Assembly: GCF_018883605.1 (NCBI RefSeq)
Contig: NZ_JAHLEM010000012.1
Location: forward strand, 1-64,000
DNA from: Streptomyces niphimycinicus
GTDB taxonomy: Bacteria; Actinomycetota; Actinomycetes; Streptomycetales; Streptomycetaceae
Direction: 5' to 3'
Length of the DNA: 64,000 nucleotides
Made by a program: the position numbers and the translations under genes. Within the stretch, counting starts at the first letter, position 1, and the number at the start of each line of letters is the position of its first letter. The notes beneath the pieces are model-generated. The model had not been told where the DNA came from, searched no databases, and saw nothing but the letters and a program-made list of their open reading frames with translations. This document shows positions 1 through 64,000 of the stretch, in pieces.

Positions 1-95
1 GCCGCGGCGGCCTCGGCCGGGGCGTCCGCCTCATCGATGGTGCGCGGCGCGGGCAGGGCCGGTACGGGCGCCACCCGGGCGACGGGTCCGGCCAC
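1..95 (-). CDS. N-terminus of a putative PTS Enzyme I-like protein (runs off window)
   Basis: About 31 codons are visible from a GTG at 95, preceded by a GGGAG-like ribosome-binding site and an upstream in-frame stop. The residues (AGPVARVAP, then a stretch ending in several alanines after TIDEADAPAE) resemble the first strand and linker of bacterial Enzyme I, whose N-termini have the form GIAxGPVxxV. It lies 42 bases downstream of an HPr-like gene on the same strand, the usual ptsH-ptsI order. The catalytic histidine region lies outside the window, so this is an inference from context plus a short match. Confidence 0.4.
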   Translation of the reverse strand, partial: MAGPVARVAPVPALPAPRTIDEADAPAEAAA

Positions 96-137
96 GCTCC
101 CGCCCGCCTACCCCGATACCGGTCAATATTGCGGCAG

Positions 138-416
138 TCACCGCTGCTCCTCGGCATCCAGGTCACGGGAGACCAGGGCGGCCAGCTCCGCTATCGCCGC
201 TTCCGCGCCGTCGCCCTCGGCGGCGAGAAGCACTCGGTCGCCGTGCTGGGCACCCAAGGCGAGCACGGACAGCAGACTGCGGGCGTCAACCGGGGCTCGG
301 CCGTCGCGGGCGACGGTCACCTTGACCGGTTGCCGGGCGGCGGCCTGGACGAACAGCGAGGCCGGACGGGCGTGCAGCCCGCTGCGGGAGCCGACAGCGA
401 CCGTGCGCTGAGGCAT
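138..416 (-). CDS. HPr-like PTS phosphocarrier protein
   Basis: A 92-residue protein of normal HPr length. The phosphorylation site is intact: GLHARPASLF places the histidine at position 15, its usual position. The second conserved segment (RSLLSVLALGA, about 46-56) keeps a serine where Gram-positive HPr has regulatory Ser46. HPr accepts phosphate from Enzyme I~P and passes it to sugar permeases or PRD-containing regulators. The ATG is preceded by AGGAG. It lies 94 bases downstream of yhfW, probably in the same transcript, so it is likely a dedicated HPr of this cluster and not the housekeeping ptsH. A plausible local target is the PRD protein at 6790-7167; that link is inferred. Confidence 0.85.
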   Translation of the reverse strand: MPQRTVAVGSRSGLHARPASLFVQAAARQPVKVTVARDGRAPVDARSLLSVLALGAQHGDRVLLAAEGDGAEAAIAELAALVSRDLDAEEQR

Positions 417-510
417 GAGATCAACTCCTCTATGAGGGGGTGGTGGCCAGGGGCTGACCGGAGTGGTGGGGCGGCTGAGGGCCTCTTGCCGCCTTCGTCC
501 GTCGACACTT

Positions 511-1749
511 TCAGGCGACGGGCTGGTCCCGCAGCGGGCGCAGGGGTGTGCCGTTGGCGAGGGCGGTCGGGTCCAGGCCGAGGGCGGCTGCGGCGGTAGC
601 GCCGATGTCGGCGAGGCTGTGCGCGTCCGGCAGGTGCTGGAGACTGTCGGCTTCCGGACGGTGGACGAGCACCGGGACGTATTCGCGGGTGTGGTAGGCG
701 TGGCCGATGGTGGGGTCGTTGCCGTGGTCGCCGGTGACGATGAGGCGGTCGCCAGGGGTGTCGAGAAGGGCGATCAGTTCGGCCAGACCCGCATCGACCT
801 GCTCCAGCAGCCTGCCGTAGCGGGCGGGGTCTTGCTGGTGGCCGGCCAGGTCGGTCTCTTGGACGTTGGCGACGACCAGGGCGTCACCGTCGGCCCGCGA
901 GGCTTGGAGGGTGTGGGCGAGGACGTCGGCGGTCGGCACCGCGGGGCGTCGTACGGCCGCGTCGCAGGCGAGGATGTCGGCGGCTTTGCCGATCAGGGTG
1001 ACCGGGATGCCCGCGCGGGCGGCGAAGTCGGGCAGTTGCCGGGTGTGGTCCAGCGACGCGCCCAAGTGTTGCACCTGCAGCCCTGCGTTGCGATAGAAGC
1101 CGGTGGCTGGAGTGTCCAGGCCGACGACGCCGCCGTCGCCGTCACGCACGTAGCGGAGCAGCGGGCCGTCTGCGTGACCGCCGACAGCGATAACGCGGGC
1201 GATGGGCGCGATCTGGCGGACGGTGCGGGCGATGGCGAGGATTTGCTCGAACCGCAGGTCCTCCAGGCGGCCGGAGGCGTTCCAATTGATGCCCGGGTCG
1301 GCCTCCAGGTTGTCGTGCACGAGGACCGCTTTGTCCACCAGAAGCAGCGGTCGGCCGTCGAGCCGCTCGACGCTGTGTCCGGCCGCGGCCAGTGCGGCGG
1401 CCACCTGATCAAGGCACTCGCCGAGCCGGGAGACGGTCACCTGGCTGAAGTCGGCGCCCATCATGGTCTGGTGGCCGGCGAAGGTGTCGGCGCCTGGGTA
1501 GCCGAGGGCAGCCCGGCCAACGGCGACGGGCAGCCGGGTGTGGCTGGCCAAGTCCGGATGCGGGCGCAGAAGGCCCAGTCCCAGCGCCCCGAGACTGGGC
1601 AGTCGCAGTGGCCGCCCACTGACGGTGTGACAGCGGTCGAGTGTGTGCCCGAGAGTGTCGGCGTACAGGTCGCCGGGGCGCAGCGCGCCCGCGTCGGGCA
1701 TGGCCCCGACGCCGAGCCCGTCGACGACGACGATGACGGTCTTGCTCAT
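511..1749 (-). CDS. yhfW: Phosphopentomutase-like metalloenzyme (YhfW family)
   Basis: 412 residues of the alkaline phosphatase/phosphopentomutase superfamily. The N-terminal metal ligand is in VVVDGLGVG (Asp10) and the C-terminal metal site in TGDHGNDPT and HTREYVPV. Phosphopentomutase interconverts ribose 1- and 5-phosphate; YhfW is an uncharacterised paralogue always found in yhf operons, so the exact substrate is unknown. It follows yhfX by 13 bases and starts with ATG. Length and neighbours match the enterobacterial YhfW well, which supports the assignment over a housekeeping DeoB. Confidence 0.85.
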   Translation of the reverse strand: MSKTVIVVVDGLGVGAMPDAGALRPGDLYADTLGHTLDRCHTVSGRPLRLPSLGALGLGLLRPHPDLASHTRLPVAVGRAALGYPGADTFAGHQTMMGADFSQVTVSRLGECLDQVAAALAAAGHSVERLDGRPLLLVDKAVLVHDNLEADPGINWNASGRLEDLRFEQILAIARTVRQIAPIARVIAVGGHADGPLLRYVRDGDGGVVGLDTPATGFYRNAGLQVQHLGASLDHTRQLPDFAARAGIPVTLIGKAADILACDAAVRRPAVPTADVLAHTLQASRADGDALVVANVQETDLAGHQQDPARYGRLLEQVDAGLAELIALLDTPGDRLIVTGDHGNDPTIGHAYHTREYVPVLVHRPEADSLQHLPDAHSLADIGATAAAALGLDPTALANGTPLRPLRDQPVA

Positions 1750-1762
1750 AGCTGACTGCTCC

Positions 1763-2926
1763 TCACACGGCCCGGCCGAGCGGGTCGTACAGGCCGTTCA
1801 GTTTCGGTTGGCCGGTGGAGAGCCCGCTGACGACAGCGACGTTGCTGCGGGTGACAAAGATCTGGGTGCGGAAGGCCAGGACGGCGGTGTCGCCGACTCG
1901 TGCCGCCTGCGGGTGGTCGGGTCTGGCCAGCAGCCGGTAGTAGTCGATGTTTTCGGCCGGGGCGTGCTGTAGCGGCAGCCTTGTCCCCGAGCGCGGCAGG
2001 TAGGCGCCGGTGATGGCACCGCGCGGGTAGAAGCCGCCGCCGAAGAGGGCCGGGCGGCCATCGGCGAGAATGTGGGCGACCTCGCTGATGTAGACGTAGG
2101 CGGGCTTCTCGGGCTGGTCCACGTCGGTGGCGTGCAGCGGCGTGGTACCGGTCAGGGCGTGGCCCGGCTCGCCGTGCGTGGCGCCCAACTGGGCGAGCAG
2201 CGGTAGCGTGGCGGTGGAGGTGGCGCTGGGCGCGCTGAGCTTGAGGCGGGTGTGGCCGCGCTCGGCCAGCAAGGCGCGGGCCGCCAGGGCGCGGTCGAAG
2301 TTGGGGGTGGGCTGCGCCTTGCCGCTGACGGGGTCGCACAGCACGCAGGGGAACGCAGTGACGCCGGCGATGCGTACACCGGGTAGCTGCTCGATCTCGG
2401 CGGCGAAGGCGTCCAGTCGCTCCGGGGCGACGCCGCCCTCCTGCCCGGGGTAGACGGAGCCGGGCGCCCCTTCGATCCGCACCAAGATGTCTTGGACCAT
2501 GCCCTGGCGCGCGGCGGCGTCGGAGACGGCGCGGGCGTTGGCGGTGTCGAAGACGGTGACAGCTTCCGGCCGCCAGGCGAGCATCTGCGGCAGTGCACGA
2601 TGCGGGATCTGCACCAGGTGCCCCAGGTTGCCCGCCTGTGCGCCTGCCGCGTGCAGGATGCGGGCCTCGGGCGGGTCGATGGCTGCGAACTTCGGGATGT
2701 GCCGGGCGATGGCCTTGATCAGCTCAGGGTTGCGGCCGACTTGCTTGATGACGAACCACAAGGTCAAGCCCAGCCGATCGGCCTCGCGGGCCAGCAGTTG
2801 GGCATTTTCCTCGATGGCGTCGAGGTCCATCACGTACGTGTCGGGCGGGATGTGCCCGTCGCAGTGGAGTGCGGCGGCGGTCTCGGCGAGGCGCGAGTTG
2901 CGCGTGAGGACGGTGTCGAGGAACAA
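1763..2926 (-). CDS. yhfX: Alanine racemase-like PLP protein (YhfX family)
   Basis: 387 residues, the same length as enterobacterial YhfX. The fold-type III PLP domain begins at about residue 30 (YVMDLDAIEENA), with the likely PLP lysine at 61 in FVIKQVGRNP. These enzymes resemble the N-terminal domain of alanine racemase; the true substrate is unknown. The start is TTG at 2926, only 3 bases after the yhfS stop. No in-frame ATG or GTG matches the family start better, so translational coupling to yhfS probably compensates for the weak codon. Confidence 0.82.
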   Translation of the reverse strand: MFLDTVLTRNSRLAETAAALHCDGHIPPDTYVMDLDAIEENAQLLAREADRLGLTLWFVIKQVGRNPELIKAIARHIPKFAAIDPPEARILHAAGAQAGNLGHLVQIPHRALPQMLAWRPEAVTVFDTANARAVSDAAARQGMVQDILVRIEGAPGSVYPGQEGGVAPERLDAFAAEIEQLPGVRIAGVTAFPCVLCDPVSGKAQPTPNFDRALAARALLAERGHTRLKLSAPSATSTATLPLLAQLGATHGEPGHALTGTTPLHATDVDQPEKPAYVYISEVAHILADGRPALFGGGFYPRGAITGAYLPRSGTRLPLQHAPAENIDYYRLLARPDHPQAARVGDTAVLAFRTQIFVTRSNVAVVSGLSTGQPKLNGLYDPLGRAV

Positions 2927-2929
2927 CGG

Positions 2930-4051
2930 TCAGTCCTTGAGGGAACGCGGGCGGTCAAGGTCGCGTAGCGTGCGGCGCAGGATGTCCAGCACGAGGTCGG
3001 GACCGGACCGCATCGGGTTGATGCGCACCGTCCAGTCAGCCAGGTGGGGGGCGTCGGCCAGCGATGAGCTGGACAGTCGGTAGAACAGCGGGGCGATCTC
3101 GTAGCGGGAGTTGGAGCCAATGGGGTAGGGGGCGGCGCCGTGCCGGGCAGCAGCTCCCGGCACGGCGCGGGCGGTGGGCCGGTCGAGTCGGACGAGCACG
3201 CAGCGGTCTTGGGCGTTGGCGATGCGGACCTCGGCGACGCCGTCGACCTCGCCGGCTGCCAGCCGCTCGGCTATTTCCGTGGAGACCTGGGACTGCACCG
3301 ACCACAGCACCGGCACATGGGTAAGGGCGCGTAGCGCATCCAGCGCCTGGTGGCCTTGGACCTGCCCGCCCCCGGAGTAGTTGTCGCGATGGATGAGTTC
3401 GACGAGGTCCGCGTCGCCGACCACGACACCGACGCCCTCGGGACCGTGCAGCTTGAACAGCGAGAAGCAGGAGGCGCCCGCGCCCAGTTCGACCCCGCAG
3501 GCCGGAACGCGAAAGGCAGCGTAGTTGTCGTCGACGATGGTGCGCACATCCGCGGCGCGGCAGGCCGCCAGCACCGCGGCTGGGTCGTAGGAGTCGGTGA
3601 GCCGCTGCCGGGTGTGCTGCACGTAGGCCCACCGAAAGCGGCCACTGGCCAGGGCCTGGTCGAGTGCCGCCGGGTCGTTGAAGTCGACTTCGACGGTCTC
3701 GACGCCCAGGCCGCGCAAGGTGGTGGCGGTGGTGCGGTAGACCGGGGCGCGGTGGATGAGCAGCGGGTCGCCCGGCTCGAGCGCCGTGGCCAGTGCGGCC
3801 CGGATGGCGCCGGTGCCGGCGCCTTGGACGAGAGCTGCGGCCTGAGCGCCGAAGAAGTCGGCGAGGACCGCTTCCACCCTCGCGGTGGTGCGGGGACGTC
3901 CGAGGTCGGGGACCACGCCGACGTCGGTGGCGAACAGTTGCCGGCCCTCGAAGTGGGCAGCGGTGCACTCCAGCAGCCTGAACTGCCGCGCCAGTGCCTC
4001 GGGCAGCGCAACAGTCGCCAGCGGAAACGTCTCCGGAAGCCGAACCTCCAT
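2930..4051 (-). CDS. yhfS: Aminotransferase-like PLP enzyme (YhfS family)
   Basis: 373 residues, fold-type I PLP enzyme. The phosphate/cofactor loop is near GAGTGAIRAAL (78-88), the pyridine-binding aspartate near VDDNYAAF (173-180), and the PLP lysine at about 200 in SLFKLHGPEG. The family is related to cystathionine gamma-synthase and aromatic aminotransferases, but YhfS itself has no established reaction. The ATG overlaps the php stop as TGATG, showing tight coupling. It is one of two different PLP enzymes in this operon, pointing to an amino-containing substrate. Confidence 0.82.
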   Translation of the reverse strand: MEVRLPETFPLATVALPEALARQFRLLECTAAHFEGRQLFATDVGVVPDLGRPRTTARVEAVLADFFGAQAAALVQGAGTGAIRAALATALEPGDPLLIHRAPVYRTTATTLRGLGVETVEVDFNDPAALDQALASGRFRWAYVQHTRQRLTDSYDPAAVLAACRAADVRTIVDDNYAAFRVPACGVELGAGASCFSLFKLHGPEGVGVVVGDADLVELIHRDNYSGGGQVQGHQALDALRALTHVPVLWSVQSQVSTEIAERLAAGEVDGVAEVRIANAQDRCVLVRLDRPTARAVPGAAARHGAAPYPIGSNSRYEIAPLFYRLSSSSLADAPHLADWTVRINPMRSGPDLVLDILRRTLRDLDRPRSLKD

Positions 4052-4989
4052 CAGATCTCCCCTCCTTGGGAACCGGTCAGGAAGCGCAGCGGGTTGCGGC
4101 GCGTCAGCATGTCGACGAGGTCGTCATCGATGCCGGCTGCCCGTGCCTTGGGAAGGAACGAGCGGAACAGGTGCCCGTAGCCGTGGCCGCCTTCGTGGCG
4201 CAGATAGGCATGGCGGGAGATGTCGCAGCTAAGCAGCACCCGCTCGGCGTGCCCGGCATCCAACAGCGCCAGCAGCAGCCGCAGCCGCCGCTCGTCGCTT
4301 TGGTAGCCGTCCTTGCCGATGGTGTCGAAGGCGACGTACGCGCCCGCCGCCGCGAGCTTTCGGTGCACGTCCGGGTCGTCGAGCAGGTCTTGGTGCCCGA
4401 TGCAGATCCGGTGCGCGGGCAGGCCCGCGCCAGTCAGCAGCTCTAGCTGGACCAGTCCGCCGCGGCCGAGGTGGGCGTGAGTGGCCAACGGAAGGCCCGC
4501 CTCGGTTGCGGCGCGGGCGGCGGCGAGCAGAGCCCGGCGCTCCGGCTCACTGGGCCGCTCACCGTGGCTGCCGACTTCCCCGATCAGCCCAGGGCGCATG
4601 CCCGTGGCGTCCAAACCACCCTCGATCTCCGTCAGTAGGATCTCGGTCAGTTCCTCGACGCCGGCCGCGGCCACCTCGGCGAGGTGGAACGGCTCGTAGT
4701 ACCAGCCGGTGGACGCGACCACGGCGACCTGCGACCGCCGGGAGATCCGGGCCAAGGCAGCAGCGTCGCGGCCCATGCCCCGGCAGGTCTGCTCCACCAC
4801 CAGTGACAGCCCGAACTCCCCGCGCAACTCAGCTAGTTCAGAGGTGACGGCACTGTGGTGGGTGCCGGACAGGACCGCTTCCTGGTCGCTGTCGCGGCGC
4901 AGGTCGAGCGCCAAGTGCTCGTGGGTGAGCACCGGTCCGGTCACTCGGTGAGGGGACAGGAGTCCGGTGACAGTGTGCACGTGGTTCAT
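4051..4989 (-). CDS. php: Phosphotriesterase homology protein (Php/YhfV)
   Basis: 312-residue amidohydrolase-superfamily protein. The metal ligands are visible: HEH (23-25), Glu138 in GEVGSHGE replacing the carboxylated lysine of true phosphotriesterases, His171 in THAHLG, His199 in IGHQD and Asp256 in SCDISR. Php proteins are binuclear metal hydrolases, often lactonases or phosphosugar esterases, without paraoxonase activity. The start ATG is at 4989 after a GGAAGG-like site, 24 bases from yhfT. It probably hydrolyses the compound imported or modified by its neighbours; this is inference. Confidence 0.88.
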   Translation of the reverse strand: MNHVHTVTGLLSPHRVTGPVLTHEHLALDLRRDSDQEAVLSGTHHSAVTSELAELRGEFGLSLVVEQTCRGMGRDAAALARISRRSQVAVVASTGWYYEPFHLAEVAAAGVEELTEILLTEIEGGLDATGMRPGLIGEVGSHGERPSEPERRALLAAARAATEAGLPLATHAHLGRGGLVQLELLTGAGLPAHRICIGHQDLLDDPDVHRKLAAAGAYVAFDTIGKDGYQSDERRLRLLLALLDAGHAERVLLSCDISRHAYLRHEGGHGYGHLFRSFLPKARAAGIDDDLVDMLTRRNPLRFLTGSQGGEI

Positions 4990-5013
4990 GAAAGTGCCTG
5001 CCTTCCCGGCGGG

Positions 5014-6366
5014 TCAGCTCTTGACCGGCGTGAACAGGTCGAGCCAGTACAAGACATTGAGGACGATGCCGCCCACGATCACCGCGGCCGGGGCCGCGGC
5101 CATGCGGACCACCACCCGGCCCATCACCTCGTTGAGCAGGTACAGACCGCCGACGATGAGGATGCCGAGCCCGCCGCCCATGGTGTTGGCGGCCATCAAA
5201 GAACCGAACAAGATCGCCAGACCGAGTGTGTCGGTGATCGCGCTGCGCAGGTGCTCGGAACAGTCCCGCACCGACGGCAGCCGACCCAGCAGCCGGCCGA
5301 TGGACGACAGCGTCAGCACCTCACCGGCGAACACCAGCGCGCCGCAGATCACCGCGAGGTAGGGGTTCGGCAGCAGGTACCCGATCGGGTAGACCAGTGT
5401 GAACCCGGCGATGGCGTACGCGCCGGAGGCCAGCGCGGTCGTCGCGATCAGCGGGATGAAGCCGAACACCCGATAGAAGTCGACCTGGGCCGCCCCGCTG
5501 TAATCGCCCTTGGCTATCAGGAAACTGGTGGCCTCGCCGCCACCGAAGATGTGCATCTGCGCCAGCAGGCACACGCCCGCGCCCAGCAGCATGAACAACG
5601 GCAGGTGCTTACGCAGCCGCAGGGCACTGGAGCTGAACAACGACGCCATCGGGTCATCCGCATCCGGCGGGTCGGCCGCAGCCTGCATGGCAGAAGCCGC
5701 CGCCCGCTCCTCGCGGCGCTGCTTGACGTCCCTCGCCACGGCGAAGCCGATGAGCATCAGCACGCCCACCGCCATGGCCAGCGCACCCGCGAACATATTC
5801 GGCCACAGCTTCATCGTCATCACCACGAGCACCAGCTCGATGACAGCGGCGAGGCCGCCGCGTGCCCGCCCGAACTGCTTGGTGATGGCGAGCGCCGGGA
5901 ACAGCGCGAACAAGAACAGGATCGGCGTCGACATCTGCTGCATGGCCGTCAGGAAATCGACCGGCAGCTTGTGGGCGGCGCTGTTGGCACCGCCCAGAGC
6001 GAAGACGACGACCGCGCCCCACGCCGCACCCAGGAGAGGCGCGAGCCACTTCTTGGGCGAGACGATGCCCAGGATGTCGGTGGGCAGGAACACCAGCCAC
6101 GGGTTGAGGACACCGGTGGACAGTGCCATCGGCGCGCCCAGGCCGAAGATGAACCCGGCCGACAGCCCGAACGACACCGCCGTGGTGGCGTTGCGTGTCG
6201 ACCGGCCCTGGATGAAGTCGAGCATGAAGGGGCGCACACCGTCGTTGAAGACGGCCAAGGCCAGGTGCGAGATGAACGCGGTGAGCGCACACAGGACGAT
6301 GACGGTCAGCTCCTGCGGCAGCGTAAAGCTCAGGCTGCCGCCCGCTGCGAGTGTCGTTGAGCTCAT
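5014..6366 (-). CDS. yhfT: Polytopic membrane transporter (YhfT family)
   Basis: 450 residues with about ten to twelve hydrophobic segments, for example near 20-45, 55-85, 175-200, 215-230, 335-365 and 420-440. YhfT is an uncharacterised transport protein found only with YhfU. Its many membrane spans and the small soluble YhfU encoded just upstream recall the IIC/IIB pairing of PTS permeases, which fits with the HPr and possible Enzyme I genes in this cluster. That functional parallel is an inference. ATG preceded by GAGGAAC. Confidence 0.82.
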   Translation of the reverse strand: MSSTTLAAGGSLSFTLPQELTVIVLCALTAFISHLALAVFNDGVRPFMLDFIQGRSTRNATTAVSFGLSAGFIFGLGAPMALSTGVLNPWLVFLPTDILGIVSPKKWLAPLLGAAWGAVVVFALGGANSAAHKLPVDFLTAMQQMSTPILFLFALFPALAITKQFGRARGGLAAVIELVLVVMTMKLWPNMFAGALAMAVGVLMLIGFAVARDVKQRREERAAASAMQAAADPPDADDPMASLFSSSALRLRKHLPLFMLLGAGVCLLAQMHIFGGGEATSFLIAKGDYSGAAQVDFYRVFGFIPLIATTALASGAYAIAGFTLVYPIGYLLPNPYLAVICGALVFAGEVLTLSSIGRLLGRLPSVRDCSEHLRSAITDTLGLAILFGSLMAANTMGGGLGILIVGGLYLLNEVMGRVVVRMAAAPAAVIVGGIVLNVLYWLDLFTPVKS

Positions 6367-6398
6367 GGCTTGTTCCTCAGTGGGGCCATGCCGGCGTT

Positions 6399-6758
6399 TC
6401 AGCCGGCGTGCGCGGCGATGGCTCGCGCGATGACGGGGGTAGCGGTGTCGATCTGGTCGATGGCGAAGCCGAAGACCTTGGTGCCCTCGGCCAGCAGAGC
6501 CTTGACCTCGGCCTCGGTCGGAACGGACCGCCCGAAGGTGTGGCAGGCCGCCTTCCCCATCAGACCGACGAGAACGCCGAGAGAGGCGCCGGCTCCGGTG
6601 TGGCAGGTGCCGAGGAAGTAACTGGCCTGCCCCGCGCGCAGCTTCATCGCCGCATCCATATCGCTACTGAGCGCAATCTCGACGCCGTCCAGCGCAAGCT
6701 GCTCGACGGTGCGCGCAACCTCGGCCTTGCCGACGCCACCGGTGAGGATCTGGATCAT
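6399..6758 (-). CDS. yhfU: DUF2620 small protein (YhfU family)
   Basis: 119 residues, starting MIQILTGGVGKAEVA with a glycine-rich N-terminal loop and a central GTCHTGAGASLG segment. Length and sequence fit YhfU/DUF2620. The ATG at 6758 follows AAGAGAG with good spacing; a longer in-frame ORF extends upstream to 6956, but that part overlaps yhfY and is unlike the family. It lies between yhfY and yhfT as in enterobacteria. It may be the soluble, possibly phosphorylatable, partner of YhfT. No catalytic role is established. Confidence 0.83.
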   Translation of the reverse strand: MIQILTGGVGKAEVARTVEQLALDGVEIALSSDMDAAMKLRAGQASYFLGTCHTGAGASLGVLVGLMGKAACHTFGRSVPTEAEVKALLAEGTKVFGFAIDQIDTATPVIARAIAAHAG

Positions 6759-6789
6759 CGTGAGCTCTCTTTCGTGGGTAAGGGTGGGT

Positions 6790-7167
6790 TCAGCAGGCGG
6801 TCGGGCGCTGCGCCAGGACGGCAAGGTGCATGGCCAGGAAGTTGATCTCCGAGTCGGGCAGGGCGGCACCGAGCTGCCGCTCGGCCCGTTCGGCCACGGC
6901 GCGGGCGCCGGCGACAGCCTCAGGGTGGCTGTCGAGTTCGGCGGCGATCTGCTCATCGGCGGACGTCTTCTCGATGGACTCGCCGTCCAGCAACCGGGTC
7001 AGCGCCATCATCAGGTGACTGGTGAGCATCCCTGCGCTCTCCTCGGTGACGGGGCGGCCGTCGGCGGCCAGAGCCTCGAGCTCCGACGCCACGAACTCGG
7101 CGACCTCCCACCGCACTTGGCCGCTCTCGGTGAACAGCCGGATCCGCTGAGCGAGCTGGGCTTCCAT
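6790..7167 (-). CDS. yhfY: PRD-domain protein (YhfY family)
   Basis: About 125 residues, predominantly helical, consisting of a single PTS regulation domain (PRD). Conserved features include FTESGQV, SHLMMALTRLLDG and a C-terminal NFLAMHLAVL with the histidine typical of PRDs. PRDs are phosphorylated by HPr~P or EIIB~P and tune regulator activity. Three in-frame starts exist (GTG 7197, ATG 7173, ATG 7167); 7167 is chosen because a GAAAGG site lies 6 bases upstream. It follows the regulator yhfZ. A standalone PRD with no output domain suggests it acts by binding YhfZ or YhfU; this is inference. Confidence 0.78.
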   Translation of the reverse strand: MEAQLAQRIRLFTESGQVRWEVAEFVASELEALAADGRPVTEESAGMLTSHLMMALTRLLDGESIEKTSADEQIAAELDSHPEAVAGARAVAERAERQLGAALPDSEINFLAMHLAVLAQRPTAC

Positions 7168-7240
7168 GGGCATCCTTTCGACAAAGTCAGCCGTCACCAG
7201 GCGCCTGGCTGTCGTGCTGGCGATGCGGTTACGGAACAGA

Positions 7241-8185
7241 TCAGTAAGAGGGCAGGCGCTCCCCGCACAGCACCTGGCGCTGCACTTCGGAGATCACGGC
7301 CACATCCAGGGCGTCTCGCACAGCCGCCAGTTGCCCGGCCCCATCGGCCCGCGTCAACAGCGCCGCGCTGGAGTTGCGCAGCGACAACTCACGGTTGATC
7401 TCATCGCGGAGCGGCAGTACTTGAACGCCCGGTCCGAGGCGGTCTTGGACCTCGTCCAGGTTCCACACGGTGGCGTCCACGTCCCCGCGCTCGAACAATT
7501 CACGCAGTTGCATGTATGACGCCTCGACCCAGACAACGTCGTCCTCGCGGTCGGCGAACGCGCGCTCGGCGAGCAGCCGCTGGTCCTGTGAGGCGGAGTC
7601 GACGGCTACCCGCAGACCGGGAGTGTCCACGGTCACACCATGCCGCAGCAGCAGGCCGTGCGCTCCGACATAGGTGGCCGGCCCCAAATCCGCCACTAGT
7701 TGAACGGGTTGGCTCGCGATGAGCCGGTCGGCGGCGAACCGCGAGGCCACGACCAGGTCGACCTTGCCTTCCAGCAGCGCGGCCGCCCGCGTCGCAGCAC
7801 CCCGCATGAAGGTAATCGCGAACGGGACCCCGGCTGCCTCACACGCCTCGCGCAGCCCGGAGGCCAGGCCCTCATAGCGCCGCGAATACGGCAGCGGCAT
7901 CGCCGCCAGCAAGGTGCCCAGGCCCGCCAGCCGCCACAGCGCGGCACGGTCCGCCCGCACCAAAAACGTCCCCAGGTGGCCGCGGGCGACCGTCTCGATC
8001 GCCCCAGCCTCCTCCAACATCTGAAGCGCGGACTGCACGGTGCCGTTACCCACGCCCAGCTTCTCGGCGAAGTCCCTCAGGCGCGGCAGCCGGGCATCCA
8101 CCGCCTGCCCCAGAAGCACATCAGCCAGCCGTCGGGCCGCCAGCCCGTTGCTGGTCAAGAACCGCTCATCGATACCGTCGTCCAT
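7241..8185 (-). CDS. yhfZ: GntR-like transcription regulator with ligand-binding domain (YhfZ family)
   Basis: 314 residues from ATG 8185; a longer ORF reaches 8248 but its extra N-terminus is unlike the family. Residues about 5-75 form a winged helix-turn-helix (LRDFAEKLGVGNGTVQSALQ, GAIETVARGHLGTFL). From about 90 on, the sequence resembles a periplasmic-binding-protein-like effector domain (AITFMRGAATRAAALLEG, LVVASRFAADRL). It is the first gene of the yhf operon and the probable local regulator responding to the pathway ligand. No convincing palindromic operator was found upstream. Confidence 0.82.
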   Translation of the reverse strand: MDDGIDERFLTSNGLAARRLADVLLGQAVDARLPRLRDFAEKLGVGNGTVQSALQMLEEAGAIETVARGHLGTFLVRADRAALWRLAGLGTLLAAMPLPYSRRYEGLASGLREACEAAGVPFAITFMRGAATRAAALLEGKVDLVVASRFAADRLIASQPVQLVADLGPATYVGAHGLLLRHGVTVDTPGLRVAVDSASQDQRLLAERAFADREDDVVWVEASYMQLRELFERGDVDATVWNLDEVQDRLGPGVQVLPLRDEINRELSLRNSSAALLTRADGAGQLAAVRDALDVAVISEVQRQVLCGERLPSY

Positions 8186-8261
8186 ATCGAGACAGTAACC
8201 AGGATCCTGGATATTGCGCAATGCCCTACGTGCATATCGACGACACAAGAACCACCCACCT

Positions 8262-8640
8262 GTGCCGTTCGGAACCCGTCGCTGGCGGTCAGGCAGCGTA
8301 TCTGTACTCGTTGATCACGCCGCCGAGTATTCGGGTGGGTAGGAGCCGGTGAGCAGTCGGGGCGCTCATGGGCTTCGGGCGCTCGTGGGTGAGGGGAGGG
8401 AGCCGTGCCCGAGCCTGGTGCGGGCGGTGTTCGTTGTAGAAGGCCTCGTACTCGCGCAGAGTGTGCAGGAGGTGGCTCTGGTTCCGGACCGGGGTCCGGT
8501 CCAGGAGTTCGGTGCGGCAGGTTTGTATCCAGCGCTCGATGAGGAGTTCATCCGGGGTATCCGAATGCCGGTGGTGACAACCTTGAGACCGGCATCGGTC
8601 ATCAGGGCGTCGAAGGCGGTCAGGGAAGTGCAGGGGACGT
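8262..8640 (-). pseudogene. Decayed DDE (rve) transposase C-terminus with IS end
   Basis: On the minus strand two frames together read FDALMTDAGLKVVTT, RWIQTCRTELLDRT and EYEAFYNEHRPHQAR, ending GGVINEYRYAA-stop at 8289. This is the C-terminal third of an IS3/IS481-type integrase-core transposase, broken by a frameshift near 8540. The bases after the stop (GTGCCGTTCGGAA at 8262-8274) match the end of another remnant at 29223-29235, so they are probably the IS terminus. No N-terminal part remains. Confidence 0.8.
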
Positions 8641-8848
8641 GGACTGTCTCGCGGTGTACGTGCTCAAGTACCTCGGAAAGGACAACAAGCGCACTCCGCA
8701 GGAGCGGGTCACCAAGTGGATGCGAGCAATGAACGGCCTGTCTGCCGCAGGGCAGGCATGGGTGGAGGACGCCACCCGGACTGCATGGACCTTGGTCAAG
8801 CGCTATCAGCTTGCCACGCTGGCGGGCCTCCCGGAACACGCCCGGTGA
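8639..8848 (+). CDS. 69-residue C-terminal fragment of an unidentified protein
   Basis: An open frame starting at a fortuitous GTG that overlaps the end of the transposase remnant. Its translation looks like real protein (YVLKYLGKDNKRTPQERV, WMRAMNGLSAAGQAWVED), not a high-GC shadow, and stops at 8848. The natural start has probably been removed by the adjacent IS. I do not recognise the family; the basic helical composition would fit a DNA- or replication-related protein but this is weak. Confidence 0.35.
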   Translation: MDCLAVYVLKYLGKDNKRTPQERVTKWMRAMNGLSAAGQAWVEDATRTAWTLVKRYQLATLAGLPEHAR

Positions 8849-8958
8849 CGCCTGGCGCACAGCCTGACGACTGAGCCGCGAGACCTGCTCCGCGGACGCG
8901 GCCCGAGCGGATGGCGTCGTTCACCGGAGAATCCGGTACCGGCGCCTATGTTGGGTCG

Positions 8959-9483
8959 GTGAGCAGTTCTCCGGCCCCGGCGGGGCGACCCGCGCGCAAG
9001 GAGCGGGCCCGCACTCGTCGGACGGACTATGCGGGTGCGGTCTATGGTTCGCTGCTCGCGGCATCGGTGGTGGCCACCGCCGGTGCGGCCGGCGACTTCC
9101 CGCGGCTTCAGCTGATCGTGCTGCTGCTGGTGACGGGCGTGGTCTTCTGGGCAGCGCACGTGTACGCGCACGTAGCCGGTGAACGGATCGTCGGCAGGCC
9201 GATCAGCCGCCGGGAGGTGCGGCGCGTGGCCCGGCGCGAGTGGCCCATCGTGGAGGCCGCGGTGCTGCCTGCGGTGGCGGCGGCGCTCAGTCCGGTGCTC
9301 GGCCTGGGCCTGTCCGGCACGGCCTGGCTGGTGCTCGCCGTCGCGATCGCCCAGCAGGTGGCCTGGGCGACCCTCGGCGCGATCAACGCGGGCGCGTCCC
9401 GCCGGATGGCGGTCGGCGAGGGCGTCGTCAACCTGCTACTCGGTCTGGTCATCGTGGCCGCCAAGGCCGCTCTGGGGCACTGA
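8959..9483 (+). CDS. Small integral membrane protein
   Basis: About 174 residues from GTG 8959. A basic N-terminus (RPARKERARTRRTDY) is followed by four hydrophobic helices at about 26-42, 50-67, 110-131 and 150-170, with a conserved-looking loop GERIVGRPISRREVRRVARRE cut by charged residues. A TATGTT hexamer lies 6 bases before the GTG, so the transcript may be leaderless. Function unknown; such proteins are common single genes in Streptomyces. It lies downstream of IS debris with no obvious partner. Confidence 0.65.
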   Translation: MSSSPAPAGRPARKERARTRRTDYAGAVYGSLLAASVVATAGAAGDFPRLQLIVLLLVTGVVFWAAHVYAHVAGERIVGRPISRREVRRVARREWPIVEAAVLPAVAAALSPVLGLGLSGTAWLVLAVAIAQQVAWATLGAINAGASRRMAVGEGVVNLLLGLVIVAAKAALGH

Positions 9484-9537
9484 CCCCCGCCCGGTCTCAA
9501 CGGCCATTCAATCTCGGCGGCACTTCCTCTACTGCAA

Positions 9538-9930
9538 CTACTCACACCCGGCTATCGGGGCGGCCCCTCCCGCGACAGTGGAGCGGGGGTTGCGGTTCAG
9601 GCGGCGCTGGTCGACCGCGAGCGTGGCGCCGAGGCCGAGGATGCGGTCGACCTTGGGGCGGTTGCGCTGGGTGATGTACTGGCGTACGAAGGGCGAAAGG
9701 CCCTCCGGGTACCGCAGTTGGGCCTCGCTGTGCAGGGTGTCGATGGCGAGTGAGGTTTTGCCGCTGCCGCTGCCGCTGCCCCTGGTAAAGCTGCCGCTGG
9801 TAAAGGCGACGAGCCGGTCTTTGGGGATGCTGACGGACACGTCGCGCAGGTTGTTGGTGCGGGCACCCACGACGTCGATGGTGTCGCGGGTCTTGCCGGC
9901 CCCGGCGGCGTGTGGGGCCGGGAAGCGCAT
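9538..9930 (-). pseudogene. Truncated UvrA-like ATPase with expanded P-loop
   Basis: 130 residues matching only the N-terminus of the short UvrA-like proteins of actinomycetes: IDVVGARTNNLRDVSV, then a Walker A region, then FVRQYITQRNRPKVDRILG and VDQRRLNRNPRSTVA. After that the frame runs into unrelated residues and a TAG. The Walker A is abnormal: where the family has FTGVSGSGKS, this has FTSGSFTRGSGSGSGKT, an expansion of about seven residues encoded by slipped CTGCCGCTG/GGTAAAG repeats. It starts 8 bases after the PNPOx-like gene, as in an operon. It cannot make a working ATPase. Confidence 0.7.
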
Positions 9931-9938
9931 GTCCGGTG

Positions 9939-10472
9939 TCACGCCTCGTCCGCCTTCCCGCCGAGCTTGGCGAGATCGGGGGCGAACACGGCCATCCACT
10001 GCGGATGCAGCCGGTAGAAGACCACGTCGTTGTCCCAGTCGAAGGCGTCGTCGCCGTAGAAGTCCCGGAAGTACGCGAGCAGGTCCGGCCAGTCGGCAGC
10101 CGGTTCGCCGCCGTGGGGGTTGAGGGTCTCCGCGGTGCCGTGTGTGAACACGCCCAGGTCCTCCCCGCGCATGTGCGCGGCGCTGACGGCGGGCCGGGCG
10201 GCGAGGTGCCGGGCCTTGGCGGCGCCGCGCGCGGTGCCGAAGTGCCATTTTCCGTGCAGGAAGTGCCCGTCCACGCCGCTGATCCGCGGCTCGCCCTTCG
10301 CCGTCACGGTGGACAGCGCGAGCGTGCACATGCCGGTGAGCACGCGAGTGAGCTGCTCGGCGGTGAGTGTGCGCTTGCTGCTGATGATCGACCGCAGGTG
10401 CGCCGTGGAGCGGGAGAGCGAGGCGTCAAGGAGGGCTTGGAGCCGGTGGAGGTCGTCGGGTGTTTCGCGCAT
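9939..10472 (-). CDS. Pyridoxamine 5'-phosphate oxidase-like (FMN-binding split barrel) protein
   Basis: 177 residues from ATG 10472. The N-terminal 45 residues are helical; the remainder is a split-barrel of the PNPOx-like type with LALSTVTAKGEPRISGV, HGKWHFGTARGAAKARHL and AVSAAHMRGEDLGVFTHG. These proteins bind flavin (FMN or F420) and reduce small substrates, but the specific reaction is not predictable. The downstream neighbour, a UvrA-like gene, is broken. The long upstream in-frame extension is not supported by a ribosome-binding site or family length. Confidence 0.75.
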   Translation of the reverse strand: MRETPDDLHRLQALLDASLSRSTAHLRSIISSKRTLTAEQLTRVLTGMCTLALSTVTAKGEPRISGVDGHFLHGKWHFGTARGAAKARHLAARPAVSAAHMRGEDLGVFTHGTAETLNPHGGEPAADWPDLLAYFRDFYGDDAFDWDNDVVFYRLHPQWMAVFAPDLAKLGGKADEA

Positions 10473-11033
10473 GAGGGTCCTTGTCTGTCCGTTGTCCCGG
10501 CCCGCGCCACCACGACACCGACCGGCGCCCCCACTGTCTCCACAAAAACCGACATCTTCTGTCGTATTTCTTGCGGTGTCCTCTACACCCTGCCGCCAAG
10601 CGACGACCGGCTGCGTACGCCGCGCCCCTACGCCGCGCCGGTGGGGGCCATTTCTGGACGCGGGCACCGGCCCCGGGACTGGTGAGCTCGCATGTTGAGG
10701 TGTCGCGTATTCGCGGCCGCTGGACGCCCCGCACACGGTGAGTGATCGATTCGGGCAACGTGGCAATAGGGCACTCCCAGGGCGTGAGCGCCGTATCGGG
10801 CTGTACGGCGCGGTCGTGAGACGGTCGGCTGGAGGGTCGGCTGGAGGGTCGGGGTGATAAATAGTGTGCCAACCATCGACCGGTGACTGGTCCGCCGCAG
10901 CGGGCACATGACGCTTCACAGTAGATCGACCGGTGGGGGCGCCGTGTCTCGGATCTCCTGGACCGGGCCGCAAGCTGCTCTGAGGCAGCACGCTGGCGGT
11001 GGTGATGCTGTGGGTGCCGGAATCTGTGTCACC
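10473..11033. other. Non-coding stretch, nothing assignable
   Basis: No supported gene on either strand. It contains a short tandem repeat of GTCGGCTGGAGG near 10821-10850, and at its right edge a GTGCCGGAATCTGTGTC segment (about 11013-11030) resembling the IS ends found elsewhere in the window. Confidence 0.5.
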
Positions 11034-11305
11034 CTATGCGACCTGCGAGTATTCGTGGATGAGGCCGCCGAGTCGATCGTGTCGACTGATGCGAGTGTGG
11101 TCCCTGGCGATGGGCGGCTTGGGGTCGGTGAGTCGGTCTGGTGCCCGTTGTCCGAGGGATCGATGCGGCCGGTGTCTGTTGTAGTGCTCCGTGTACTCGC
11201 CGACGCCAAGGCGCAGGTGGCGCTCTCCGGTGATCAGGACGCGGTCGGTTGCCTCGCGTCGGCATGATCCGGTCCAGCGTTCCGCGATGGCGTTCCGCGC
11301 CTGAC
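11034..11305 (-). pseudogene. Decayed rve-type transposase C-terminus
   Basis: The minus-strand frame reads [38 protein letters not shown] and finally RLGGLIHEYSQVA-stop (stop at 11034). This is the extreme C-terminus of an integrase-core transposase, about 90 residues, with no N-terminal part. It abuts the 3' end of the glycosidase gene at 11332 and marks the left edge of the sugar-uptake cluster. Confidence 0.8.
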
Positions 11306-11331
11306 CAATGGCCAGGGCCGTCTACGGCTGT

Positions 11332-12957
11332 CTAGAGCGGAAGCGGCGGCCACGCACCCCAGGGCTGGGACCACGTGTACGTGCGTTCCGCGTTGTCCGT
11401 CCGCCAGCGGCGCGGGGCCGTGGTCCCGAGCCAGTCCAGCGGTTCGACGCCGCCGGGCGATCCGCCGTCCAGCGCGAGCCGGACGGCCGCGCCGAGGTCG
11501 GCATCGGTCTGCGGGGTACGGGCGGCCGGGGCGACGGAGACGAACAGCGCGGTGCCGGAACGGGCCACCAGGTCCAGGAACTGACGGTTCAGGGGCCACT
11601 CGGTGGCCGGGGTACAGGGCACGCAGTCGGCATCCACCGCGTAGAAGCGGCTGTGCTGGGCCAGCCGGAAGGCGAGGGTGTTGATGCCCATCCGTCGGGT
11701 GCGCTCCCAGTGACGGCCCGAGGTGTCGTCACCGGTTCGCTGCACCTGCACCAGACCCGCCGCCAGATGTCCGACGGTGTTGCAGCCAAGCACCACGGCG
11801 TCCCCGGCCGCCTTGGCGATGGTCCGGTAGAGGCCCACCAGCACCTCGGCGGTGGTGCGGGTGCGGTCGGCGAGCCGCCATCCGGCACCGGCCATTTCGT
11901 GCGGTGTGTCGGGGTGGAAGCGGCCGAAGACGTCGTACGTGCTGAAGTCGTGCTTGATCAGCTCGAAACCCCAGGAGCGGAAGCGGGCGACATCGGCGGC
12001 GACGGTCGCCAGCGTCGCGTCCAGCGACGGGTCCAGGGGGATCCGGCCGGGAGCGCCGGTGTCCGTGCGCATCCCCTCCGTCGGCACCCGGGACAGCAGC
12101 GGCCGGAACCACAGGTCTGGCCGGGCGCCACGGTCGGCGATGCCCGCGGCCAGGCCCGCCATGTCGTCGAACAGCCCGGGCAGGCCGGTGTCCCACGGCC
12201 CTCCCGGGGCGCTTCCCCCGCCCTCCGTCCAGCCGTCGTCGACGACACAGAACGGCCGCACTGGATGGTCCCCGGCGAACTCGGCGATGGTGGCCGCGTC
12301 GCGCAGTACGGCGTCCGGGCCGAAGTCCTGGCCGTAGGCGTAGTACCAGTTGTTGCAGCCGACCACCGGCTGCGCGGGCAGCAGCGGATCGGGGGACATG
12401 GCGGCGCACAGCTCCTGGAGCGCCGCGTACGGGGTGGTGTCCGCAGCCGTCGCCACCCCGACCACCGTGGCGGCGGCGATCTCCCGGTCGCCCGGCAGCG
12501 CGGGCAGGCCGCCGGAGCGTACGTCCAGCCACAGCGTGGTGCCGTCCTCGTCCACCGTCCAGCAGCACAGCGCCCCGGCGCGGGTCCGCACGCCCAGCCC
12601 GGCACTGGTCCCGGTGGCCGGGTCGGTGCCCAGCCAGTACCAGGGCAGCGGGCGTTCCGGCTGGATGCCACGCCACTGCAACTCGCCGTACGAGCGCTCC
12701 CACGCATCGCCGAGCACCAGGGCGGGGCGGTGGCCGCCGGGGTGGTGGCGCCGGCGCAGCGCCACGGTCGACAGGCCCTCCGGACCCGGCGCGGCGAGCG
12801 TCAGCCGCAGGGCGCCGTACGGATCGTGTCGCGCCGTCACCTCGGCGCCGGGCACGGTCCAGCGGCCCGTCCCTGCCGGTGCGGCGGTGCGCGGGTCACC
12901 GGACGGACCGGTGAGCACATGGACGGAGTCGGGCAGCGGAACGTCGATCGTGGCCAT
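11332..12957 (-). CDS. Clan GH-D-like glycoside hydrolase (alpha-galactosidase-related)
   Basis: 541 residues, ATG 12957, no signal peptide, so probably cytoplasmic. An N-terminal beta domain (1-195) precedes a TIM barrel. Hallmarks are CVVDDGW (237-243), the nucleophile region LIKHDFSTYD (Asp337), and QVQRTGDDTSG (about 404-413), where an acid/base aspartate is expected, as in GH36/GH27 enzymes. It is the last gene of the ABC sugar-transport operon, 5 bases after the second permease, and likely cleaves the imported oligosaccharide or glycoside. The exact linkage specificity cannot be read from sequence. Confidence 0.75.
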   Translation of the reverse strand: MATIDVPLPDSVHVLTGPSGDPRTAAPAGTGRWTVPGAEVTARHDPYGALRLTLAAPGPEGLSTVALRRRHHPGGHRPALVLGDAWERSYGELQWRGIQPERPLPWYWLGTDPATGTSAGLGVRTRAGALCCWTVDEDGTTLWLDVRSGGLPALPGDREIAAATVVGVATAADTTPYAALQELCAAMSPDPLLPAQPVVGCNNWYYAYGQDFGPDAVLRDAATIAEFAGDHPVRPFCVVDDGWTEGGGSAPGGPWDTGLPGLFDDMAGLAAGIADRGARPDLWFRPLLSRVPTEGMRTDTGAPGRIPLDPSLDATLATVAADVARFRSWGFELIKHDFSTYDVFGRFHPDTPHEMAGAGWRLADRTRTTAEVLVGLYRTIAKAAGDAVVLGCNTVGHLAAGLVQVQRTGDDTSGRHWERTRRMGINTLAFRLAQHSRFYAVDADCVPCTPATEWPLNRQFLDLVARSGTALFVSVAPAARTPQTDADLGAAVRLALDGGSPGGVEPLDWLGTTAPRRWRTDNAERTYTWSQPWGAWPPLPL

Positions 12958-12962
12958 CGCCC

Positions 12963-13799
12963 TCACCCCTTCACGGCGCCGGAGGTGAGCCCCTGCACGA
13001 TGTGGCGGCTCGCGAAGGCGAAGAGCACCATGGTCGGCAGGATCGTGAACACGGCCGCAGCCGACATCGAGCCCCAGTCGATGTTGAAGCTGGAGATGAA
13101 TCCGTTGAGGGCCGTGGGAACGGTCTTGTTGGCGTCGCTGTTCATCAGGGTCACCGACAGGAACAGCTCGTTCCAGCAGTTGACGAAGTTGAAGATGAAC
13201 GCCGCCACGATCCCCGGACGCATTACCGGGAGCAGTACCCGGAACAGCGCCGAGAACCGGGAGAGGCCGTCGATCATCGCTGCCTCCTCCAGCGCGTCGG
13301 GGATGTTCTCGAAGAAGCCGCGGAGCATCACCGTGCAGAAGGGGATGCACACGGCGATGTAGACGAGGATGAGCCCGAGCCGGTTGTCGACCAGCTTCAG
13401 GTCGGTCATCAGCAGATACAGCGGGCCCAGCGCGATGAAGGCCGGGATCATCTGGGTGACCAGGGCGGCCGTCAGCAGCGCGGACTTGGTGCGGAACTCG
13501 AAGCGCGCCAGCACATACGCCGACAGCATCGAGATGGCGGTGGCGACCGCGCCCGCGACGGTCGCGACGATGAGGCTGTTGGTGAGATAGGTCCCGAAGT
13601 CGGCCTTGTTGAACAGCTCGCGGTAGTTCTCCAGCGAGAAGTGCTCGGGCCAGTAGGCGAGGGGGAAGGAGAAGATGTCGCCCGGCGCCTTCAGCGAGGT
13701 GATGAGGATCCAGTACAGCGGGAAGACGGTGAAGGCCAGCCACAGCACCAGGAAGACGATCCGGACGGCCCGGCCGGCCGCGGTCTCTTTGCCGATCAC
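12963..13799 (-). CDS. Carbohydrate ABC transporter permease (MalG type)
   Basis: 278 residues, six membrane spans. The EAA cytoplasmic loop is clear: EEAAMIDGLSRFSALFRVLLP at about 180-200. The start is a GTG overlapping the TGA of the preceding permease as GTGA (13796-13799). It forms the heteromeric channel with the MalF-type protein. No ATPase is encoded in this cluster, so a shared MsiK-type ATPase elsewhere is expected, as is usual in Streptomyces. Confidence 0.9.
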   Translation of the reverse strand: MIGKETAAGRAVRIVFLVLWLAFTVFPLYWILITSLKAPGDIFSFPLAYWPEHFSLENYRELFNKADFGTYLTNSLIVATVAGAVATAISMLSAYVLARFEFRTKSALLTAALVTQMIPAFIALGPLYLLMTDLKLVDNRLGLILVYIAVCIPFCTVMLRGFFENIPDALEEAAMIDGLSRFSALFRVLLPVMRPGIVAAFIFNFVNCWNELFLSVTLMNSDANKTVPTALNGFISSFNIDWGSMSAAAVFTILPTMVLFAFASRHIVQGLTSGAVKG

Positions 13800-14785
13800 G
13801 ACCTCACCTCTCGCTTCTCGCGCGTGGCCAGCAGGAAGAACACCGTGAACAGCAGCAGCCCCGCGATCACGAGGAGACCGAGCGCCGACGCCTTGCCGTA
13901 GTCGCCCTGCTGAGTGATCTTGATCATCCAGGTGGTCACGATGTGCGTTTCGTTGTTCGGCCCGCCACCGGTCATCCCGAAGATCAGATCGGGGAAGTTG
14001 AAGATCCAGATGACCCGCAGCAGCACCGTGAGCACCAGCGTGACCCGGATATAGGGGATGGTGATCTGGAAGAGCGTGCGCGCCTTCCCGGCCCCGTCCA
14101 GCGCCGCGGCCTCGTACAGTTCGTCGGGGACCGACTGGAGCGCGGCCAGGATCATGATGGCGAAGAAGGTGACGCCGTACCAGGTGTTGGCGATCAGCAC
14201 GGCGATCATCGCCTTGTGCGGATCGGCCAGCCACGCCACCGGCTCGTCGATCAGCCCCGCCTTCTGGAGCAGGTCGTTCACGACGCCGAACTCGCTGTTG
14301 AACATCCAGCGGAACAGGATGCCGATGAGGAACCCGGAGATCGCCCAGGGGAAGAAGATCAGCGCCTGGTAGACGCCGCGGAAGCGGAACCGGCGGCGCA
14401 GCCACAGGGCGAGCGCGAAACCGATCACGAGCTGGGGCACGATCGATCCGATGACCCAGGTGCCCGTATTGCCCAGCACGGTGCCCCAGTTGGGGTCGGA
14501 GAAGACACGGTGGAAGTTGTCCAGGCCCACCCAGGAGGTGTCGGTGAGATCGTTCAGATCCCAGTGGCGGAAGGCCATCTGGCTGCCCGCGATCATGGGG
14601 TAGTACGTGAACACCGCCACGAAGATCGCGGCAGGCGCCATGAAGGCGGCGATGAGCAGGCCCCGGCGGGTCGTGAACTCCCGCTTCCGGCCGCCCCGCG
14701 GCCCGTTCCGGGCCCGTGGGGCGGCTTGCTTCCGGACGGGGCGCGAAGTCTTCGGCCCGGTCGTCGTTGCGGACGTGGCGGGCAT
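13796..14785 (-). CDS. Carbohydrate ABC transporter permease (MalF type)
   Basis: 329 residues. A basic N-terminus of about 40 residues leads to six membrane spans; the EAA loop reads ELYEAAALDGAGKARTLFQI (about 218-237). ATG 14785 is 2 bases after the stop of the binding-protein gene. It partners the MalG-type permease encoded next. Family membership is clear; the substrate is not. Confidence 0.9.
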   Translation of the reverse strand: MPATSATTTGPKTSRPVRKQAAPRARNGPRGGRKREFTTRRGLLIAAFMAPAAIFVAVFTYYPMIAGSQMAFRHWDLNDLTDTSWVGLDNFHRVFSDPNWGTVLGNTGTWVIGSIVPQLVIGFALALWLRRRFRFRGVYQALIFFPWAISGFLIGILFRWMFNSEFGVVNDLLQKAGLIDEPVAWLADPHKAMIAVLIANTWYGVTFFAIMILAALQSVPDELYEAAALDGAGKARTLFQITIPYIRVTLVLTVLLRVIWIFNFPDLIFGMTGGGPNNETHIVTTWMIKITQQGDYGKASALGLLVIAGLLLFTVFFLLATREKREVRS

Positions 14786-14787
14786 CC

Positions 14788-16089
14788 CTACTTCTCCTGC
14801 TCCCACTTCTTGCTCCAGTACGCGTCCCAGCTCGTCAGCAGCTCCTTGGGCGACATCTTGCCGATCACCATCTTCTGCACGTCGGCGTCGGACTTCTGCT
14901 CCCACTCGCTCCACCAGGTCACGCCGCGCGGCTGGCTGACGTTGAGATAGGTGTCGGGGTGCTTGGTCATGGTGACGTAGGACGACCACGGGCCGGTCTT
15001 GTAGAACGGGTCCTCGGTCGCCGACTTGAGGATCGGCACCAGGCTGTTCTTCTTGGTGAAGTCCGTCGACGCCTTGCCCTGGGACAGGAACTCGATCAGC
15101 TTGACGGTCTCGGCCTTGTGCTTGCTGCCCTTCGCGATGCCCCACCCGGCGGTGGCCAGCGGCTGGACGGTCTTCCCGCTGGGTCCGGCCACCAGCGGAG
15201 CGGTGTCCCACTGCTCCTTCGAGATCGACTTGGACTCGGAGACCGTGGCGATGACTTCCGGATCCTGGAGCAGGAAGGCCGTGGAGCCGTTGGAGAACGC
15301 CTCGACCATCTCCGGATAGCCCCAGGACACGGACGACTTGGGCGATGCCTTCTTGAAGAGTGTGAGGTAGGTCTTGAGGGCGTCCAGGGCCTCGGGCGCG
15401 GAGAAGATCGTGCGCCCGTTCTTCAGCTTGTAGCCGTTGGTGAGGTCGACCTTGTCGGCCACGTACGCCTCGATGATGGCGGTGACGTTGCTGTTGGCGT
15501 TGGCCCCGCCGCGGAACGCGTAGCCGTAGCGGCGCTTCGCCGGGTCGTTGATGGCGGACGCCTGCTTCAGCAACTGGTCCCAGGAGGCCGGGGGCTTGCT
15601 GAACCCGGCGTCCTTGATCAGGTCCTTGCGGTAGAAGAGGCTCAGCCCGTAGAAGCCGTAGGGGACGAAGAAGGTACGGCCCTTGGCGTCCTCGGACGCC
15701 TTGACGGCGTTCTCCGTCATGGCGTTCCAGCCCTGCCAGCCCTTGAGGTCCTTCCCCATGTCGTACAGCCAGCCGTTGTTCGACCACGGGCCGACCGTGA
15801 TGTCCCGTACCTCGAGCGCGTCCACGCCGCTGCCGGACTGGAGCATCTGCTGGATCTTCTGATCGGCCTGTTCGGTGGGCGGCGAGATCAGGTTGACCTT
15901 GATCTTGGGGTTCTGCTTCTCGAAGTCGGCTATGAGCCCCTTGAGCAGATCGGTGCGGGCGGGGTTGGTCAGGCTCTCGACCATGTTGAGCGTGACCGTG
16001 CCGTTCGCGTTCGAACTCATGGCGGAACAGCCGGTCAGGACCATCGCCGCGGCGGTGCCGAGGGCGAGGGCTGCCGTCCTTCTCCTCAT
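14788..16089 (-). CDS. Extracellular sugar-binding lipoprotein
   Basis: 433 residues, ATG 16089. The signal peptide MRRRTAALALGTAAAMVLTGC ends in a lipobox (LTGC), so it is anchored to the outer face of the membrane. The mature part is a family 1 solute-binding protein (LKGLIADFEKQNPKIKVNL, WNAMTENAVKASED). As first gene of the transport operon it sets substrate specificity, probably for an oligosaccharide cleaved by the GH-D-like enzyme at 11332-12957. Confidence 0.9.
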   Translation of the reverse strand: MRRRTAALALGTAAAMVLTGCSAMSSNANGTVTLNMVESLTNPARTDLLKGLIADFEKQNPKIKVNLISPPTEQADQKIQQMLQSGSGVDALEVRDITVGPWSNNGWLYDMGKDLKGWQGWNAMTENAVKASEDAKGRTFFVPYGFYGLSLFYRKDLIKDAGFSKPPASWDQLLKQASAINDPAKRRYGYAFRGGANANSNVTAIIEAYVADKVDLTNGYKLKNGRTIFSAPEALDALKTYLTLFKKASPKSSVSWGYPEMVEAFSNGSTAFLLQDPEVIATVSESKSISKEQWDTAPLVAGPSGKTVQPLATAGWGIAKGSKHKAETVKLIEFLSQGKASTDFTKKNSLVPILKSATEDPFYKTGPWSSYVTMTKHPDTYLNVSQPRGVTWWSEWEQKSDADVQKMVIGKMSPKELLTSWDAYWSKKWEQEK

Positions 16090-16174
16090 CGTGCTGACCT
16101 CTTTCTTGGGTGCGGGCCGCGCTCGGAGCGGCTTGGGGAGTCGGGGGTGGGGAGGGGAGTACGGTGTCGCGCCG

Positions 16175-17419
16175 CTATGGCGTGCCGTGCCGCCCGCGAG
16201 CCGCGCGGGCCCACTCGGCCAGGACGGGGACGCAGGTCTCGGCGAAGTACTCGTAGTCGGCGGCGGTGTTGTAGACGTGGGCGGACACCCGCAGATAGCC
16301 GATGCCGCCGAAGCTGGTGAAGGCCGCCTCGACACCCAGCTCCCCGGCGACCCGGTCGCGCAGCGCGTCGGCCTCGACGCGGGTGGCGCCGAGCCCCTCG
16401 GGCAGCCGCACCAGACGCATCCCGGGGACCGGCATGCCGACGTCGACGCTGCTGTCGGCGCCGGTCAGCTCGGTGAACGCGGCACCGATGACCTGCGCGG
16501 CGTAACCGGCCAGGTGGTCCATATAGCGGCGGGCGCGCCTCCAGCCCCAGGTGTGCTCGATGAAGCCGAGCGCCGTCGGTGCCGCCAGATAGCAGGTGGC
16601 ATCCACCGTGCCCTGCTGGTCGAAGCGGTCGGGGTACGGGTCCTCTGCACCCCATGAGTCGATCGGTGGGTAGAGCCGCTCACGCAGCGGACCACGGGCG
16701 ACGAGCGCTGCGGTGCCCCGGGGCGCGCATCCCCACTTGTGCAGGTTTCCGACCCAGAAATCACAGGTCAGCTCCGAGAGCGGGGCGGGGAGCAGACCAG
16801 GTGCGTGCGCACCGTCCACGAGCAGCGGGATCCCGCGCCGCCGAGCCTCCGCGCCGATCCGCTCCACCGGCAGCCGGCGGGCGGTCGCCGAGGTGATCTG
16901 GTCCACCACGATGAGGTCCGTCGCCTCGGACAGTTCGGCGAACACGGCCTCGCACGCCTGCTCCTCATCCGCGTCGAGGGGTACCCGCGCGGTGCGGACC
17001 TCGCCATCCCAGCGGTCGCGCGCCAGCCGCTCGGCGCCCATGGTCACGGCGCCGTAACCGTGGTCGGTGACGACGATCTCCCCGCCGCGGCGGCGGTCGA
17101 GGGCGGCGTACACGGTGCTGATGCCCGCGCTCGCGTTCGGCACCAGGGCCAGGTCGTCGGCGGCCACCGCCAAGAAGTCGGCGATCTCGACCCTGGTGTC
17201 GGCGATCCGCTGAGGCAGCGCCGGGAACCACACCACCGGGGAGCACTCCATCTCCACCCGCAGCCGCTTCTGCCGCTCCTGTGCCACCAGGGGAACCGCG
17301 CCGAAGGAACCGTGGTTCAGGTGTCTCATGGCGGGGTCCAGCGTCCACGCCCGGTCGGCGGGACGGCCGTCGGCCAGCAACAGGGGGCGTGGCGCCGCGA
17401 TGACATCGGTCTCGCTCAC
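16175..17419 (-). CDS. Class V aminotransferase-fold PLP enzyme (isopenicillin N epimerase-like)
   Basis: 414 residues from GTG 17419 (VSETDVIA); the longer ORF to 17536 has no supporting start signal. Fold-type I features: LNHGSFGAVP near the N-terminus, LVDGAHAPG with the cofactor-binding aspartate, and the PLP lysine in VGNLHKWGCAPRG. Relatives include CefD epimerase and cysteine desulfurase-like enzymes. It is encoded upstream of the sugar ABC genes on the same strand and divergent from a FadR-type regulator, suggesting an amino sugar or amino acid conjugate as substrate; this is inference. Confidence 0.78.
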   Translation of the reverse strand: MSETDVIAAPRPLLLADGRPADRAWTLDPAMRHLNHGSFGAVPLVAQERQKRLRVEMECSPVVWFPALPQRIADTRVEIADFLAVAADDLALVPNASAGISTVYAALDRRRGGEIVVTDHGYGAVTMGAERLARDRWDGEVRTARVPLDADEEQACEAVFAELSEATDLIVVDQITSATARRLPVERIGAEARRRGIPLLVDGAHAPGLLPAPLSELTCDFWVGNLHKWGCAPRGTAALVARGPLRERLYPPIDSWGAEDPYPDRFDQQGTVDATCYLAAPTALGFIEHTWGWRRARRYMDHLAGYAAQVIGAAFTELTGADSSVDVGMPVPGMRLVRLPEGLGATRVEADALRDRVAGELGVEAAFTSFGGIGYLRVSAHVYNTAADYEYFAETCVPVLAEWARAARGRHGTP

Positions 17420-17659
17420 ATGTGTCCCGATCTGCCGGGGTCCGGGTGTTCCGAGGGGCGTCAGAAACGAGAGAGATCTGATCGCAACCAGAACACGTAT
17501 GATGACTCGGCATCCTGCATGACGGATCCCAGGCAATCAAGGGGTGTGGCAGCGTGGATCATCAGATGACTTCCGATCGATACCTCTGGCATGTCTGATG
17601 AATCGGTACAGTGCGGCGAAGGGCGTGGGATCGCGCCCCGCCCGTTCGGGAGGAATCGG

Positions 17660-18358
17660 ATGTCCGCAGTCGACAAGGCGTTCCACGGCCTGCGCCACAT
17701 GATCGCCACCGGGCGCCTCAGCGCCGGAGGGCGCATTCCGCCCGAGGGCGAGCTGTGCGAGGAACTCGGCGTGTCCCGGGGGTCGTTGCGCGAGGCCGTA
17801 CGGATGCTCGCGGCCCTGGGGGTGATCGAGCCGCGGCACGGCTCCGGTACTTATGTCTCCCAGCTCAGGCCGGAGGACATCATAGGCAGCCTGTCGCTCA
17901 CCCTGGAACTGCTGCCGCTCTCCGGTCTGCTGGAGGTGTACGAGATCCGGCGTGTCCTGGAGTCCCACGTCGCGGCGCAGGCTGCGGCCCGCAGCACCCC
18001 GGAGACGGTGCGGGAACTCTTCGCGCTCATCGAGGCCATGGACGCCACCGACGACCCCACCGAGGCATCGGACCTCGACCACCGCTTCCATGCCGAGATC
18101 GCCACCGCGGCCGGAAACCCCGCCGTCGGCTCCCTGCTCTCGGTCTTCCGCGCCCGCTCCCGCAAGTACCAGATCTTCACCCTCCCCGAGGGCGAGCAGA
18201 TGCGGCGCAAGAGCGACGAGGATCACCGCGTGCTGGCCACCGCGATCGCCGACCGCGATCCGCGCGCCGCCGCCGGAGCGGCCGAGGCCCATGTCGCCCA
18301 GACGGAGCGATGGCTGCGCGCCCTCATGCCGCCCATGGAGGAGGACTCCCCGGCCTGA
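17660..18358 (+). CDS. FadR/GntR-family transcriptional regulator
   Basis: 232 residues. The winged helix-turn-helix occupies about 8-70 (LCEELGVSRGSLREAVRMLA, EPRHGSGTYV); a helical FCD effector domain follows (IRRVLESHVAAQAA, DHRFHAEIATAAGNP, DEDHRVLATAIADRD with metal-binding histidines). ATG 17660 is preceded by GGGAGGAAT. It is divergent from the aminotransferase and the ABC cluster, which it probably represses. An imperfect inverted repeat, TCATCAGA (17559) and TCTGATGA (17594), lies in the shared promoter region but its 27-base spacing is unusual. Confidence 0.88.
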   Translation: MSAVDKAFHGLRHMIATGRLSAGGRIPPEGELCEELGVSRGSLREAVRMLAALGVIEPRHGSGTYVSQLRPEDIIGSLSLTLELLPLSGLLEVYEIRRVLESHVAAQAAARSTPETVRELFALIEAMDATDDPTEASDLDHRFHAEIATAAGNPAVGSLLSVFRARSRKYQIFTLPEGEQMRRKSDEDHRVLATAIADRDPRAAAGAAEAHVAQTERWLRALMPPMEEDSPA

Positions 18359-18401
18359 CGCGTTGCGTTGCGTTTGACGCGTCAGACCATTGCGCGTTCG
18401 C

Positions 18402-18560
18402 AATGCGCCGAGCACTGCAACGCCGGACGAGCCCACCGCAGCCTGGGCCTACGTGCCCCAGTCGACGACCCGAACGTCATCCCCCTACCTGCTGGTGCAG
18501 TCAGACGCCGACAGGTACTTGGTGGACTGCTCGACGAGTACCACACCACGTCCCTCCGAC
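18402..18560 (+). pseudogene. Transposase C-terminal scar
   Basis: The plus frame reads [19 protein letters not shown], then RRRQVLGGLLDEYHTT. This is the last 50 or so residues of an rve-type transposase, similar to the remnants at 29310-29788 and 45114-45832. It separates the sugar-uptake region from the redox patchwork. Confidence 0.72.
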
Positions 18561-18677
18561 TGCCTCACCATCTACAGGGAAGGCCCAGCTCAGCAGCCTG
18601 ATCGGAATATTGACACCCTTCAGGCCGGGGAACTTCCGCAGGTCTGGAGCAAACCGGTCGCGCGCGGAAGGTTCAGG

Positions 18678-19277
18678 TCACGCCCGCAATCCGTCCACCG
18701 CCGTGTCGATCGCCGTCAGCGCCGAGCTCTGGTCGAGCCCCGCCCTCGATACGAGTGACAGGCCCTGGACGATGTAGAGCAGGAGCTGCGCCTGGGCCTC
18801 GGGGGAGGAGGCGTCCGTGACCTCGCCGGCGGCCTGTGCGCGGCGGAGTGCGCCGGCGACGATGTCGGTGAAGCGGCGGTACGAGCGGGTGACGATCTCC
18901 GTGGCTTCGCTGTCCTGGGGGACGAGTTCGGCGGTCGTGTTGCCGACCAGGCAGCCCTGCGGCACGCCCCTGTCGGAGATCAGCTCGTCCAGTCGCGCCG
19001 GATGGGTCAGGATCTCGCGCAGGGCGGGCAGCACCGGGGCGGTGTCGAGCGCGGCGGTCAGGTGCCGCTCGTACACCTCCCAGTAGAGCCTGACGGCCTC
19101 CAGGTAGAAGCGGCGCTTGTCGCCGAAGGCGCCGTAGAGGCTGCCACGCTCGACGGCCAGCGCTTCGACCAGGTCCTGGATCGACGTCGCCCCGTATCCC
19201 CGGGACCAGAACAGTTTGAGTGCGCGCTCCAGCGTCTGTTGTCTGTCGAACTCGCGGGGGCGTCCGGTTCGTGCCAT
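18678..19277 (-). CDS. TetR-family repressor
   Basis: 199 residues from ATG 19277. The helix-turn-helix spans about 10-55 (RALKLFWSRGYGATSIQDLV, ERGSLYGAFGDKRRFYLEAV) and the C-terminal domain contains GVPQGCLVGNTTAEL, as in the AcrR/NemR-like group that often controls reductases and responds to electrophiles or drugs. It is divergent from the SDR genes at 19396-20592 and the shared region holds a palindrome overlapping both promoters. The predicted -10 (TAGTCT) ends 7 bases before the ATG, so the transcript is probably leaderless. Confidence 0.9.
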   Translation of the reverse strand: MARTGRPREFDRQQTLERALKLFWSRGYGATSIQDLVEALAVERGSLYGAFGDKRRFYLEAVRLYWEVYERHLTAALDTAPVLPALREILTHPARLDELISDRGVPQGCLVGNTTAELVPQDSEATEIVTRSYRRFTDIVAGALRRAQAAGEVTDASSPEAQAQLLLYIVQGLSLVSRAGLDQSSALTAIDTAVDGLRA

Positions 19278-19287
19278 GCGTCCAAGA

Positions 19288-19326
19288 CTACGACTTCTTG
19301 ACTCGACGTTCAAAAAGTCGTAGCTT
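19288..19326. promoter_or_regulatory. Divergent promoters overlapped by a TetR operator
   Basis: Plus strand: TTGACT (19298-19303), 17-base spacer, TAGCTT (19321-19326), reading into the SDR genes. Minus strand: TTGAAC, 17 bases, TAGTCT, reading into the TetR gene. An inverted repeat CTACGACTT (19288-19296) / AAGTCGTAG (19315-19323) covers both promoters, so the TetR protein would shut off both directions. Confidence 0.75.
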
Positions 19327-19395
19327 CCGTTGCGGAACTTCTTGAACGGTCACACGGAAGTCGGTCGCTCACTGGCCGTCACAAAAGGCGAAACG

Positions 19396-19830
19396 ATGGA
19401 ATTTGCGGGCAAGACGGCGCTCGTCACCGGATCCGGCGCGATCGGCGGACTCGGGCACGCGACGGCCAGGGTGCTGGCCGCGGGCGGAGCCGACCTGATC
19501 CTGACCGGCACCGATCCGCAGCGCGGAGCCCAGGTCGTGGAAGACCTCCGCGCGGCCGATGGCGAGTCCATCGGGGTGGTGCGCTTCGTCGCGGCCGACG
19601 TGTCCGACCCGGCGAGCGTGCGGCAACTGGCCGAGGACGCCGGAGCCGTCGACATCCTGATCAACAACGCGAGCGTGATGACGTTCTCCCCGACCACCGA
19701 GCAGGGCCTCGCGGGCTACGACGCCGCCTTCGCGGTCAATGTGCGTGCCCCCGCCTTTCTCGCCAGTGACCGGGCCGGCTACATGACCGGGGCGATCGCC
19801 GCCGACGACGGTGGCCGCACCGCAATCTGA
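19396..19830 (+). pseudogene. Internally deleted short-chain dehydrogenase
   Basis: 144 residues instead of about 250. The NAD(P)-binding N-terminus is present (ALVTGSGAIGGLG, DILINNASVM, FAVNVRAPAF) but it jumps directly to the C-terminal tail (ASDRAGYMTGAIAADDGG). The deletion stays in frame and removes the catalytic Ser-Tyr-Lys segment, so it cannot be an active oxidoreductase. It is the first gene after the divergent promoter and is followed 12 bases later by an intact SDR. The same SDR subfamily is also broken at 25804-26348. Confidence 0.75.
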
Positions 19831-19842
19831 GGAGACAGAACA

Positions 19843-20592
19843 ATGGACCGTCTTACGGGAAAGCACGCACTGATCACCGGAGGGACGAGCGGCATCGGCC
19901 TGGAAACGGCCCGCCAGTTCCTCGCCGAGGGAGCGACCGTCGCCATCACCGGCCGCTCACAGGAGAAGCTCGACGAGGCAGCCCGGCAGTTGGAGGGCCC
20001 GCTGCTGACCATCGCCAGCGACGCCGGCGACGTACCCGGCCAGGCGGCGCTCGCCGCGCGGCTGCGGCAGGAGTGGCCGAAGCTCGACATCCTGATGAGC
20101 AACGCCGCCGACATCACCCACCTCCCCGTCGAGGCATGGACCGAGGAGGCGTTCGACAGGCTCCTCGCGACCAATCTCAAGTCGCCGTTCTTCCTGATCA
20201 AGGACCTGCTGCCGCTCTTCTCACAGCAGTCCTCGGTCATCCTCGTCGGCTCGGTCTCCGCCTACATCGGACACGAGAACGCGACGGTCTACGGCGCGGC
20301 CAAAGCGGGCCTGCTCTCCTACACGCGCGGGCTGACCTATGAGCTGAAGGACCGGGGCATCCGCGTCAACGGACTGAGTCCGGGCCCGACGATCACCAAC
20401 GCGTTCGCGCCCCTCGGCCCCGAGCGCCGGGCAGCCCTCTACGAGGAACTGCGGCAGACCGTGCCTCTCCATCGCCTGGGAACCGCTACCGAGCTGGCGA
20501 AGGCGGCGGTCTATCTCGCCTCGGACGAGTCCGCCTATACCGCGGGGACCGTGCTGCGCGTTGACGGGGGCATCGGGCAGCTCGCGTACTAA
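19843..20592 (+). CDS. Short-chain dehydrogenase/reductase
   Basis: 249 residues, intact. Cofactor loop TGGTSGIG (about 13-20), NNAG-equivalent SNAAD, and catalytic Ser/Tyr/Lys in LVGSVSAYIGHENATVYGAAKAG split over about 135-157; the C-terminus ends VLRVDGGIG. It probably reduces a small carbonyl compound with NADPH (an arginine follows the second strand, ITGRSQ). It is co-transcribed with the broken SDR and probably repressed by the divergent TetR protein. Confidence 0.9.
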   Translation: MDRLTGKHALITGGTSGIGLETARQFLAEGATVAITGRSQEKLDEAARQLEGPLLTIASDAGDVPGQAALAARLRQEWPKLDILMSNAADITHLPVEAWTEEAFDRLLATNLKSPFFLIKDLLPLFSQQSSVILVGSVSAYIGHENATVYGAAKAGLLSYTRGLTYELKDRGIRVNGLSPGPTITNAFAPLGPERRAALYEELRQTVPLHRLGTATELAKAAVYLASDESAYTAGTVLRVDGGIGQLAY

Positions 20593-20660
20593 CGGGATGA
20601 ACCGGCCTGCCTGGTGCCACCGGCCGTCAGCATGATGCGTCGCTGAACGCCAATCACTAT

Positions 20661-21731
20661 TTACGCCAACTGCGGGTAGTCGGTGTAGCCACGGTGGTCA
20701 CCGCCGTAGAAGGTGGTGCTGTCGGGCTGGTTGAGCGGGGCCCCGGTCTGCCAGCGCTGTACCAGGTCGGGGTTGGCGATGAAGGCACGCCCGACCGCGA
20801 CAAGGTCGGCCTGTCCGGTGGTGACCAGTTCCTGTGCGGCGGTGACGTCGGTGACGGGGTCCCAGCCGTTGCTGACGATGTGGGAGCCGCCGAAGCGCTC
20901 TGCGAGGTCGGTGAGCAGCGGGGAGGCGGGGTCGCCGATGGCGTGCAGGTAGGCCAGGCCCATCCCGGACAGCGCGTCGACGAGGGTGCGGTACGTGGCC
21001 GCGGTGAGGTGGGGGTCGGTCTCCAGCGCGCCGTGGAGGTTGATGGCGGGGGAGATGCGGATGCCGACGCGTTCGCTGCCGATGGCGTCGCTGACGGCCT
21101 GTGCCACTTCGATGACGAAGCGGGCACGGGCCTGGGGGGAACCGCCGTAGTGGTCGGTGCGCTGGTTGGCGGAGGGAGCGAGGAATTGGTGCAGGAGGTA
21201 GCCATTGGCGCTGTGCAGTTCGATGCCGTCCAGGCCGGCGGCAATGGCGGCAGTGGCGGCGCGGGTGAATTCGTCGATGACGGCAGGAATGTCCTCGGTG
21301 GCCAGGGCGCGCGGGGTGGGGTGGGGCTGGGGGCCGGCCGGGGTGAACATCTCGCCCGGTGCGGCGATGGCGCTGGGGGCGATGGTTTCGGCCTGGTGCT
21401 TGTTGTCGGGGTGGGAGATGCGTCCGGCGTGCATGAGCTGGGCCACGATTCGGCCGCCTGACTGGTGCACGCCGGCGGCGACGGTGCGCCAGGCTTCGAT
21501 CTGTTCGCTGGTGTGCAGGCCGGGCGAGTTCATGTAGCCCTGTCCGACCGCGCTGGGCTGCACCCCCTCGGTGACGATCAGCCCGGCGGTGGCCCGCTGA
21601 GCGTAGTAGGTCGCCATGAGGCTGGTGGGGACACCGTCGGGGGTGGCCCGGTTGCGGGTCATGGGGGCCATGACGATGCGGTTGTTCAGCGTCCACTTGC
21701 CCACCGTGACGGGCGCGAAGAGGTCAGTCAT
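20661..21731 (-). CDS. Old Yellow Enzyme family FMN ene-reductase
   Basis: 356 residues, ATG 21731. FMN-binding and catalytic motifs: IVMAPMTRNRA, GGRIVAQLMHAGR, and HSANGYLLHQFLAP with the substrate-binding histidine/asparagine pair. The family reduces activated C=C bonds with NADPH, detoxifying quinones, enones or nitro compounds (NemA/YqjM type). It converges with the SDR gene. It sits in a group of redox genes under separate regulators. Confidence 0.92.
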   Translation of the reverse strand: MTDLFAPVTVGKWTLNNRIVMAPMTRNRATPDGVPTSLMATYYAQRATAGLIVTEGVQPSAVGQGYMNSPGLHTSEQIEAWRTVAAGVHQSGGRIVAQLMHAGRISHPDNKHQAETIAPSAIAAPGEMFTPAGPQPHPTPRALATEDIPAVIDEFTRAATAAIAAGLDGIELHSANGYLLHQFLAPSANQRTDHYGGSPQARARFVIEVAQAVSDAIGSERVGIRISPAINLHGALETDPHLTAATYRTLVDALSGMGLAYLHAIGDPASPLLTDLAERFGGSHIVSNGWDPVTDVTAAQELVTTGQADLVAVGRAFIANPDLVQRWQTGAPLNQPDSTTFYGGDHRGYTDYPQLA

Positions 21732-21781
21732 GAAGGTAACTCCTGAAGCGGGGTTGTGAAGTGTGCGTGGGGTGCGGAAGG

Positions 21782-22183
21782 TCAGGCGAGGCGGCGTACG
21801 GCAACGACCGTGTCGGTGACGGTCGCGGTCTGACCACCGGGGCCGGTGGCCACCCGCTGCGGGGTGGCCAGGCGCTGGGGTGTCCACCGCGCCGTGTCAC
21901 TGCTCTCGAGGCCGTTTCGGGCGGCGAGCCGGCTGGTGCGCTGCAAGGCGGTGGGGGCGATATCGACTGCGGTGACGTGCCATTCGTGGGTGGCGAGCCA
22001 GCGGGTGTCTCCGCCTTCGCCGCAGCCCAGGTCGAGGGCGTGGCCGGGTGTGAGGTGCCGGGCCGTCTCGGCGAGCAGAGGATTCGCGGTGTCCTTCCAG
22101 ACGCTGCCCTTGCGGCGGTGGAGCTGCTCCCAGAAGCTGGCGGCATCGTTGGCGGCATGGATTTCGCGGATGCACTCGTCCAT
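21782..22183 (-). pseudogene. Internally deleted SAM-dependent methyltransferase
   Basis: 133 residues. SAM motif I is intact (ALDLGCGEGGDT, about 49-60) and motif II appears (VTAVDIAPTAL), but the middle of the Rossmann domain is missing and the frame passes straight to a C-terminal-looking GPGGQTATVTDTVVAVRR. Class I methyltransferases of this type are normally about 200 residues. It lies 50 bases upstream of the OYE gene on the same strand. Probably non-functional. Confidence 0.6.
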
Positions 22184-22242
22184 CGCGTGTGCCTCTCCTT
22201 CGGATAACTTCGGGGCGGATTGGGGCCGGGGCTCGGGTGAGC

Positions 22243-23745
22243 TCAGTGGCCCGGGTCGGGTGCGGCCGTGTCGCCGGCCGTGCTCTTGGGCGTCTTCACC
22301 AGGGCGAGTAGTGCGACCACGGCGGCGGCCAGGAGAGCGCCCGCCACGATGAACGCGATGCGGTAGCCGTGGAGGTAGGCCTCCAACCGCATGGCCTGGG
22401 GGGTCTGCCCGGGGCTTTCGCCGCGGGAGGTGAGGTAGCTGGTGACGGCGGAGACGTAGAGGGTGTTGAGCAGGGCGGGGCCCAGGGCAGCGCCGATCTG
22501 CTGGCTGGTGCTCAGGGCGGCGCTGGCGACACCGGCGTCGTGTGGATCAACGCCGGACAGGGCCACGTTGGGGCCGGCCAGGAAGAACAGGCCGACGCCG
22601 ACACTGACGAGGATCTGGGTCGGGAGGACTTCGCCCGCGTAGCCGGACGCGGTGTCGAGCCGGGTGAGCCAGAACAGTCCCACCGTGGCCAGCGTGCTTC
22701 CTGCCGCCATCAGGGTCTTGGGGCCGAGGCGGATGACCAGCGGGGCACCGAGGGTGGTGGTGGCGATGATGCCGACGCTGAAGGGCAGGAAGGCGCAGCC
22801 GGCCTGCACGGGTGTGTAGTGGAGGTTGACCTGGAGGAAGTAGGTCATGAAGAGGTTCATGCCGAACATGCCGGCACCGATGAGGAGGTTGGCCAGGAAC
22901 ACGCCGGCACGGGATCGGTCGAGGATCACGCGCAGCGGGAGGAGCGGGTGGGCGCTGCGGTGCTCGACCACGACGAACGCAGTCAGAAGAACCACGGCGG
23001 CGGCCAGGAGCAGCAGTGTTGCCGGGGCGGCCCAGCCACCGCCGTCGGCGGCCCGGGCGAAGCCGTAGACGAGGGCGACGAGTCCGCCGGTCACCAGCAC
23101 GGCTCCGGGGACGTCGTAGTGACGGTCACCCGCGGCGCGGCTTTCACGGATGTAGGGGAGGGTGGCGAGGGCTGCAACCAGGGCGATGGGGACGTTGATG
23201 TACATGCACCAGCGCCAGCCCGCGTATTGCGTCAGCACACCGCCCAGCAGCAGCCCGACGGCACCGCCCCCGCCCTGGAACGCGCCGAAGACGCCGAAAG
23301 CCCTCGCGCGTTCCTTGGGGTCGGTGAAAGCCACGGTGATCAGGGAGAGGGCGGCCGGGGCCAGGAGGGCGGCGAAGGTTCCCTGTAGGGCGCGGGCTGC
23401 GAACAGCATGCCCGGGTTGAGAGCGAGGCCGCCGAGCATGGAGGCGGCGGCGAAGCCGAGCAGGCCGATGAGGAGGATCTTCTTGCGGCCAACGAAGTCG
23501 GCGATGCGACCGCCGAGCAGGAGCAGGCCGCCGAAGGCCAGTGCGTAGGCGGTGATCATCCACTGGCGGCTGGCGTCACTCATGCCGAGATCGCTCTGGG
23601 CCTGGGGCAGAGCGATGTTCACGATGGACACGTCGAGGACGACCATCAGGGTCGCCACGGACGCCACGATGAGCGTCATCCACCGATGGGGATCCGGCGT
23701 GGTAGGGCCGGGCGCCCTCTGGGCGCGGTGGGCGGGGCTGGTCAT
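22243..23745 (-). CDS. MFS multidrug exporter, DHA2 (14-TMS) family
   Basis: 500 residues, 14 predicted membrane helices. Motif A-like GGRIADFVGRKK lies between helices 2 and 3 and the antiporter motif C region reads GAFQGGGGAVGLLLGG. The DHA2 family exports drugs by proton antiport. ATG 23745 follows AGGAGAG. It is divergent from the XRE-cupin regulator gene at 23874, its likely controller, with 128 bases between the starts. Confidence 0.92.
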   Translation of the reverse strand: MTSPAHRAQRAPGPTTPDPHRWMTLIVASVATLMVVLDVSIVNIALPQAQSDLGMSDASRQWMITAYALAFGGLLLLGGRIADFVGRKKILLIGLLGFAAASMLGGLALNPGMLFAARALQGTFAALLAPAALSLITVAFTDPKERARAFGVFGAFQGGGGAVGLLLGGVLTQYAGWRWCMYINVPIALVAALATLPYIRESRAAGDRHYDVPGAVLVTGGLVALVYGFARAADGGGWAAPATLLLLAAAVVLLTAFVVVEHRSAHPLLPLRVILDRSRAGVFLANLLIGAGMFGMNLFMTYFLQVNLHYTPVQAGCAFLPFSVGIIATTTLGAPLVIRLGPKTLMAAGSTLATVGLFWLTRLDTASGYAGEVLPTQILVSVGVGLFFLAGPNVALSGVDPHDAGVASAALSTSQQIGAALGPALLNTLYVSAVTSYLTSRGESPGQTPQAMRLEAYLHGYRIAFIVAGALLAAAVVALLALVKTPKSTAGDTAAPDPGH

Positions 23746-23873
23746 TGAAATCTCTCCTGAGCCGGAACCGAAGATGGGGCGACGAGGCGGCGTGCGCCGT
23801 TGCATGGCCCGGAGGCTGAAACAAGTCGTGCCGAAGGTGCAAACCCTCATGCTCTTTTGGCAAGGTGGATGTC

Positions 23874-24443
23874 ATGACGAATATCGATCGGGTCCTGACG
23901 GCGATCGGACCGAGACTGCGGGCGCTGCGCCTGCAGCGCGGTATCACGCTGGCCGCCCTCTCTCAGACCACAGGGATCTCCGAAAGCACGCTCTCCCGGT
24001 TGGAGAGCGGCGGCCGCAAAGCGAACCTGGAGCTCCTGCTCCCCCTGGCCCACGTCTACGAGGTCCCCCTGGACGAGTTGGTCGGGGCGCCCGAGACAGG
24101 CGATCCGCGTGTGCATCTGCGGCCCGTCACCCGCGACGGCATGACCTATGTGCCACTGAGCCGCCGCCCCGGCGGGCTGCACGCCCACAAACTCGTCATC
24201 AGCCCCAGCAGTGGCGAGCCTGAGCTGAACATCCACGAGGGCTACGAGTGGATCTACGTGCTGGACGGCCGGCTGCGCCTGCTCCTCGGCGAGCGCTCCC
24301 TGCTCCTCACACCAGGTGAAGTGGCGGAATTCGACACCCATGTGCCGCACTGGCTAGGCGCCGACGACGATCAGCCGGTGGAACTGTTGGTCATCTTCGG
24401 CAAGCAGGGCGAGCGGGCCCACCTCAGGGCCCGCCCGACCTGA
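23874..24443 (+). CDS. XRE-family regulator with C-terminal cupin domain
   Basis: 189 residues. The XRE helix-turn-helix is at about 10-65 (ITLAALSQTTGISESTLSRLE) and a double-stranded beta-helix cupin at about 105-180 (NIHEGYEWIYVLDGRLRLLLG, EVAEFDTHVPHWLG). Cupin-type regulators sense small molecules. ATG 23874 is chosen over GTG 23865 because an AAGGTGG site lies just upstream. It is divergent from the DHA2 exporter, which it probably controls. Confidence 0.88.
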   Translation: MTNIDRVLTAIGPRLRALRLQRGITLAALSQTTGISESTLSRLESGGRKANLELLLPLAHVYEVPLDELVGAPETGDPRVHLRPVTRDGMTYVPLSRRPGGLHAHKLVISPSSGEPELNIHEGYEWIYVLDGRLRLLLGERSLLLTPGEVAEFDTHVPHWLGADDDQPVELLVIFGKQGERAHLRARPT

Positions 24444-24454
24444 CCGCATCGCGG

Positions 24455-25513
24455 TCACCCCGTACCGGGCAGCAGGGAGTCGAGGCCATGCCGCCGTTCG
24501 CCCAGCACATGCTCGGTGACCTGCGCCTCGATTGCGGCACTGAAGTCCTCACGCGGGGCAGCGCGCCGGCGTACAAGGGCCTCGTCAGTGTCGGCGTTGA
24601 CGAGGTCGGCGTTGATGGCCGCCGCGGCCGTCGCACCGCCGGCCTGCGCCTGGACGAGCCCGGCCATCACATCGGCAACATTGCCGGCCACCCAGACGCC
24701 GGGGACATCCGTTGCGCCGCCGGCATCGGATGGCACATAGGTGCCGACGCCCATTGGGTGCGGCGCCGGGCCTACGCCGAGGCCGGCCAGGACTTCGCCC
24801 TGCGCGAGAAACTGCGGGGCCACCGCCAGAGAATGCACGGGGACCACCAGCTTCGAGGAGAGCCGGACGCCTCGGAGCGTGTCGTCCACGACCTCCAGGC
24901 CGGTCACCTCTCCCTGCACAACCTCGATGTCACGGGCCGCCAAACGCTCCCACTGCTCCTCTTCAGGCTCCGGCCCCGTGTGCAGGAAGAGCGTCACCAG
25001 GCTGGACCACTGGCGAAACAACAGCGCCTGATGCACTGAGGCCGCACTTGTGCTGAGCACGCCGATCGGCGCGTCCCGCACTTCCCACCCATGGCAGTAG
25101 GGACAGTGCAGCACGTCTCTTCCCCACCGCTCGCGTAGCCCCGGCACTTGCGGCAACTCGTCCACCAGGCCCGTGGTCACCAGCAGCCGCCGGGCCCGGA
25201 AGCTTGCACCGCTCTGCGTGCCGACGACGAAGAGCCCTTCCACGCGCATGGCGTGCGTGGCACGGTCGGAGAGCACCTGCCCGCCGTACCGGCTCACCTC
25301 GGCCCGCCCAGCACGCAGCAGGTCCAGCGGCGCCACCCCGTCACGCGAAAGCAGGCCGTGAGCCGCAGCGGCGGGGGCGTTGCGAGGCTCCCCCGCATCC
25401 AGCACCAGCACCGAACGTCGGGCCCGCGACAGGGTCAGCGCCCCTGACAGACCGGCCACACCGCCGCCGATCACGACTACATCGAAAACGCCGGAATCCA
25501 GTTTGTCGTTCAT
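24455..25513 (-). CDS. Thioredoxin reductase-like FAD/NAD(P) oxidoreductase
   Basis: 352 residues from ATG 25513. FAD-binding GGGVAGLSGALTLSRA (about 17-32), a redox-active CPYCHGW (about 139-145) where thioredoxin reductase has CATC, and a C-terminal VWVAGNVADVMAGLV typical of the second FAD motif. An extra tail of about 40 residues (EDFSAAIEAQVTEHVLGERR) follows. The NAD(P) region is less canonical. The family includes dithiol oxidases and ferredoxin- or NADPH-linked reductases; the partner is unknown. It converges with the XRE-cupin gene. Confidence 0.82.
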   Translation of the reverse strand: MNDKLDSGVFDVVVIGGGVAGLSGALTLSRARRSVLVLDAGEPRNAPAAAAHGLLSRDGVAPLDLLRAGRAEVSRYGGQVLSDRATHAMRVEGLFVVGTQSGASFRARRLLVTTGLVDELPQVPGLRERWGRDVLHCPYCHGWEVRDAPIGVLSTSAASVHQALLFRQWSSLVTLFLHTGPEPEEEQWERLAARDIEVVQGEVTGLEVVDDTLRGVRLSSKLVVPVHSLAVAPQFLAQGEVLAGLGVGPAPHPMGVGTYVPSDAGGATDVPGVWVAGNVADVMAGLVQAQAGGATAAAAINADLVNADTDEALVRRRAAPREDFSAAIEAQVTEHVLGERRHGLDSLLPGTG

Positions 25514-25591
25514 GCGGCACACGGTGCGGGGCTCCGGCAGAGGAAGCAATCCCTCTTGCCGATCCGGCAAGGCAAGAGCCATCTTTCGCGT

Positions 25592-25603
25592 CTATATATT
25601 TTC
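25592..25603. other. Short AT-rich tract beside an IS end
   Basis: TATATATTTTC stands out in this GC-rich region. It lies upstream of the flavoprotein gene start (25513) and 20 bases before an IS terminus, so it could be part of the promoter or an insertion hotspot. Confidence 0.4.
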
Positions 25604-25620
25604 AGCCAGCGCGGCTGCCC

Positions 25621-25720
25621 TTGCCGGAAACCTCGTCCGTGCAGGTCACGCTGCACGTTGGTATTCGTGGAGGATGCCGCCGAGGCGATCGTGTCGGCGT
25701 ATGTCGAGGCGGGCACCATC
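25621..25720 (-). mobile_element. IS scar: transposase tail plus terminus
   Basis: The terminus TTGCCGGAAACCTC (25621-25634) is followed, on the minus strand, by the end of a transposase reading RHDRLGGILHEYQRAA-stop (stop 25646). About 100 bases are nearly identical to the scar at 30950-31040 and to the end of the remnant at 45780-45857. Nothing else of the element remains. Confidence 0.78.
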
Positions 25721-25803
25721 GTCGGCGGTGCCTACGGCGCCGCCGACGATGGATTTGCGATGGGGCTGCTGCTCGGCTCATGTGGGGTAGGCGGTGAGCC
25801 GGG

Positions 25804-26348
25804 TCAGACTGCGGAACGGCCGCCGTCGGCGGCGACGATCGCCCCGGTTGTGAAGCTGGCCCGGTCACTGGCCAGGAAGGCGACCACCTCGGCGACTTCG
25901 GTCGGGTCGGCCACCCGGGCCAGCGGCACCGTGTCGCCGTATCCGCCGACATCTTGGCCGAGTGACTCGACCGCCTTCGCCGAGCGCATCGGACCCGGCG
26001 AGACGGCGTTGACGCGGACGTTCGCCTGGGCGAACTGGGCGGCCCAGGCACGGGTCAGGGACTCCAGCGCCGCCTTGGTCGCGCCGTAGGCGGCCATGGC
26101 GGCCATGCCGATGCCTGCGGGCCGACCGCGTCGGCGAGCCGCCGCACGTCCTCGACCTTGCTCAGATCAGCCAGCAGGAAGCGGAGTCGCCCGCCGAGAT
26201 TCTCAACCACCTGGGCACCGCGCCGCGGGTCGCGTCCGGTGACCGTGACATCAGCACCGCCGGAGGCGAGGCTCCGCGCCACCGCGTACCCCAGCCCACC
26301 GATGGCACCGGCGCCGGTGACCAGTGCGTTCTTTCCCTTGAAATCCAT
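25804..26348 (-). pseudogene. Broken short-chain dehydrogenase
   Basis: Two frames give one gene. The N-terminus (26348 downward) has ALVTGAGAIGGLG, TGRDPRRGAQVVENLGG and DLSKVEDVRRLADAVG; the C-terminus has AAYGATKAALESLTRAW, VNAVSPGP and VAFLASDRASFTTGAIV. The central NNAG/catalytic-serine part is deleted and the junction near 26105-26115 shifts frame. It is closely related to the deleted SDR at 19396-19830. Confidence 0.8.
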
Positions 26349-26367
26349 GAGCGTGGCCTTCGTCGGG

Positions 26368-27075
26368 TCAGCGCGCCGCGGCGGCCGCGTTACGGATCCA
26401 ACTGCGGAATTCGATCGCCAGGTGCTCGCAGTGACCCTCGATCATCGAGTCCGGGGCGGCCGACGGATAGACGACGCGCACCACCACGTTCGCGCCGGTC
26501 TCGGTGTCCCGCGCCTGGTGCAGGCAGTACGCGAAGGGAGTAGCGTCGTCCAGGCTGAGCAGGGCGTTCATCAGCGTCACCGGGTAGGACGCGTCGAGGA
26601 ATGCGCTGACAGCGGCGGGCAGTTCGCGCGCTACCGAGACCTTGAACCGGGTGAGGTGGCCGCCGATCGTCTCCACCATGCCGCCCGTGTAGGTGGGCGG
26701 TTCGACGTAGTGCTCGGGGTGGGCGTTGAGGAGCAGTGACTTGTCCTGGAAGCGGCCGGTGCCGGCTTGCGCGGCGAACCAGTTGGCCAGGTCGGTGCCG
26801 CTGAGCCCGCGGACGGTGAACTCGGTGCGCGACTCACGGAAAGTGCCTCCTGAGGCCGCGACGAGCTCCTTGTGGTAGCGGTCGCCGGCGGCGATCTGCT
26901 CGGCGAGCAGGTCCATCATCACCTGGCCGCCTGCCACGTTCTTCAGGTTCATCAAGGCCCGGCGTGCGGCCTTGAGCTCCCACCGGTCGACTTCGGTCTC
27001 GTCGAAGGTGCGGCCCATGGTGTGCACATCGACGGTCACGAGGGTGGTCTGCCGTGCTTCGGTGTGGGTGTTCAC
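26368..27075 (-). CDS. Uncharacterised 235-residue protein
   Basis: Starts at GTG 27075 with an AGGAAA site; the longer ORF to 27312 runs into the IS110 remnant and is unlikely. No signal peptide or membrane helix. The protein is mixed alpha/beta with many polar residues (ALMNLKNVAGGQVMMDLLAE, RGLSGTDLANWFAAQ, YCLHQARDTETGANVVVRV). I do not recognise the family. It is on the same strand as, and 19 bases upstream of, the broken SDR, so it may have been its operon partner. Confidence 0.65.
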   Translation of the reverse strand: MNTHTEARQTTLVTVDVHTMGRTFDETEVDRWELKAARRALMNLKNVAGGQVMMDLLAEQIAAGDRYHKELVAASGGTFRESRTEFTVRGLSGTDLANWFAAQAGTGRFQDKSLLLNAHPEHYVEPPTYTGGMVETIGGHLTRFKVSVARELPAAVSAFLDASYPVTLMNALLSLDDATPFAYCLHQARDTETGANVVVRVVYPSAAPDSMIEGHCEHLAIEFRSWIRNAAAAAR

Positions 27076-27301
27076 GTGTGTTTCCTCATCAGTTTGGGGA
27101 GTCGGCCATCCGGCAGACTCCAGGTGGTAGCCAGCGGCAGGTGAGCACTCCTGGTTCCTGGACCGTTGAGTCCTGATGAAGGACCGTGCCCCTGCCGTTC
27201 GGCCCGGAGAGTTGATCGCTGATGGGATGTCGTGCCCGCCGCTGGCCGGCGTGAGCACTGCTTGATCAGGTCGCTGATGGTTCTCCGGCAGGCCGCTGAA
27301 G

Positions 27302-28093
27302 GTGATCGGCATCGAGAGCGGAGGACCGTTGCGACTGTTCGTGGGAGATGACTGGGCCGAGGACCATCACGACATCGAGGTGATGGACAGCGCCGGCGGA
27401 CGGCTGGCCCGGGCCCGGCTGCCCGAGGGCGTGACGGGCATGGCCCGGCTGCCCCCGATCGTGGGTGAGCCGGCCGGGGAGGACGCCGACAAGGCCGAGG
27501 TCCTGGTGGGGATCGAGACCGGCCGCGGCCCGTGGGAGCGTGCCCTGGTCGCCGCGGGGCACACGGTGCTGGCCGTCAACTCGTCGCAGGCCGCCCGGTT
27601 CCGTGACCGGCTGGGGGCCTCCGGGGCCAAGAGCGACCCCGGGGACGCGCACGTGCCGGCCGACATGGTCCGCACCCACGGCCACGAGCTGCGGCCCGTC
27701 GCCGGGGACTCCGCCCAAGTCGAGGCGGTCAAGGTCATCACCCGTACCCACAAGACCCTGATCTGGGAGCGGACCCGGCACCCCCAGCGGCTGCGGCATG
27801 CCGGGTCCGCCCAGGCCCTGCTCGCGGTCCTGAACGTGCTGAACACCCAGATCAAGACCCTGTAAGGGCAGGTCGAAGCGCATTTTGGCCGGCACCCGGC
27901 CGCTGAGATCATCCTCTCCCAGCCGGTGGGCGTCGTCCTCGGTGCCCGGGTGCTCGCAGAGTTCCGCGACGACCCCGCCCTGCGCCAGCTCGCCAACCGG
28001 CTCGTGGGCATACTCCACGGATGCCTCAAAACTGGCACCCGCTACGACGAGGCAACCGCCTGGTCGCATCACGCGGAACTGGCTACGGGGTGA
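27302..28093 (+). pseudogene. Decayed IS110-family transposase
   Basis: The N-terminus LFVGDDWAEDHHDIEVMD and RFRDRLGASGAKSDPGDAHV are the DEDD RuvC-like domain of IS110 transposases. A TAA at 27863 interrupts the frame, then coding resumes (GQVEAHFGRHPAAEII). The middle of the C-terminal domain is deleted before NRLVGILHGCLKTGTRYDE. The protein is thus inactive, with both a stop and a deletion. Confidence 0.85.
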
Positions 28094-28220
28094 CATCTAC
28101 GCTCCTGGGATGTCTTTCATGGCAGGAGACGGGCAATGCAGATGCGGCGACGGTCCAGATGCGTACACGGAATGCGCCAGCCTGTTTGCTGCCCGCTCAA
28201 ATCCACAATAAGGTGCAGCC

Positions 28221-28817
28221 ATGCACCTTGCAAGCCCGGAGTCCGCCCCCCGCCGCCGTCGGCGCGGCGCAGAATTGCAGGCCGCTCTACTTGACGCCGC
28301 CTGGGAAGAGCTGATGGAACGCGGCTACGCGGGCCTCACCTTCGCCGCGGTAGCGGACGGCGCCGGCACCAGTCGCGGGGTCGTCAACCGTCACTGGGCG
28401 ACCAAGGCCATGCTGGTCCGTGATGCCATCGGCCGTGCCAGCGACAAGTTCACGCTCACCGATCCCGACACCGGATCGCTGCGCGATGACACCATCGGGC
28501 TGCTCGAACAGCTCAACGGGGCGTTCACTGTGTTCGCTGTCGCCATGACCGCACAGTTGGCCGCCTACTTCGAAGAGACGGGAACAACACCCGCCGAGCT
28601 GCGTGCGTCCCTGATCGATGAGAGGTGGGCGCTGATCGAGTCCGTCGCGCAGCGCGCCGTCGAGCGAGGAGAGATCGATGGTTCGAAGCTGACTCCGCGA
28701 ATCACACGGTTGCCCTTTGACCTGCTCCGACACGAAGTGCTCATGGACCTGGCGCCAATGTCCGCGCACGCCATCCAGGAGATCGTTGACACGATCTTCA
28801 TCCCCCTGCTCACATAA
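28221..28817 (+). CDS. TetR-family regulator
   Basis: 198 residues, ATG 28221. Helix-turn-helix at about 20-65 (AAWEELMERGYAGLTFAAVA, GTSRGVVNRHWATKAMLVRDA), then a helical ligand domain ending EVLMDLAPMSAHAIQEIVDTI, typical of the AcrR-type TetR_C group. It stands alone between IS remnants, with no adjacent target gene left intact. Confidence 0.85.
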   Translation: MHLASPESAPRRRRRGAELQAALLDAAWEELMERGYAGLTFAAVADGAGTSRGVVNRHWATKAMLVRDAIGRASDKFTLTDPDTGSLRDDTIGLLEQLNGAFTVFAVAMTAQLAAYFEETGTTPAELRASLIDERWALIESVAQRAVERGEIDGSKLTPRITRLPFDLLRHEVLMDLAPMSAHAIQEIVDTIFIPLLT

Positions 28818-28882
28818 GACCCTGCGCAGGGCGTGCAGATCTTTAACTCGTGGCTTTCCATTCGGTGGTTCGTTGGTCTGGC

Positions 28883-29221
28883 ATGAGCGGGTTGGATGGG
28901 CAACGGGCCGTGCTGGCAGCCAATTCGAGGCGATTCTGCCGCACCTCGACGAGGGGCGGCGTCGCCTGCTGATAGGGGCGGAGGCCCAGTCCCTCGGCCA
29001 CGGCGGGATCGGAGCAGCCGCCCGTGCCGCCGGTGTCCGTGAGGCCACCCTGTCTGGCGGAATGCGGGAACTCGACTCCGGAGAAGCCCCGTTGGGACGC
29101 ATCCGCCGGCCCGGTGCCGGCCGCAAACGCGTGGTCGACCGGAGCCCGGCCGTTCGGGAGGCACTCCTCGCACTGGTCGAGCCCGACGTCCGCGGAGATC
29201 CCATGTCGCCGCTGCGCTTGA
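28883..29221 (+). pseudogene. ISAzo13-like transposase N-terminal fragment
   Basis: Starts MSGLDGQRAVLAA, shifts frame near 28920, then reads ILPHLDEGRRRLLIGAEAQS, LGHGGIGAAARAAGVREATL and GDPMSPLRLT. This matches the N-terminal region of ISAzo13-family transposases. It is cut exactly where the terminus of another IS begins (ACCTGTGCCG at 29219). Confidence 0.72.
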
Positions 29222-30553
<1,332 letters not shown>

Positions 30554-30600
30554 GTTCACTCCTTGATCGTGTTCCGCAGGGTTCCACCTACCCAATCAAG

Positions 30601-30619
30601 CAAGGTTAGCCTAGCCTAA
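30601..30619. promoter_or_regulatory. Iron-box-like operator (DmdR/IdeR type)
   Basis: CAAGGTTAGCCTAGCCTAA agrees with the DmdR/IdeR consensus TTAGGTTAGCCTAACCTAA at 16 of 19 positions. It lies upstream of the minus-strand SDR at 29789-30553. The match is read by eye; binding is not shown. Confidence 0.65.
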
Positions 30620-30949
30620 GTTCGCTGTTCAGTCGGTCGCCGGGGTTGGGTGCCCTTCTTGGCCATGGACGCGCCCACCTCTGGGTAGAGTCGGGGCCGT
30701 ATGACGAGAGATCGTCACGTACGGATTGTGAGGGTCGAGGGGTGAAACTCCCCTCGGTACTCGGCGATCTTCCTGTCACCGACGACTTTCTGGGCCCAGC
30801 CGGAGATCCTGGCGCGGGTGGTCTTGCCGAAAGTGAACGGGCGGGGCTGGGTGGGCAGCAGTGTGGGGACGATGGTGGCGGTGGGGTTCCTCGGGGCGGG
30901 AGGCCGTCACCTCGGCGACGGTGCCGGGCAGGCGCAGTCGGCCGTGCCC
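30620..30949. other. Unassigned intergenic stretch
   Basis: No complete gene. A minus-strand frame at about 30745-30850 gives a protein-like PFTFGKTTRARISGWAQKVV, possibly a remnant, but I cannot identify it. GAGGGGTGAAACTCCCCTC at 30737-30755 is a short hairpin. Confidence 0.35.
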
Positions 30950-31040
30950 TTGCCGGAAACCTCATCTGTGCAGGTCAAGCCGCATTCCTGTACTCGTGGA
31001 GGATGCCGCCGAGGCGATCGTCGACGTATGTCGAGGCGGG
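30950..31040 (-). mobile_element. IS scar: transposase tail plus terminus
   Basis: Terminus TTGCCGGAAACCTC at 30950-30963. The minus strand then reads DRLGGILHEYRNAA-stop (stop 30975), with a 2-base deletion upstream (CGTCGACGATCG versus CGCCGACACGATCG at 25.7 kb). It adjoins the C-terminal TetR fragment and is near-identical to the 25621-25720 scar. Confidence 0.78.
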
Positions 31041-31044
31041 CTGA

Positions 31045-31284
31045 CGCGTCGGGATCGTCGATCGGCGGAGGCAAGGGCTGCTCCGGATCCGCAGCGCTAT
31101 CGATGTCGCCGTGGCGCTGGGCGGCGCTGATCTCCGTCCGCAGCAGGGTCAGCAGTGCCCTCATGGTCTCGGCCGACCGTCCGGCGACCGTCGGATCATG
31201 CTGGGCCAGTTCCGCCGCGCCCTTGGCCAACAGGCATCCGCGGCGCTCGGTGTCGGAGGCGGTGTTCTCCGCCATGAGGCGCAC
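31045..31284 (-). pseudogene. TetR-family regulator, C-terminal fragment
   Basis: VRLMAENTASDTERRGCLLAKG then GAAELAQHDPTVAGRSAETM and AAQRHGDIDSAADPEQ resemble the C-terminal ligand domain of TetR/AcrR repressors. The DNA-binding half is absent: upstream lies a GC hairpin. The 3' end fuses into the IS scar. It is the remains of a regulator, not a working gene. Confidence 0.6.
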
Positions 31285-31287
31285 GTA

Positions 31288-31315
31288 GCGGCCGCGGCCC
31301 GGTGGCCGCGGCCGC
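31288..31315. repeat. 12-bp perfect inverted repeat with 4-base loop
   Basis: GCGGCCGCGGCC, loop CGGT, GGCCGCGGCCGC. It replaces the expected N-terminal part of the TetR fragment and could act as a hairpin terminator or be a deletion junction. Confidence 0.6.
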
Positions 31316-31434
31316 GGTCGGCTCGGCGGCCCGTCGACGATCTGCCCGGCCGTCCGCCCCGCGGCCGGGGACGACGGCTCGGCCGCGCTCGTCCAGGGTG
31401 GTCGGTCCGGGCAGGCGTGAGCGTTTGCGCAGGC

Positions 31435-32070
31435 TCAGGGGGACGTGGTCCAGCGTGGCGCGGTCTCGGCCCACTTGGCGTCCCACTGGGCGAGATTGCG
31501 CCGACGCAGGACCACGGCGACGCCGCGGTAGGCGGCGGCACCGGCGAGGGCCACGGTCAGGAAGCCGACGAGCGCCCAGCCCATGGTCCGGCTGCGGATC
31601 TGCTCGGCGGGCATGGGCGGCTCGGCGATCGCTCCGTCCGCGTCGACCCACACGTCGACGGAGCTGCCCGCGCTGAGCCCGGGCAGGACGTCGGTCTCGG
31701 CGGTGCGGATCCGTCCGTCCGGGTCGGTGTAGCGGACCGTGGCCGGATAGCGGTTCTCTCTCGCCTCCGCCGATCCGGGCTCCGGATGGTCCGGGGCGTC
31801 GTGGGTGAGGACGGCGGCGGTGAGGCGCAGGGTCTGCCTCTGGTGCTCGGCGGCCGCGCGGTAGTGCCGGTGGGCGGCGTCACCGATGGCGAACATGGCA
31901 CCGAGCCCCAGGATCGGTACGAGCAGCAACATGGCCAGGGCGATCCGGCCCTGGAGGCGGTCGGTGCGCCGGTACAGCGGATTGTGCCGCCAGCGCCACA
32001 GCGACAGGGGGTGCACGAGCTCGTGGTGCGGGGGATCCGGGGGCTGTGCGGGTGGTGGCACGCCGGACAC
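31435..32070 (-). CDS. Rv1733c-like two-helix membrane protein
   Basis: 211 residues, GTG 32070. Two membrane helices at about 44-62 and 164-182 flank an extracytoplasmic domain of about 100 residues with RYPATVRYTDPDGRIRTAET and VDVWVDADG. This architecture, with the N-terminal NPLYRRTDRLQGRIAL, matches the Rv1733c family, a DosR-regulon membrane protein in mycobacteria and common in Streptomyces stress islands. Function unknown. It is downstream of the MreB-like gene, on the same strand. Confidence 0.75.
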   Translation of the reverse strand: MSGVPPPAQPPDPPHHELVHPLSLWRWRHNPLYRRTDRLQGRIALAMLLLVPILGLGAMFAIGDAAHRHYRAAAEHQRQTLRLTAAVLTHDAPDHPEPGSAEARENRYPATVRYTDPDGRIRTAETDVLPGLSAGSSVDVWVDADGAIAEPPMPAEQIRSRTMGWALVGFLTVALAGAAAYRGVAVVLRRRNLAQWDAKWAETAPRWTTSP

Positions 32071-32149
32071 AGGTTCTCCTTTCCGGGGCAGGGGGGTGGC
32101 GTACAGCAGACCCCGGCCGGTGAGGTGGCGGGGTCAGGGGGCAGCGAGG

Positions 32150-33007
32150 TCAGCGGAAGAGCTGGCCAGGCCCGGGTGGGGACGTGCCCCTGGCCGACGG
32201 ATGTCCGTGCGCGGCCCGCAACATCGTGGCGGCGCCGCGGATCGCCGCGGTATGCGGTGTGGGAACCGCCCGCAGGGGCGCGTGCGTGCCGCCGGCGAGC
32301 CGGTGAGTGAGGTCGGGGCGCAGTGCGCCGCCACCGGCCAGGAGGGCACCCCGGCTCAGGGCCTCGGCGGTGAGGGACGTGCGGTCCTGCCGGAGCATGG
32401 AGGTGAACATGGTGCTGATGGCTTCGCTGATCTCCGCCGTGGCGTCGGCGTCTGCGAGGTCGGTGGTGCCGGGGAGGTCGGTGGTGCCCAGGGCGGTGCG
32501 GCGGGCGTCGAAGACCAGGCCGTCGACGAGGAGGACCACCTCGGTGAGATGGGCGCCGATGTCCACCACGAGCAGCGGCAGGGAGAGGTCGGCGCCCGCG
32601 GCCAGGGCGATGGCGCGCGCGGTGGGGACGGTCAGGACCGCGCGGGGGCGGAGCACTTCCACGGCGGCGCGGGCCCGTTCCCGGTAGGCGGGGCCGTCCA
32701 GTACCGGCGCGGTGACCACCACCAGCGGGCGGGTGAGGCGGGGCAGGCGGTGGCTGAGGAGCCGGTCGAGCATCCGGGCCGTTCCCGGAACGTCGACGAT
32801 GGCGCCGCGCTGGACCGGATACACCGCCCCAGCACCGGGGAAGGTGATGGTGGGTACGTCGAGGACCATCCCGCGGCCGGCTATCCAGGCGCGGGTGCGG
32901 GCGCTGCCCAGGTCCAGGGCGAGGCCGCAGCAGTGCCGGCACAACGGCCAGGGCCGGTGCCGGTGCCCGGCGGGGGAGCCGGACCGGAAGCGGCGGCGGA
33001 CGGTCAT
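32150..33007 (-). CDS. MreB-like actin-family protein
   Basis: 285 residues. ATPase-fold signatures: LALDLGSARTRAW (phosphate 1), LLVVDIGAHLTEVVLLVDG (phosphate 2) and ALLAGGGALRPDLTHRLAG (adenosine motif). It is shorter than MreB (about 340). Residues 1-30 are basic and histidine/cysteine-containing (RPWPLCRHCCG), an unusual addition. The ATG overlaps the stop of the upstream DksA/TraR-like gene (ATGA), so they are coupled. Streptomyces carry accessory MreB-like proteins; this one is probably stress-related and not cell-wall essential, but that is inference. Confidence 0.75.
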   Translation of the reverse strand: MTVRRRFRSGSPAGHRHRPWPLCRHCCGLALDLGSARTRAWIAGRGMVLDVPTITFPGAGAVYPVQRGAIVDVPGTARMLDRLLSHRLPRLTRPLVVVTAPVLDGPAYRERARAAVEVLRPRAVLTVPTARAIALAAGADLSLPLLVVDIGAHLTEVVLLVDGLVFDARRTALGTTDLPGTTDLADADATAEISEAISTMFTSMLRQDRTSLTAEALSRGALLAGGGALRPDLTHRLAGGTHAPLRAVPTPHTAAIRGAATMLRAAHGHPSARGTSPPGPGQLFR

Positions 33008-33372
33008 CGTCCGGCCTCCCGTACCTGCTGGCACCGTGCGCAGTAGCGGGCCTGTGGAACGATCATCAGCCGGTCGCGCTCGACCGGGCGACGGCACAGG
33101 TGGCACGTGCCGTAGCGGCCCTCGGCGATGCGTCGCAGCGCCGCCTCCACGTCGGCGAGGACCATGCGCGCGGAGGCGGCGACTTTGACGTGCACTTCGG
33201 CCTGTGCCGCGGAGCGGCGCCGGAGCAGGTCCTCGGCGCGGGGCGGCGCGGCGATCTGCCGTAGCTGTTCCTGGCGGAACAGGTGCTGTTCGTGGAGGTT
33301 CTCCCGCAGCGCGGCGAGGTCCTCGGGCGACAGGTGCGTGGCACGGTCGCCGATGGTCTGGTGGTTCACCAC
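33004..33372 (-). CDS. DksA/TraR-type zinc-finger protein
   Basis: About 122 residues. A helical coiled region (about 15-75) leads to a C-terminal zinc finger with cysteines in CHLCRRP and YCARCQQ. DksA/TraR proteins bind RNA polymerase through the secondary channel. Start GTG 33372 or 33369. It overlaps the MreB-like gene by 4 bases and is preceded by a paralogue at 33424-33753. Confidence 0.85.
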   Translation of the reverse strand: MVNHQTIGDRATHLSPEDLAALRENLHEQHLFRQEQLRQIAAPPRAEDLLRRRSAAQAEVHVKVAASARMVLADVEAALRRIAEGRYGTCHLCRRPVERDRLMIVPQARYCARCQQVREAGR

Positions 33373-33423
33373 TTCACCCCTTTGAGCAGGGCGGAGACGA
33401 AAACAGGAGGCGGACGGGGCGGG

Positions 33424-33753
33424 TCAGGCGGTGGCGCGGCCCTGGCAGGCGACGCAGTACCGGGTGTAGGGGAGGATCTCCAGGCGTTCGGGGGGGACGG
33501 GCTTGGCGCAGCCCTGGCAGATGCCGTAGGTGTCGTCCTCCACGCGGGCGAACGCCTCGTCGATCTCGGTGAGGACTCGCTGGATCGCCTCCGTCTGCGC
33601 GGACACCAGATGGGCGTCCGTGCTCTGGGCGCTCTCGTCGAGGGCACGGAGCTGAGCCAGGCGGCTGTTGCGGGCGTGTTCGAGGCGCTGACGGGTTTCA
33701 TGAGAGGTCAGCCGCCCGGGGCGGGGGCCGGTCTGGGCGGTGTCGAGCGGCAC
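33424..33753 (-). CDS. DksA/TraR-type zinc-finger protein, second copy
   Basis: 109 residues from GTG 33753 with AAAGGA upstream. Coiled N-terminal half (TRQRLEHARNSRLAQLRALD) and C-terminal zinc finger CQGC ... YCVACQG. The finger keeps the PVPPERLEILPYTRYC spacing shared with the other copy. First gene of the leftward stress operon, divergent from the sensor kinase. Confidence 0.85.
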   Translation of the reverse strand: MPLDTAQTGPRPGRLTSHETRQRLEHARNSRLAQLRALDESAQSTDAHLVSAQTEAIQRVLTEIDEAFARVEDDTYGICQGCAKPVPPERLEILPYTRYCVACQGRATA

Positions 33754-34128
33754 GATGAGGTCCTTTCGCGAAAGCGCGCCAGGCGCGGCAGTAGCCGCCC
33801 GGTTCCGCCGGCCGCGGTCTCCACGACCGCGCGCACTGGCCGTACCGGACGGCTCGAGCACCTTCGACTCTGCTCGACCCGGCGTCGGAAGCCCATCGGG
33901 CGCGGACCCCATTTGCCCGGGGCAGCGGTGACCACGGGGCGATGGCGGGGAAGGGCGCGTGGGTACCCGATGACCTCGGATATGGGTGACGGGCCCCATC
34001 GACCGCGCGCGGTGCGGGAGGCAGGCTGTGTCAGGCTCGGTCGTGATCGGTTGTGGCGGCTCCGCCGGGGTGTGATGGGCGACAGTAGAGCTGATCACAC
34101 GCGGAGCGCAGAAGGAGGAACTTCCCCG
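33754..34128. other. Divergent control region between zinc-finger and kinase genes
   Basis: 375 bases without a gene. It must hold the promoters for both directions. Only weak palindromes such as TGGGTGACGGGCCCCA (about 33983-33998) are seen; I would not call a specific operator. Confidence 0.4.
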
Positions 34129-35091
34129 GTGTCGTTGTTCTGGCGGATCTTCGGGCTCAACGCCCTGGTGCTGGGCACCGCTACGGCGCTGCTGCTGTGG
34201 GCGCCGGTGACCGTCTCCGTGCCGGTGGTGCTGACCGAGGCGATCATCCTGGTCGGCGGTCTCGCCGTCATGCTGGTCGCCAACGGCACCCTGCTGCGCT
34301 GGGGCCTGGCCCCGCTGGACCGGCTGACCAGGCTGATGACCACCGTCGACCTGCTGCGCCCGGGCCAGCGGCTGCCCGTGCCCGGCGCCGGCGGCGGTAG
34401 CGAGGTGTCCGAGCTGATCCGCACCTTCAACGCCATGCTCGACCGGCTGGAGCACGAACGCGCCACGTCCAGCGCCCGGGCGCTGCTGGCCCAGGAGGCG
34501 GAACGCCGCCGCATCGCCCAGGAACTGCACGACGAGGTCGGGCAGAGCATGACCGCGATCCTGCTGGTGCTGGGGCGCGCCGCGGACGACGCCCCCGAAC
34601 CGCTGCGCGAGGACCTCCAGCAGGCCCAGGAGATCACCAGGGAGAGCCTGGACGAGGTCCGCCGCCTGGTGCGCCGCCTGCGGCCCGGCGTCCTGGACGA
34701 CCTGGGCCTGGTCAGCGCACTGACCTCGCTCACGCAGGACTTCGCCACCCACACCGGGCTGCGGGTCGTGCGCCGCCTCGATTCCGATCCGCCCACCCTC
34801 GACCCGGAGAGCGAGCTCGTGCTGTACCGGGTGGCTCAGGAGAGCCTGACCAACGCGGCCCGCCATGCGGACGCGCGGCGGGTCGAGGTGAGCCTGCACC
34901 GGGTGGGCGAGGCGGTGGTGCTGGAGATCGCCGACGACGGCCGCGGCATCGAGGCCGCCTGCGAAGGCGCCGGGATCCGCGGCATGCGCGAACGGGCCCT
35001 GCTCGCCGGGGCCACCCTCGACATCACCTCGACGCCTGGCACCGGTACCCGGATCCGCCTCATCACACCCGCCCCCAGGAAGCAGCTCTGA
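34129..35091 (+). CDS. NarL-type sensor histidine kinase (HisKA_3)
   Basis: 320 residues from GTG 34129 after GGAGGAA. Two membrane helices (about 7-24 and 34-52) with a very short external loop, a HAMP segment (about 52-110), the phosphoacceptor in RIAQELHDEVGQS (His134), and an HATPase_c domain with NAARHADARRV and ADDGRGI. No GAF/haem domain, so unlike DevS it cannot sense oxygen by that route; signals probably come from the membrane. It is co-transcribed with the response regulator 2 bases downstream. Confidence 0.9.
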   Translation: MSLFWRIFGLNALVLGTATALLLWAPVTVSVPVVLTEAIILVGGLAVMLVANGTLLRWGLAPLDRLTRLMTTVDLLRPGQRLPVPGAGGGSEVSELIRTFNAMLDRLEHERATSSARALLAQEAERRRIAQELHDEVGQSMTAILLVLGRAADDAPEPLREDLQQAQEITRESLDEVRRLVRRLRPGVLDDLGLVSALTSLTQDFATHTGLRVVRRLDSDPPTLDPESELVLYRVAQESLTNAARHADARRVEVSLHRVGEAVVLEIADDGRGIEAACEGAGIRGMRERALLAGATLDITSTPGTGTRIRLITPAPRKQL

Positions 35092-35093
35092 CC

Positions 35094-35801
35094 ATGCCCG
35101 ATCCGACCCCGCCCGGACCCACCACGGCCTCGGCACCGTCCGCCACGGCCGGGAAGCCGATCCGCATCCTGCTCGCCGACGACCACGCTCTCGTACGCCG
35201 CGGCGTACGCCTGATCCTCGACAGGGAACCCGACCTGGAGGTCGTCGCCGAGGCCGGGGACGGTGCCGAGGCCATCGAGGCGGCCCGGAGCCAGGAGATC
35301 GACCTGGCCGTGCTGGACATCGCCATGCCGCGCCTGACCGGTCTTCAGGCCACCCGGGAGCTGGTGGCGCTCAAGCCGGGTCTGCGCATCCTGATGCTGA
35401 CGATGCACGACAACGAGCAGTACCTGTTCCAGGCACTCAAGGCCGGGGCCTGTGGCTATGTGCTGAAGTCGGTTGCCGACCGCGACCTGGTCGCCGCCTG
35501 CCGGGCCGCGATGCGCAACGAGCCGTTCCTCTACCCCGGCGCGGTCACCGCCCTCATCCGCAACTACCTGGAGCGCGTCCGCCACGGCGAGGAAGACCCC
35601 GACCAGTTCCTCACCCCTCGTGAGGAGGAGGTCCTCAAACTCGTCGCCGAAGGGCACTCCTCCAAGGAGATCGCCGAGATCCTGTTCATCAGCGTCAAGA
35701 CCGTGCACCGCCACCGGGCCAACCTCCTGCACAAGCTCGGTCTGCACGACCGGCTGGAGCTGACCCGCTACGCCATCCGCGCAGGTCTCATCGAACCCTG
35801 A
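35094..35801 (+). CDS. NarL/LuxR-family response regulator
   Basis: 235 residues. Receiver domain about 22-140 with acidic pocket LLADDH (Asp29, Asp30) and phosphoacceptor Asp75 in VLDIAMPRLTG; LuxR-type helix-turn-helix about 165-230 (LTPREEEVLKLVAEGHSSKE). It pairs with the kinase encoded immediately upstream. Likely targets are the adjacent divergent stress genes; this is inferred from position. Confidence 0.92.
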   Translation: MPDPTPPGPTTASAPSATAGKPIRILLADDHALVRRGVRLILDREPDLEVVAEAGDGAEAIEAARSQEIDLAVLDIAMPRLTGLQATRELVALKPGLRILMLTMHDNEQYLFQALKAGACGYVLKSVADRDLVAACRAAMRNEPFLYPGAVTALIRNYLERVRHGEEDPDQFLTPREEEVLKLVAEGHSSKEIAEILFISVKTVHRHRANLLHKLGLHDRLELTRYAIRAGLIEP

Positions 35802-35820
35802 CGCCCGCCCCGCACCGACG

Positions 35821-35861
35821 TCCGGGGCTCTGGTCGTCCACTCCCCGGCCGGAGCCCCGGA
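35821..35861 (+). terminator. Hairpin terminator after the two-component operon
   Basis: TCCGGGGCTC pairs perfectly with GAGCCCCGGA across a 21-base loop, 20 bases after the response-regulator stop. There is no T-run, as is common in Streptomyces. Confidence 0.55.
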
Positions 35862-35921
35862 CCGGCACCCCACGCCGAGCACACGGCAGGAGTCGAGCAC
35901 CCCGCAGGAAGGGGACGGTGC

Positions 35922-36371
35922 ATGCGCCCAGCACCCCGCAGCACCCCGACGGCAGTTCACCCGCTCGCGGGGACGCTCATCGCGCTCCTCGCCGTTCTGC
36001 TGGGGTTGGTTCCCGCCGATGCCGCGCGCGCGGCTTCCGTTCCGGTGCCCGCGGTTTCCGTTCCGGTGCTCGCGGCTTCCGTTCCGGTGCTCGATCCGGC
36101 CCCGGCGGCCACGGGCGCCGAGCGCCCCGACACCGGTCCCCACGCGGACGACCCGTGTGCCGTCGGCTGCGCGGCCCAGGCCAGGGTCCGCCACGACCAC
36201 CTCGGCGAGCGCCCGTGCCCACCGGATCACCACGCCACCGACCCCCCTGACGCGGATGCCGGCCCGGCTGTCGGTACCCGTGCTTCAGCGCCTTCCGCGT
36301 GCGCACCCGCCTCTCCCGGCCGGTCGGCCCACGACCGCGGCCGGGCCCCTCCGGCACCCGCAGGTACCTGA
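35922..36371 (+). CDS. Small secreted protein with valine-proline repeats
   Basis: 149 residues with a signal-peptide-like start (LAGTLIALLAVLLGLVPADAARA, cleavage about 38). The mature part opens with three copies of a 7-residue unit (ASVPVPA, VSVPVLA, ASVPVLD) encoded by 21-base repeats, then low-complexity Pro/Ala/His/Asp with scattered cysteines. No recognised domain. It lies just upstream of SecDF. It may be real, but the biased composition leaves doubt. Confidence 0.45.
   Translation: MRPAPRSTPTAVHPLAGTLIALLAVLLGLVPADAARAASVPVPAVSVPVLAASVPVLDPAPAATGAERPDTGPHADDPCAVGCAAQARVRHDHLGERPCPPDHHATDPPDADAGPAVGTRASAPSACAPASPGRSAHDRGRAPPAPAGT
36030..36092 (+). repeat. Three 21-bp tandem repeats
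   Basis: GCGGCTTCCGTTCCGGTGCYC repeated three times with 1-2 base differences, inside the small secreted protein gene. Copy number may vary by slippage. Confidence 0.8.
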
Positions 36372-36440
36372 CGCGACCCATCACCCTTTCCTCCGTCGCG
36401 GCCGCGCGGGCCGCTGCCGCGGCGTGCCTGCCGGAGGCTC

Positions 36441-38810
36441 GTGTTGAAACGCCGGAACAACCGCCGGAACAACCGTCAGAACAACCGCCGGAACAACCGC
36501 ACCAAGTCCTTGCGCGTGCGTGCGCTACTCGCCCTCGCCGTGATCGCCGGATCGCTGGCCATCGCCCTCACCACGCCCGTCCGCCTCGGCCTCGACCTGC
36601 GCGGCGGCACCCAGATCATGCTGGAAACCCGCTCCACCCCCACCACCGACGCCGACGCCGCGGCCACCGACCGCACCGTGGAAGTGCTGCGCGGCCGCAT
36701 CGACGCGCTCGGCGTCGCCGAACCGACCCTCGTCCGCTCCGGCGACCACCGCATCCTCGTCGAGCTGCCCGGCGTGTCCGACCCGAAGAAAGCCGCCGAC
36801 GTGCTGGGCCGCACCGCGCAGCTCACCGTCCACGCGGTCCTCGGCCCGGCCCGGACCGCCGACGGCGCCACCGCCCCGGCGACCGATCCGGCCAAGGAGC
36901 GCGTTCTGCCGGACGAGTCCGGACAGCCTCTGCGCCTGCGGGCCGCCGATCTGACCGGACGGGACGTCGAAGGCGCCGACGCCCGCTTCGACCAGCAGGG
37001 CGGTGCCGGATGGCACGTCGCGGTCGACTTCTCCAAGACCGGCCAGGACCAATGGCGGCAGATCACCGCACGGGCCGCCTGTCACCCGGCCGGTGACCCG
37101 CAGCGCCGGGTCGCCATCGTCCTCGACAACAAGATCATCTCCTCGCCGCAGGTCGACCCCTCCGTACCGTGCGGGACCGGCATCCCGGGCGGCACCACCC
37201 AGATCACCGGCTCCTTCGACGACACCGAAGCCCGCGAACTGGCCCTGCTCATCTCCGGCGGAGCCCTGCCCGTACCGGTCGAGACCGTGGAACAGCGCAC
37301 CATCGGCGCCACGCTCGGCGATGCGGCCATCGAGGCTGCGGCCTGGGCCGCCGGCATCGGCACCGCGCTGACCGCGCTGTTCATCATCGCCGTCTACCGG
37401 CTCATGGGCCTGCTCGCGACCGCGGCCCTGGCCTGCTACGCCCTCGTCTCCTACGCCGCCCTGGCCGCGCTCGGCGCCACACTGACCCTGCCGGGCCTCG
37501 CCGGGTTCGTCCTGGCGATCGGCATGGCCGTGGACGCCAACGTCCTGGTCTTCGAACGGACCCGCGAAGAGTACGCGGCCCGCAGCCGCCCCACCCCCCG
37601 ATCGGCACTGACGGCCGGGTTCCGCGGAGCCCTCAGCGCGATCGCCGACTCCAACATCACCACGTTGATCGCCGCGGCTCTCCTGTTCGCCTTCGCCTCC
37701 GGCCCGGTGCGCGGCTTCGGCATCACCCTCGCCGTCGGCGTCCTCGCCTCGATGGTCAGCGCCCTGGTGATCAGCCGGGTGCTCGCCGAGTACGCGGCCA
37801 ACCACCCCGCGGTCTTCCGCCGGCCCCGCGTCACCGGCATCGCGAGCACCGGCTGGGTCCGCGACCGGCTGCTGCGCCGCGACCCGTTCCTGATGCGCCG
37901 TCCGCGCCGCTTGCTGGCCGCCTCCGCCGCACTCGCCGTCATGGCCGCGTCGGGCATCCTCGTCCGCGGCCTGGACTTCGGCATCGAGTTCACCGGCGGC
38001 CGGCTGATCGAGTACGCCACCAGCACCTCCGTCGACCCCGACCGGGCCCGCACCGCCCTCACCGACGCCGGATTCCCCCGCGCGGTGGTGCAGTCCTCCG
38101 GTGACACCGGGCTCACGGTGCGCGCCGAGAACCTGACCAACGCCGACGAGGCCACCGTCACCGAAACCATCAGCGACCTCGGCGGCGAGACGAAGAAGAT
38201 CCGCGACGAGCTGATCGGCCCCAGCATGGGCGACGAACTGCGCCGCAACGCCCTCATCGCGCTCTCCCTCGCACTGGGCGCCCAACTGCTGTACCTCGCG
38301 GTGCGCTTCCGCTGGTTCTTCGGGACCGCGGCCGTCGTCGCGCTCGCCCACGACGTGGTGATCGTCATCGGCGCCTTCGCCTGGCTCGGCAAGCCCATCG
38401 ACGGGGTCTTCCTGGCCGCCCTGCTGACCGTCATCGGCTACTCGGTCAACGACTCCGTCGTCCTCTTCGACCGCGTCCGCGAACTGCTCGACCGCGACCG
38501 CACCACACCGCTTCCCCGCCTGACGAACCGGGCGATCCTGCAGACCCTGCCCCGTACCGTCAACACGGGCATGGGCGCGGCACTCATCCTCACCGCCCTC
38601 GCCGTCCTCGCCGACGACACCCTCGCCGACTTCGCCCTCGCCCTGCTCATCGGCCTGGCGGCCGGCACCTGCTCCTCCGTCTTCACCGCCGCCTCACTCA
38701 CCATCGAGCTGCACCCGCCCCGGAAGGCGTCGCGGCCGCGGCCGTCGCGGTTCACCCGGCGGCACTCCTCCTCGGGGCAGAACGTGGTGAGTCCTGGTGA
38801 CCAGCGGTGA
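36441..38810 (+). CDS. secDF: Fused SecD-SecF protein-export membrane protein
   Basis: 789 residues from GTG 36441. The SecD half (about 1-430) has LGLDLRGGTQIML and the D4-D6 signatures GMAVDANVLVFERTREE and ITTLIAAALL; the SecF half (about 460-770) has LDFGIEFTGGRLIEY and GYSVNDSVVLFDRVRE. Streptomyces normally encode separate secD and secF near the RelA locus, so this is an accessory copy, possibly for stress-specific secretion. The extreme N-terminus is a 4-fold repeat of Arg-Arg-Asn-Asn (36450-36497). The two-component pair and a small secreted protein lie just upstream. Confidence 0.9.
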   Translation: MLKRRNNRRNNRQNNRRNNRTKSLRVRALLALAVIAGSLAIALTTPVRLGLDLRGGTQIMLETRSTPTTDADAAATDRTVEVLRGRIDALGVAEPTLVRSGDHRILVELPGVSDPKKAADVLGRTAQLTVHAVLGPARTADGATAPATDPAKERVLPDESGQPLRLRAADLTGRDVEGADARFDQQGGAGWHVAVDFSKTGQDQWRQITARAACHPAGDPQRRVAIVLDNKIISSPQVDPSVPCGTGIPGGTTQITGSFDDTEARELALLISGGALPVPVETVEQRTIGATLGDAAIEAAAWAAGIGTALTALFIIAVYRLMGLLATAALACYALVSYAALAALGATLTLPGLAGFVLAIGMAVDANVLVFERTREEYAARSRPTPRSALTAGFRGALSAIADSNITTLIAAALLFAFASGPVRGFGITLAVGVLASMVSALVISRVLAEYAANHPAVFRRPRVTGIASTGWVRDRLLRRDPFLMRRPRRLLAASAALAVMAASGILVRGLDFGIEFTGGRLIEYATSTSVDPDRARTALTDAGFPRAVVQSSGDTGLTVRAENLTNADEATVTETISDLGGETKKIRDELIGPSMGDELRRNALIALSLALGAQLLYLAVRFRWFFGTAAVVALAHDVVIVIGAFAWLGKPIDGVFLAALLTVIGYSVNDSVVLFDRVRELLDRDRTTPLPRLTNRAILQTLPRTVNTGMGAALILTALAVLADDTLADFALALLIGLAAGTCSSVFTAASLTIELHPPRKASRPRPSRFTRRHSSSGQNVVSPGDQR

Positions 38811-39012
38811 CTGGTCCGGAGACGCCGACGGGCTCGTGTTCCGGAACACCGGGTCCCGCGCCGTCGACGTGGAATACACCACGTACACGAACGACGGGAC
38901 CGTCCCGGTGGACGGCACGGTGTGCGTCACGATGAGCAAGGCGAGCAGACAGTGCTTCTACAACCCGACCACCGTGCACACGGTCACCTGGCGCGCCGAC
39001 AACACGGGCTGA
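38797..39012 (+). CDS. 71-residue protein, possibly a gene remnant
   Basis: GTG 38797 overlaps the secDF stop by 14 bases. The sequence (GLVFRNTGSRAVDVEYTTYT, CVTMSKASRQCFYNP, TVTWRAD) looks like a beta-sandwich with two cysteines and no signal peptide. It could be a genuine small protein or the C-terminus of a secreted protein whose start was lost at the secDF junction. Confidence 0.4.
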   Translation: MTSGDWSGDADGLVFRNTGSRAVDVEYTTYTNDGTVPVDGTVCVTMSKASRQCFYNPTTVHTVTWRADNTG

Positions 39013-39025
39013 CATGACCGCACCG

Positions 39026-39052
39026 CGGGCGCTTCCGGACCGGAGGCGCCCG
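39026..39052 (+). terminator. Hairpin terminator after the secDF region
   Basis: A 13-bp stem (CGGGCGCTTCCGG with CCGGAGGCGCCCG, one G-T wobble) followed by CCTTTCC. It lies between the converging secDF and LysR genes. Confidence 0.7.
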
Positions 39053-39167
39053 CCTTTCCGTCAGCCCCGGCCGCCCGGCCACTGTGGTGCCTCATCGATT
39101 TCCGCTGCTCACGGGGCCGGGCTGAGTTCTGGAACCCCACAGGCCACGGGCACTGGCTCGGCCTATG

Positions 39168-40076
39168 TCATGACGACGTCCCGGTCGTAGCGCTGTCGCG
39201 CAGGAAGCCCGCGAAGGCCCCAGCGGCGGGGGTGAGGGCGTGGTCGGCCATGCGGACCAGGAGGATGCGGCGTACCGGGGCGGGGGGTTGCAGTGGCAGG
39301 ACGCTGACGCCGCCTCGGGTTCCTTCCAGCGCCAGGGTGGGGGCGAGGGCGACGCCGATGCCGGCGGCGACCATGGCCTGCGCCTCCTGGTAGTCGTGGG
39401 CCTCGTAGGCGATCTGCGGCTCGAAACCGGCTGTGTGGCAGCTACGGGCGAGAGCCTCGGCCACCGGGTGGTTCTCGGCGCGGGTGATCCAGGGGTCGTT
39501 CGCGAAGTCGGCGAGGGCGGCCGAAGGGCGGCCGGCGAGGGGGTGGTCCTTGCTGACGAGGAGGGCCGGGGGATCGTCGACGAGTGAGGTGACGACGATG
39601 TCCTCGCGGTCGATGCGGTTCCAGTCGTAGTCCCACATCAGGGACATCTCGATTTCCCGGTTCTCCAGCATCGCCCACAGGCCCGCGATGCGGGCGCTGC
39701 GCACCGTCAGCCGTACGTCGGGGTGGGCTTTCCGGAAGGCGATCACGGCCCGGGGGAGGAGGGAAGCGCCGACGGTGGGGAAGGTGCCGATGCGGAGGAT
39801 GCCCGCGCGTAGTCCCGCGAAGTCGGCGAGTTCGTTCTCGGCGGCCGTCAGTTCTCGCTCGATCCGCTCCCCGCGCTCGGCCAGGGCGCGTCCCGCGTCA
39901 GTGAGCGTGACACCCCGCGCATGGCGCTCCAACAGCGGCTGCCCAGCCTCCGCCTCCAAGCGGCTGACCTGCTGGGACACCGCTGAAGGCGTGTAGCTGA
40001 GAGCCCGCGCGGTCGCGGTGACCGAGCCCCGGCGGGCGACTTCGGTGAAGAGCAGGATGCGCCGCACATCGAGCAC
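39168..40076 (-). CDS. LysR-family transcriptional regulator
   Basis: 302 residues, GTG 40076. The N-terminal winged helix contains GSVTATARALSYTPSAVSQQ (about 17-36); the effector-binding domain follows from about 90 (GILRIGTFPTVGASLLPRAV). It is divergent from the PrpF-symporter operon and, as in TcuR-type systems, probably activates it in response to a tricarboxylate. A T-N11-A palindrome lies between the genes. Confidence 0.9.
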   Translation of the reverse strand: MLDVRRILLFTEVARRGSVTATARALSYTPSAVSQQVSRLEAEAGQPLLERHARGVTLTDAGRALAERGERIERELTAAENELADFAGLRAGILRIGTFPTVGASLLPRAVIAFRKAHPDVRLTVRSARIAGLWAMLENREIEMSLMWDYDWNRIDREDIVVTSLVDDPPALLVSKDHPLAGRPSAALADFANDPWITRAENHPVAEALARSCHTAGFEPQIAYEAHDYQEAQAMVAAGIGVALAPTLALEGTRGGVSVLPLQPPAPVRRILLVRMADHALTPAAGAFAGFLRDSATTGTSS

Positions 40077-40091
40077 CGCGCCACCTCCAGC

Positions 40092-40108
40092 ATTAATTCC
40101 AACTTAAT
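40092..40108. promoter_or_regulatory. LysR-type operator candidate
   Basis: ATTAA-TTCCAAC-TTAAT, an inverted repeat of T-N11-A form, 16 bases upstream of the LysR gene start and about 100 bases before the PrpF-family start. Confidence 0.6.
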
Positions 40109-40208
40109 ACCCATGCAGATTTCCGAGATTGTACTTCATGCTCTCCGCGCCCACCGTGGATCACACCACGCACGGAAGAGCCGGCGGGGTTTCCACGAGG
40201 AGTCTGTT

Positions 40209-41327
40209 GTGTTGCGTCTCCAGGGCGAGATGATCCGCGGAGGAACCAGCAAGTGCTGGATCTTCGACCACCACGAGGTGGTCGCGACCGGCGTGGACGC
40301 CGACACCCTGCTGCTCGCCGCCTACAACGCCGCCGACCCCCGCCAGATCGACGGCGTCGGCGGTGCCTCCTCCACCACCTCCAAGGCCGCGATCGTCCGG
40401 AGACCGGCCGAGCCGGGCATCGACGTCGAATACGCCTTCGCGCAGGTCGGCATCGGTGACGAGCGCGTGGAATGGACCAGCAACTGCGGCAACTGCGCCA
40501 CCGCCGTCGCCCTGTACGCCGTCCACAACGGCCTGGTACCGATCACATCGGACTCCACCACGGTGCGGATGCTCAACGTCAACACCGGGGCCCGCCTCAC
40601 CGGCACCATCCCCACCCCGGGCAGTACGGCCCCCGACGAGGGCACGGCCGCGGTGCCCGGCACCGCGGCGCTCGGAGTGCCGGTCCTTCTCGGCTTCGAG
40701 GACCCGGCGGGTACGACCACGGGGCGCGCCCTGCCGACCGGCCGCGCCCTGGACACCCTGATCGGGCCCGCCGGTCCGGCCGAGGTGTCCCTGGTCGACG
40801 CCGGCGCCCCGGCCGCGCTGTTCGAGGCCAAGGCGTTCGGCCTCGACGGCACCGAGTCGCTCACCGAGTTCGCCGAGGCGGTGCCCGCGCTCACCGTGCT
40901 GCGCCGCGAGGCCGCCCTGGCCATGGGCCTGGCCGACCGGAACGACCCGGTCAGCCATGCTGTGCCGAAAGTCGGCGTCGTTGCCCGGGCCGCCTCATAT
41001 CGCACCACTCATGGCACTCTGATCAGTCAGGACGAGTACGACCTGGCCGTACGCATGGTCTCCATGCACGCACCCCACCCGGCGATCGGCCTCACCTCGG
41101 CCGTCGCCCTGGCCACCGCGGCCGCCATCCCCGGCACGCTCGCCCACAGCGTCGCCCGGCAGACCGCCGACGGCACGCTGCGCCTGGGCACCCCGGCAGG
41201 TGTCATCACCGCCCAAGCCGTCCCCGCACCGGACGGCGCGTCCCCCACGGTGCTGCTGCACCGCGCCGCCCGCCGCATCGCCCGAGCCGAACTTCTCGTT
41301 CCCGTCCTGGAAGGACGCCCCGCATGA
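40209..41327 (+). CDS. PrpF-family isomerase (aconitate/oxalomesaconate type)
   Basis: 372 residues from GTG 40209, preceded by GAGGAG. PrpF-fold landmarks: MIRGGTSKCWIF at the start, DGVGGASSTTSKAAIV, SNCGNCATAVALYAV, and C-terminal SMHAPHPAIGLTSAVALA. PrpF proteins isomerise aconitate, 2-methylaconitate or 4-oxalomesaconate by proton shift, with no cofactor. The next genes encode a dicarboxylate symporter and a truncated FAD dehydrogenase, so the likely substrate is a tricarboxylate such as cis-aconitate or a tricarballylate derivative; this is inference. Confidence 0.85.
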   Translation: MLRLQGEMIRGGTSKCWIFDHHEVVATGVDADTLLLAAYNAADPRQIDGVGGASSTTSKAAIVRRPAEPGIDVEYAFAQVGIGDERVEWTSNCGNCATAVALYAVHNGLVPITSDSTTVRMLNVNTGARLTGTIPTPGSTAPDEGTAAVPGTAALGVPVLLGFEDPAGTTTGRALPTGRALDTLIGPAGPAEVSLVDAGAPAALFEAKAFGLDGTESLTEFAEAVPALTVLRREAALAMGLADRNDPVSHAVPKVGVVARAASYRTTHGTLISQDEYDLAVRMVSMHAPHPAIGLTSAVALATAAAIPGTLAHSVARQTADGTLRLGTPAGVITAQAVPAPDGASPTVLLHRAARRIARAELLVPVLEGRPA

Positions 41328-42757
41328 GCCGCAACGATGCCGCCCCGGGTACCGTCACCGCTCCACCACGCCGCACCCGTCGGCTGCTGTCCCTGCTCTA
41401 CGTCCAATGCCTGATCGGTGTTCTCGCCGGTGCCGTCGTCGGCTGGCTGTGGCCTTCCTTCGGCGCCGAGCTGAAGCCTCTGGGCGACGGCTTCATCGCG
41501 CTGGTGCGTATGATGATCGCGCCGGTCATCTTCTGTACCGTCGTCCACGGCATCGCCTCCATGGGCAACGCGCGTGCCGTCGGCAGGGTCAGCCTCAAGG
41601 CGCTGCTCTACTTCGAGGTGCTGACCACCGTCGCCATGGTGATCGGCCTGGTCGTCGTCAACGTCGTCCAGCCCGGCAGCGGACTGCACGTCGATCCCTC
41701 CACCCTCTCCACCAAGGGGTTGCCGCCCGAGGCGACCGCGAGCCACGAGAGCTTCTCCGCCTTCGTCCTCGCCATGATTCCGGACACCCTGCTCAGCGCC
41801 ATGACCGGCCACGAGATCCTGCCGGTGCTGGTGGTCTCGGTGTTGTTCGGCTTCGGCCTCAACGCCGGCGGCGAGGCGGGCGCGGGGATCGCCCAGGGCA
41901 TCGAGAAGCTGTCCAGGATCCTGTTCACACTCATCCGCTGGATCATGCGGCTGGCCCCGATCGGCGCCTTCGGCTCCATGGCCTTCACCATCGGCAACTA
42001 CGGCCTGGACACCCTGCGGCACCTCTTCCTGCTGATCGGCTCCTTCTGGCTCACCGCCCTGTTCTTCGTCCTGGTCGTCCTCGGTACGGTCATGCGCGTC
42101 AACGGCCTGCGCCTGCTGCCCTTCCTCCGCTACATCAAGGAAGAGCTGCTGATCGTCCTGGGCACCTCGTCCAGCGAGCCAGTGCTGCCGCGCATGATGG
42201 CCAAGCTCGAGCACGTGGGCGCCGCCAAACCGGTCGTCGGTATCACGCTGCCCGCCGGGTACTCCTTCAACCTCGACGGCACCGCGATCTACCTCACCAT
42301 GGGCTCGGTCTTCCTCGCCCAGGCCCTCGGCATCGACCTCAGCCTCACCGAGCAACTGTCGATGCTCGCCATCATGCTGCTCACCTCCAAGGGCGCCGCC
42401 GGGGTCACCGGGTCCGGATTCGTAGCGCTGGCCGCCACCCTCAGCGCCGTTCCCCACGTACCCGTCGCCGCCCTGGCGCTCATCTTCGGCATCGACCGCT
42501 TCATGTCCGAGGCCCGCGCCCTGACCAGCGTGGTCGGCAACGGCGTCGCCACTCTGGCGGTGGCCAAATGGGAGGGACAGCTCGACGAGGACCGTGCCAA
42601 GGCCGTCCTCCGTGGCGATATCCCGTACACCTCCGCTCCCGAGCCCGGCCACACCCCCGAGCCGCAGGTCGATCCCGTACCTGGCGAGAAGCCCGCGGAA
42701 GCCGACCCGAAAGCAGCGGCCGGAGCGGACCGTGGCCCCGTGCCCGCCGTCGGCTGA
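41324..42757 (+). CDS. DctA-like dicarboxylate:cation symporter
   Basis: 477 residues, ATG overlapping the PrpF stop (ATGA). The DAACS fold is clear: about eight helices, the serine-rich loop LGTSSSEPVLPRMM, and the substrate/Na+ motif PAGYSFNLDGTAIYLT; GIDRFMSEARALTSVVGN lies in helix 8. The C-terminal 50 residues are a proline/glutamate-rich cytoplasmic tail. It probably imports di- or tricarboxylates for the neighbouring enzymes. Confidence 0.9.
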   Translation: MSRNDAAPGTVTAPPRRTRRLLSLLYVQCLIGVLAGAVVGWLWPSFGAELKPLGDGFIALVRMMIAPVIFCTVVHGIASMGNARAVGRVSLKALLYFEVLTTVAMVIGLVVVNVVQPGSGLHVDPSTLSTKGLPPEATASHESFSAFVLAMIPDTLLSAMTGHEILPVLVVSVLFGFGLNAGGEAGAGIAQGIEKLSRILFTLIRWIMRLAPIGAFGSMAFTIGNYGLDTLRHLFLLIGSFWLTALFFVLVVLGTVMRVNGLRLLPFLRYIKEELLIVLGTSSSEPVLPRMMAKLEHVGAAKPVVGITLPAGYSFNLDGTAIYLTMGSVFLAQALGIDLSLTEQLSMLAIMLLTSKGAAGVTGSGFVALAATLSAVPHVPVAALALIFGIDRFMSEARALTSVVGNGVATLAVAKWEGQLDEDRAKAVLRGDIPYTSAPEPGHTPEPQVDPVPGEKPAEADPKAAAGADRGPVPAVG

Positions 42758-42770
42758 CGCACCGCACACA

Positions 42771-42800
42771 GCCGGTCCGGAGCCCGTGCTCCGGACCGGC
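42771..42800 (+). terminator. Perfect 13-bp hairpin between symporter and flavoprotein genes
   Basis: GCCGGTCCGGAGC, loop CCGT, GCTCCGGACCGGC, then CCTTCCC. It would stop or attenuate transcription into the truncated flavoprotein. Confidence 0.75.
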
Positions 42801-42829
42801 CCTTCCCGTGATCAGGAGCACCCGCACTC

Positions 42830-43040
42830 ATGGCAGCACCCTGGGACGTCATCGTGGTCGGCGGCGGAAACGCCGGCTTCTGCGCAGCGCGGTCCGCCCG
42901 GCAAGCGGGCGCCCGAGTCCTCGTACTGGAAAAGGCGCCACGGCGGTGGGCCGGTGGCAACTCCTACTTCACCGCCGGCGCCATGCGCACCAGCCACGGC
43001 GGATTCGCCGACCTCAAGAACCTCCTGGAACCGACACGAG
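42830..43040 (+). pseudogene. Truncated FAD-dependent dehydrogenase (TcuA-like)
   Basis: Only about 70 residues are recognisable. ATG 42830 after CAGGAG; FAD-binding VIVVGGGNAGFCAARSARQAG, then VLVLEKAPRRWAGGNSYFTAG and GGFADLKNLL. This matches the N-terminus of tricarballylate dehydrogenase-type flavoproteins, normally about 460 residues. Beyond 43040 the frame no longer resembles the family and the AraC gene starts at 43164. The pathway's oxidation step is therefore missing here. Confidence 0.75.
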
Positions 43041-43163
43041 ATCCGCCGGGTTGTGCGCTCCTGCGTGCGCGGGTGCTGAACCGTCTGAGCGCCCGGCGCC
43101 AGCGGTCGCCCGGCCGAAGCGGCGGTCTTCTCGATCGATGCCCTGCCGGGCAGTATCGGTTGC

Positions 43164-44210
43164 ATGCCCGTTTTCGCAGAGATGTCAGGACAGGGCGGTA
43201 CGGGGCCGGTGGTGACGGTGGGCACCGACTCCGTCCCGGAGCCGGAGCGGTTTGGCTGGTGGTCCGAGATGGTCGGCCACGAAGTCATGCCCGTGACGGT
43301 ACGCAGCGCGCACACGGCCGTCTTCCGGGGCCGGGCAGAAGCCGTCGAGCTGCCGCACAGCCAGGTGGCAGCCTTCGATTTCTCCCCGATGACAGCCCGC
43401 CGCTCGCCGGTCCACATCCGCCGTCACGACCCCGAGAACTACTACCTGTTCCTGGTCCAAGACAGCTCGGTCCGGCTGGAGCAGGCGCGCGGCGTCGCCT
43501 GCCTCCAAGCCGGCGACATGTCCCTGTTCTCCACCTCGCATCCGCTGGCTTGCGAGTTCCTCGACCACGGCTGCCAGACCCGCCTGACGCTGATGCGGCT
43601 GCCGCGTCCCATCCCGTCGCTCGCCGGCGGCCGGGCTGACCAACTGCTGGCCGAGCCGTTGCAGCCCCAGGCCGGGGCGGCAGCCCTGCTCGGCCTGTAC
43701 CTGGCACAGATGCCGCAGGCCGCCCGCACCTGCTGCCCGACGGAACTGGCCCGGCTCGGCGCCATCGGGGTGGACCTGGCCGCCACCTTGCTGGCCGTCC
43801 GGCTCGGAGTCCAGGACACCCTGCCCGCCGAGACACGCAATGCGGTGCTGCTGGCCCGGATCAACGCCTTCATCGACCACCACCTGGGCGACCCCGAGTT
43901 ATGCCCCACGGCCATCGCCGCCCACCACCACGTCTCCGTACGCACCCTCCACCTGCTGTTCCAAAGCGAACCGGAAACCATCAGCGCCTCGATACGCCGA
44001 CGCCGCCTGGAACGCTGTCACGCCGACCTCACCAACCCACGGCTGCGGCGGCGGTCTATCAGCGCCATCGCCGCCCGGTGGGGGTTCCTGCGCCCGGCGG
44101 ACTTCAGCAGGGCGTTCCGCGCCGCGTACGGCGTGACACCCAGAGAGCTCCGGCAGGCCGCACTGCGCAGCCTGCCGGATACGCAACGGGCTGCGCTGAG
44201 CGACAAGTAA
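43164..44210 (+). CDS. AraC-family regulator
   Basis: 348 residues, ATG 43164. The N-terminal AraC_binding_2-type domain (about 25-210, PENYYLFLVQDSSVRLEQ) is followed by a two-helix-turn-helix AraC domain (about 235-335, IAAHHHVSVRTLHLLFQ, AARWGFLRPADFSRAFRAAYG). It sits directly after the truncated flavoprotein, and its own target is not evident; the small secreted protein at 44406 is a possible candidate. Confidence 0.88.
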   Translation: MPVFAEMSGQGGTGPVVTVGTDSVPEPERFGWWSEMVGHEVMPVTVRSAHTAVFRGRAEAVELPHSQVAAFDFSPMTARRSPVHIRRHDPENYYLFLVQDSSVRLEQARGVACLQAGDMSLFSTSHPLACEFLDHGCQTRLTLMRLPRPIPSLAGGRADQLLAEPLQPQAGAAALLGLYLAQMPQAARTCCPTELARLGAIGVDLAATLLAVRLGVQDTLPAETRNAVLLARINAFIDHHLGDPELCPTAIAAHHHVSVRTLHLLFQSEPETISASIRRRRLERCHADLTNPRLRRRSISAIAARWGFLRPADFSRAFRAAYGVTPRELRQAALRSLPDTQRAALSDK

Positions 44211-44405
44211 CACCGCACGCATCGCCAACTCCCAGCCCACGGCCCGCGCCACGATGTGAGGGCACCGAAGAGGAACACGGGGGCGCCAGCGCTACCGGAG
44301 GCGAAAGATGAAACCGCCTTCCGCTCGACGTTCACGCCGATTCTGCTGGCGGCCCTCACTGAAGGAATCTCGGCAGCTCGCGCTCAGGCTAGAGGGGAAC
44401 AGATC

Positions 44406-44753
44406 ATGAAACTTGCCAAGAAACTGTTGATGGTTGGCGCAGCCGTCGCAACCACCGCGGGTCTGAGCATCGTCCCGGCCGAAGCCAGCTCCAGCACCGC
44501 TGCGGCCTGCTGGACCTTCGGAAACTCGCCCAGTTTCGGCACGTACGGCGGCCAGGTCTGCGACAACAGCCACGTCATGGGCTGGGTCAAGGACACGAAG
44601 GCCGACGGCTACTGCGTCTTCTTGCGAGTGCACTACCCGAACGGGTACGCCGACGGCCCGTGGGCATGCCCGAAGAACGTACAGAAGAACTGGGACTGGT
44701 GGGCCCCGCAGGGCATTTCCAGCGTGAGTATCGAGAAGATCTATGCTCCGTAA
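44406..44753 (+). CDS. Small secreted cysteine-containing protein
   Basis: 115 residues. A clear signal peptide (KKLLMVGAAVATTAGLSIVPAEA, cleavage about 27). The mature 88 residues have four cysteines (AACWTFG, QVCDN, YCVFLR, WACPK) and many aromatic residues, fitting a disulfide-stabilised beta-rich secreted protein. No family recognised; similar small secreted proteins occur widely in Streptomyces. It is followed by a hairpin and by the 54-bp palindrome. Confidence 0.75.
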   Translation: MKLAKKLLMVGAAVATTAGLSIVPAEASSSTAAACWTFGNSPSFGTYGGQVCDNSHVMGWVKDTKADGYCVFLRVHYPNGYADGPWACPKNVQKNWDWWAPQGISSVSIEKIYAP

Positions 44754-44763
44754 CAGATCGTAA

Positions 44764-44793
44764 CCGCTCGCGCACCTGATCACGCGTGAGCGG
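44764..44793 (+). terminator. Hairpin after the small secreted protein
   Basis: CCGCTCGCGC pairs with GCGTGAGCGG (one G-T wobble) across a 10-base loop, starting 11 bases after the stop. Confidence 0.6.
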
Positions 44794-44840
44794 GCGATAG
44801 CCAGATCCACCAATGAACAGGTCGCGGAGGACGAGCAGGG

Positions 44841-44894
44841 AGCTACCGAACGGAGCCCGGTCGACCGCGGTCGACCGGGCTCCGTTCGGTAGCT
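44841..44894. repeat. Perfect 54-bp palindrome
   Basis: Two 27-base arms with no spacer, centred between 44867 and 44868. The left arm is AGCTACCGAACGGAGCCCGG plus TCGACCG and the right arm is its exact reverse complement. It lies between a secreted-protein gene and an IS5-like fragment. It could be a strong terminator, a recombination or replication-derived inverted duplication, or an IS end. Confidence 0.9.
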
Positions 44895-44895
44895 G

Positions 44896-44962
44896 ATCTG
44901 CGATGTCACCGGCATCCCGCTCGCAGCCAGGCTCACCGGAGGCAACCGCAACGACATACGCC
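44896..44962 (+). pseudogene. IS5-family transposase fragment
   Basis: The plus strand reads LICDVTGIPLAARLTGGNRND, a conserved DDE-domain motif of IS5-family transposases, in only about 22 codons. It adjoins the 54-bp palindrome. Confidence 0.6.
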
Positions 44963-45113
44963 GATGTCGTCCGCGAGCCGCTTCGGCGACTTCAGCGACC
45001 GCTCGACCGTCCAGCGTCGCTCCGCCGACCCTATGCCGTTCAGGAATGCGTCGCTGCAAGGTCGTAGGTGGTCTGGCGGGGTCTGCGGACGTGCTGGGAC
45101 CCATGTCCAGGTG

Positions 45114-45832
45114 ATCGTCTCACTGGTGTATCAGGTCACACGGAAGCTGCTCTCGGTTCCAGCGGTGTTGCTGCGTCGGCAGACGGCCAGAGACGCTGAG
45201 TTGCTCGTGCTCCGGTACGAGAACGCGGTGCTGCGCAGGCAACTTGCGAGTCCGGTGTGGTTGCACTTGCCGAAAATATCATCCGCCCTGGTGGGAGGCG
45301 GTGTGCGCGGTGCACGGGAGGTCGACCGGCGCAGTCGCCCGGGCGGGCGCTCTCGCGAGGCTGGCGCTCGCGGCGGCAAGATGATCGACCGTGTTGTGGG
45401 TGGCACAGGCCGCGAAGAACCTTGTCATGGATCTTGAGGACGTGGGCTGCCGAGCGCGGTTCGTGATCAGGGACCGGGACGGGAAGTTCCCCGACCCTGT
45501 TCGATGCCATTCTGGCGGATGCGGGGATCGAGGTCGTCCTGAGCGGCGTTCAGATGCCGTGAATGAACTCGCTCATGGAAGGGTGGGTGCAGACCTGCCG
45601 ACGGGAACTCCTGGACCGCACCCTGATCTGGAACCACCGGCACCTGCTCCACGCCCTGCGCGAGTTCGAGCAGTTCTACAACGGACACCGGCCACACGAG
45701 GGCATCGCCAACGCCCGCCCGCTGCACCCGTTACCGCCAGCGATCGCCGATCCGGAGAAGATCACCCGCCTCAAGATACGACGTCGTGATCGCCTCGGCG
45801 GCATCCTCCACGAATACCGACATGCCGCATGA
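45114..45832 (+). pseudogene. Decayed rve-type transposase with intact 3' end
   Basis: N-terminus VYQVTRKLLSVPAVLLRRQT and AELLVLRYENAVLRRQLASP; the central part is deleted; then NLVMDLEDVGCRARFVIRDRDG, a frameshift, VVLSGVQMP, a stop codon, and a well-kept tail (ELLDRTLIWNHRHLLHALRE, IRRRDRLGGILHEYRHAA-stop at 45830). The sequence after the stop contains GAGGTTTCCGGCAA (45844-45857), the inverse of the terminus seen in the 25.6 and 30.9 kb scars. It is the best-preserved copy of this element type in the window. Confidence 0.85.
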
Positions 45833-45985
45833 CCCGGGCGGATGAGGTTTCCGGCAAGCGCAAGGCCGTCTGGCGCCGGCTGGACAGTGCAGCGGGCTCA
45901 TGATCTACGCGCCATCGATGACAGAGTTCCATCACCTGGTCCGCCAGGTCCACGAAAGAATCCGGCAAGGTTGAGGTCAGAGAAC

Positions 45986-47554
45986 ATGAGCCCAGATGGC
46001 AGGGGCGCCCACAGCAGGCGTTGGCTGATCCTGGCAACGGTCGCGGGGTGTTTTCTCCCGGTAGCGGCGGACGCGACGATCCTGAACGTCGCCGTGCCGT
46101 CGTTGACGGAGGCACTGGGAGCATCAGCCCGGGAACTGCTGTGGATCGTGGACGTCTACTCCCTCGTCATGGTGGGGCTGGTGCTGGTCACCGGCCCCCT
46201 CGGGGACCGGGTGGGGCACCAGCGGCTGCTCCTGGCCGGGCTCGGTGTCTTCGGCGTGTCCTCCGGGCTGTCCGCCCTGTCCACGGTCCCCGCCGCGCTG
46301 ATCGTCGGGCGCGCCGCTCTGGCAGTCGGAGCGTCGATGATCATCCCTGCCACCCTGGCCATCATCCGGCAGGTCTTCCACGACCCCGGGGAGCGGGCCT
46401 TCGCTATCGGTGTCTGGAGTGCGATCGCCGCGAGCGGCGCCGCCGTGGGGCCTGTGGCGGGCGGTCTGATCCTGGCGCACTACTGGTGGGGCGCCGTCTT
46501 CCTGATCAACATCCCCCTTGTCGCAGCAGCCGTATTCCTCGTGCTCTCGCTGCTCACCAATCAAGTTCCCGAGGACAAGGACCCCTGGGAAGCCGCTTCC
46601 CCTGCTCTCGCGGTGGTGGGGACCGTCGGCATCGTGTACGCGGTGAAATCAGCCACGCACCAGGGGTCGGCGCTCGTCGAGACCTGGGTGCCCGGAGTGA
46701 TCGGACTCGCCGCCACGGCATTCTTCCTGCGACGCCAGCTCCGCTCCGAACATCCCACGCTGGACCTTGCCCTGTTCCGTGAACTGCACTTTCGTATCGG
46801 TGTCATGGCGGCCACCCTCCCGGTCTTCGTACTCGTCGGCTTCGAACTCCAACTGGTGCAGCACCTGCAGTTCGTGACCGGTAAGTCACCCTGGGAGGCA
46901 GGCGTCTTTCTGCTCCCCATGCCGATCGCCGCGTTCGCCGCCGCGCCTGTGGCCGGTCTGCTCTCCTCCCGGTACGGAGTGTCGGTCATCATTCCCGCCG
47001 GTCTCGGGCTGGCAGCCCTGGGGTACGTGGGTATCGCTCTGTGGGCCGGCGGCAGGGCCTCACTGGCTCTCACCGGCTGTCTGATCCTGATCGGTGCGGG
47101 TCACGGAGGGGTCCAGGCGGTGGCCTCCGACGCGATCATGACCGGTGCCCCGCCAAACCGGGCCGGGGCCGCGGCCGCGATCGAATCGGTGTCGTACGAA
47201 CTGGGTGCCGGGTTCGGCATCGCACTGCTCGGCAGCCTTATCACCGCGGTGTACGGCCACGCCTTCGCCCTGCCACCCACCACCGACGCAGCCGTCCCGG
47301 ACAAGGCGTCGGACTCCATCGGCGAGGCCGTTTCCCTTGCTCACAAGGCCCAACCCGACGTGGGCCAGGCCATCACCGCCGCCGCCAAGGACGCCTTCAT
47401 CCACGCCTACCGCCTCACAGCGGTCACCGCCGCGGTTATCATCGCCGCCACAGCGGTGGCGATCACCCTCATGCTGAAGCGGAGTACCTCTGTACAGGGC
47501 GAAGAAGAACAGTCCACCCACCGATCTGTTCCCGCGCCCGACAATCCTCGCTGA
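45986..47554 (+). CDS. MFS multidrug exporter, DHA2 family (SmvA/QacA-like)
   Basis: 522 residues from ATG 45986. Fourteen helices; helix 1 contains DATILNVAVPSL, motif A is GPLGDRVGHQRLL, and motif C-like GVWSAIAASGAAVGPVAGG follows. A long loop before the last helix (PPTTDAAVPDKASDSIGEAV) is typical. SmvA/QacA pumps export cationic dyes, biocides and some antibiotics. No regulator gene is adjacent. It lies directly after an IS terminus, so it may have been acquired or activated by insertion. Confidence 0.92.
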   Translation: MSPDGRGAHSRRWLILATVAGCFLPVAADATILNVAVPSLTEALGASARELLWIVDVYSLVMVGLVLVTGPLGDRVGHQRLLLAGLGVFGVSSGLSALSTVPAALIVGRAALAVGASMIIPATLAIIRQVFHDPGERAFAIGVWSAIAASGAAVGPVAGGLILAHYWWGAVFLINIPLVAAAVFLVLSLLTNQVPEDKDPWEAASPALAVVGTVGIVYAVKSATHQGSALVETWVPGVIGLAATAFFLRRQLRSEHPTLDLALFRELHFRIGVMAATLPVFVLVGFELQLVQHLQFVTGKSPWEAGVFLLPMPIAAFAAAPVAGLLSSRYGVSVIIPAGLGLAALGYVGIALWAGGRASLALTGCLILIGAGHGGVQAVASDAIMTGAPPNRAGAAAAIESVSYELGAGFGIALLGSLITAVYGHAFALPPTTDAAVPDKASDSIGEAVSLAHKAQPDVGQAITAAAKDAFIHAYRLTAVTAAVIIAATAVAITLMLKRSTSVQGEEEQSTHRSVPAPDNPR

Positions 47555-47714
47555 TCCGTGGCACATCCCAACTGCCCAGTGTCTTCATACTGACTCCCAT
47601 GGGCTGGTGTGCCCGGCAGTGAGCCAGTGGCTCGGCTCGCATCGTTGGCCGGGTCATCGACGTGCTGCTCGTCGGCCAGCAAACTGTCTCCAAGTCCTGA
47701 TCTTGGAGGTGATC

Positions 47715-48020
47715 ATGGGGCGTCGACCGAGTGCGTTCGTCAGGCCGGTTCGTATGGAGGAGGGCCGGAAGCTGTAGCAGATCAGCCGAACCGCCCAAAA
47801 CCCGGTTCGGCTGCGCCGGGCGGTCGTGCTGCTGATGTCTGCCCAGGGCCAGACGGTCAAGGACATCACCACGCTGATGCAGGTCGGCGAGGACTACGTC
47901 CGCGATGTCAGCCACGCTTTCAGCGAGCGGGGGTTCGACGCGCTGGACCCGAAATGGAGCGCGGGACGACCCAGGACGATCAGTGAAGAGGTGCGCGAGC
48001 ACATCTGCCTGATCGCCCGG
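47715..48020 (+). pseudogene. IS630-family transposase N-terminal fragment
   Basis: ATG 47715 begins MGRRPSAFVRPVRMEEGRKL, followed by an in-frame TAG, then ISRTAQNPVRLRRAVVLLMS and GFDALDPKWSAGRPRTISEE. This is the N-terminal helix-turn-helix region of an IS630-type transposase. The DDE domain is absent. Confidence 0.78.
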
Positions 48021-48167
48021 ACGTCCCCCGCCGGGGTAGCGATGGACTGCGCAGGGTCGTACACCATGCGGGCCCACCGCTCCGGATCGTCGTCCCGGCG
48101 GAACGGCCGGTAGACGCCGCGAGGGGTGTGTTGTCGGTGGCTGAGCCTCCAGGGCCGCGCAGCCAAG

Positions 48168-48200
48168 CCCTTCATGTGGCGAGGCCCACCACATGAAGGG
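48168..48200 (-). terminator. 12-bp hairpin after the ammonia-lyase-like gene
   Basis: CCCTTCATGTGG / CCACATGAAGGG with a 9-base loop, 14 bases beyond the minus-strand stop at 48215. Confidence 0.6.
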
Positions 48201-48214
48201 AATACAGCCCGACC

Positions 48215-49756
48215 TCAGCGGTGCAGCGGGCCAACCACGTCCTCGACGACCCGCAGCGCCTCCCCGCTGCGCACGAGCTCGGCGATGTGCTCTATATCGC
48301 CGTGGAAGACCCGGTCCTCGTCGACGGTCGGTACGGTCTCCCGGATCCTGGCCCGCAGCGCCTGCGTTGCCGGCGAGGGCAGGAGCGGCGCGAGCAGGTC
48401 GAGCGCCTGCACGGCGCACATCACCTCGATCGCTACGACGTAGCCGAGCTTGCGTGCCGCCCGGTAGGCCTTCAGCGCCGCCAGATAGGCGTTGCTGATC
48501 GTGTCCTCCTGGTTGGCCGAGGTGGTAACGGTGTCCGCGGTTGCCGGCACCGCCATGCCGCGCAGCTCCATGGTCAGCGCGGCGGCCGTGTACTGCGCGA
48601 TCATGTAGCCACTGTTGAGTCCTGGCCGGCGAACCAGGAAAGCGGGCAGCTCGCTGAAGTTGTTGTTGACCATGCGGTCGGTGCGGCGCTCGGACATCTT
48701 GGCCAGCACGGTCATCGCGTTCACCATGGTGTCGGCCTGGATGCCGACGTACGTGCTGTCGAAGTTTCCCCCGCTCAGCGCCACCCCGTCCGCGCCCTCG
48801 GGGTGAATGACCGGGTTGTCGCCCAACGAGTGCAGCTCCTCGACGATGACCTCCCGGGCCTGCGCGAGCGCCCGCTTCGCACCGCCGTGCACCTGCGGGA
48901 TCCCGCGCAGGCTGTAGCTGTCCTGGAGCCGATGGTCGATGAACTCGGCGCTGATCTCGCTGGACTCGGTCAGCCGTCGCAGGTTCTCGGCGACCGCGGC
49001 CTGCTCGGGGTGCCGCTTGCGCTCCTGGATCCGGGCGTCGTAGGCGCGGACGGTGCCTTTGAGTGCCTGCACCGTCAGGCTCGCGGCGACGTCGGCGGTG
49101 CTCGCCGCGAGGCCGGCGTCATAGGTGGCGAGGACGGCGATCGCGGTGACCGAGTGCGTCCCGTTGGTGAGCGACAGACCTTCCTTGCAGCCGAGCCGTG
49201 TCGGCTGCTCCCCGATCCGGGTCAACGCCTCGGCCCCGGGCAGCAGTTCGCCGCCGTACCAGGCCCGGCCCTCTCCCAGCAGCACAAGGGCCATGTGCGC
49301 CTCCGGGGCCAGGTAGCCGACGGAACCCTCGCCGGGTACGTGCGGCGTGACCTGGGCGTTGAGCATCCGTCGAAGCAGGCTCAGGGTCTCGAACCGGATG
49401 CCGGAATAGCCTTCGCCGAGGCCGACCAGCTCCATCAGCGCGATGGCACGGACGATCTCGGTGGGCAGTGGTTCACCGACCGACACGGCGTGGGAACGCA
49501 CAATATTGCGCTGTAGCTGCTCGGCATCCGCTGGGTCGATCACCTTCGTGACGTTGTCGCCGAATCCGGTGGTAACCCCGTACACCAAGCGGTTCTCAGC
49601 CAGGAAGCGCTCCACCAACGCGCGTGACTTGCGCACCCGGTCGACATAAGTCGCATCGAAATCGACCTGGGCCCCGTACCGGGCGACCGCGACGAACTGC
49701 TCGATGGTGATCGGCTCCTCACCCAAGGTGACAGCCGTGATCTCATGGGCAGGCAT
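48215..49756 (-). CDS. Histidine/aromatic ammonia-lyase homologue lacking the MIO triad
   Basis: 513 residues from ATG 49756, a normal length for the HAL/PAL family. The catalytic tyrosine is kept (YGVTTGFG, Tyr59), as are QDSYSLRGIPQVHGG and TSANQEDTISN. The family's cofactor, 4-methylidene-imidazole-5-one, is formed from Ala-Ser-Gly in GSVGASGDLAP; here residues 144-150 read GSVGYLA, so the triad is absent and the loop three residues short. It may be catalytically dead, use another mechanism, or act on a different substrate. No histidine-utilisation neighbours. Confidence 0.85.
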   Translation of the reverse strand: MPAHEITAVTLGEEPITIEQFVAVARYGAQVDFDATYVDRVRKSRALVERFLAENRLVYGVTTGFGDNVTKVIDPADAEQLQRNIVRSHAVSVGEPLPTEIVRAIALMELVGLGEGYSGIRFETLSLLRRMLNAQVTPHVPGEGSVGYLAPEAHMALVLLGEGRAWYGGELLPGAEALTRIGEQPTRLGCKEGLSLTNGTHSVTAIAVLATYDAGLAASTADVAASLTVQALKGTVRAYDARIQERKRHPEQAAVAENLRRLTESSEISAEFIDHRLQDSYSLRGIPQVHGGAKRALAQAREVIVEELHSLGDNPVIHPEGADGVALSGGNFDSTYVGIQADTMVNAMTVLAKMSERRTDRMVNNNFSELPAFLVRRPGLNSGYMIAQYTAAALTMELRGMAVPATADTVTTSANQEDTISNAYLAALKAYRAARKLGYVVAIEVMCAVQALDLLAPLLPSPATQALRARIRETVPTVDEDRVFHGDIEHIAELVRSGEALRVVEDVVGPLHR

Positions 49757-49979
49757 GGGGATCCTCTCAGGTCGGTCAGCAGCCAGCGGTGGGGTAGATG
49801 AACGGTGGCCCGCGTAGCCGGCGCCGGTCCCACCTCGGCGAGCGCGGTAAGGCTTGCCAGTCCCGATGGTGCTGCGGGAGCGGACGGCGGCTGGCTCCGT
49901 GCCGACCAGGGCGCGACCGTCCGCAGCGGGCTGCGTCAGCACGACGGCCACAGACATCCCCTTGCGCTTGACATGGTTC

Positions 49980-50000
49980 CATTCACTTGCCAGGTGAATG
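49980..50000. promoter_or_regulatory. 7-7-7 inverted repeat, operator candidate
   Basis: CATTCAC-TTGCCAG-GTGAATG lies in an AT-rich tract (up to about 50015) and 6 bases after a TTGACA (49968-49973). The form fits a TetR- or MarR-type operator for the ammonia-lyase-like gene or the broken SDR; the regulator is not nearby. Confidence 0.55.
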
Positions 50001-50039
50001 AATCATTTTATTTAAGGCTTGGCAAGGGCGGTGGGCCGA

Positions 50040-50600
50040 TGACGGGCACGCACGACTGGGACGTCTCAACGCCCGCGCCGAGGACCGCATCCGCGCCGCC
50101 CATGACACCGGCCCGCGCAACCCGCGCCCGCGAACTGGCTCGTCAGGGATTCCACGTCCTGGCCGGTGTGCGACGGGACCGTGACGCCGACGCCATCCGA
50201 TCGACCGGCATCGAGCCGGTCATCCTCGACATCACGCACTCCGAGCAGGTGGGGGCACTCGCCGCGCGGGTCGCCCGCGACTCGCGCGCTGCACGCGCTC
50301 GTCAACAACGCCGGCGTCCAGGTGAACGCCCCCTCGAAGCACTGTCGATGGCGCAGTGGCGGCAGGCGTTCGAAGTCAACCTGTTCGGCCACATCGCCGT
50401 CACTCAGGCGCTCCTGCCCGCGCTGCTGCGCAGCAAGGGCCGCGTGATCAACATCAGCTCGATCGGCGGCAAGGTCGCCATGGCCACCTACGGCGCGTAC
50501 GCCGGAAGCGCTACGGCAACCTGGTCCAGGCGGCCAACACGCTGATGGCCGCGGGCACCGCATCGGGCCTGACCGCCGACGCCGCCGCCCTGCCCGCCGG
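50040..50600 (+). pseudogene. Broken short-chain dehydrogenase
   Basis: Frame 1 gives RELARQGFHVLAGVRRD and GIEPVILDITHSEQVGALAA, then shifts near 50285; the other frame carries LHALVNNAGVQVNAP. Frame 1 resumes with EVNLFGHIAVTQALLPALL and NISSIGGKVAMATYGAYAG and shifts again to YGNLVQAANTLMAAG. The glycine-rich nucleotide-binding start is also absent. At least two frameshifts and lost ends make it inactive. Confidence 0.75.
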
Positions 50601-50639
50601 CGGTCGCCCGGCGGTTCTCCGGTGACGCACGGCACCCGC

Positions 50640-52292
50640 TCACCGCCCCGTTCCCATCCCCAGGCGTGCCGTGTGCTCCATGAGGGAGACGGTGAAGGGG
50701 TGTTCCGGAGTGGTCAGTACGCGTGGGGCCGTCCCTTGCTCGACGAGTTCTCCGGCGTCGAGGACGGCGATGTGGTGGGCGAGGGCCGCGATGTCCAGAT
50801 CATGGGTGATGAGGACCAGCGATAGGTCGTCGCGTTCACGCAGCAACTGGGCGAGGAGTTCCAGGAGGCCGCGGCGGTTGATGGTGTCGAGGCCGGAGGT
50901 GATCTCGTCGCAGACAAGGACGCGAGGCCGGGCGAGCAGGGCTCGGGCGAGGGCGGCGCGCTGGAGTTCGCCGCCGGAGAGCTGATCGGGGCGCCTGTCG
51001 GCCAGTTCCTTCGGCAGGCCGAGGCGGGTCAGGGTGGTCAGGGCCTTCTGCCGTGCCGTGCCCTTGTCGGTGCCGCGCAGGCGTACCGCGGTGCGGGCGA
51101 CCTGGTGCAGGACGGGACGGTGCTCGTCGAAGGCGGCGCGCGAGTCCTGGAAGACGTACTGCACGGCCGCCAGTTGTGCGCCGTCGCGGGTGCGCAGCGT
51201 GCGGGGCAGAGCGGTGCCGTCGAGGAGGATCTCCCCTTCGTGGTCCCGGTGGAGTCCGGCCAGGCAGCGGGCGAGCGTGGTCTTGCCGCTGCCCGAGCGG
51301 CCGACGACGGCCAGGCATGTGCCGGAGTACAGGGCGAGTTCGGGGACGCGCAGCACCGTGGTCGGGCGGCCGTGGGCGCCGCCATCGCGGTGGCGGGCGA
51401 TGAGGTCGCGTATCCGCAGGACCGGTTCCCCGATTCCGGTTGAGAGCCCGAGAGGCGTGAACTCCCTTTGGGCGGTGAGCAGTTCGCGAGTCCACGGATG
51501 GCGTGGTGTGTTCCATAGGCGTTCGGCGGGGCCCGATTCCACGACCCTTCCGGCGCGCATGACCAGGACGTCGTCGGCGAGGGCGCGGACCACGTCGAGG
51601 TCGTGGCTGAGCAGCACGACGGCGATGCCCCGTGCGGCGACGGCCGCCAGTTGGTCGACGATGCGGCTCTTGATCAGGGCGTCCTGGCCGGTGGTCGGCT
51701 CGTCGGCGACGATGACGCGGGCGCCGAGCAGGAGCGCCTGGGCAAGGACGACGCGCTGCTGCTGGCCGCCGGAGAGCTGGTGCGGGTAGCGCCGCAGCAG
51801 GGCCTCGCCGTCCGGGAGCTGGGCTTCCGACAGGGCGCGGAGGACGCGTTCGCGGGCCGCTGCCCGGCGCCGGCCGCGGGGAAGGTGGCATACCTGGGAG
51901 CGGGCGATGTCGGTCAGGAGGGCGGAGACGCGGCGGGCGGGGTTGAGGACTGCCGCCGGGTGCTGGGGGATGTAGCCGACCAGGCCCCCGGCGGCCGGAT
52001 GGACCTCGCCGCCGATCCGCGCGCCGGGCGGGTACTCACCGAGCAGGGCGAGGCCGGTGGTGGTCTTGCCGCTGCCGGAAGCGCCCACCAGGGCGGTGAC
52101 CTTGCCGGGCCGGGCCTCGAGGTTCACGCCGTCGACGATCGCCCGGCCGTCGATCTCCACGCGAAGGTCGCGGATCGCTGCGACAGGCCGGGAGGCGGGG
52201 CCGACGGGCCCGGCGCCGGGGCCGAGGAACGCGGCAGGGCCTTCGGGACCGAGAGGCGCGGCGGGGTCTGTGGTGTCGTTCTCGTGGTTCAC
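50640..52292 (-). CDS. Duplicated ABC ATPase of a nickel/peptide-type importer
   Basis: 550 residues with two complete ATPase domains, equivalent to fused DppD-DppF or CntD-CntF. First P-loop GASGSGKT (70-77), LSGGQQQ (about 173), DEPTTG (about 197); second P-loop GRSGSGKT (331-338), then LSGGELQ and DEITSGLD. Starts with a GTG overlapping the permease stop (GTGA). Last gene of the ten-gene operon. It powers import of the ligand bound by the lipoprotein at 54192-55808. Confidence 0.9.
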   Translation of the reverse strand: MNHENDTTDPAAPLGPEGPAAFLGPGAGPVGPASRPVAAIRDLRVEIDGRAIVDGVNLEARPGKVTALVGASGSGKTTTGLALLGEYPPGARIGGEVHPAAGGLVGYIPQHPAAVLNPARRVSALLTDIARSQVCHLPRGRRRAAARERVLRALSEAQLPDGEALLRRYPHQLSGGQQQRVVLAQALLLGARVIVADEPTTGQDALIKSRIVDQLAAVAARGIAVVLLSHDLDVVRALADDVLVMRAGRVVESGPAERLWNTPRHPWTRELLTAQREFTPLGLSTGIGEPVLRIRDLIARHRDGGAHGRPTTVLRVPELALYSGTCLAVVGRSGSGKTTLARCLAGLHRDHEGEILLDGTALPRTLRTRDGAQLAAVQYVFQDSRAAFDEHRPVLHQVARTAVRLRGTDKGTARQKALTTLTRLGLPKELADRRPDQLSGGELQRAALARALLARPRVLVCDEITSGLDTINRRGLLELLAQLLRERDDLSLVLITHDLDIAALAHHIAVLDAGELVEQGTAPRVLTTPEHPFTVSLMEHTARLGMGTGR

Positions 52293-53245
52293 GGACGTGG
52301 CTCTCCTGCCCGGTTCCGGTTGATCCCGCTCCCCGCGCCCCGGCCCCGTGTGGGCCGTCGGCTGCCCGCGAGTGCGGCGTCGAAGAGGAGGTTGGTGCCC
52401 ATCGTCAGGGCGACGATCAGTACGGCGGGGACGACCACGGCCCATGGCTGGACGAACAGACCGGTGCGGTTGCGGTCGACCATGACCGCCCAGTCACCGG
52501 CGTCCGGCGCGACCCCGACGCCGAGGAACGCGGCCGTGGCGACCAGGTACAGCACGCCGGTCAGCCGGGTGCCGGCGTCGGCGGCCAGGGTGCGCAGCAT
52601 GGAGCGCCCGACGTAGCCGACGGCCAGGCGCCACCAGGTCTCGCCCTGCATGCGCAGCGCCTCGACCGCCGGGCGGGCGGCGGCCTCGGCGGCGGTGGCC
52701 CGCACGATACGGACCGCGTCGGGCACGTTGACCAGCGCGACCAGCAGGGCGAGGCCGACGGCGCCGGGGGAGAACACCGAGGCGACGAGCAGGATCAGCA
52801 GCAGCGACGGCACGGCGAGCAGCACGTCCAGGGGCCGGATCAGCAGCTCCTCCAGCCAGCGGCGGTGGGTGAGCGCGCAGACCAGGCCCAGCGGGAGGGC
52901 GACGAGATAGGACAGCGCGGTGGCGGCGAGCGCGGTCAGCACGACCGGACGCCCGCCGTGCAGCACCTGCCGCCACACGTCCCGCCCCACGAAATCGGTG
53001 CCGAGCCAGTGGCCGCCTCCGAGGGTGAAGGACGCGGTCCGCGGGCCCGGGGCGCCCGCGAACACCGGCCCGAGAAGGGCGAGCACGAGGGGTACGGAGA
53101 CGACGGCGACGCCGAGTGCGAAGCGGCCCGTACGCCCTTTCGCCGCACGGCTGGGCGGCGGCATCCGGCGGATACCTGCGCCCGGGGTGCGCGACGGCCC
53201 CCGCGACGGCCCCCGCGGGGGACCCGCGACAGGAGGGAAGCTCAC
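52289..53245 (-). CDS. ABC permease, DppC type
   Basis: 318 residues from GTG 53245, overlapping the preceding stop (GTGA). About six membrane helices; GGHWLGTDFVGRDVWRQVLHGG is the conserved DppC/OppC entry motif and the ATPase-coupling EAA-like loop reads EALRMQGETWWRLAVGYVG. A long proline-rich N-terminus (about 35 residues) precedes the first helix. Partners the DppB-type permease. Confidence 0.9.
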   Translation of the reverse strand: MSFPPVAGPPRGPSRGPSRTPGAGIRRMPPPSRAAKGRTGRFALGVAVVSVPLVLALLGPVFAGAPGPRTASFTLGGGHWLGTDFVGRDVWRQVLHGGRPVVLTALAATALSYLVALPLGLVCALTHRRWLEELLIRPLDVLLAVPSLLLILLVASVFSPGAVGLALLVALVNVPDAVRIVRATAAEAAARPAVEALRMQGETWWRLAVGYVGRSMLRTLAADAGTRLTGVLYLVATAAFLGVGVAPDAGDWAVMVDRNRTGLFVQPWAVVVPAVLIVALTMGTNLLFDAALAGSRRPTRGRGAGSGINRNRAGEPRP

Positions 53246-54195
53246 GCGGCCACCCCCGCCCGGGGCACCAGCCGATGGGTCACCAGGTCCGCGCCCAGGT
53301 TCAGGACGACGGTCAGGACGCCGAAGACGACGGCGAGGCCCTGGACGACGGGCACGTCCCGCTCGGCGACGGCGTTGAGCAGGACAGTCCCCAGGCCCGG
53401 GATCACATACAGGGCCTCCACGACGACGACGCCGCACAGCAGCCAGTCGATCGTGCGGGCCAACTGCTGGGCGGCGGGAGCGAGGGCGGCAGGCAGGGCG
53501 TGGGCGTAACGGACCTTGGCCCCGGACACGCCGTAGCGCCGGGCCTGCGCCACATATGGAGAGGCGAGCGCGTCGACCATGCCGGCGCGCACCAGCCGGG
53601 ACAGCGAGCACACCGGCCGGGACAGCAGGACGAGCACGGGCAGTACGAGCGCGGCCGGGTGGCCGAGCAGGTCGGTGCCGTAGCCGACGGCGGTCGGCGG
53701 CAGCCAGTCCAGCCGGAGCGCGAGGACGGTCACCAGCAGCACTCCGAGGGCGAATTCGGGCACCGCGTACACCGCGAGCGTCACGGAGCTGACCAGCCGG
53801 TCGACCAGGCGGCCTTCGTACCGTGCGGCCAGCACCCCGAGGCCGAAGCCGGCCGGGACGAGCAGCGCCACGGTGATCGCGGCCAGCAGCAGGGTCGGCC
53901 CGAAGCCGTCGGCGAGGTACGTGCTGACCGGGCGGCCGGAGGTGAGCGAGGTCCCGAGGTCGCCGTGGAGCAAGCCCACGGCCCAGTCGGCCAGCCGCTC
54001 GTGGGCGGGCCGGTCCAGGTGGAGGGCCGCACGGATGGCCGCGATGCGTGCGGGGTCGGGCTGGTCGCCGGCCAGGGCGACCGCGGCATCGCCCGGCAGC
54101 GCCTCGGTGAGCGCGAAGACCAGCAGCACCACGGCCACGGTCTGCGCGACGCCGAGCAGCAGCCGCCGGGCGACGAAGGAGCGCAGTCCGCTCAC
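53242..54195 (-). CDS. ABC permease, DppB type
   Basis: About 317 residues. GTG 54195 overlaps the upstream stop as GTGA, consistent with the other joints in this operon; GTG 54204 is the alternative. Six helices, with RRLLLGVAQTVAVVLLVFAL as helix 1 and the conserved DppB-type segments RPAHERLADWAVGLLHGDLG and ARRYGVSGAKVRYAHALP. Forms the membrane channel with the DppC-type protein. Confidence 0.9.
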   Translation of the reverse strand: MSGLRSFVARRLLLGVAQTVAVVLLVFALTEALPGDAAVALAGDQPDPARIAAIRAALHLDRPAHERLADWAVGLLHGDLGTSLTSGRPVSTYLADGFGPTLLLAAITVALLVPAGFGLGVLAARYEGRLVDRLVSSVTLAVYAVPEFALGVLLVTVLALRLDWLPPTAVGYGTDLLGHPAALVLPVLVLLSRPVCSLSRLVRAGMVDALASPYVAQARRYGVSGAKVRYAHALPAALAPAAQQLARTIDWLLCGVVVVEALYVIPGLGTVLLNAVAERDVPVVQGLAVVFGVLTVVLNLGADLVTHRLVPRAGVAA

Positions 54196-55808
54196 GCGAG
54201 CCACACCCTGTCGAAGCGTGCCCAGTCGAGGGTGTTGGCGGGTGCCTTGGGTTCAACTCCCCTGACCTTGCGCGCGGTTCCGAGGATCCAGTCGGCGAAG
54301 CCCCAGACCAGGAAGCCACCTTCGGAGTACAGGCGGCGCTGCATGCGTTCGTAGATGGCGGCGCGCTCGGCCCTGTCCTTCGTGGACTGGGCCCGCTGGT
54401 AGAGCGCGTCGAAGTCCTTGTGGTGCCACTTGGTGGCGTTCGTGGTGGAGCCGGTGAGCAGCCGCTGGGAGATGTGGGCCTCGATGGGCATGGCACCGGA
54501 GCGGTAGGAGCACAGGGTGCCGCCGTTCAGGATGTCGCTCCAGTACGAGTCCTTGCTGCCCATCTTCACGTCGATCGTGACGCCCGCCTTCGCGGCCTGG
54601 TCGCGGAAGATGCCGGCGGACTCGGTGAACCCGGCGGCCACCGCCGAGGTGTAGAGGGTGACCTTCAGCTTCTCGGCGCCGGCCGCCTTCAGCAGGGCGC
54701 GGGCCCGGTCGAGGTCCCGCTCGCGTTGCGGGAGGCTGTCGGCGTAGTACTCGTAGCCCTTGCCGAACAGATCGTTGCCGATCACCCCCGCGCCCGACAG
54801 GGCGCCGTCGAGGAGTTCCTTGCGGTCGGCGATCAGGAAGAACGCCTGGCGCACCCGCTTGTCGTCGAAGGGGGGCCGGTCGGTCTTCATCGCGAACCCC
54901 TGCATGTCGCTGCCCCGGAGCCGGACGATGGTGATCTGCCCCTTGCCCTCGTGGGCGCGGGCGGTGGTGGGGTGGAGTTCGTGGGCGTACTCCACCTGTC
55001 CGCCCAGCAGTGCGTTGACCCGGGCGGACTCCTCGTTGGCGACGATGAACTCGAGCTCGTCGAGGTGCGGGGCGCCGTCCCAGTAGTCCCCATTGCGGCG
55101 GAAGACGGCCGACCGGCCGGGGGCGAAGGACACGAAGCGGAACGGGCCGGAGCCGATCGGCTTCGTGTCGAAGTCGGTGGCGTCCTGGGGCACGATGTAC
55201 GCGCCGAACGCGGCCAGCACGTTGGGGAATTCGGCGGTGGGCCGCTTGAGGACGAACTCGATGCCCCGTTCGCCGGTCGCGTGGCTCGCGTCGAGGTCGA
55301 TGGGTTCCAGGGACGCCTTGGCGCGGAACGCCTTCTTGGGATCGGTGATCCGGCGGTAGCTGTGGAGCACGTCCTTGGCGGTGACCGGCCGACCGTCGTG
55401 GAACGTGGCCCTGCGGAGGGTGATCTGCCACCGGTCCAGGGTCTTGTTCGCCTCCCACTTCTCGGCGAGGCGGGGCTGGGCGGACAGGTCGGGGCCGTAG
55501 TCGGCGAGTTTGTCGTAGAGGGCCTTCGCGCGGGCGACGTCGGCGAAGAGGTTGGCCAGGTGCGGGTCGAGGGTCTCGCTCGCACCGCCGCCGGCGAACG
55601 CGGCGCGTAGCCGTCCGCCACGCTGTGGGGTACCGGTGCTGCCGCCCCCTCCCGCGGTGTCGTCGGCGCCGCCGCATCCGGTGAGGGCGAAGGCGCCGAG
55701 TGATGCGGCGCCGGCGGCGAGGAAGCCGCGGCGGCGCAGGCCGGGGAAGTGGTGCTCGTCCACGTGATCGCCCACGGGGCGAAGGTGGCGGGCGGGTTCG
55801 TCATGCAT
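54192..55808 (-). CDS. Extracellular substrate-binding lipoprotein (SBP_bac_5)
   Basis: 538 residues from ATG 55808. Twin-arginine-like RRRGF (25-29) and lipobox LTGC (Cys45), so exported, possibly folded via Tat, and lipidated. The mature protein is a family 5 binding protein (KWEANKTLDRWQITLRRATF, GSGPFRFVSF). This family binds peptides, nickel chelates and opine metallophores such as staphylopine (CntA). In this operon it most probably binds the metal-loaded product of the biosynthetic genes; this is inference. Confidence 0.88.
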   Translation of the reverse strand: MHDEPARHLRPVGDHVDEHHFPGLRRRGFLAAGAASLGAFALTGCGGADDTAGGGGSTGTPQRGGRLRAAFAGGGASETLDPHLANLFADVARAKALYDKLADYGPDLSAQPRLAEKWEANKTLDRWQITLRRATFHDGRPVTAKDVLHSYRRITDPKKAFRAKASLEPIDLDASHATGERGIEFVLKRPTAEFPNVLAAFGAYIVPQDATDFDTKPIGSGPFRFVSFAPGRSAVFRRNGDYWDGAPHLDELEFIVANEESARVNALLGGQVEYAHELHPTTARAHEGKGQITIVRLRGSDMQGFAMKTDRPPFDDKRVRQAFFLIADRKELLDGALSGAGVIGNDLFGKGYEYYADSLPQRERDLDRARALLKAAGAEKLKVTLYTSAVAAGFTESAGIFRDQAAKAGVTIDVKMGSKDSYWSDILNGGTLCSYRSGAMPIEAHISQRLLTGSTTNATKWHHKDFDALYQRAQSTKDRAERAAIYERMQRRLYSEGGFLVWGFADWILGTARKVRGVEPKAPANTLDWARFDRVWLA

Positions 55809-55870
55809 GCGGGTGTCCTCGGGGTGTGGGAAGTGCCGGTGGGATACGGGGTGGGCGTCGGGTGTGGCCC

Positions 55871-56695
55871 TCAGGGCGTCGAGGGGGCCGGCTCGGTGAC
55901 GCGGGCCACCAGGTGCAGCCGGTCGGCGTCGGTCGTACGGCCGGGGGAGTGGCCCTCGCGCCAGGGCGGCTCGGTGCGCGGACCTGGCCCGTCGTGCAGC
56001 TCCAGGACCTCGAAGCCATGGACGGCCAGGAGGTGGCGCAGCTCCTGCGGGAAGAGCAGCCGCCACGCGGAGCGCTGTTCCACGGGCGCGGATCCGTCGT
56101 CCGCGGTCCATACGCGGGTACGGCGCAGGAGCTGGGCCGTGCGGTCCACCGTGAGCGTGGTGGTGGACCGGTAGGCGGTGCCCTGCCAGGTGAACTCGCT
56201 GACCGTGGGCGCGTCGAGCAGGTCCGTACGGCCGAGGAAGCAGGCGCCGTTGCGCATCTCCGCGATGAGCAGCCCGCCCGGGACGAGGGCGCGTCGGCAG
56301 GACGACAGGAAGCCGTCGAGCTGGGCGTTGGTGTGGCAGTACAGCAGTGCGCTGTCCAGGCACACCACGGCGTCGGACACGCCCCGGCCCAGGTCGAACG
56401 CGTGCAGGTCGGCGCGGACGTACTCGGGTCCGGGGTGGTGCCCGCGGGCGTGTGCGAGCATCGCCTCGGAGAGGTCGGCGCCGGTCACCTCGCGGCCCGC
56501 GCCGTGGAGGTGGGCGGCGTCGCGGCCGGTGCCGCAGCCCAGGTCCAGGACGCGCGGTCCGGCGCCGTGCCGGCGCAGGCAGTCCTCCGTCCAGCGGCCG
56601 GCCAGCCGCTGGGGGTCGGGAAACCTGGCCTCGTACAGCTCGGGGTTGTCGGTGAGCAGATTGTGCGCGTCCGCGCCTGCCGTGGTGGTCGTCAT
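55871..56695 (-). CDS. Class I SAM-dependent methyltransferase-fold enzyme
   Basis: 274 residues. SAM motif I VLDLGCGTG (49-57), acidic motif II TGADLSEAML, motif III YVRADLHAFDL. The ATG overlaps the exporter gene's stop (ATGA). Within a metallophore-like operon it could methylate the product or, like CntL in staphylopine synthesis, transfer another group from SAM; sequence alone does not decide. It lies 62 bases before the binding-protein gene, the largest gap in the operon. Confidence 0.82.
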   Translation of the reverse strand: MTTTTAGADAHNLLTDNPELYEARFPDPQRLAGRWTEDCLRRHGAGPRVLDLGCGTGRDAAHLHGAGREVTGADLSEAMLAHARGHHPGPEYVRADLHAFDLGRGVSDAVVCLDSALLYCHTNAQLDGFLSSCRRALVPGGLLIAEMRNGACFLGRTDLLDAPTVSEFTWQGTAYRSTTTLTVDRTAQLLRRTRVWTADDGSAPVEQRSAWRLLFPQELRHLLAVHGFEVLELHDGPGPRTEPPWREGHSPGRTTDADRLHLVARVTEPAPSTP

Positions 56696-57993
56696 GTCGT
56701 CTCCCTCGTCACACCGCGTCCGGTGTGGCCGGACGCCGCGTTCGGTGTGGCGGGTTTCGGCGTCGTCGGCAGTGAGCCCAGCCGGTGCAGCCAGGCCACG
56801 CCGAGTGCGGAGGCGAGCCCGAACAGCGCGCAGCACGCCCAGGGCAGCCAGTCGGCGTCGCCCCGCTCGCCGGCGTCCATGGCCCAGCCGACGACGGTGT
56901 TGCCGAGGGCGGCGGCGATGCCCGAGACCACGTAGAAGATGCCGAAGTAGGTGCCGGTCAGTTCGGGTCGGCCGAAGCCGGGGACGAGCTCCATCACGAA
57001 TGGCTGGGCGACCATCACCCCGAGGTAGAGCAGCAGGGCGCCGATCAGCACGGGCAGGGCGCGCAGTACCGCGTCGGCGGTGCCGTCCGGGCCGCCGGAG
57101 CCGCCCGCGGCCAGCGCGGGCGGCACGAACGCCAGCGCCATCAGACCGAGCCCCGCGGCGATCCAGCGCGCCCGGTCACCGCTCGCCTTCAGGGCGCTGG
57201 TGATGCGCAGTTGGAGTGCGAGGTTGGCGAGGGTGCCGACGAGGAAGACGAGCCCGGCGGCGCCGTCCCAGCCGGTGGCCCGGCGTGCTCCGTCGGGCAG
57301 CAGCAGATAGAGCTGGTTCTCCAGGGTGAACATGCCGACCATGGCGAGCGCGAACGCCAGGAAGGCGCGGTGGCCGAGCACCTCGCGCCAGTCCGCGAGC
57401 ACCGTGCCCCTGCTCGGCTCCACCTCGCGCGCGGGCAGCACCAGAGCCTGCGCCACGGTGAGGACCGCGAAGATCCCGGCGGCAGTGAGGGCCGAGGTGC
57501 GGAAGTCCACCAGGAGCAGCGCGCTGCCGAGCAGCGGACCGATCAACGCGCCCGTTGTGGCATAGACGTTGAACAGGGCGAACGCCTCGGCCTTGCGCTC
57601 TCCCGCCTCCTGCGCGATGTAGGCGCGCACGGCCGGGTTGAACAGCGCCCCGGCGAACCCGCTGAGCACGGACGCGGCGATCAGGACGGAGAGGCTGTCG
57701 CCGAGCGCGAACAGCCCGAAGCCGACCGTGCGCAGGGCGCATCCGGCGATGATGACACCGCGTGCGCCGAGCCGGTCAGCGGCCGAGCCGCCGATGATGA
57801 ACAGGCCCTGCTGGCTCAGGTTGCGCACGCCGAGGACGATGCCGACGACGGCGGCCGACATACCCAGGTTCTCGCCGAGGTGGGTGGCGAGATAGGGGAT
57901 GAGCAGGTAGAAGCCGGTATTGACGCCGAGCTGGTTGACCAGCAGCAGTTGGATCGCGAGCGGGAAGCGGCGCATTTCATGCCACGTCTGCAC
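56692..57993 (-). CDS. MFS exporter
   Basis: 433 residues, twelve helices. GTG 57993 is chosen because GGGAGGTGA lies just upstream; ATG 57975 is the alternative. MFS motif A-like ADRLGARGVI (helix 2-3) and repeats at the half-way loop. It overlaps the epimerase gene by 17 bases. In staphylopine-type operons an MFS protein (CntE) exports the metallophore; the same role is inferred here. Confidence 0.85.
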   Translation of the reverse strand: MQTWHEMRRFPLAIQLLLVNQLGVNTGFYLLIPYLATHLGENLGMSAAVVGIVLGVRNLSQQGLFIIGGSAADRLGARGVIIAGCALRTVGFGLFALGDSLSVLIAASVLSGFAGALFNPAVRAYIAQEAGERKAEAFALFNVYATTGALIGPLLGSALLLVDFRTSALTAAGIFAVLTVAQALVLPAREVEPSRGTVLADWREVLGHRAFLAFALAMVGMFTLENQLYLLLPDGARRATGWDGAAGLVFLVGTLANLALQLRITSALKASGDRARWIAAGLGLMALAFVPPALAAGGSGGPDGTADAVLRALPVLIGALLLYLGVMVAQPFVMELVPGFGRPELTGTYFGIFYVVSGIAAALGNTVVGWAMDAGERGDADWLPWACCALFGLASALGVAWLHRLGSLPTTPKPATPNAASGHTGRGVTRETT

Positions 57994-59038
57994 GGCTCAC
58001 CTCCCGGGGCTGGACTCCCAGTCCGGGAAGGGTGCTCGCGCGTATGAAGCCGTCGGCGCCGCCGATGCCCGACCACGGGTCGTGGGCCAGCAGCAGGTGT
58101 CCGTCGAGGTCGGCCCAGCGGGCGCGGTCGGCGAGGTGGACGGCGGGCGCCAGGCCGAGGCTGCTGGCGGTCAGACAGCCGAGCATCAGCGCGGTGCCGC
58201 TGCCCTCGATCGCCTCGGCGATGCGCAGGGCGGCGTGCACCCCGCCGCACTTGGCGAGCTTGACGTTGACGCCCTGGACGCGCCCGGCCAGACGGCGTAC
58301 GTCCTCCAGGTCCACGGCGTCCTCGTCGGCGATGACCGGTACGGGTGAGCGCTCGGCGAGGGCCCCCAGCGTGTCCGGGTGGCCGGGCACGAGGGGCTGT
58401 TCGACGGCCTCCAGGCCGAGTTCGGCGAACCGCGGCAGCAGCGCCATGGCCTGCGCCACGGTCCAGGCGCCGTTGGGGTCGAGGAGCAGCCGGACGCCGG
58501 GTGCCGCGTCGCGGATGACGCGTACGCGTTCCACATCGTCCTCGGGATCGGGAGTTCCCGCCTTGACCTTGAGGACCTGGAAGCCGCGTGCGGCCAGGCG
58601 GCGGGCCTCGGCCGCGGCACGGCTCGGCGAGGTGATGCCGATGGTGCGGGCGGTGGCGGCGACGGGAGGTTCCGGGGTGCCGAGGAGGCGGTGCACGGGA
58701 GTGCCCGCGCGCTTGCCGACGAGGTCGAGGAGGGCCGCGTCCAGGGCGGCGGCCACGGCCGGGGGAGTGTTCGCACCGGCCAACTCGCCCGCCCGCAGGG
58801 CCTCCAGGGCGCTCTCGGGGTCGCGATGGCGGACGAGATCCGTGCCGACGGCCGCGAGGAGGCGTCGCAGGGTGGCGGCGTCGAGACCGTAGTAGACGCT
58901 GGTGACGGCCTCGCCGTGGCCGCTGACCCCGTCGTGTTCGATGCTCAGCCATACCGCGTCGCGGGCGGCCATCGTCGAGCGGGAGATGCGCAGCGGCTCG
59001 GTGAGTCGCAGATGGACGGTGCGCTGACTGACCTTCAT
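57977..59038 (-). CDS. Enolase-superfamily dipeptide epimerase
   Basis: 353 residues. Catalytic KxK in VLKVKAG (Lys157, Lys159), metal ligands Asp187 (DPNGAW), Glu213 (VEQPL) and Asp238 (IADED), and the second-face lysine in KLAKCGG (Lys263). A DLDGHLL motif near the C-terminus gives the DxD pair that binds the dipeptide amino group in L-Ala-D/L-Glu epimerases. So it should epimerise one residue of a dipeptide. ATG overlaps the preceding stop (ATGA). It implies that the pathway makes a dipeptide intermediate. Confidence 0.85.
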   Translation of the reverse strand: MKVSQRTVHLRLTEPLRISRSTMAARDAVWLSIEHDGVSGHGEAVTSVYYGLDAATLRRLLAAVGTDLVRHRDPESALEALRAGELAGANTPPAVAAALDAALLDLVGKRAGTPVHRLLGTPEPPVAATARTIGITSPSRAAAEARRLAARGFQVLKVKAGTPDPEDDVERVRVIRDAAPGVRLLLDPNGAWTVAQAMALLPRFAELGLEAVEQPLVPGHPDTLGALAERSPVPVIADEDAVDLEDVRRLAGRVQGVNVKLAKCGGVHAALRIAEAIEGSGTALMLGCLTASSLGLAPAVHLADRARWADLDGHLLLAHDPWSGIGGADGFIRASTLPGLGVQPREVSRADVA

Positions 59039-60159
59039 CGGCTTTCTTCCAGGTGGTGGGCGGGGACGGCCCCCAGTGGGGCGGGCCCCAGCAGATCGGC
59101 CCGCAAGGGGTCGGTGACCCTCGTACATCGGGTCCAGCCGGTGGCCTCGGCCGCGCCGGGGTGCGGGATCTCCACGGGCCGGGTGGCAGCCGTGGCCGGG
59201 TCGAGGCCGTGGGCGGTGGCGAAGTCGTCGTCGTAGACGCTGCCGAGGTAGCGGTGCGGGCCGTCGGGGAAGACGGTGGCGACGACCGCTCCGGGGTGGA
59301 CGCGGGCGGCCCAGGCGGCGACCAGCGCGACCGCGCCGGTGCTCCAGCCGCCGCTGACGAAGCTCCCCCGGGCGAGCCTGCGGCAGCTATCCACGGCCTC
59401 TGCCGGGCCGACCCAGTGGACCTCGTCGAAGGCGTCGTAGGCGACGTTGCGTGGGTGGATGCTGCTGCCCAGGCCGCGCATCAGCCGGGGCCGCGCGGGC
59501 TGGCCGAAGATCGTGGAGCCGGTGGCGTCGACGCCGATCAGCCGTAGCGCGGGCCAGTGCCGCCGCAGCGGACCGATGATCCCCGCGCTGTGGCCGCCGG
59601 TGCCCACGCTGCACACCAGGATGTCCAGGTGGTCGAGCTGGGCGGCGAGTTCGGCGGCCAGTGAGGCGTAACCGGCGGTGTTGTCGGGGTTGTTGTACTG
59701 GTCGGGCCAGTACGCGCCGGGCAGTTCGGCGAGCAGCTCCCGCAGTCGGGCGAGACGGGCGGCCTGCCAGCCGCCCCTCTCCGCCGGACGGTCCACCAGC
59801 TCCAGCCGCACTCCGTGGGCGCGCAGCAACTGCCGCATGGACGGCTCCAGTTCGCTGTCGCCGACCAGCACGACGGGGTGGCCGAGGGCCTGCCCTGCGA
59901 AGGCGAGCCCGATGCCGAGGGTGCCGGAGGTGGACTCCACCACCGGTGCGCCGGGCCGCAGTTCCCCCCGCTCGCGGGCGCCCAGCAGCATCGACACGGC
60001 GGCCCGCGCCTTCATGCCGCCCGCCGCGAGCCCTTCGAGCTTGGCCCAGAAGCCGGGTTGCGGCCCCGGCAGATCGGAGGCGACGCGGACCACGGGGGTG
60101 CGGCCGAGCAGGGCGAGCAGTTCCCGGCGGGCGGTGGGACGGACGGCTGTCGTGGTCAT
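59035..60159 (-). CDS. Cysteine synthase-family PLP enzyme (SbnA-like)
   Basis: 374 residues. PLP lysine in GGMKARAAV, cofactor asparagine-loop equivalent ESTSGTLGIGLAFAG, and phosphate-binding GTGGHSAGI. The sequence is of the SbnA type, which condenses O-phosphoserine with glutamate to give a diaminopropionate precursor, more than of CysK. It would supply a modified amino acid for the ligase. ATG overlaps the preceding stop. The C-terminal 40 residues extend beyond the usual length. Confidence 0.85.
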   Translation of the reverse strand: MTTTAVRPTARRELLALLGRTPVVRVASDLPGPQPGFWAKLEGLAAGGMKARAAVSMLLGARERGELRPGAPVVESTSGTLGIGLAFAGQALGHPVVLVGDSELEPSMRQLLRAHGVRLELVDRPAERGGWQAARLARLRELLAELPGAYWPDQYNNPDNTAGYASLAAELAAQLDHLDILVCSVGTGGHSAGIIGPLRRHWPALRLIGVDATGSTIFGQPARPRLMRGLGSSIHPRNVAYDAFDEVHWVGPAEAVDSCRRLARGSFVSGGWSTGAVALVAAWAARVHPGAVVATVFPDGPHRYLGSVYDDDFATAHGLDPATAATRPVEIPHPGAAEATGWTRCTRVTDPLRADLLGPAPLGAVPAHHLEESR

Positions 60160-61064
60160 CGGGCACCTCCGGGGCGGTCGGCGCGGTAGTGGTGGACGGT
60201 GCCGGGGCCGCCGTCCAGCCAGAAGAACGGGTACGGTTCGGCGCACACCGCGCTCACCCCGCGTCCCAGGAGCCGGGGCAGTACGGCGCTGCCGGTCTGC
60301 GCGAACAGCACCAGCCGCTTGCCGTGCCGCAGCGCGTGCTCCCGCAGTGGCTCGAAGGTCCCGTTGCCCAGGGTCATCCCGGAGACGAGCAGGGCGTCGC
60401 AGCGGGCGGCCGCGGCGAGCGCGTTGGTGACGACCGGCTCGTCCCACTCCGTCACCCCGCCCTTGAGGTCACACGGCGCATAGCCGATTCCGTGCGAACG
60501 AAGCTGCTCCAGAAGGGAGTTGACGACGCCGACCACGAGCACCGTCGCCCCCGGCGGCAGGTCGAGCAACTCGACGACGGCCCGCGCCCGCGCCCGGGAC
60601 TTCTCCAGCGACGTCCCGGCGGGGAGCGCGACCGGACGGGCCCCGTGCTCCGGAGTGTGCGGAGTGATGTGCATCAGGTAGGCGTCGAGCGCGGCCACGC
60701 GCACCGGGAGCAGCGGATGGTCCAAGAGCTCGGCCACATCGGCGCCGACACACTCCTCCACGGCGCTGTCGGACAGGGCGCCGGGCTCGACCGCGCACGA
60801 CCCGACGGCCCCGGCGAGCCGCAGGCTGAGCACCTCGTTGCGGTAGCCGGTGCCGCGCCCGTCGTGCCGTACGGCCTGCCGCGTGGTGAAGGCCACGGCG
60901 ATCCGCCGAGTGCGTGGGTCGGGCCCGAGTTCGCCGGCCCGGACACGTGTCACGAGATCGTCGTACGTCCGCGCGCGGGCCGCGGAAGGGACCCGGGCGG
61001 AGTCGACGGCGGATATGCCGGAGGGGTCGGATATGCCGGAGGTGTCGGAGGTGGCGGCGGTCAT
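60156..61064 (-). CDS. DUF364-like putative metal-chelation protein
   Basis: 302 residues. N-terminal region to about 110 resembles the DUF4213-like part (RNEVLSLRLAGAVGSCAVEP); the C-terminal Rossmann-like domain has ATVLVVGVVNSLLEQLR, LLVSGMTLGNGTFEPLREHA and LVLFAQTGSAVLPRLL, as in DUF364 proteins proposed to bind heavy metals or a cofactor. No defined enzyme activity is known. ATG overlaps the ATP-grasp stop (ATGA). Its place inside a metal-related operon supports a role in metallophore assembly or metal handling. Confidence 0.75.
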   Translation of the reverse strand: MTAATSDTSGISDPSGISAVDSARVPSAARARTYDDLVTRVRAGELGPDPRTRRIAVAFTTRQAVRHDGRGTGYRNEVLSLRLAGAVGSCAVEPGALSDSAVEECVGADVAELLDHPLLPVRVAALDAYLMHITPHTPEHGARPVALPAGTSLEKSRARARAVVELLDLPPGATVLVVGVVNSLLEQLRSHGIGYAPCDLKGGVTEWDEPVVTNALAAAARCDALLVSGMTLGNGTFEPLREHALRHGKRLVLFAQTGSAVLPRLLGRGVSAVCAEPYPFFWLDGGPGTVHHYRADRPGGAR

Positions 61065-62317
61065 CGGATCACCAGTCCGGATCGCACCTCGGCGAGCAGC
61101 GCCTCGACCCGGTCCCGGGCTCCGGCCCCCTCCCGGTCCCCGGCCATCACATGCCCGAGGTACTCGTTGTTGCTGCCCGCCGCCTTCACCTGCCTGCCGG
61201 GCTCCGCGAGTTGCACCTCCAGCACGCCGGGAGCATCCCGCAGCCCCGCGCCGTCCAGCGAGGCGAGTGTGCCCGTGCGCTCCGGCACGAGGAATCCGAT
61301 GGCGGCGCTGCGCAGCCCGGTGTCCGTGCGCCGTAGATCGGGGGCGCGCCCCAGGGCCACGTCCACGCAGGCGGCGGCGAGGTCGGTGCCGGTGACGTGG
61401 CGGACGAGTTCGGTGATGCGGTTCCCGGCGGGGCGCGGGTTGACCTCGACCACGCGCGGCCCGGCGGAGGTGAGCTTGATCTCGGTGTGCGCCACCACAC
61501 CGTCGGTCAGCCCGAGCGCCTTGAGCGCACCCACCGCGGTCTGCTCGGCCGCCGCCGTGTCGACGGCCGTCAGCGCGGCGGGGAACATATGCCCGGTCTC
61601 GATGAACGCGGGCGCCCCGCCGACGCTCTTGTCGGTCACGCCCACCACATGGACCGCGCCCCCGTACGAGACCGTCTCGACACTCACCTCGGGGCCGTCC
61701 AGCAGCTCTTCGAGCAGGACCGCGGGCGTGCGTCGCTGGCCGCGCGCGTTGACCGGAAAGTCGGCCAACGCCGCGAAAGCGGAGGCGAGTTGGGACTCAT
61801 CGTCCACGCGCCGTACGTACATGCCCGCACACAGGTCGACGGGCTTTACGACCAGCGGGTAGCCGATCTCCCCCGCGGCCCGGGCGATGTCGGCCCACTC
61901 CTCGTGCACGGCGAAGCGGGGCCCGGGCACTCCGGCCTCAGCGAGGACGCGGCGCGTGGCGTCCTTGCGGCAGGCGTTCTGGACCGCCTCGGGGGCCGGG
62001 CCGGGCAGGCCGAGGTGCCCGGCTATCCGCGCGACCGTCGGCAGGTAGTAGTCGCAGGACGTGATCGCCCCGTCGAAGCCGAACACCGCGTGCAGCCGCT
62101 CGACCTCCGGCAGCAGCGCCTCGGTGTCATTGGTGTCGGCAGTGATCACGTTGCGCGCCCCGAGCAGCGGGTGCGCCGTGCCCTCGGGGGCGGAGCGCAG
62201 GTAGTGGTGCAGGTCGCGGGTGAGGAAGGTGAACTCGTGCCCGCTCTCGCGTATCGCCCGTGGCAGCAGTCTGCTCATCGATCCGACCCAGCTCTCTACC
62301 ACCAACAGATGAGCCAC
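61061..62317 (-). CDS. ATP-grasp ligase
   Basis: 418 residues from GTG 62317, preceded by AAGGGGAG. ATP-grasp features: VVKPVDLCAG (Lys158), GPEVSVETVSYGG, and the metal-binding EIKLTSAGPRVVEVNPRPAGN (Glu279, Glu291, Asn293). These enzymes join a carboxylate to an amine via acyl phosphate, as in L-amino acid ligases. First gene of the operon, so it likely makes the dipeptide later epimerised. The Zur/Fur-like box lies 47-61 bases upstream of the start. Confidence 0.9.
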   Translation of the reverse strand: MAHLLVVESWVGSMSRLLPRAIRESGHEFTFLTRDLHHYLRSAPEGTAHPLLGARNVITADTNDTEALLPEVERLHAVFGFDGAITSCDYYLPTVARIAGHLGLPGPAPEAVQNACRKDATRRVLAEAGVPGPRFAVHEEWADIARAAGEIGYPLVVKPVDLCAGMYVRRVDDESQLASAFAALADFPVNARGQRRTPAVLLEELLDGPEVSVETVSYGGAVHVVGVTDKSVGGAPAFIETGHMFPAALTAVDTAAAEQTAVGALKALGLTDGVVAHTEIKLTSAGPRVVEVNPRPAGNRITELVRHVTGTDLAAACVDVALGRAPDLRRTDTGLRSAAIGFLVPERTGTLASLDGAGLRDAPGVLEVQLAEPGRQVKAAGSNNEYLGHVMAGDREGAGARDRVEALLAEVRSGLVIR

Positions 62318-62363
62318 GGCTCCCCTTTTCCATTCGTGTGGGATAACGTGGCGAACACGGTAT

Positions 62364-62378
62364 CGATAATCGTTTTCA
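62364..62378. promoter_or_regulatory. Zur/Fur-like operator
   Basis: CGATAATCGTTTTCA is an imperfect palindrome of TGA-AA---TT-TCA form and runs on to TTGTCA, resembling Fur-family (Zur, FurA) boxes of actinobacteria. It sits between the ATP-grasp gene and the divergent hydrolase. Confidence 0.65.
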
Positions 62379-62417
62379 TTGTCATCTGACTCCGTGTGCA
62401 CCGAGGAAGAAATCGTT

Positions 62418-63956
62418 GTGACCTCACCCACGCACCGCACGGCCCCGCTGTGTGCCCTGGCGGCCATCGCCGCGACCCTCGCCCCCGCCGCGCCCGCCCA
62501 GTCCGCCGCCCGTGTCCCCGCCGCCGGTTCGGTATCCGCACTCCGCTTCGGCGCCTGCCCCGCATCCGTACCCGAGCCGCCCGAACCGGAGCGCGTCGAA
62601 TGCGGGCGGCTGGGCGTGCCGCTGGACTGGAACCGCCCCCGCGGACCACGCATCGAGATCGCCGTCTCGCGCGTCCGGGCCTCGGGGGCACCCGCCGAGC
62701 GGCGCGGCATCCTGCTGGTCAACCCCGGTGGGCCGGGCGGCTCCGGGCTCCCCTACGCGGTCACCAAGCGGGCCAAACTCCCGGTGAGCGTGCGCCGTTC
62801 GTACGACGTCATCGGCTTCGACCCGCGCGGCGTCGGGCAGAGCGCCCCCGTCGACTGCGGCCCGATGGGCGGTCTCTTCGCCGCCCCGGGCGCGGACCCC
62901 GTGCCCGTCGGCCCGACGGCCGAGCGGGCCCACCTGGTGTCACTGCGCAACCTGGCCGACGACTGCGCGGCGGGCGCCGGGGACGTATCGCGGTACCTGT
63001 CGACGGAACAGACCGCCCGGGACATGGACGCGATACGCGCCGCGCTCGGCGAACGGCGGACGAACTTCCTCGGCGTCTCCTACGGCACCTACCTCGGCGC
63101 GGCCTACGCCGCCGCCTTCCCGCACCGCACGGGCCGGATGGTCCTGGACAGCGTCGTAGGGCCCTGGAGCTGGTACCGATTCGACGTGATCCAGAGCCGG
63201 GCACTGCTGCGCCGGCGTGACACCTTCTTCGCCTGGACCGCCGCCCACGCGGACCGCTTCCGCCTGGGCGACAGCGCGGCGGCCGTACGCCGGGCCTACC
63301 TGCGCGTACGCGACGGACTCACCGCCGGTCCCGTGGACGGCTTCGGCCCCGCGGAGTTCGACCGGGCCGTGTACCGCGCCCTCGGCCGCACCGAACGCTG
63401 GGCGGGCCTCGCCGACGGCCTGCGAACCCACCTGCGCGACGGCAGCCCCGACGGACTCCGTCCCGCCAAGGACTTCGCCGACCCGGACTCACGCAACTAC
63501 GAAGCCGCCAACCGCATCGTCAAGTGCGCCGACGGCCCCGGCCCCACGCCCCGGCGGATCGTGACGGACATCCGCCGCACCCGACGCCTCGACCCCCAGC
63601 CGGTCCTCACCGGCATGGAGGCGACCACCTGCGCCTACTGGCACCACCATCCCGCCCGCCACACCCCGCTCGGCAGCCCCGACGCGCCGCCCGTTCTCCT
63701 GGTGGCCTCCGCCCACGACCCCGTCACGCCCATCGAGGGCGCGCGCCAACTGCGCCGTCTGCTTCCCGGCTCGCGCCTGGTAACGCTCGACAACGACTAC
63801 TCGCACGGGGTGTTCGCCAGCCGGGGCAATGCCTGTGTGGACGACGCCACGGCCGCCTACCTCGTCGACGGGACTGTGCCGACGGCGGATGTGCGCTGTG
63901 CGGGGCCCGGCCTGCCCGGACCGCCGCCCGCCGAGAGCAGGTCCACGCCTCGATGA
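62418..63956 (+). CDS. Secreted alpha/beta hydrolase (TAP-like peptidase family)
   Basis: 512 residues from GTG 62418, with a signal peptide ending around AQSAA. The nucleophile elbow is GVSYGTYLG; the oxyanion-side motif LLVNPGGPGGSG and the late AHDPVTPIEGARQL (Asp) and DYSHGVF (His) complete the triad. The C-terminal part is the TAP_C region. Tripeptidyl aminopeptidases of this type cleave peptides outside the cell. It is divergent from the metallophore-like operon and may be co-controlled by the same box. Confidence 0.88.
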   Translation: MTSPTHRTAPLCALAAIAATLAPAAPAQSAARVPAAGSVSALRFGACPASVPEPPEPERVECGRLGVPLDWNRPRGPRIEIAVSRVRASGAPAERRGILLVNPGGPGGSGLPYAVTKRAKLPVSVRRSYDVIGFDPRGVGQSAPVDCGPMGGLFAAPGADPVPVGPTAERAHLVSLRNLADDCAAGAGDVSRYLSTEQTARDMDAIRAALGERRTNFLGVSYGTYLGAAYAAAFPHRTGRMVLDSVVGPWSWYRFDVIQSRALLRRRDTFFAWTAAHADRFRLGDSAAAVRRAYLRVRDGLTAGPVDGFGPAEFDRAVYRALGRTERWAGLADGLRTHLRDGSPDGLRPAKDFADPDSRNYEAANRIVKCADGPGPTPRRIVTDIRRTRRLDPQPVLTGMEATTCAYWHHHPARHTPLGSPDAPPVLLVASAHDPVTPIEGARQLRRLLPGSRLVTLDNDYSHGVFASRGNACVDDATAAYLVDGTVPTADVRCAGPGLPGPPPAESRSTPR

Positions 63957-63973
63957 CGCCTCGGGCGTCATCG
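63951..63973 (+). terminator. 10-bp hairpin over the hydrolase stop codon
   Basis: CGATGACGCC, loop TCG, GGCGTCATCG. The TGA stop lies in the left arm. Confidence 0.6.
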
Positions 63974-64000
63974 GTGCGTTGCGGTGCCCGACAGATCCGG

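Follow-up and report, generated by a model that had tools for sequence, protein, structure and literature searches.

We propose that the protein encoded at positions 48215 to 49756 (minus strand) of a 64,000-nucleotide stretch of Streptomyces niphimycinicus DNA, here called the window, is in all likelihood a betaine (trimethylamine) lyase of the histidine ammonia-lyase (HAL) fold that works without the MIO cofactor. Its best candidate substrate, put forward with somewhat less assurance, is hercynine, which would be split into urocanate and trimethylamine. The open reading frame, called from its PF00221 match, an AlphaFold2 model and the match of that model to HAL 1b8f, runs for 513 amino acids with no internal stops and scores 535 bits against PF00221 (cut-off 27.3). 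It is preceded by GAGAGGA (49762 to 49768, minus strand), a likely ribosome-binding site at a distance of five bases from the start (49756); some orthologues that share this leader have it too. The initial annotation, which gave no strand, had placed the sequence GSVGYLA at residues 144 to 150 in an intact frame and had listed YGVTTGFG, QDSYSLRG and TSANQED as conserved motifs; reading of the frame and of the codons GGT TCC GTC GGC TAC CTG GCC (49307 to 49327, minus strand) bore this out, and all three motifs were found. Alignment showed that the window protein reads GSVGYLAP where MIO enzymes have GSVG-[A/C/S]SG-DLAP, so that the three codons of the Ala-Ser-Gly triad are gone in frame. Tyr148 (codon TAC, 49313 to 49315, minus strand) occupies the position of the Asp found directly after the HAL triad and is invariant in a 20-member alignment of gapped proteins. 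That MIO cannot form without the triad, as had been claimed, follows from the sequence and the established chemistry of the family.

The AlphaFold2 model of the window protein (pLDDT 90.5, pTM 0.91) has the same fold as the HAL HutH of Pseudomonas putida (1b8f; Z 43.5, rmsd 2.2, 494 residues), a protein of similar length that is 38% identical across 494 aligned residues. The two proteins have the catalytic Tyr, His, Arg and Glu in common, and HutH also has in common with the Bacilli relatives of the window protein a position in a hut cluster; however, HutH carries the triad and MIO, whereas the window clade lacks the triad and is relaxed at Asn195, Tyr280 and Phe329. The window protein falls below the curated cut-off of the HutH equivalog TIGR01225 (522.1 versus 539.15) and passes that of the histidase subfamily PRK09367 (542.3 versus 524). 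The second known system is ergothionase, the ergothioneine trimethylamine-lyase of Treponema denticola (6s7j/6s7q) and Burkholderia sp. HME13, which has the fold of the model (Z 39.9, rmsd 3.1, 488 residues) and, like the window clade, no MIO triad. Ergothionase is only about 27% identical to the window protein, which is closer to HAL in sequence; a search of solved-structure sequences returned HAL first at 325.8 bits, against 177.5 for 6s7j. Release of trimethylamine by this fold without MIO is therefore already known: two papers describe ergothionase as lacking MIO and converting ergothioneine to trimethylamine and thiourocanate (PMC13405746) and as releasing these two products from ergothioneine (PMC7653990).

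The initial annotation had concluded that the protein must be inactive or use other chemistry, and the second part is strengthened by the precedent of ergothionase, in which a trimethylammonium group is eliminated without MIO. HAL binds the amino group of its substrate to MIO so that the group can leave, and it requires this electrophile because an unmodified amino group is a poor leaving group. A quaternary ammonium group departs unaided and, lacking a lone pair, cannot attack MIO; for such a substrate the cofactor would therefore be useless. Hercynine is N-alpha,N,N-trimethyl-L-histidine, the precursor of ergothioneine. In the proposed reaction, the beta proton of hercynine would be pulled by the conserved Tyr59/Glu417 region, as in HAL, Arg284 would bind the carboxylate, and trimethylamine would be expelled to leave urocanate. 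Loss of Ala-Ser-Gly together with the substitution of Tyr148 for Asp may make room for the three methyl groups, which Tyr148 would face, perhaps as an aromatic wall. The predicted product would enter the Hut pathway (HutU, HutI and HutG, the genes of which are clustered in the Bacilli) and would pass through HutU and HutI towards glutamate; the normal entry to this pathway is histidine, whereas here entry is predicted to be from trimethylated histidine.

A scan of named genomes showed the gap, GSV[G/A]Y, in all 32 loci recovered, a set biased towards the motif because one of the six peptide patterns used was YLAPEAHM. These loci comprised 13 from Streptomyces, 6 from Bacilli (a Brevibacillus MAG, Fictibacillus and four Paenibacillus), 8 from Burkholderiaceae and 5 others (C. 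symbiosum, C. transplantifaecale, a spirochaete MAG, Candidatus Adiutrix and a Eubacterium MAG); one of the 32, L030, is a frame-broken copy in which the motif is still readable. Motif-independent searches added copies in genomes G068 and G369, several paralogues and a copy on the Smac51 plasmid. (The stretch from genome G387 and L009 are the same stretch.) Loss of the nine bases through sequencing or assembly error, an exceedingly improbable explanation, was ruled out by these independent copies, since independent assemblies agree on the gap at 32 of 32 loci and the G369 copy, 98% identical, has the same gap. The initial annotation had proposed alignment with the HAL/PAL families to find a clade with the same deletion, and such a clade emerged. 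After 5 of 114 collected PF00221 rows were dropped for having identical cores, the alignment held 109 rows, none with fewer than about 380 matched residues: 59 bear the triad, [A/C/S][S/C]GD (CSG 32, ASG 24, SSG 2 and ACG 1), 37 are gapped GSV[G/A]Y and 13 have other shortened motifs, including L142, a broken and poorly aligned copy.

We examined which active-site residues are kept in these rows. Tyr59, Arg284 and Glu417 (HAL Tyr53, Arg283 and Glu414) are kept in 37/37 gapped GSVGY rows, and His83 (HAL numbering) in 36 of the 37. Asn195, Tyr280 and Phe329 (HAL numbering), which we take to be the residues that touch MIO or the amino group, show no variation in the 59 triad-bearing rows, whereas the 37 GSVGY rows keep Asn195 in 31, Tyr280 in 12 and Phe329 in 18; the 13 rows with other shortened motifs keep Asn195 in 1 and Tyr280 in 1. 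Because the relaxed residues are those presumed to contact MIO or the amino group, the loss of the cofactor looks old and tolerated. All seven of these HAL residues are kept by the window protein, by that of S. rugosispiralis and by the Burkholderiaceae proteins of the 32-locus set. Tyr281 and Phe332 are HAL-like in the window protein, unlike in most of its relatives, and its pocket may therefore differ from theirs. Simple NG86 counts between the window gene and seven Streptomyces orthologues gave dN/dS values of 0.17 to 0.33, which indicates that the protein is under purifying selection.

These observations bear on the alternative that the protein is a pseudoenzyme, a HutH that has lost its cofactor and now has a structural or regulatory role. 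Such a protein would be expected to look as this one does in two respects, as its MIO site is gone and yet it passes the PRK09367 histidase model, and 23/26 of the genomes with the gapped gene also encode a canonical, triad-bearing histidase. The universal retention of Tyr59, Arg284 and Glu417 argues against it, as do the neighbouring transporter genes, the spread of the family across phyla and the finding that in one genome, Paenibacillus alginolyticus (G215), the MIO-less gene lies within a hut cluster and is the only PF00221 gene found. We therefore consider a pseudoenzyme unlikely. The 'inactive' half of the initial annotation's conclusion is correspondingly weakened by the gap shared across phyla, the kept catalytic residues, the dN/dS values and the catabolic clusters of the Bacilli, and the sequence evidence suggests that the protein is likely an active enzyme.

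Membership in ergothionase proper was considered and rejected, as the window protein is closer in sequence to HAL and the 6s7j-type proteins stand apart in the tree. The deletion in ergothionase homologues spans a single residue and spares the Asp (GSVGEAD; GEGD in 6s7j), whereas proteins of the window clade are three residues short and have Tyr in place of Asp. Trees were built from 65 and 61 of the 109 rows, near-copies and the poorly aligned L142 having been omitted first; the 61-row tree was made without the long-branch rows L127, L130, L138 and L140 and without the motif columns. In the 65-row tree, ten 6s7j-type rows separated from the GSVGY rows with an SH-aLRT of 100. The 25 GSVGY rows grouped with a support of 82 in the 65-row tree and of 12 in the 61-row tree; without the long branch L139, 24 of the 25 grouped at 100 in both. 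C. symbiosum (L033) carries one gene of the 6s7j type (448 bits) and one of the window type (48% identical to the window protein), each adjoining its own BCCT gene; since one genome carries both types, the window clade is not ergothionase proper. Judged by sequence, the GSVGY clade is a group distinct from ergothionase, with a different deletion. The motifs differ, yet the tree does not settle whether MIO was lost twice independently, as the AU test in the 61-row set did not reject a topology in which a single branch sets all gapped rows apart (p 0.468).

In the Bacilli, the lyase gene sits among genes of histidine catabolism. In all nine Bacilli loci (L016, L017, L022, L025, L026, L034 and L157 to L159), HutU, HutI and an MFS transporter are encoded no more than about 6 kb from the gene, with HutG nearby in 7/9 and a homologue of N-methyl-amino-acid oxidase in 7/9; the gene maps of L016, L017, L022, L025, L026 and L034 each show a single PF00221 gene. 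At the Paenibacillus locus L022, the genes for an MFS transporter, the MIO-less lyase, an AraC regulator, HutG (226.8 bits, slightly short of the 229.15 cut-off), HutU, HutI, a glutamate-dehydrogenase family member, a malic-enzyme family member, HutD and the N-methyl-amino-acid oxidase homologue (454 bits; cut-off 257) follow one another in that order. Bacilli commonly keep hutH in the hut operon, and this neighbourhood could therefore in part be an ancestral inheritance from hutH.

The type of urocanase in these clusters bears on the substrate. HutU of L022 scores 999.8 bits on the hutU model and fails the thiourocanate hydratase model (705; cut-off 930), and across the six Bacilli genomes examined, the urocanases adjacent to the gene have hutU scores of 990 to 1004. 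In contrast, the thiourocanate model is passed by the urocanases near the 6s7j-type lyases of L128 (1021.5) and L129 (1006.6) and near the other gapped lyase of L127 (1031.1), the contrast resting on these three scored urocanases, with those near the L131 and L132 lyases unscored. Thus, the scored ergothionase-type partners are thiourocanate hydratases, whereas the partners of the window clade in Bacilli are canonical HutU, and Paenibacillus agri (G216) has both a canonical-type and a thiourocanate-type lyase/urocanase pair. This contrast is the chief argument for the substrate: by analogy with ergothionase, a canonical HutU points to a sulphur-free product, and hence to hercynine rather than ergothioneine.

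The same hut context, together with our finding no triad-bearing histidase in G215, could instead indicate a histidase that acts on ordinary L-histidine without MIO. Genome-wide counts speak against this reading, since the 23 of 26 genomes mentioned above retain a normal HutH; they have no need of a second histidase, which also favours the trimethylamine-lyase reading. The other three are G216, which has an Ala-Cys-Gly version, G219, which has a partial piece and a 6s7j-type copy, and G215; in the last, where no PF00221 gene was found besides the MIO-less one, that protein could be the sole histidase. In addition, the S154A mutant of PbPAL is reported to have lost its hydroamination activity completely, from which the authors exclude an MIO-independent route in that enzyme (PMC12535398). 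As removal of MIO abolishes activity there, ordinary histidine is an unlikely substrate, and we regard an MIO-free histidase as quite improbable.

A match above the hutU cut-off was present in 26/26 genomes, some of these matches being urocanase paralogues, and the window genome encodes a canonical HutU, away from the gene, and a CSG histidase. It also encodes EgtD (371.5; cut-off 290.9), which we take to be the methyltransferase that makes hercynine; the presence of HutU and EgtD fits the hercynine reading. On the other hand, hercynine serves Streptomyces in making ergothioneine, and an unregulated lyase that destroys it could be wasteful. The gene is rare, being found in 4 of 392 Streptomyces genomes (a sample of a larger group, with the window's genome among them) and in 6 of 104 genomes of the family of Paenibacillus G213.

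Hercynine as the substrate in Streptomyces is the weakest step of the proposal, being drawn from relatives only. In the flanking DNA retrieved (10 kb at most, and less where a contig ended), neither HutU nor other Hut genes were seen at 13/13 Streptomyces, 8/8 Burkholderiaceae and the 5 remaining loci, and HutU was likewise absent near the gene in G068, G369 and G387. A BCCT (betaine-type transporter) gene, which fits uptake of a betaine, is present in three of these 5 remaining loci and adjoins the lyase in L028, L032 and L033, which are clostridial or from Eubacterium; BCCT and urocanase-family partners are likewise found with ergothionase, for which, as here, trimethylamine is the expected leaving group. 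In Burkholderiaceae, all eight loci have a family-3 (cationic-amino-acid-type) binding protein gene and a LysR gene downstream, and these two are all that the eight have in common. The protein may thus perform the same MIO-free chemistry on another betaine, such as ergothioneine, S-methyl-ergothioneine or the betaine of Trp, Tyr or Phe, and the GSVGY group may hold several substrates, with the Streptomyces branch having its own. This is consistent with the Streptomyces loci lacking a Hut context, with the variation of pocket positions 280 and 329 between branches and with differing GSVGY paralogues within one genome (in L143, GSVGYLCTEAH beside BCCT and GSVGYLGVEAH; in L032, two copies). On the other side, the partner urocanase in Bacilli is canonical rather than of the thiourocanate type, and true ergothionase homologues form a separate group. 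We hold another betaine to be a real but minor possibility and keep hercynine as the preferred substrate.

The diverged GSVGY paralogues are encoded at L143 7947-9488 (-), L143 15499-17064 (-), L032 10001-11569 (+), L139 6267-7910 (-) and L160 11968-13542 (+); their motifs are GSVGYLCTEAH, GSVGYLGVEAH, GSVGYLSVEGH, GSVGYLSHMAH and GSVGYLAVEGH. Genes for a BCCT, a family-3 binding protein or a sodium symporter are found close to several of them, and these paralogues are possibly lyases for other betaines. Other variant lyases were also observed. The Brevibacillus lyase L127 4517-6100 (-) has another shortened motif, GSLGVGDLQPMAH, and a thiourocanate hydratase gene (L127 10617-12296 (-), 1031 bits) lies 4.5 kb from it; this lyase is perhaps a second kind of ergothionase. 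In Paenibacillus agri, the lyase at L130 6030-7649 (-) has Ala-Cys-Gly in place of Ala-Ser-Gly, GSVGACGDLAPLAH, and has a homologue of N-methyl-amino-acid oxidase close by. The window genome has a third PF00221 protein (G000:C517:10293-11585; L003 1399-2934 (+), L140 6192-7727 (+)), which reads GAVGTGDLAALA and is also without the full Ala-Ser-Gly triad. It shares about 30% identity with the ergothionase homologue of C. symbiosum; its gene adjoins an ABC transporter ATPase gene, with HutU about 14 kb off and a HutI-like frame beyond.

A block at 48143 to 50081 is 97.5% identical to Streptomyces G369, and the 19.9 kb compared yielded no other match longer than 300 bases; in L155, L156, L004, L006, L008 and L012 the match to the window consists of the gene only, in some with part of the leader. 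Because the gene alone matches between these stretches, it has entered at least several different places. The gene does not always travel alone: clusters of neighbouring genes are common to L004, L005, L007, L009, L010, L013 and L030, and L012 and L014 share flanks with each other. The neighbours (20 proteins, not all from Streptomyces) include a glycosidase, LacI, XRE/DUF5753, a transposase, a LigD primase and others; among the Streptomyces neighbours, none is common to all loci and none is evidently for betaines. A peptide-type ABC transporter (50640 to 56363) was rejected as part of the pathway, as it has no counterpart in the G369 stretch. Two short frames near the gene (45563 to 45832 and 47826 to 48113) appear transposase-like by eye, and L008 has a DDE transposase downstream. 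A short-chain dehydrogenase frame that runs across the leader (49805 to 50545, plus strand) covers profile positions 17 to 153 of 195 and may be a gene remnant. Farther off, the window holds an ATP-grasp L-amino-acid ligase-like gene (61061 to 62722, minus strand; ATP-grasp_4 and LAL_C2 domains) and, divergent from it with overlapping starts, an alpha/beta hydrolase frame with a TAP-like domain (62379 to 63956, plus strand).

Upstream of the gene, a 65-base element (49966 to 50030, minus strand) is, from its conservation and a genome search, a probable promoter or operator. Its core is conserved in 13/13 aligned sequences (L011 and L015 lay outside the alignment), and in the window it contains the inverted repeat TTCAC-N7-GTGAA, which is exact in 3 of the 13. 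In a search that covered gene-holding genomes only, the element occurred once per genome, beside the gene, in 12/12 Streptomyces genomes at E values of 4.1e-5 or better; five further matches at E values of 4.3 to 8.3 were at chance level. A scan for consensus promoters and terminators returned no more than chance.

Whether the GSVGY proteins constitute, alongside ergothionase, another family of betaine lyases that dispense with MIO is, taken as a whole, an evenly balanced question. On this joint reading, the core activity would convert hercynine to urocanate and trimethylamine and side branches would act on other amino-acid betaines; horizontal transfer would have carried the family into Actinomycetota, Bacillota, Pseudomonadota and gut anaerobes, its members being filed as histidine ammonia-lyase. 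In a literature search that reached few subscription journals, no paper on a hercynine lyase was found. Present models and the plasmid record label such proteins histidine ammonia-lyase, though the residues that form the cofactor are absent. If the proposal is correct, these proteins would provide a bacterial catabolic step for hercynine, leading trimethylated histidine into histidine catabolism and linking betaine uptake to the Hut pathway. They would also be an overlooked source of trimethylamine, possibly in gut clostridia, and would offer natural examples of an ammonia-lyase that drops its electrophile once the leaving group improves.
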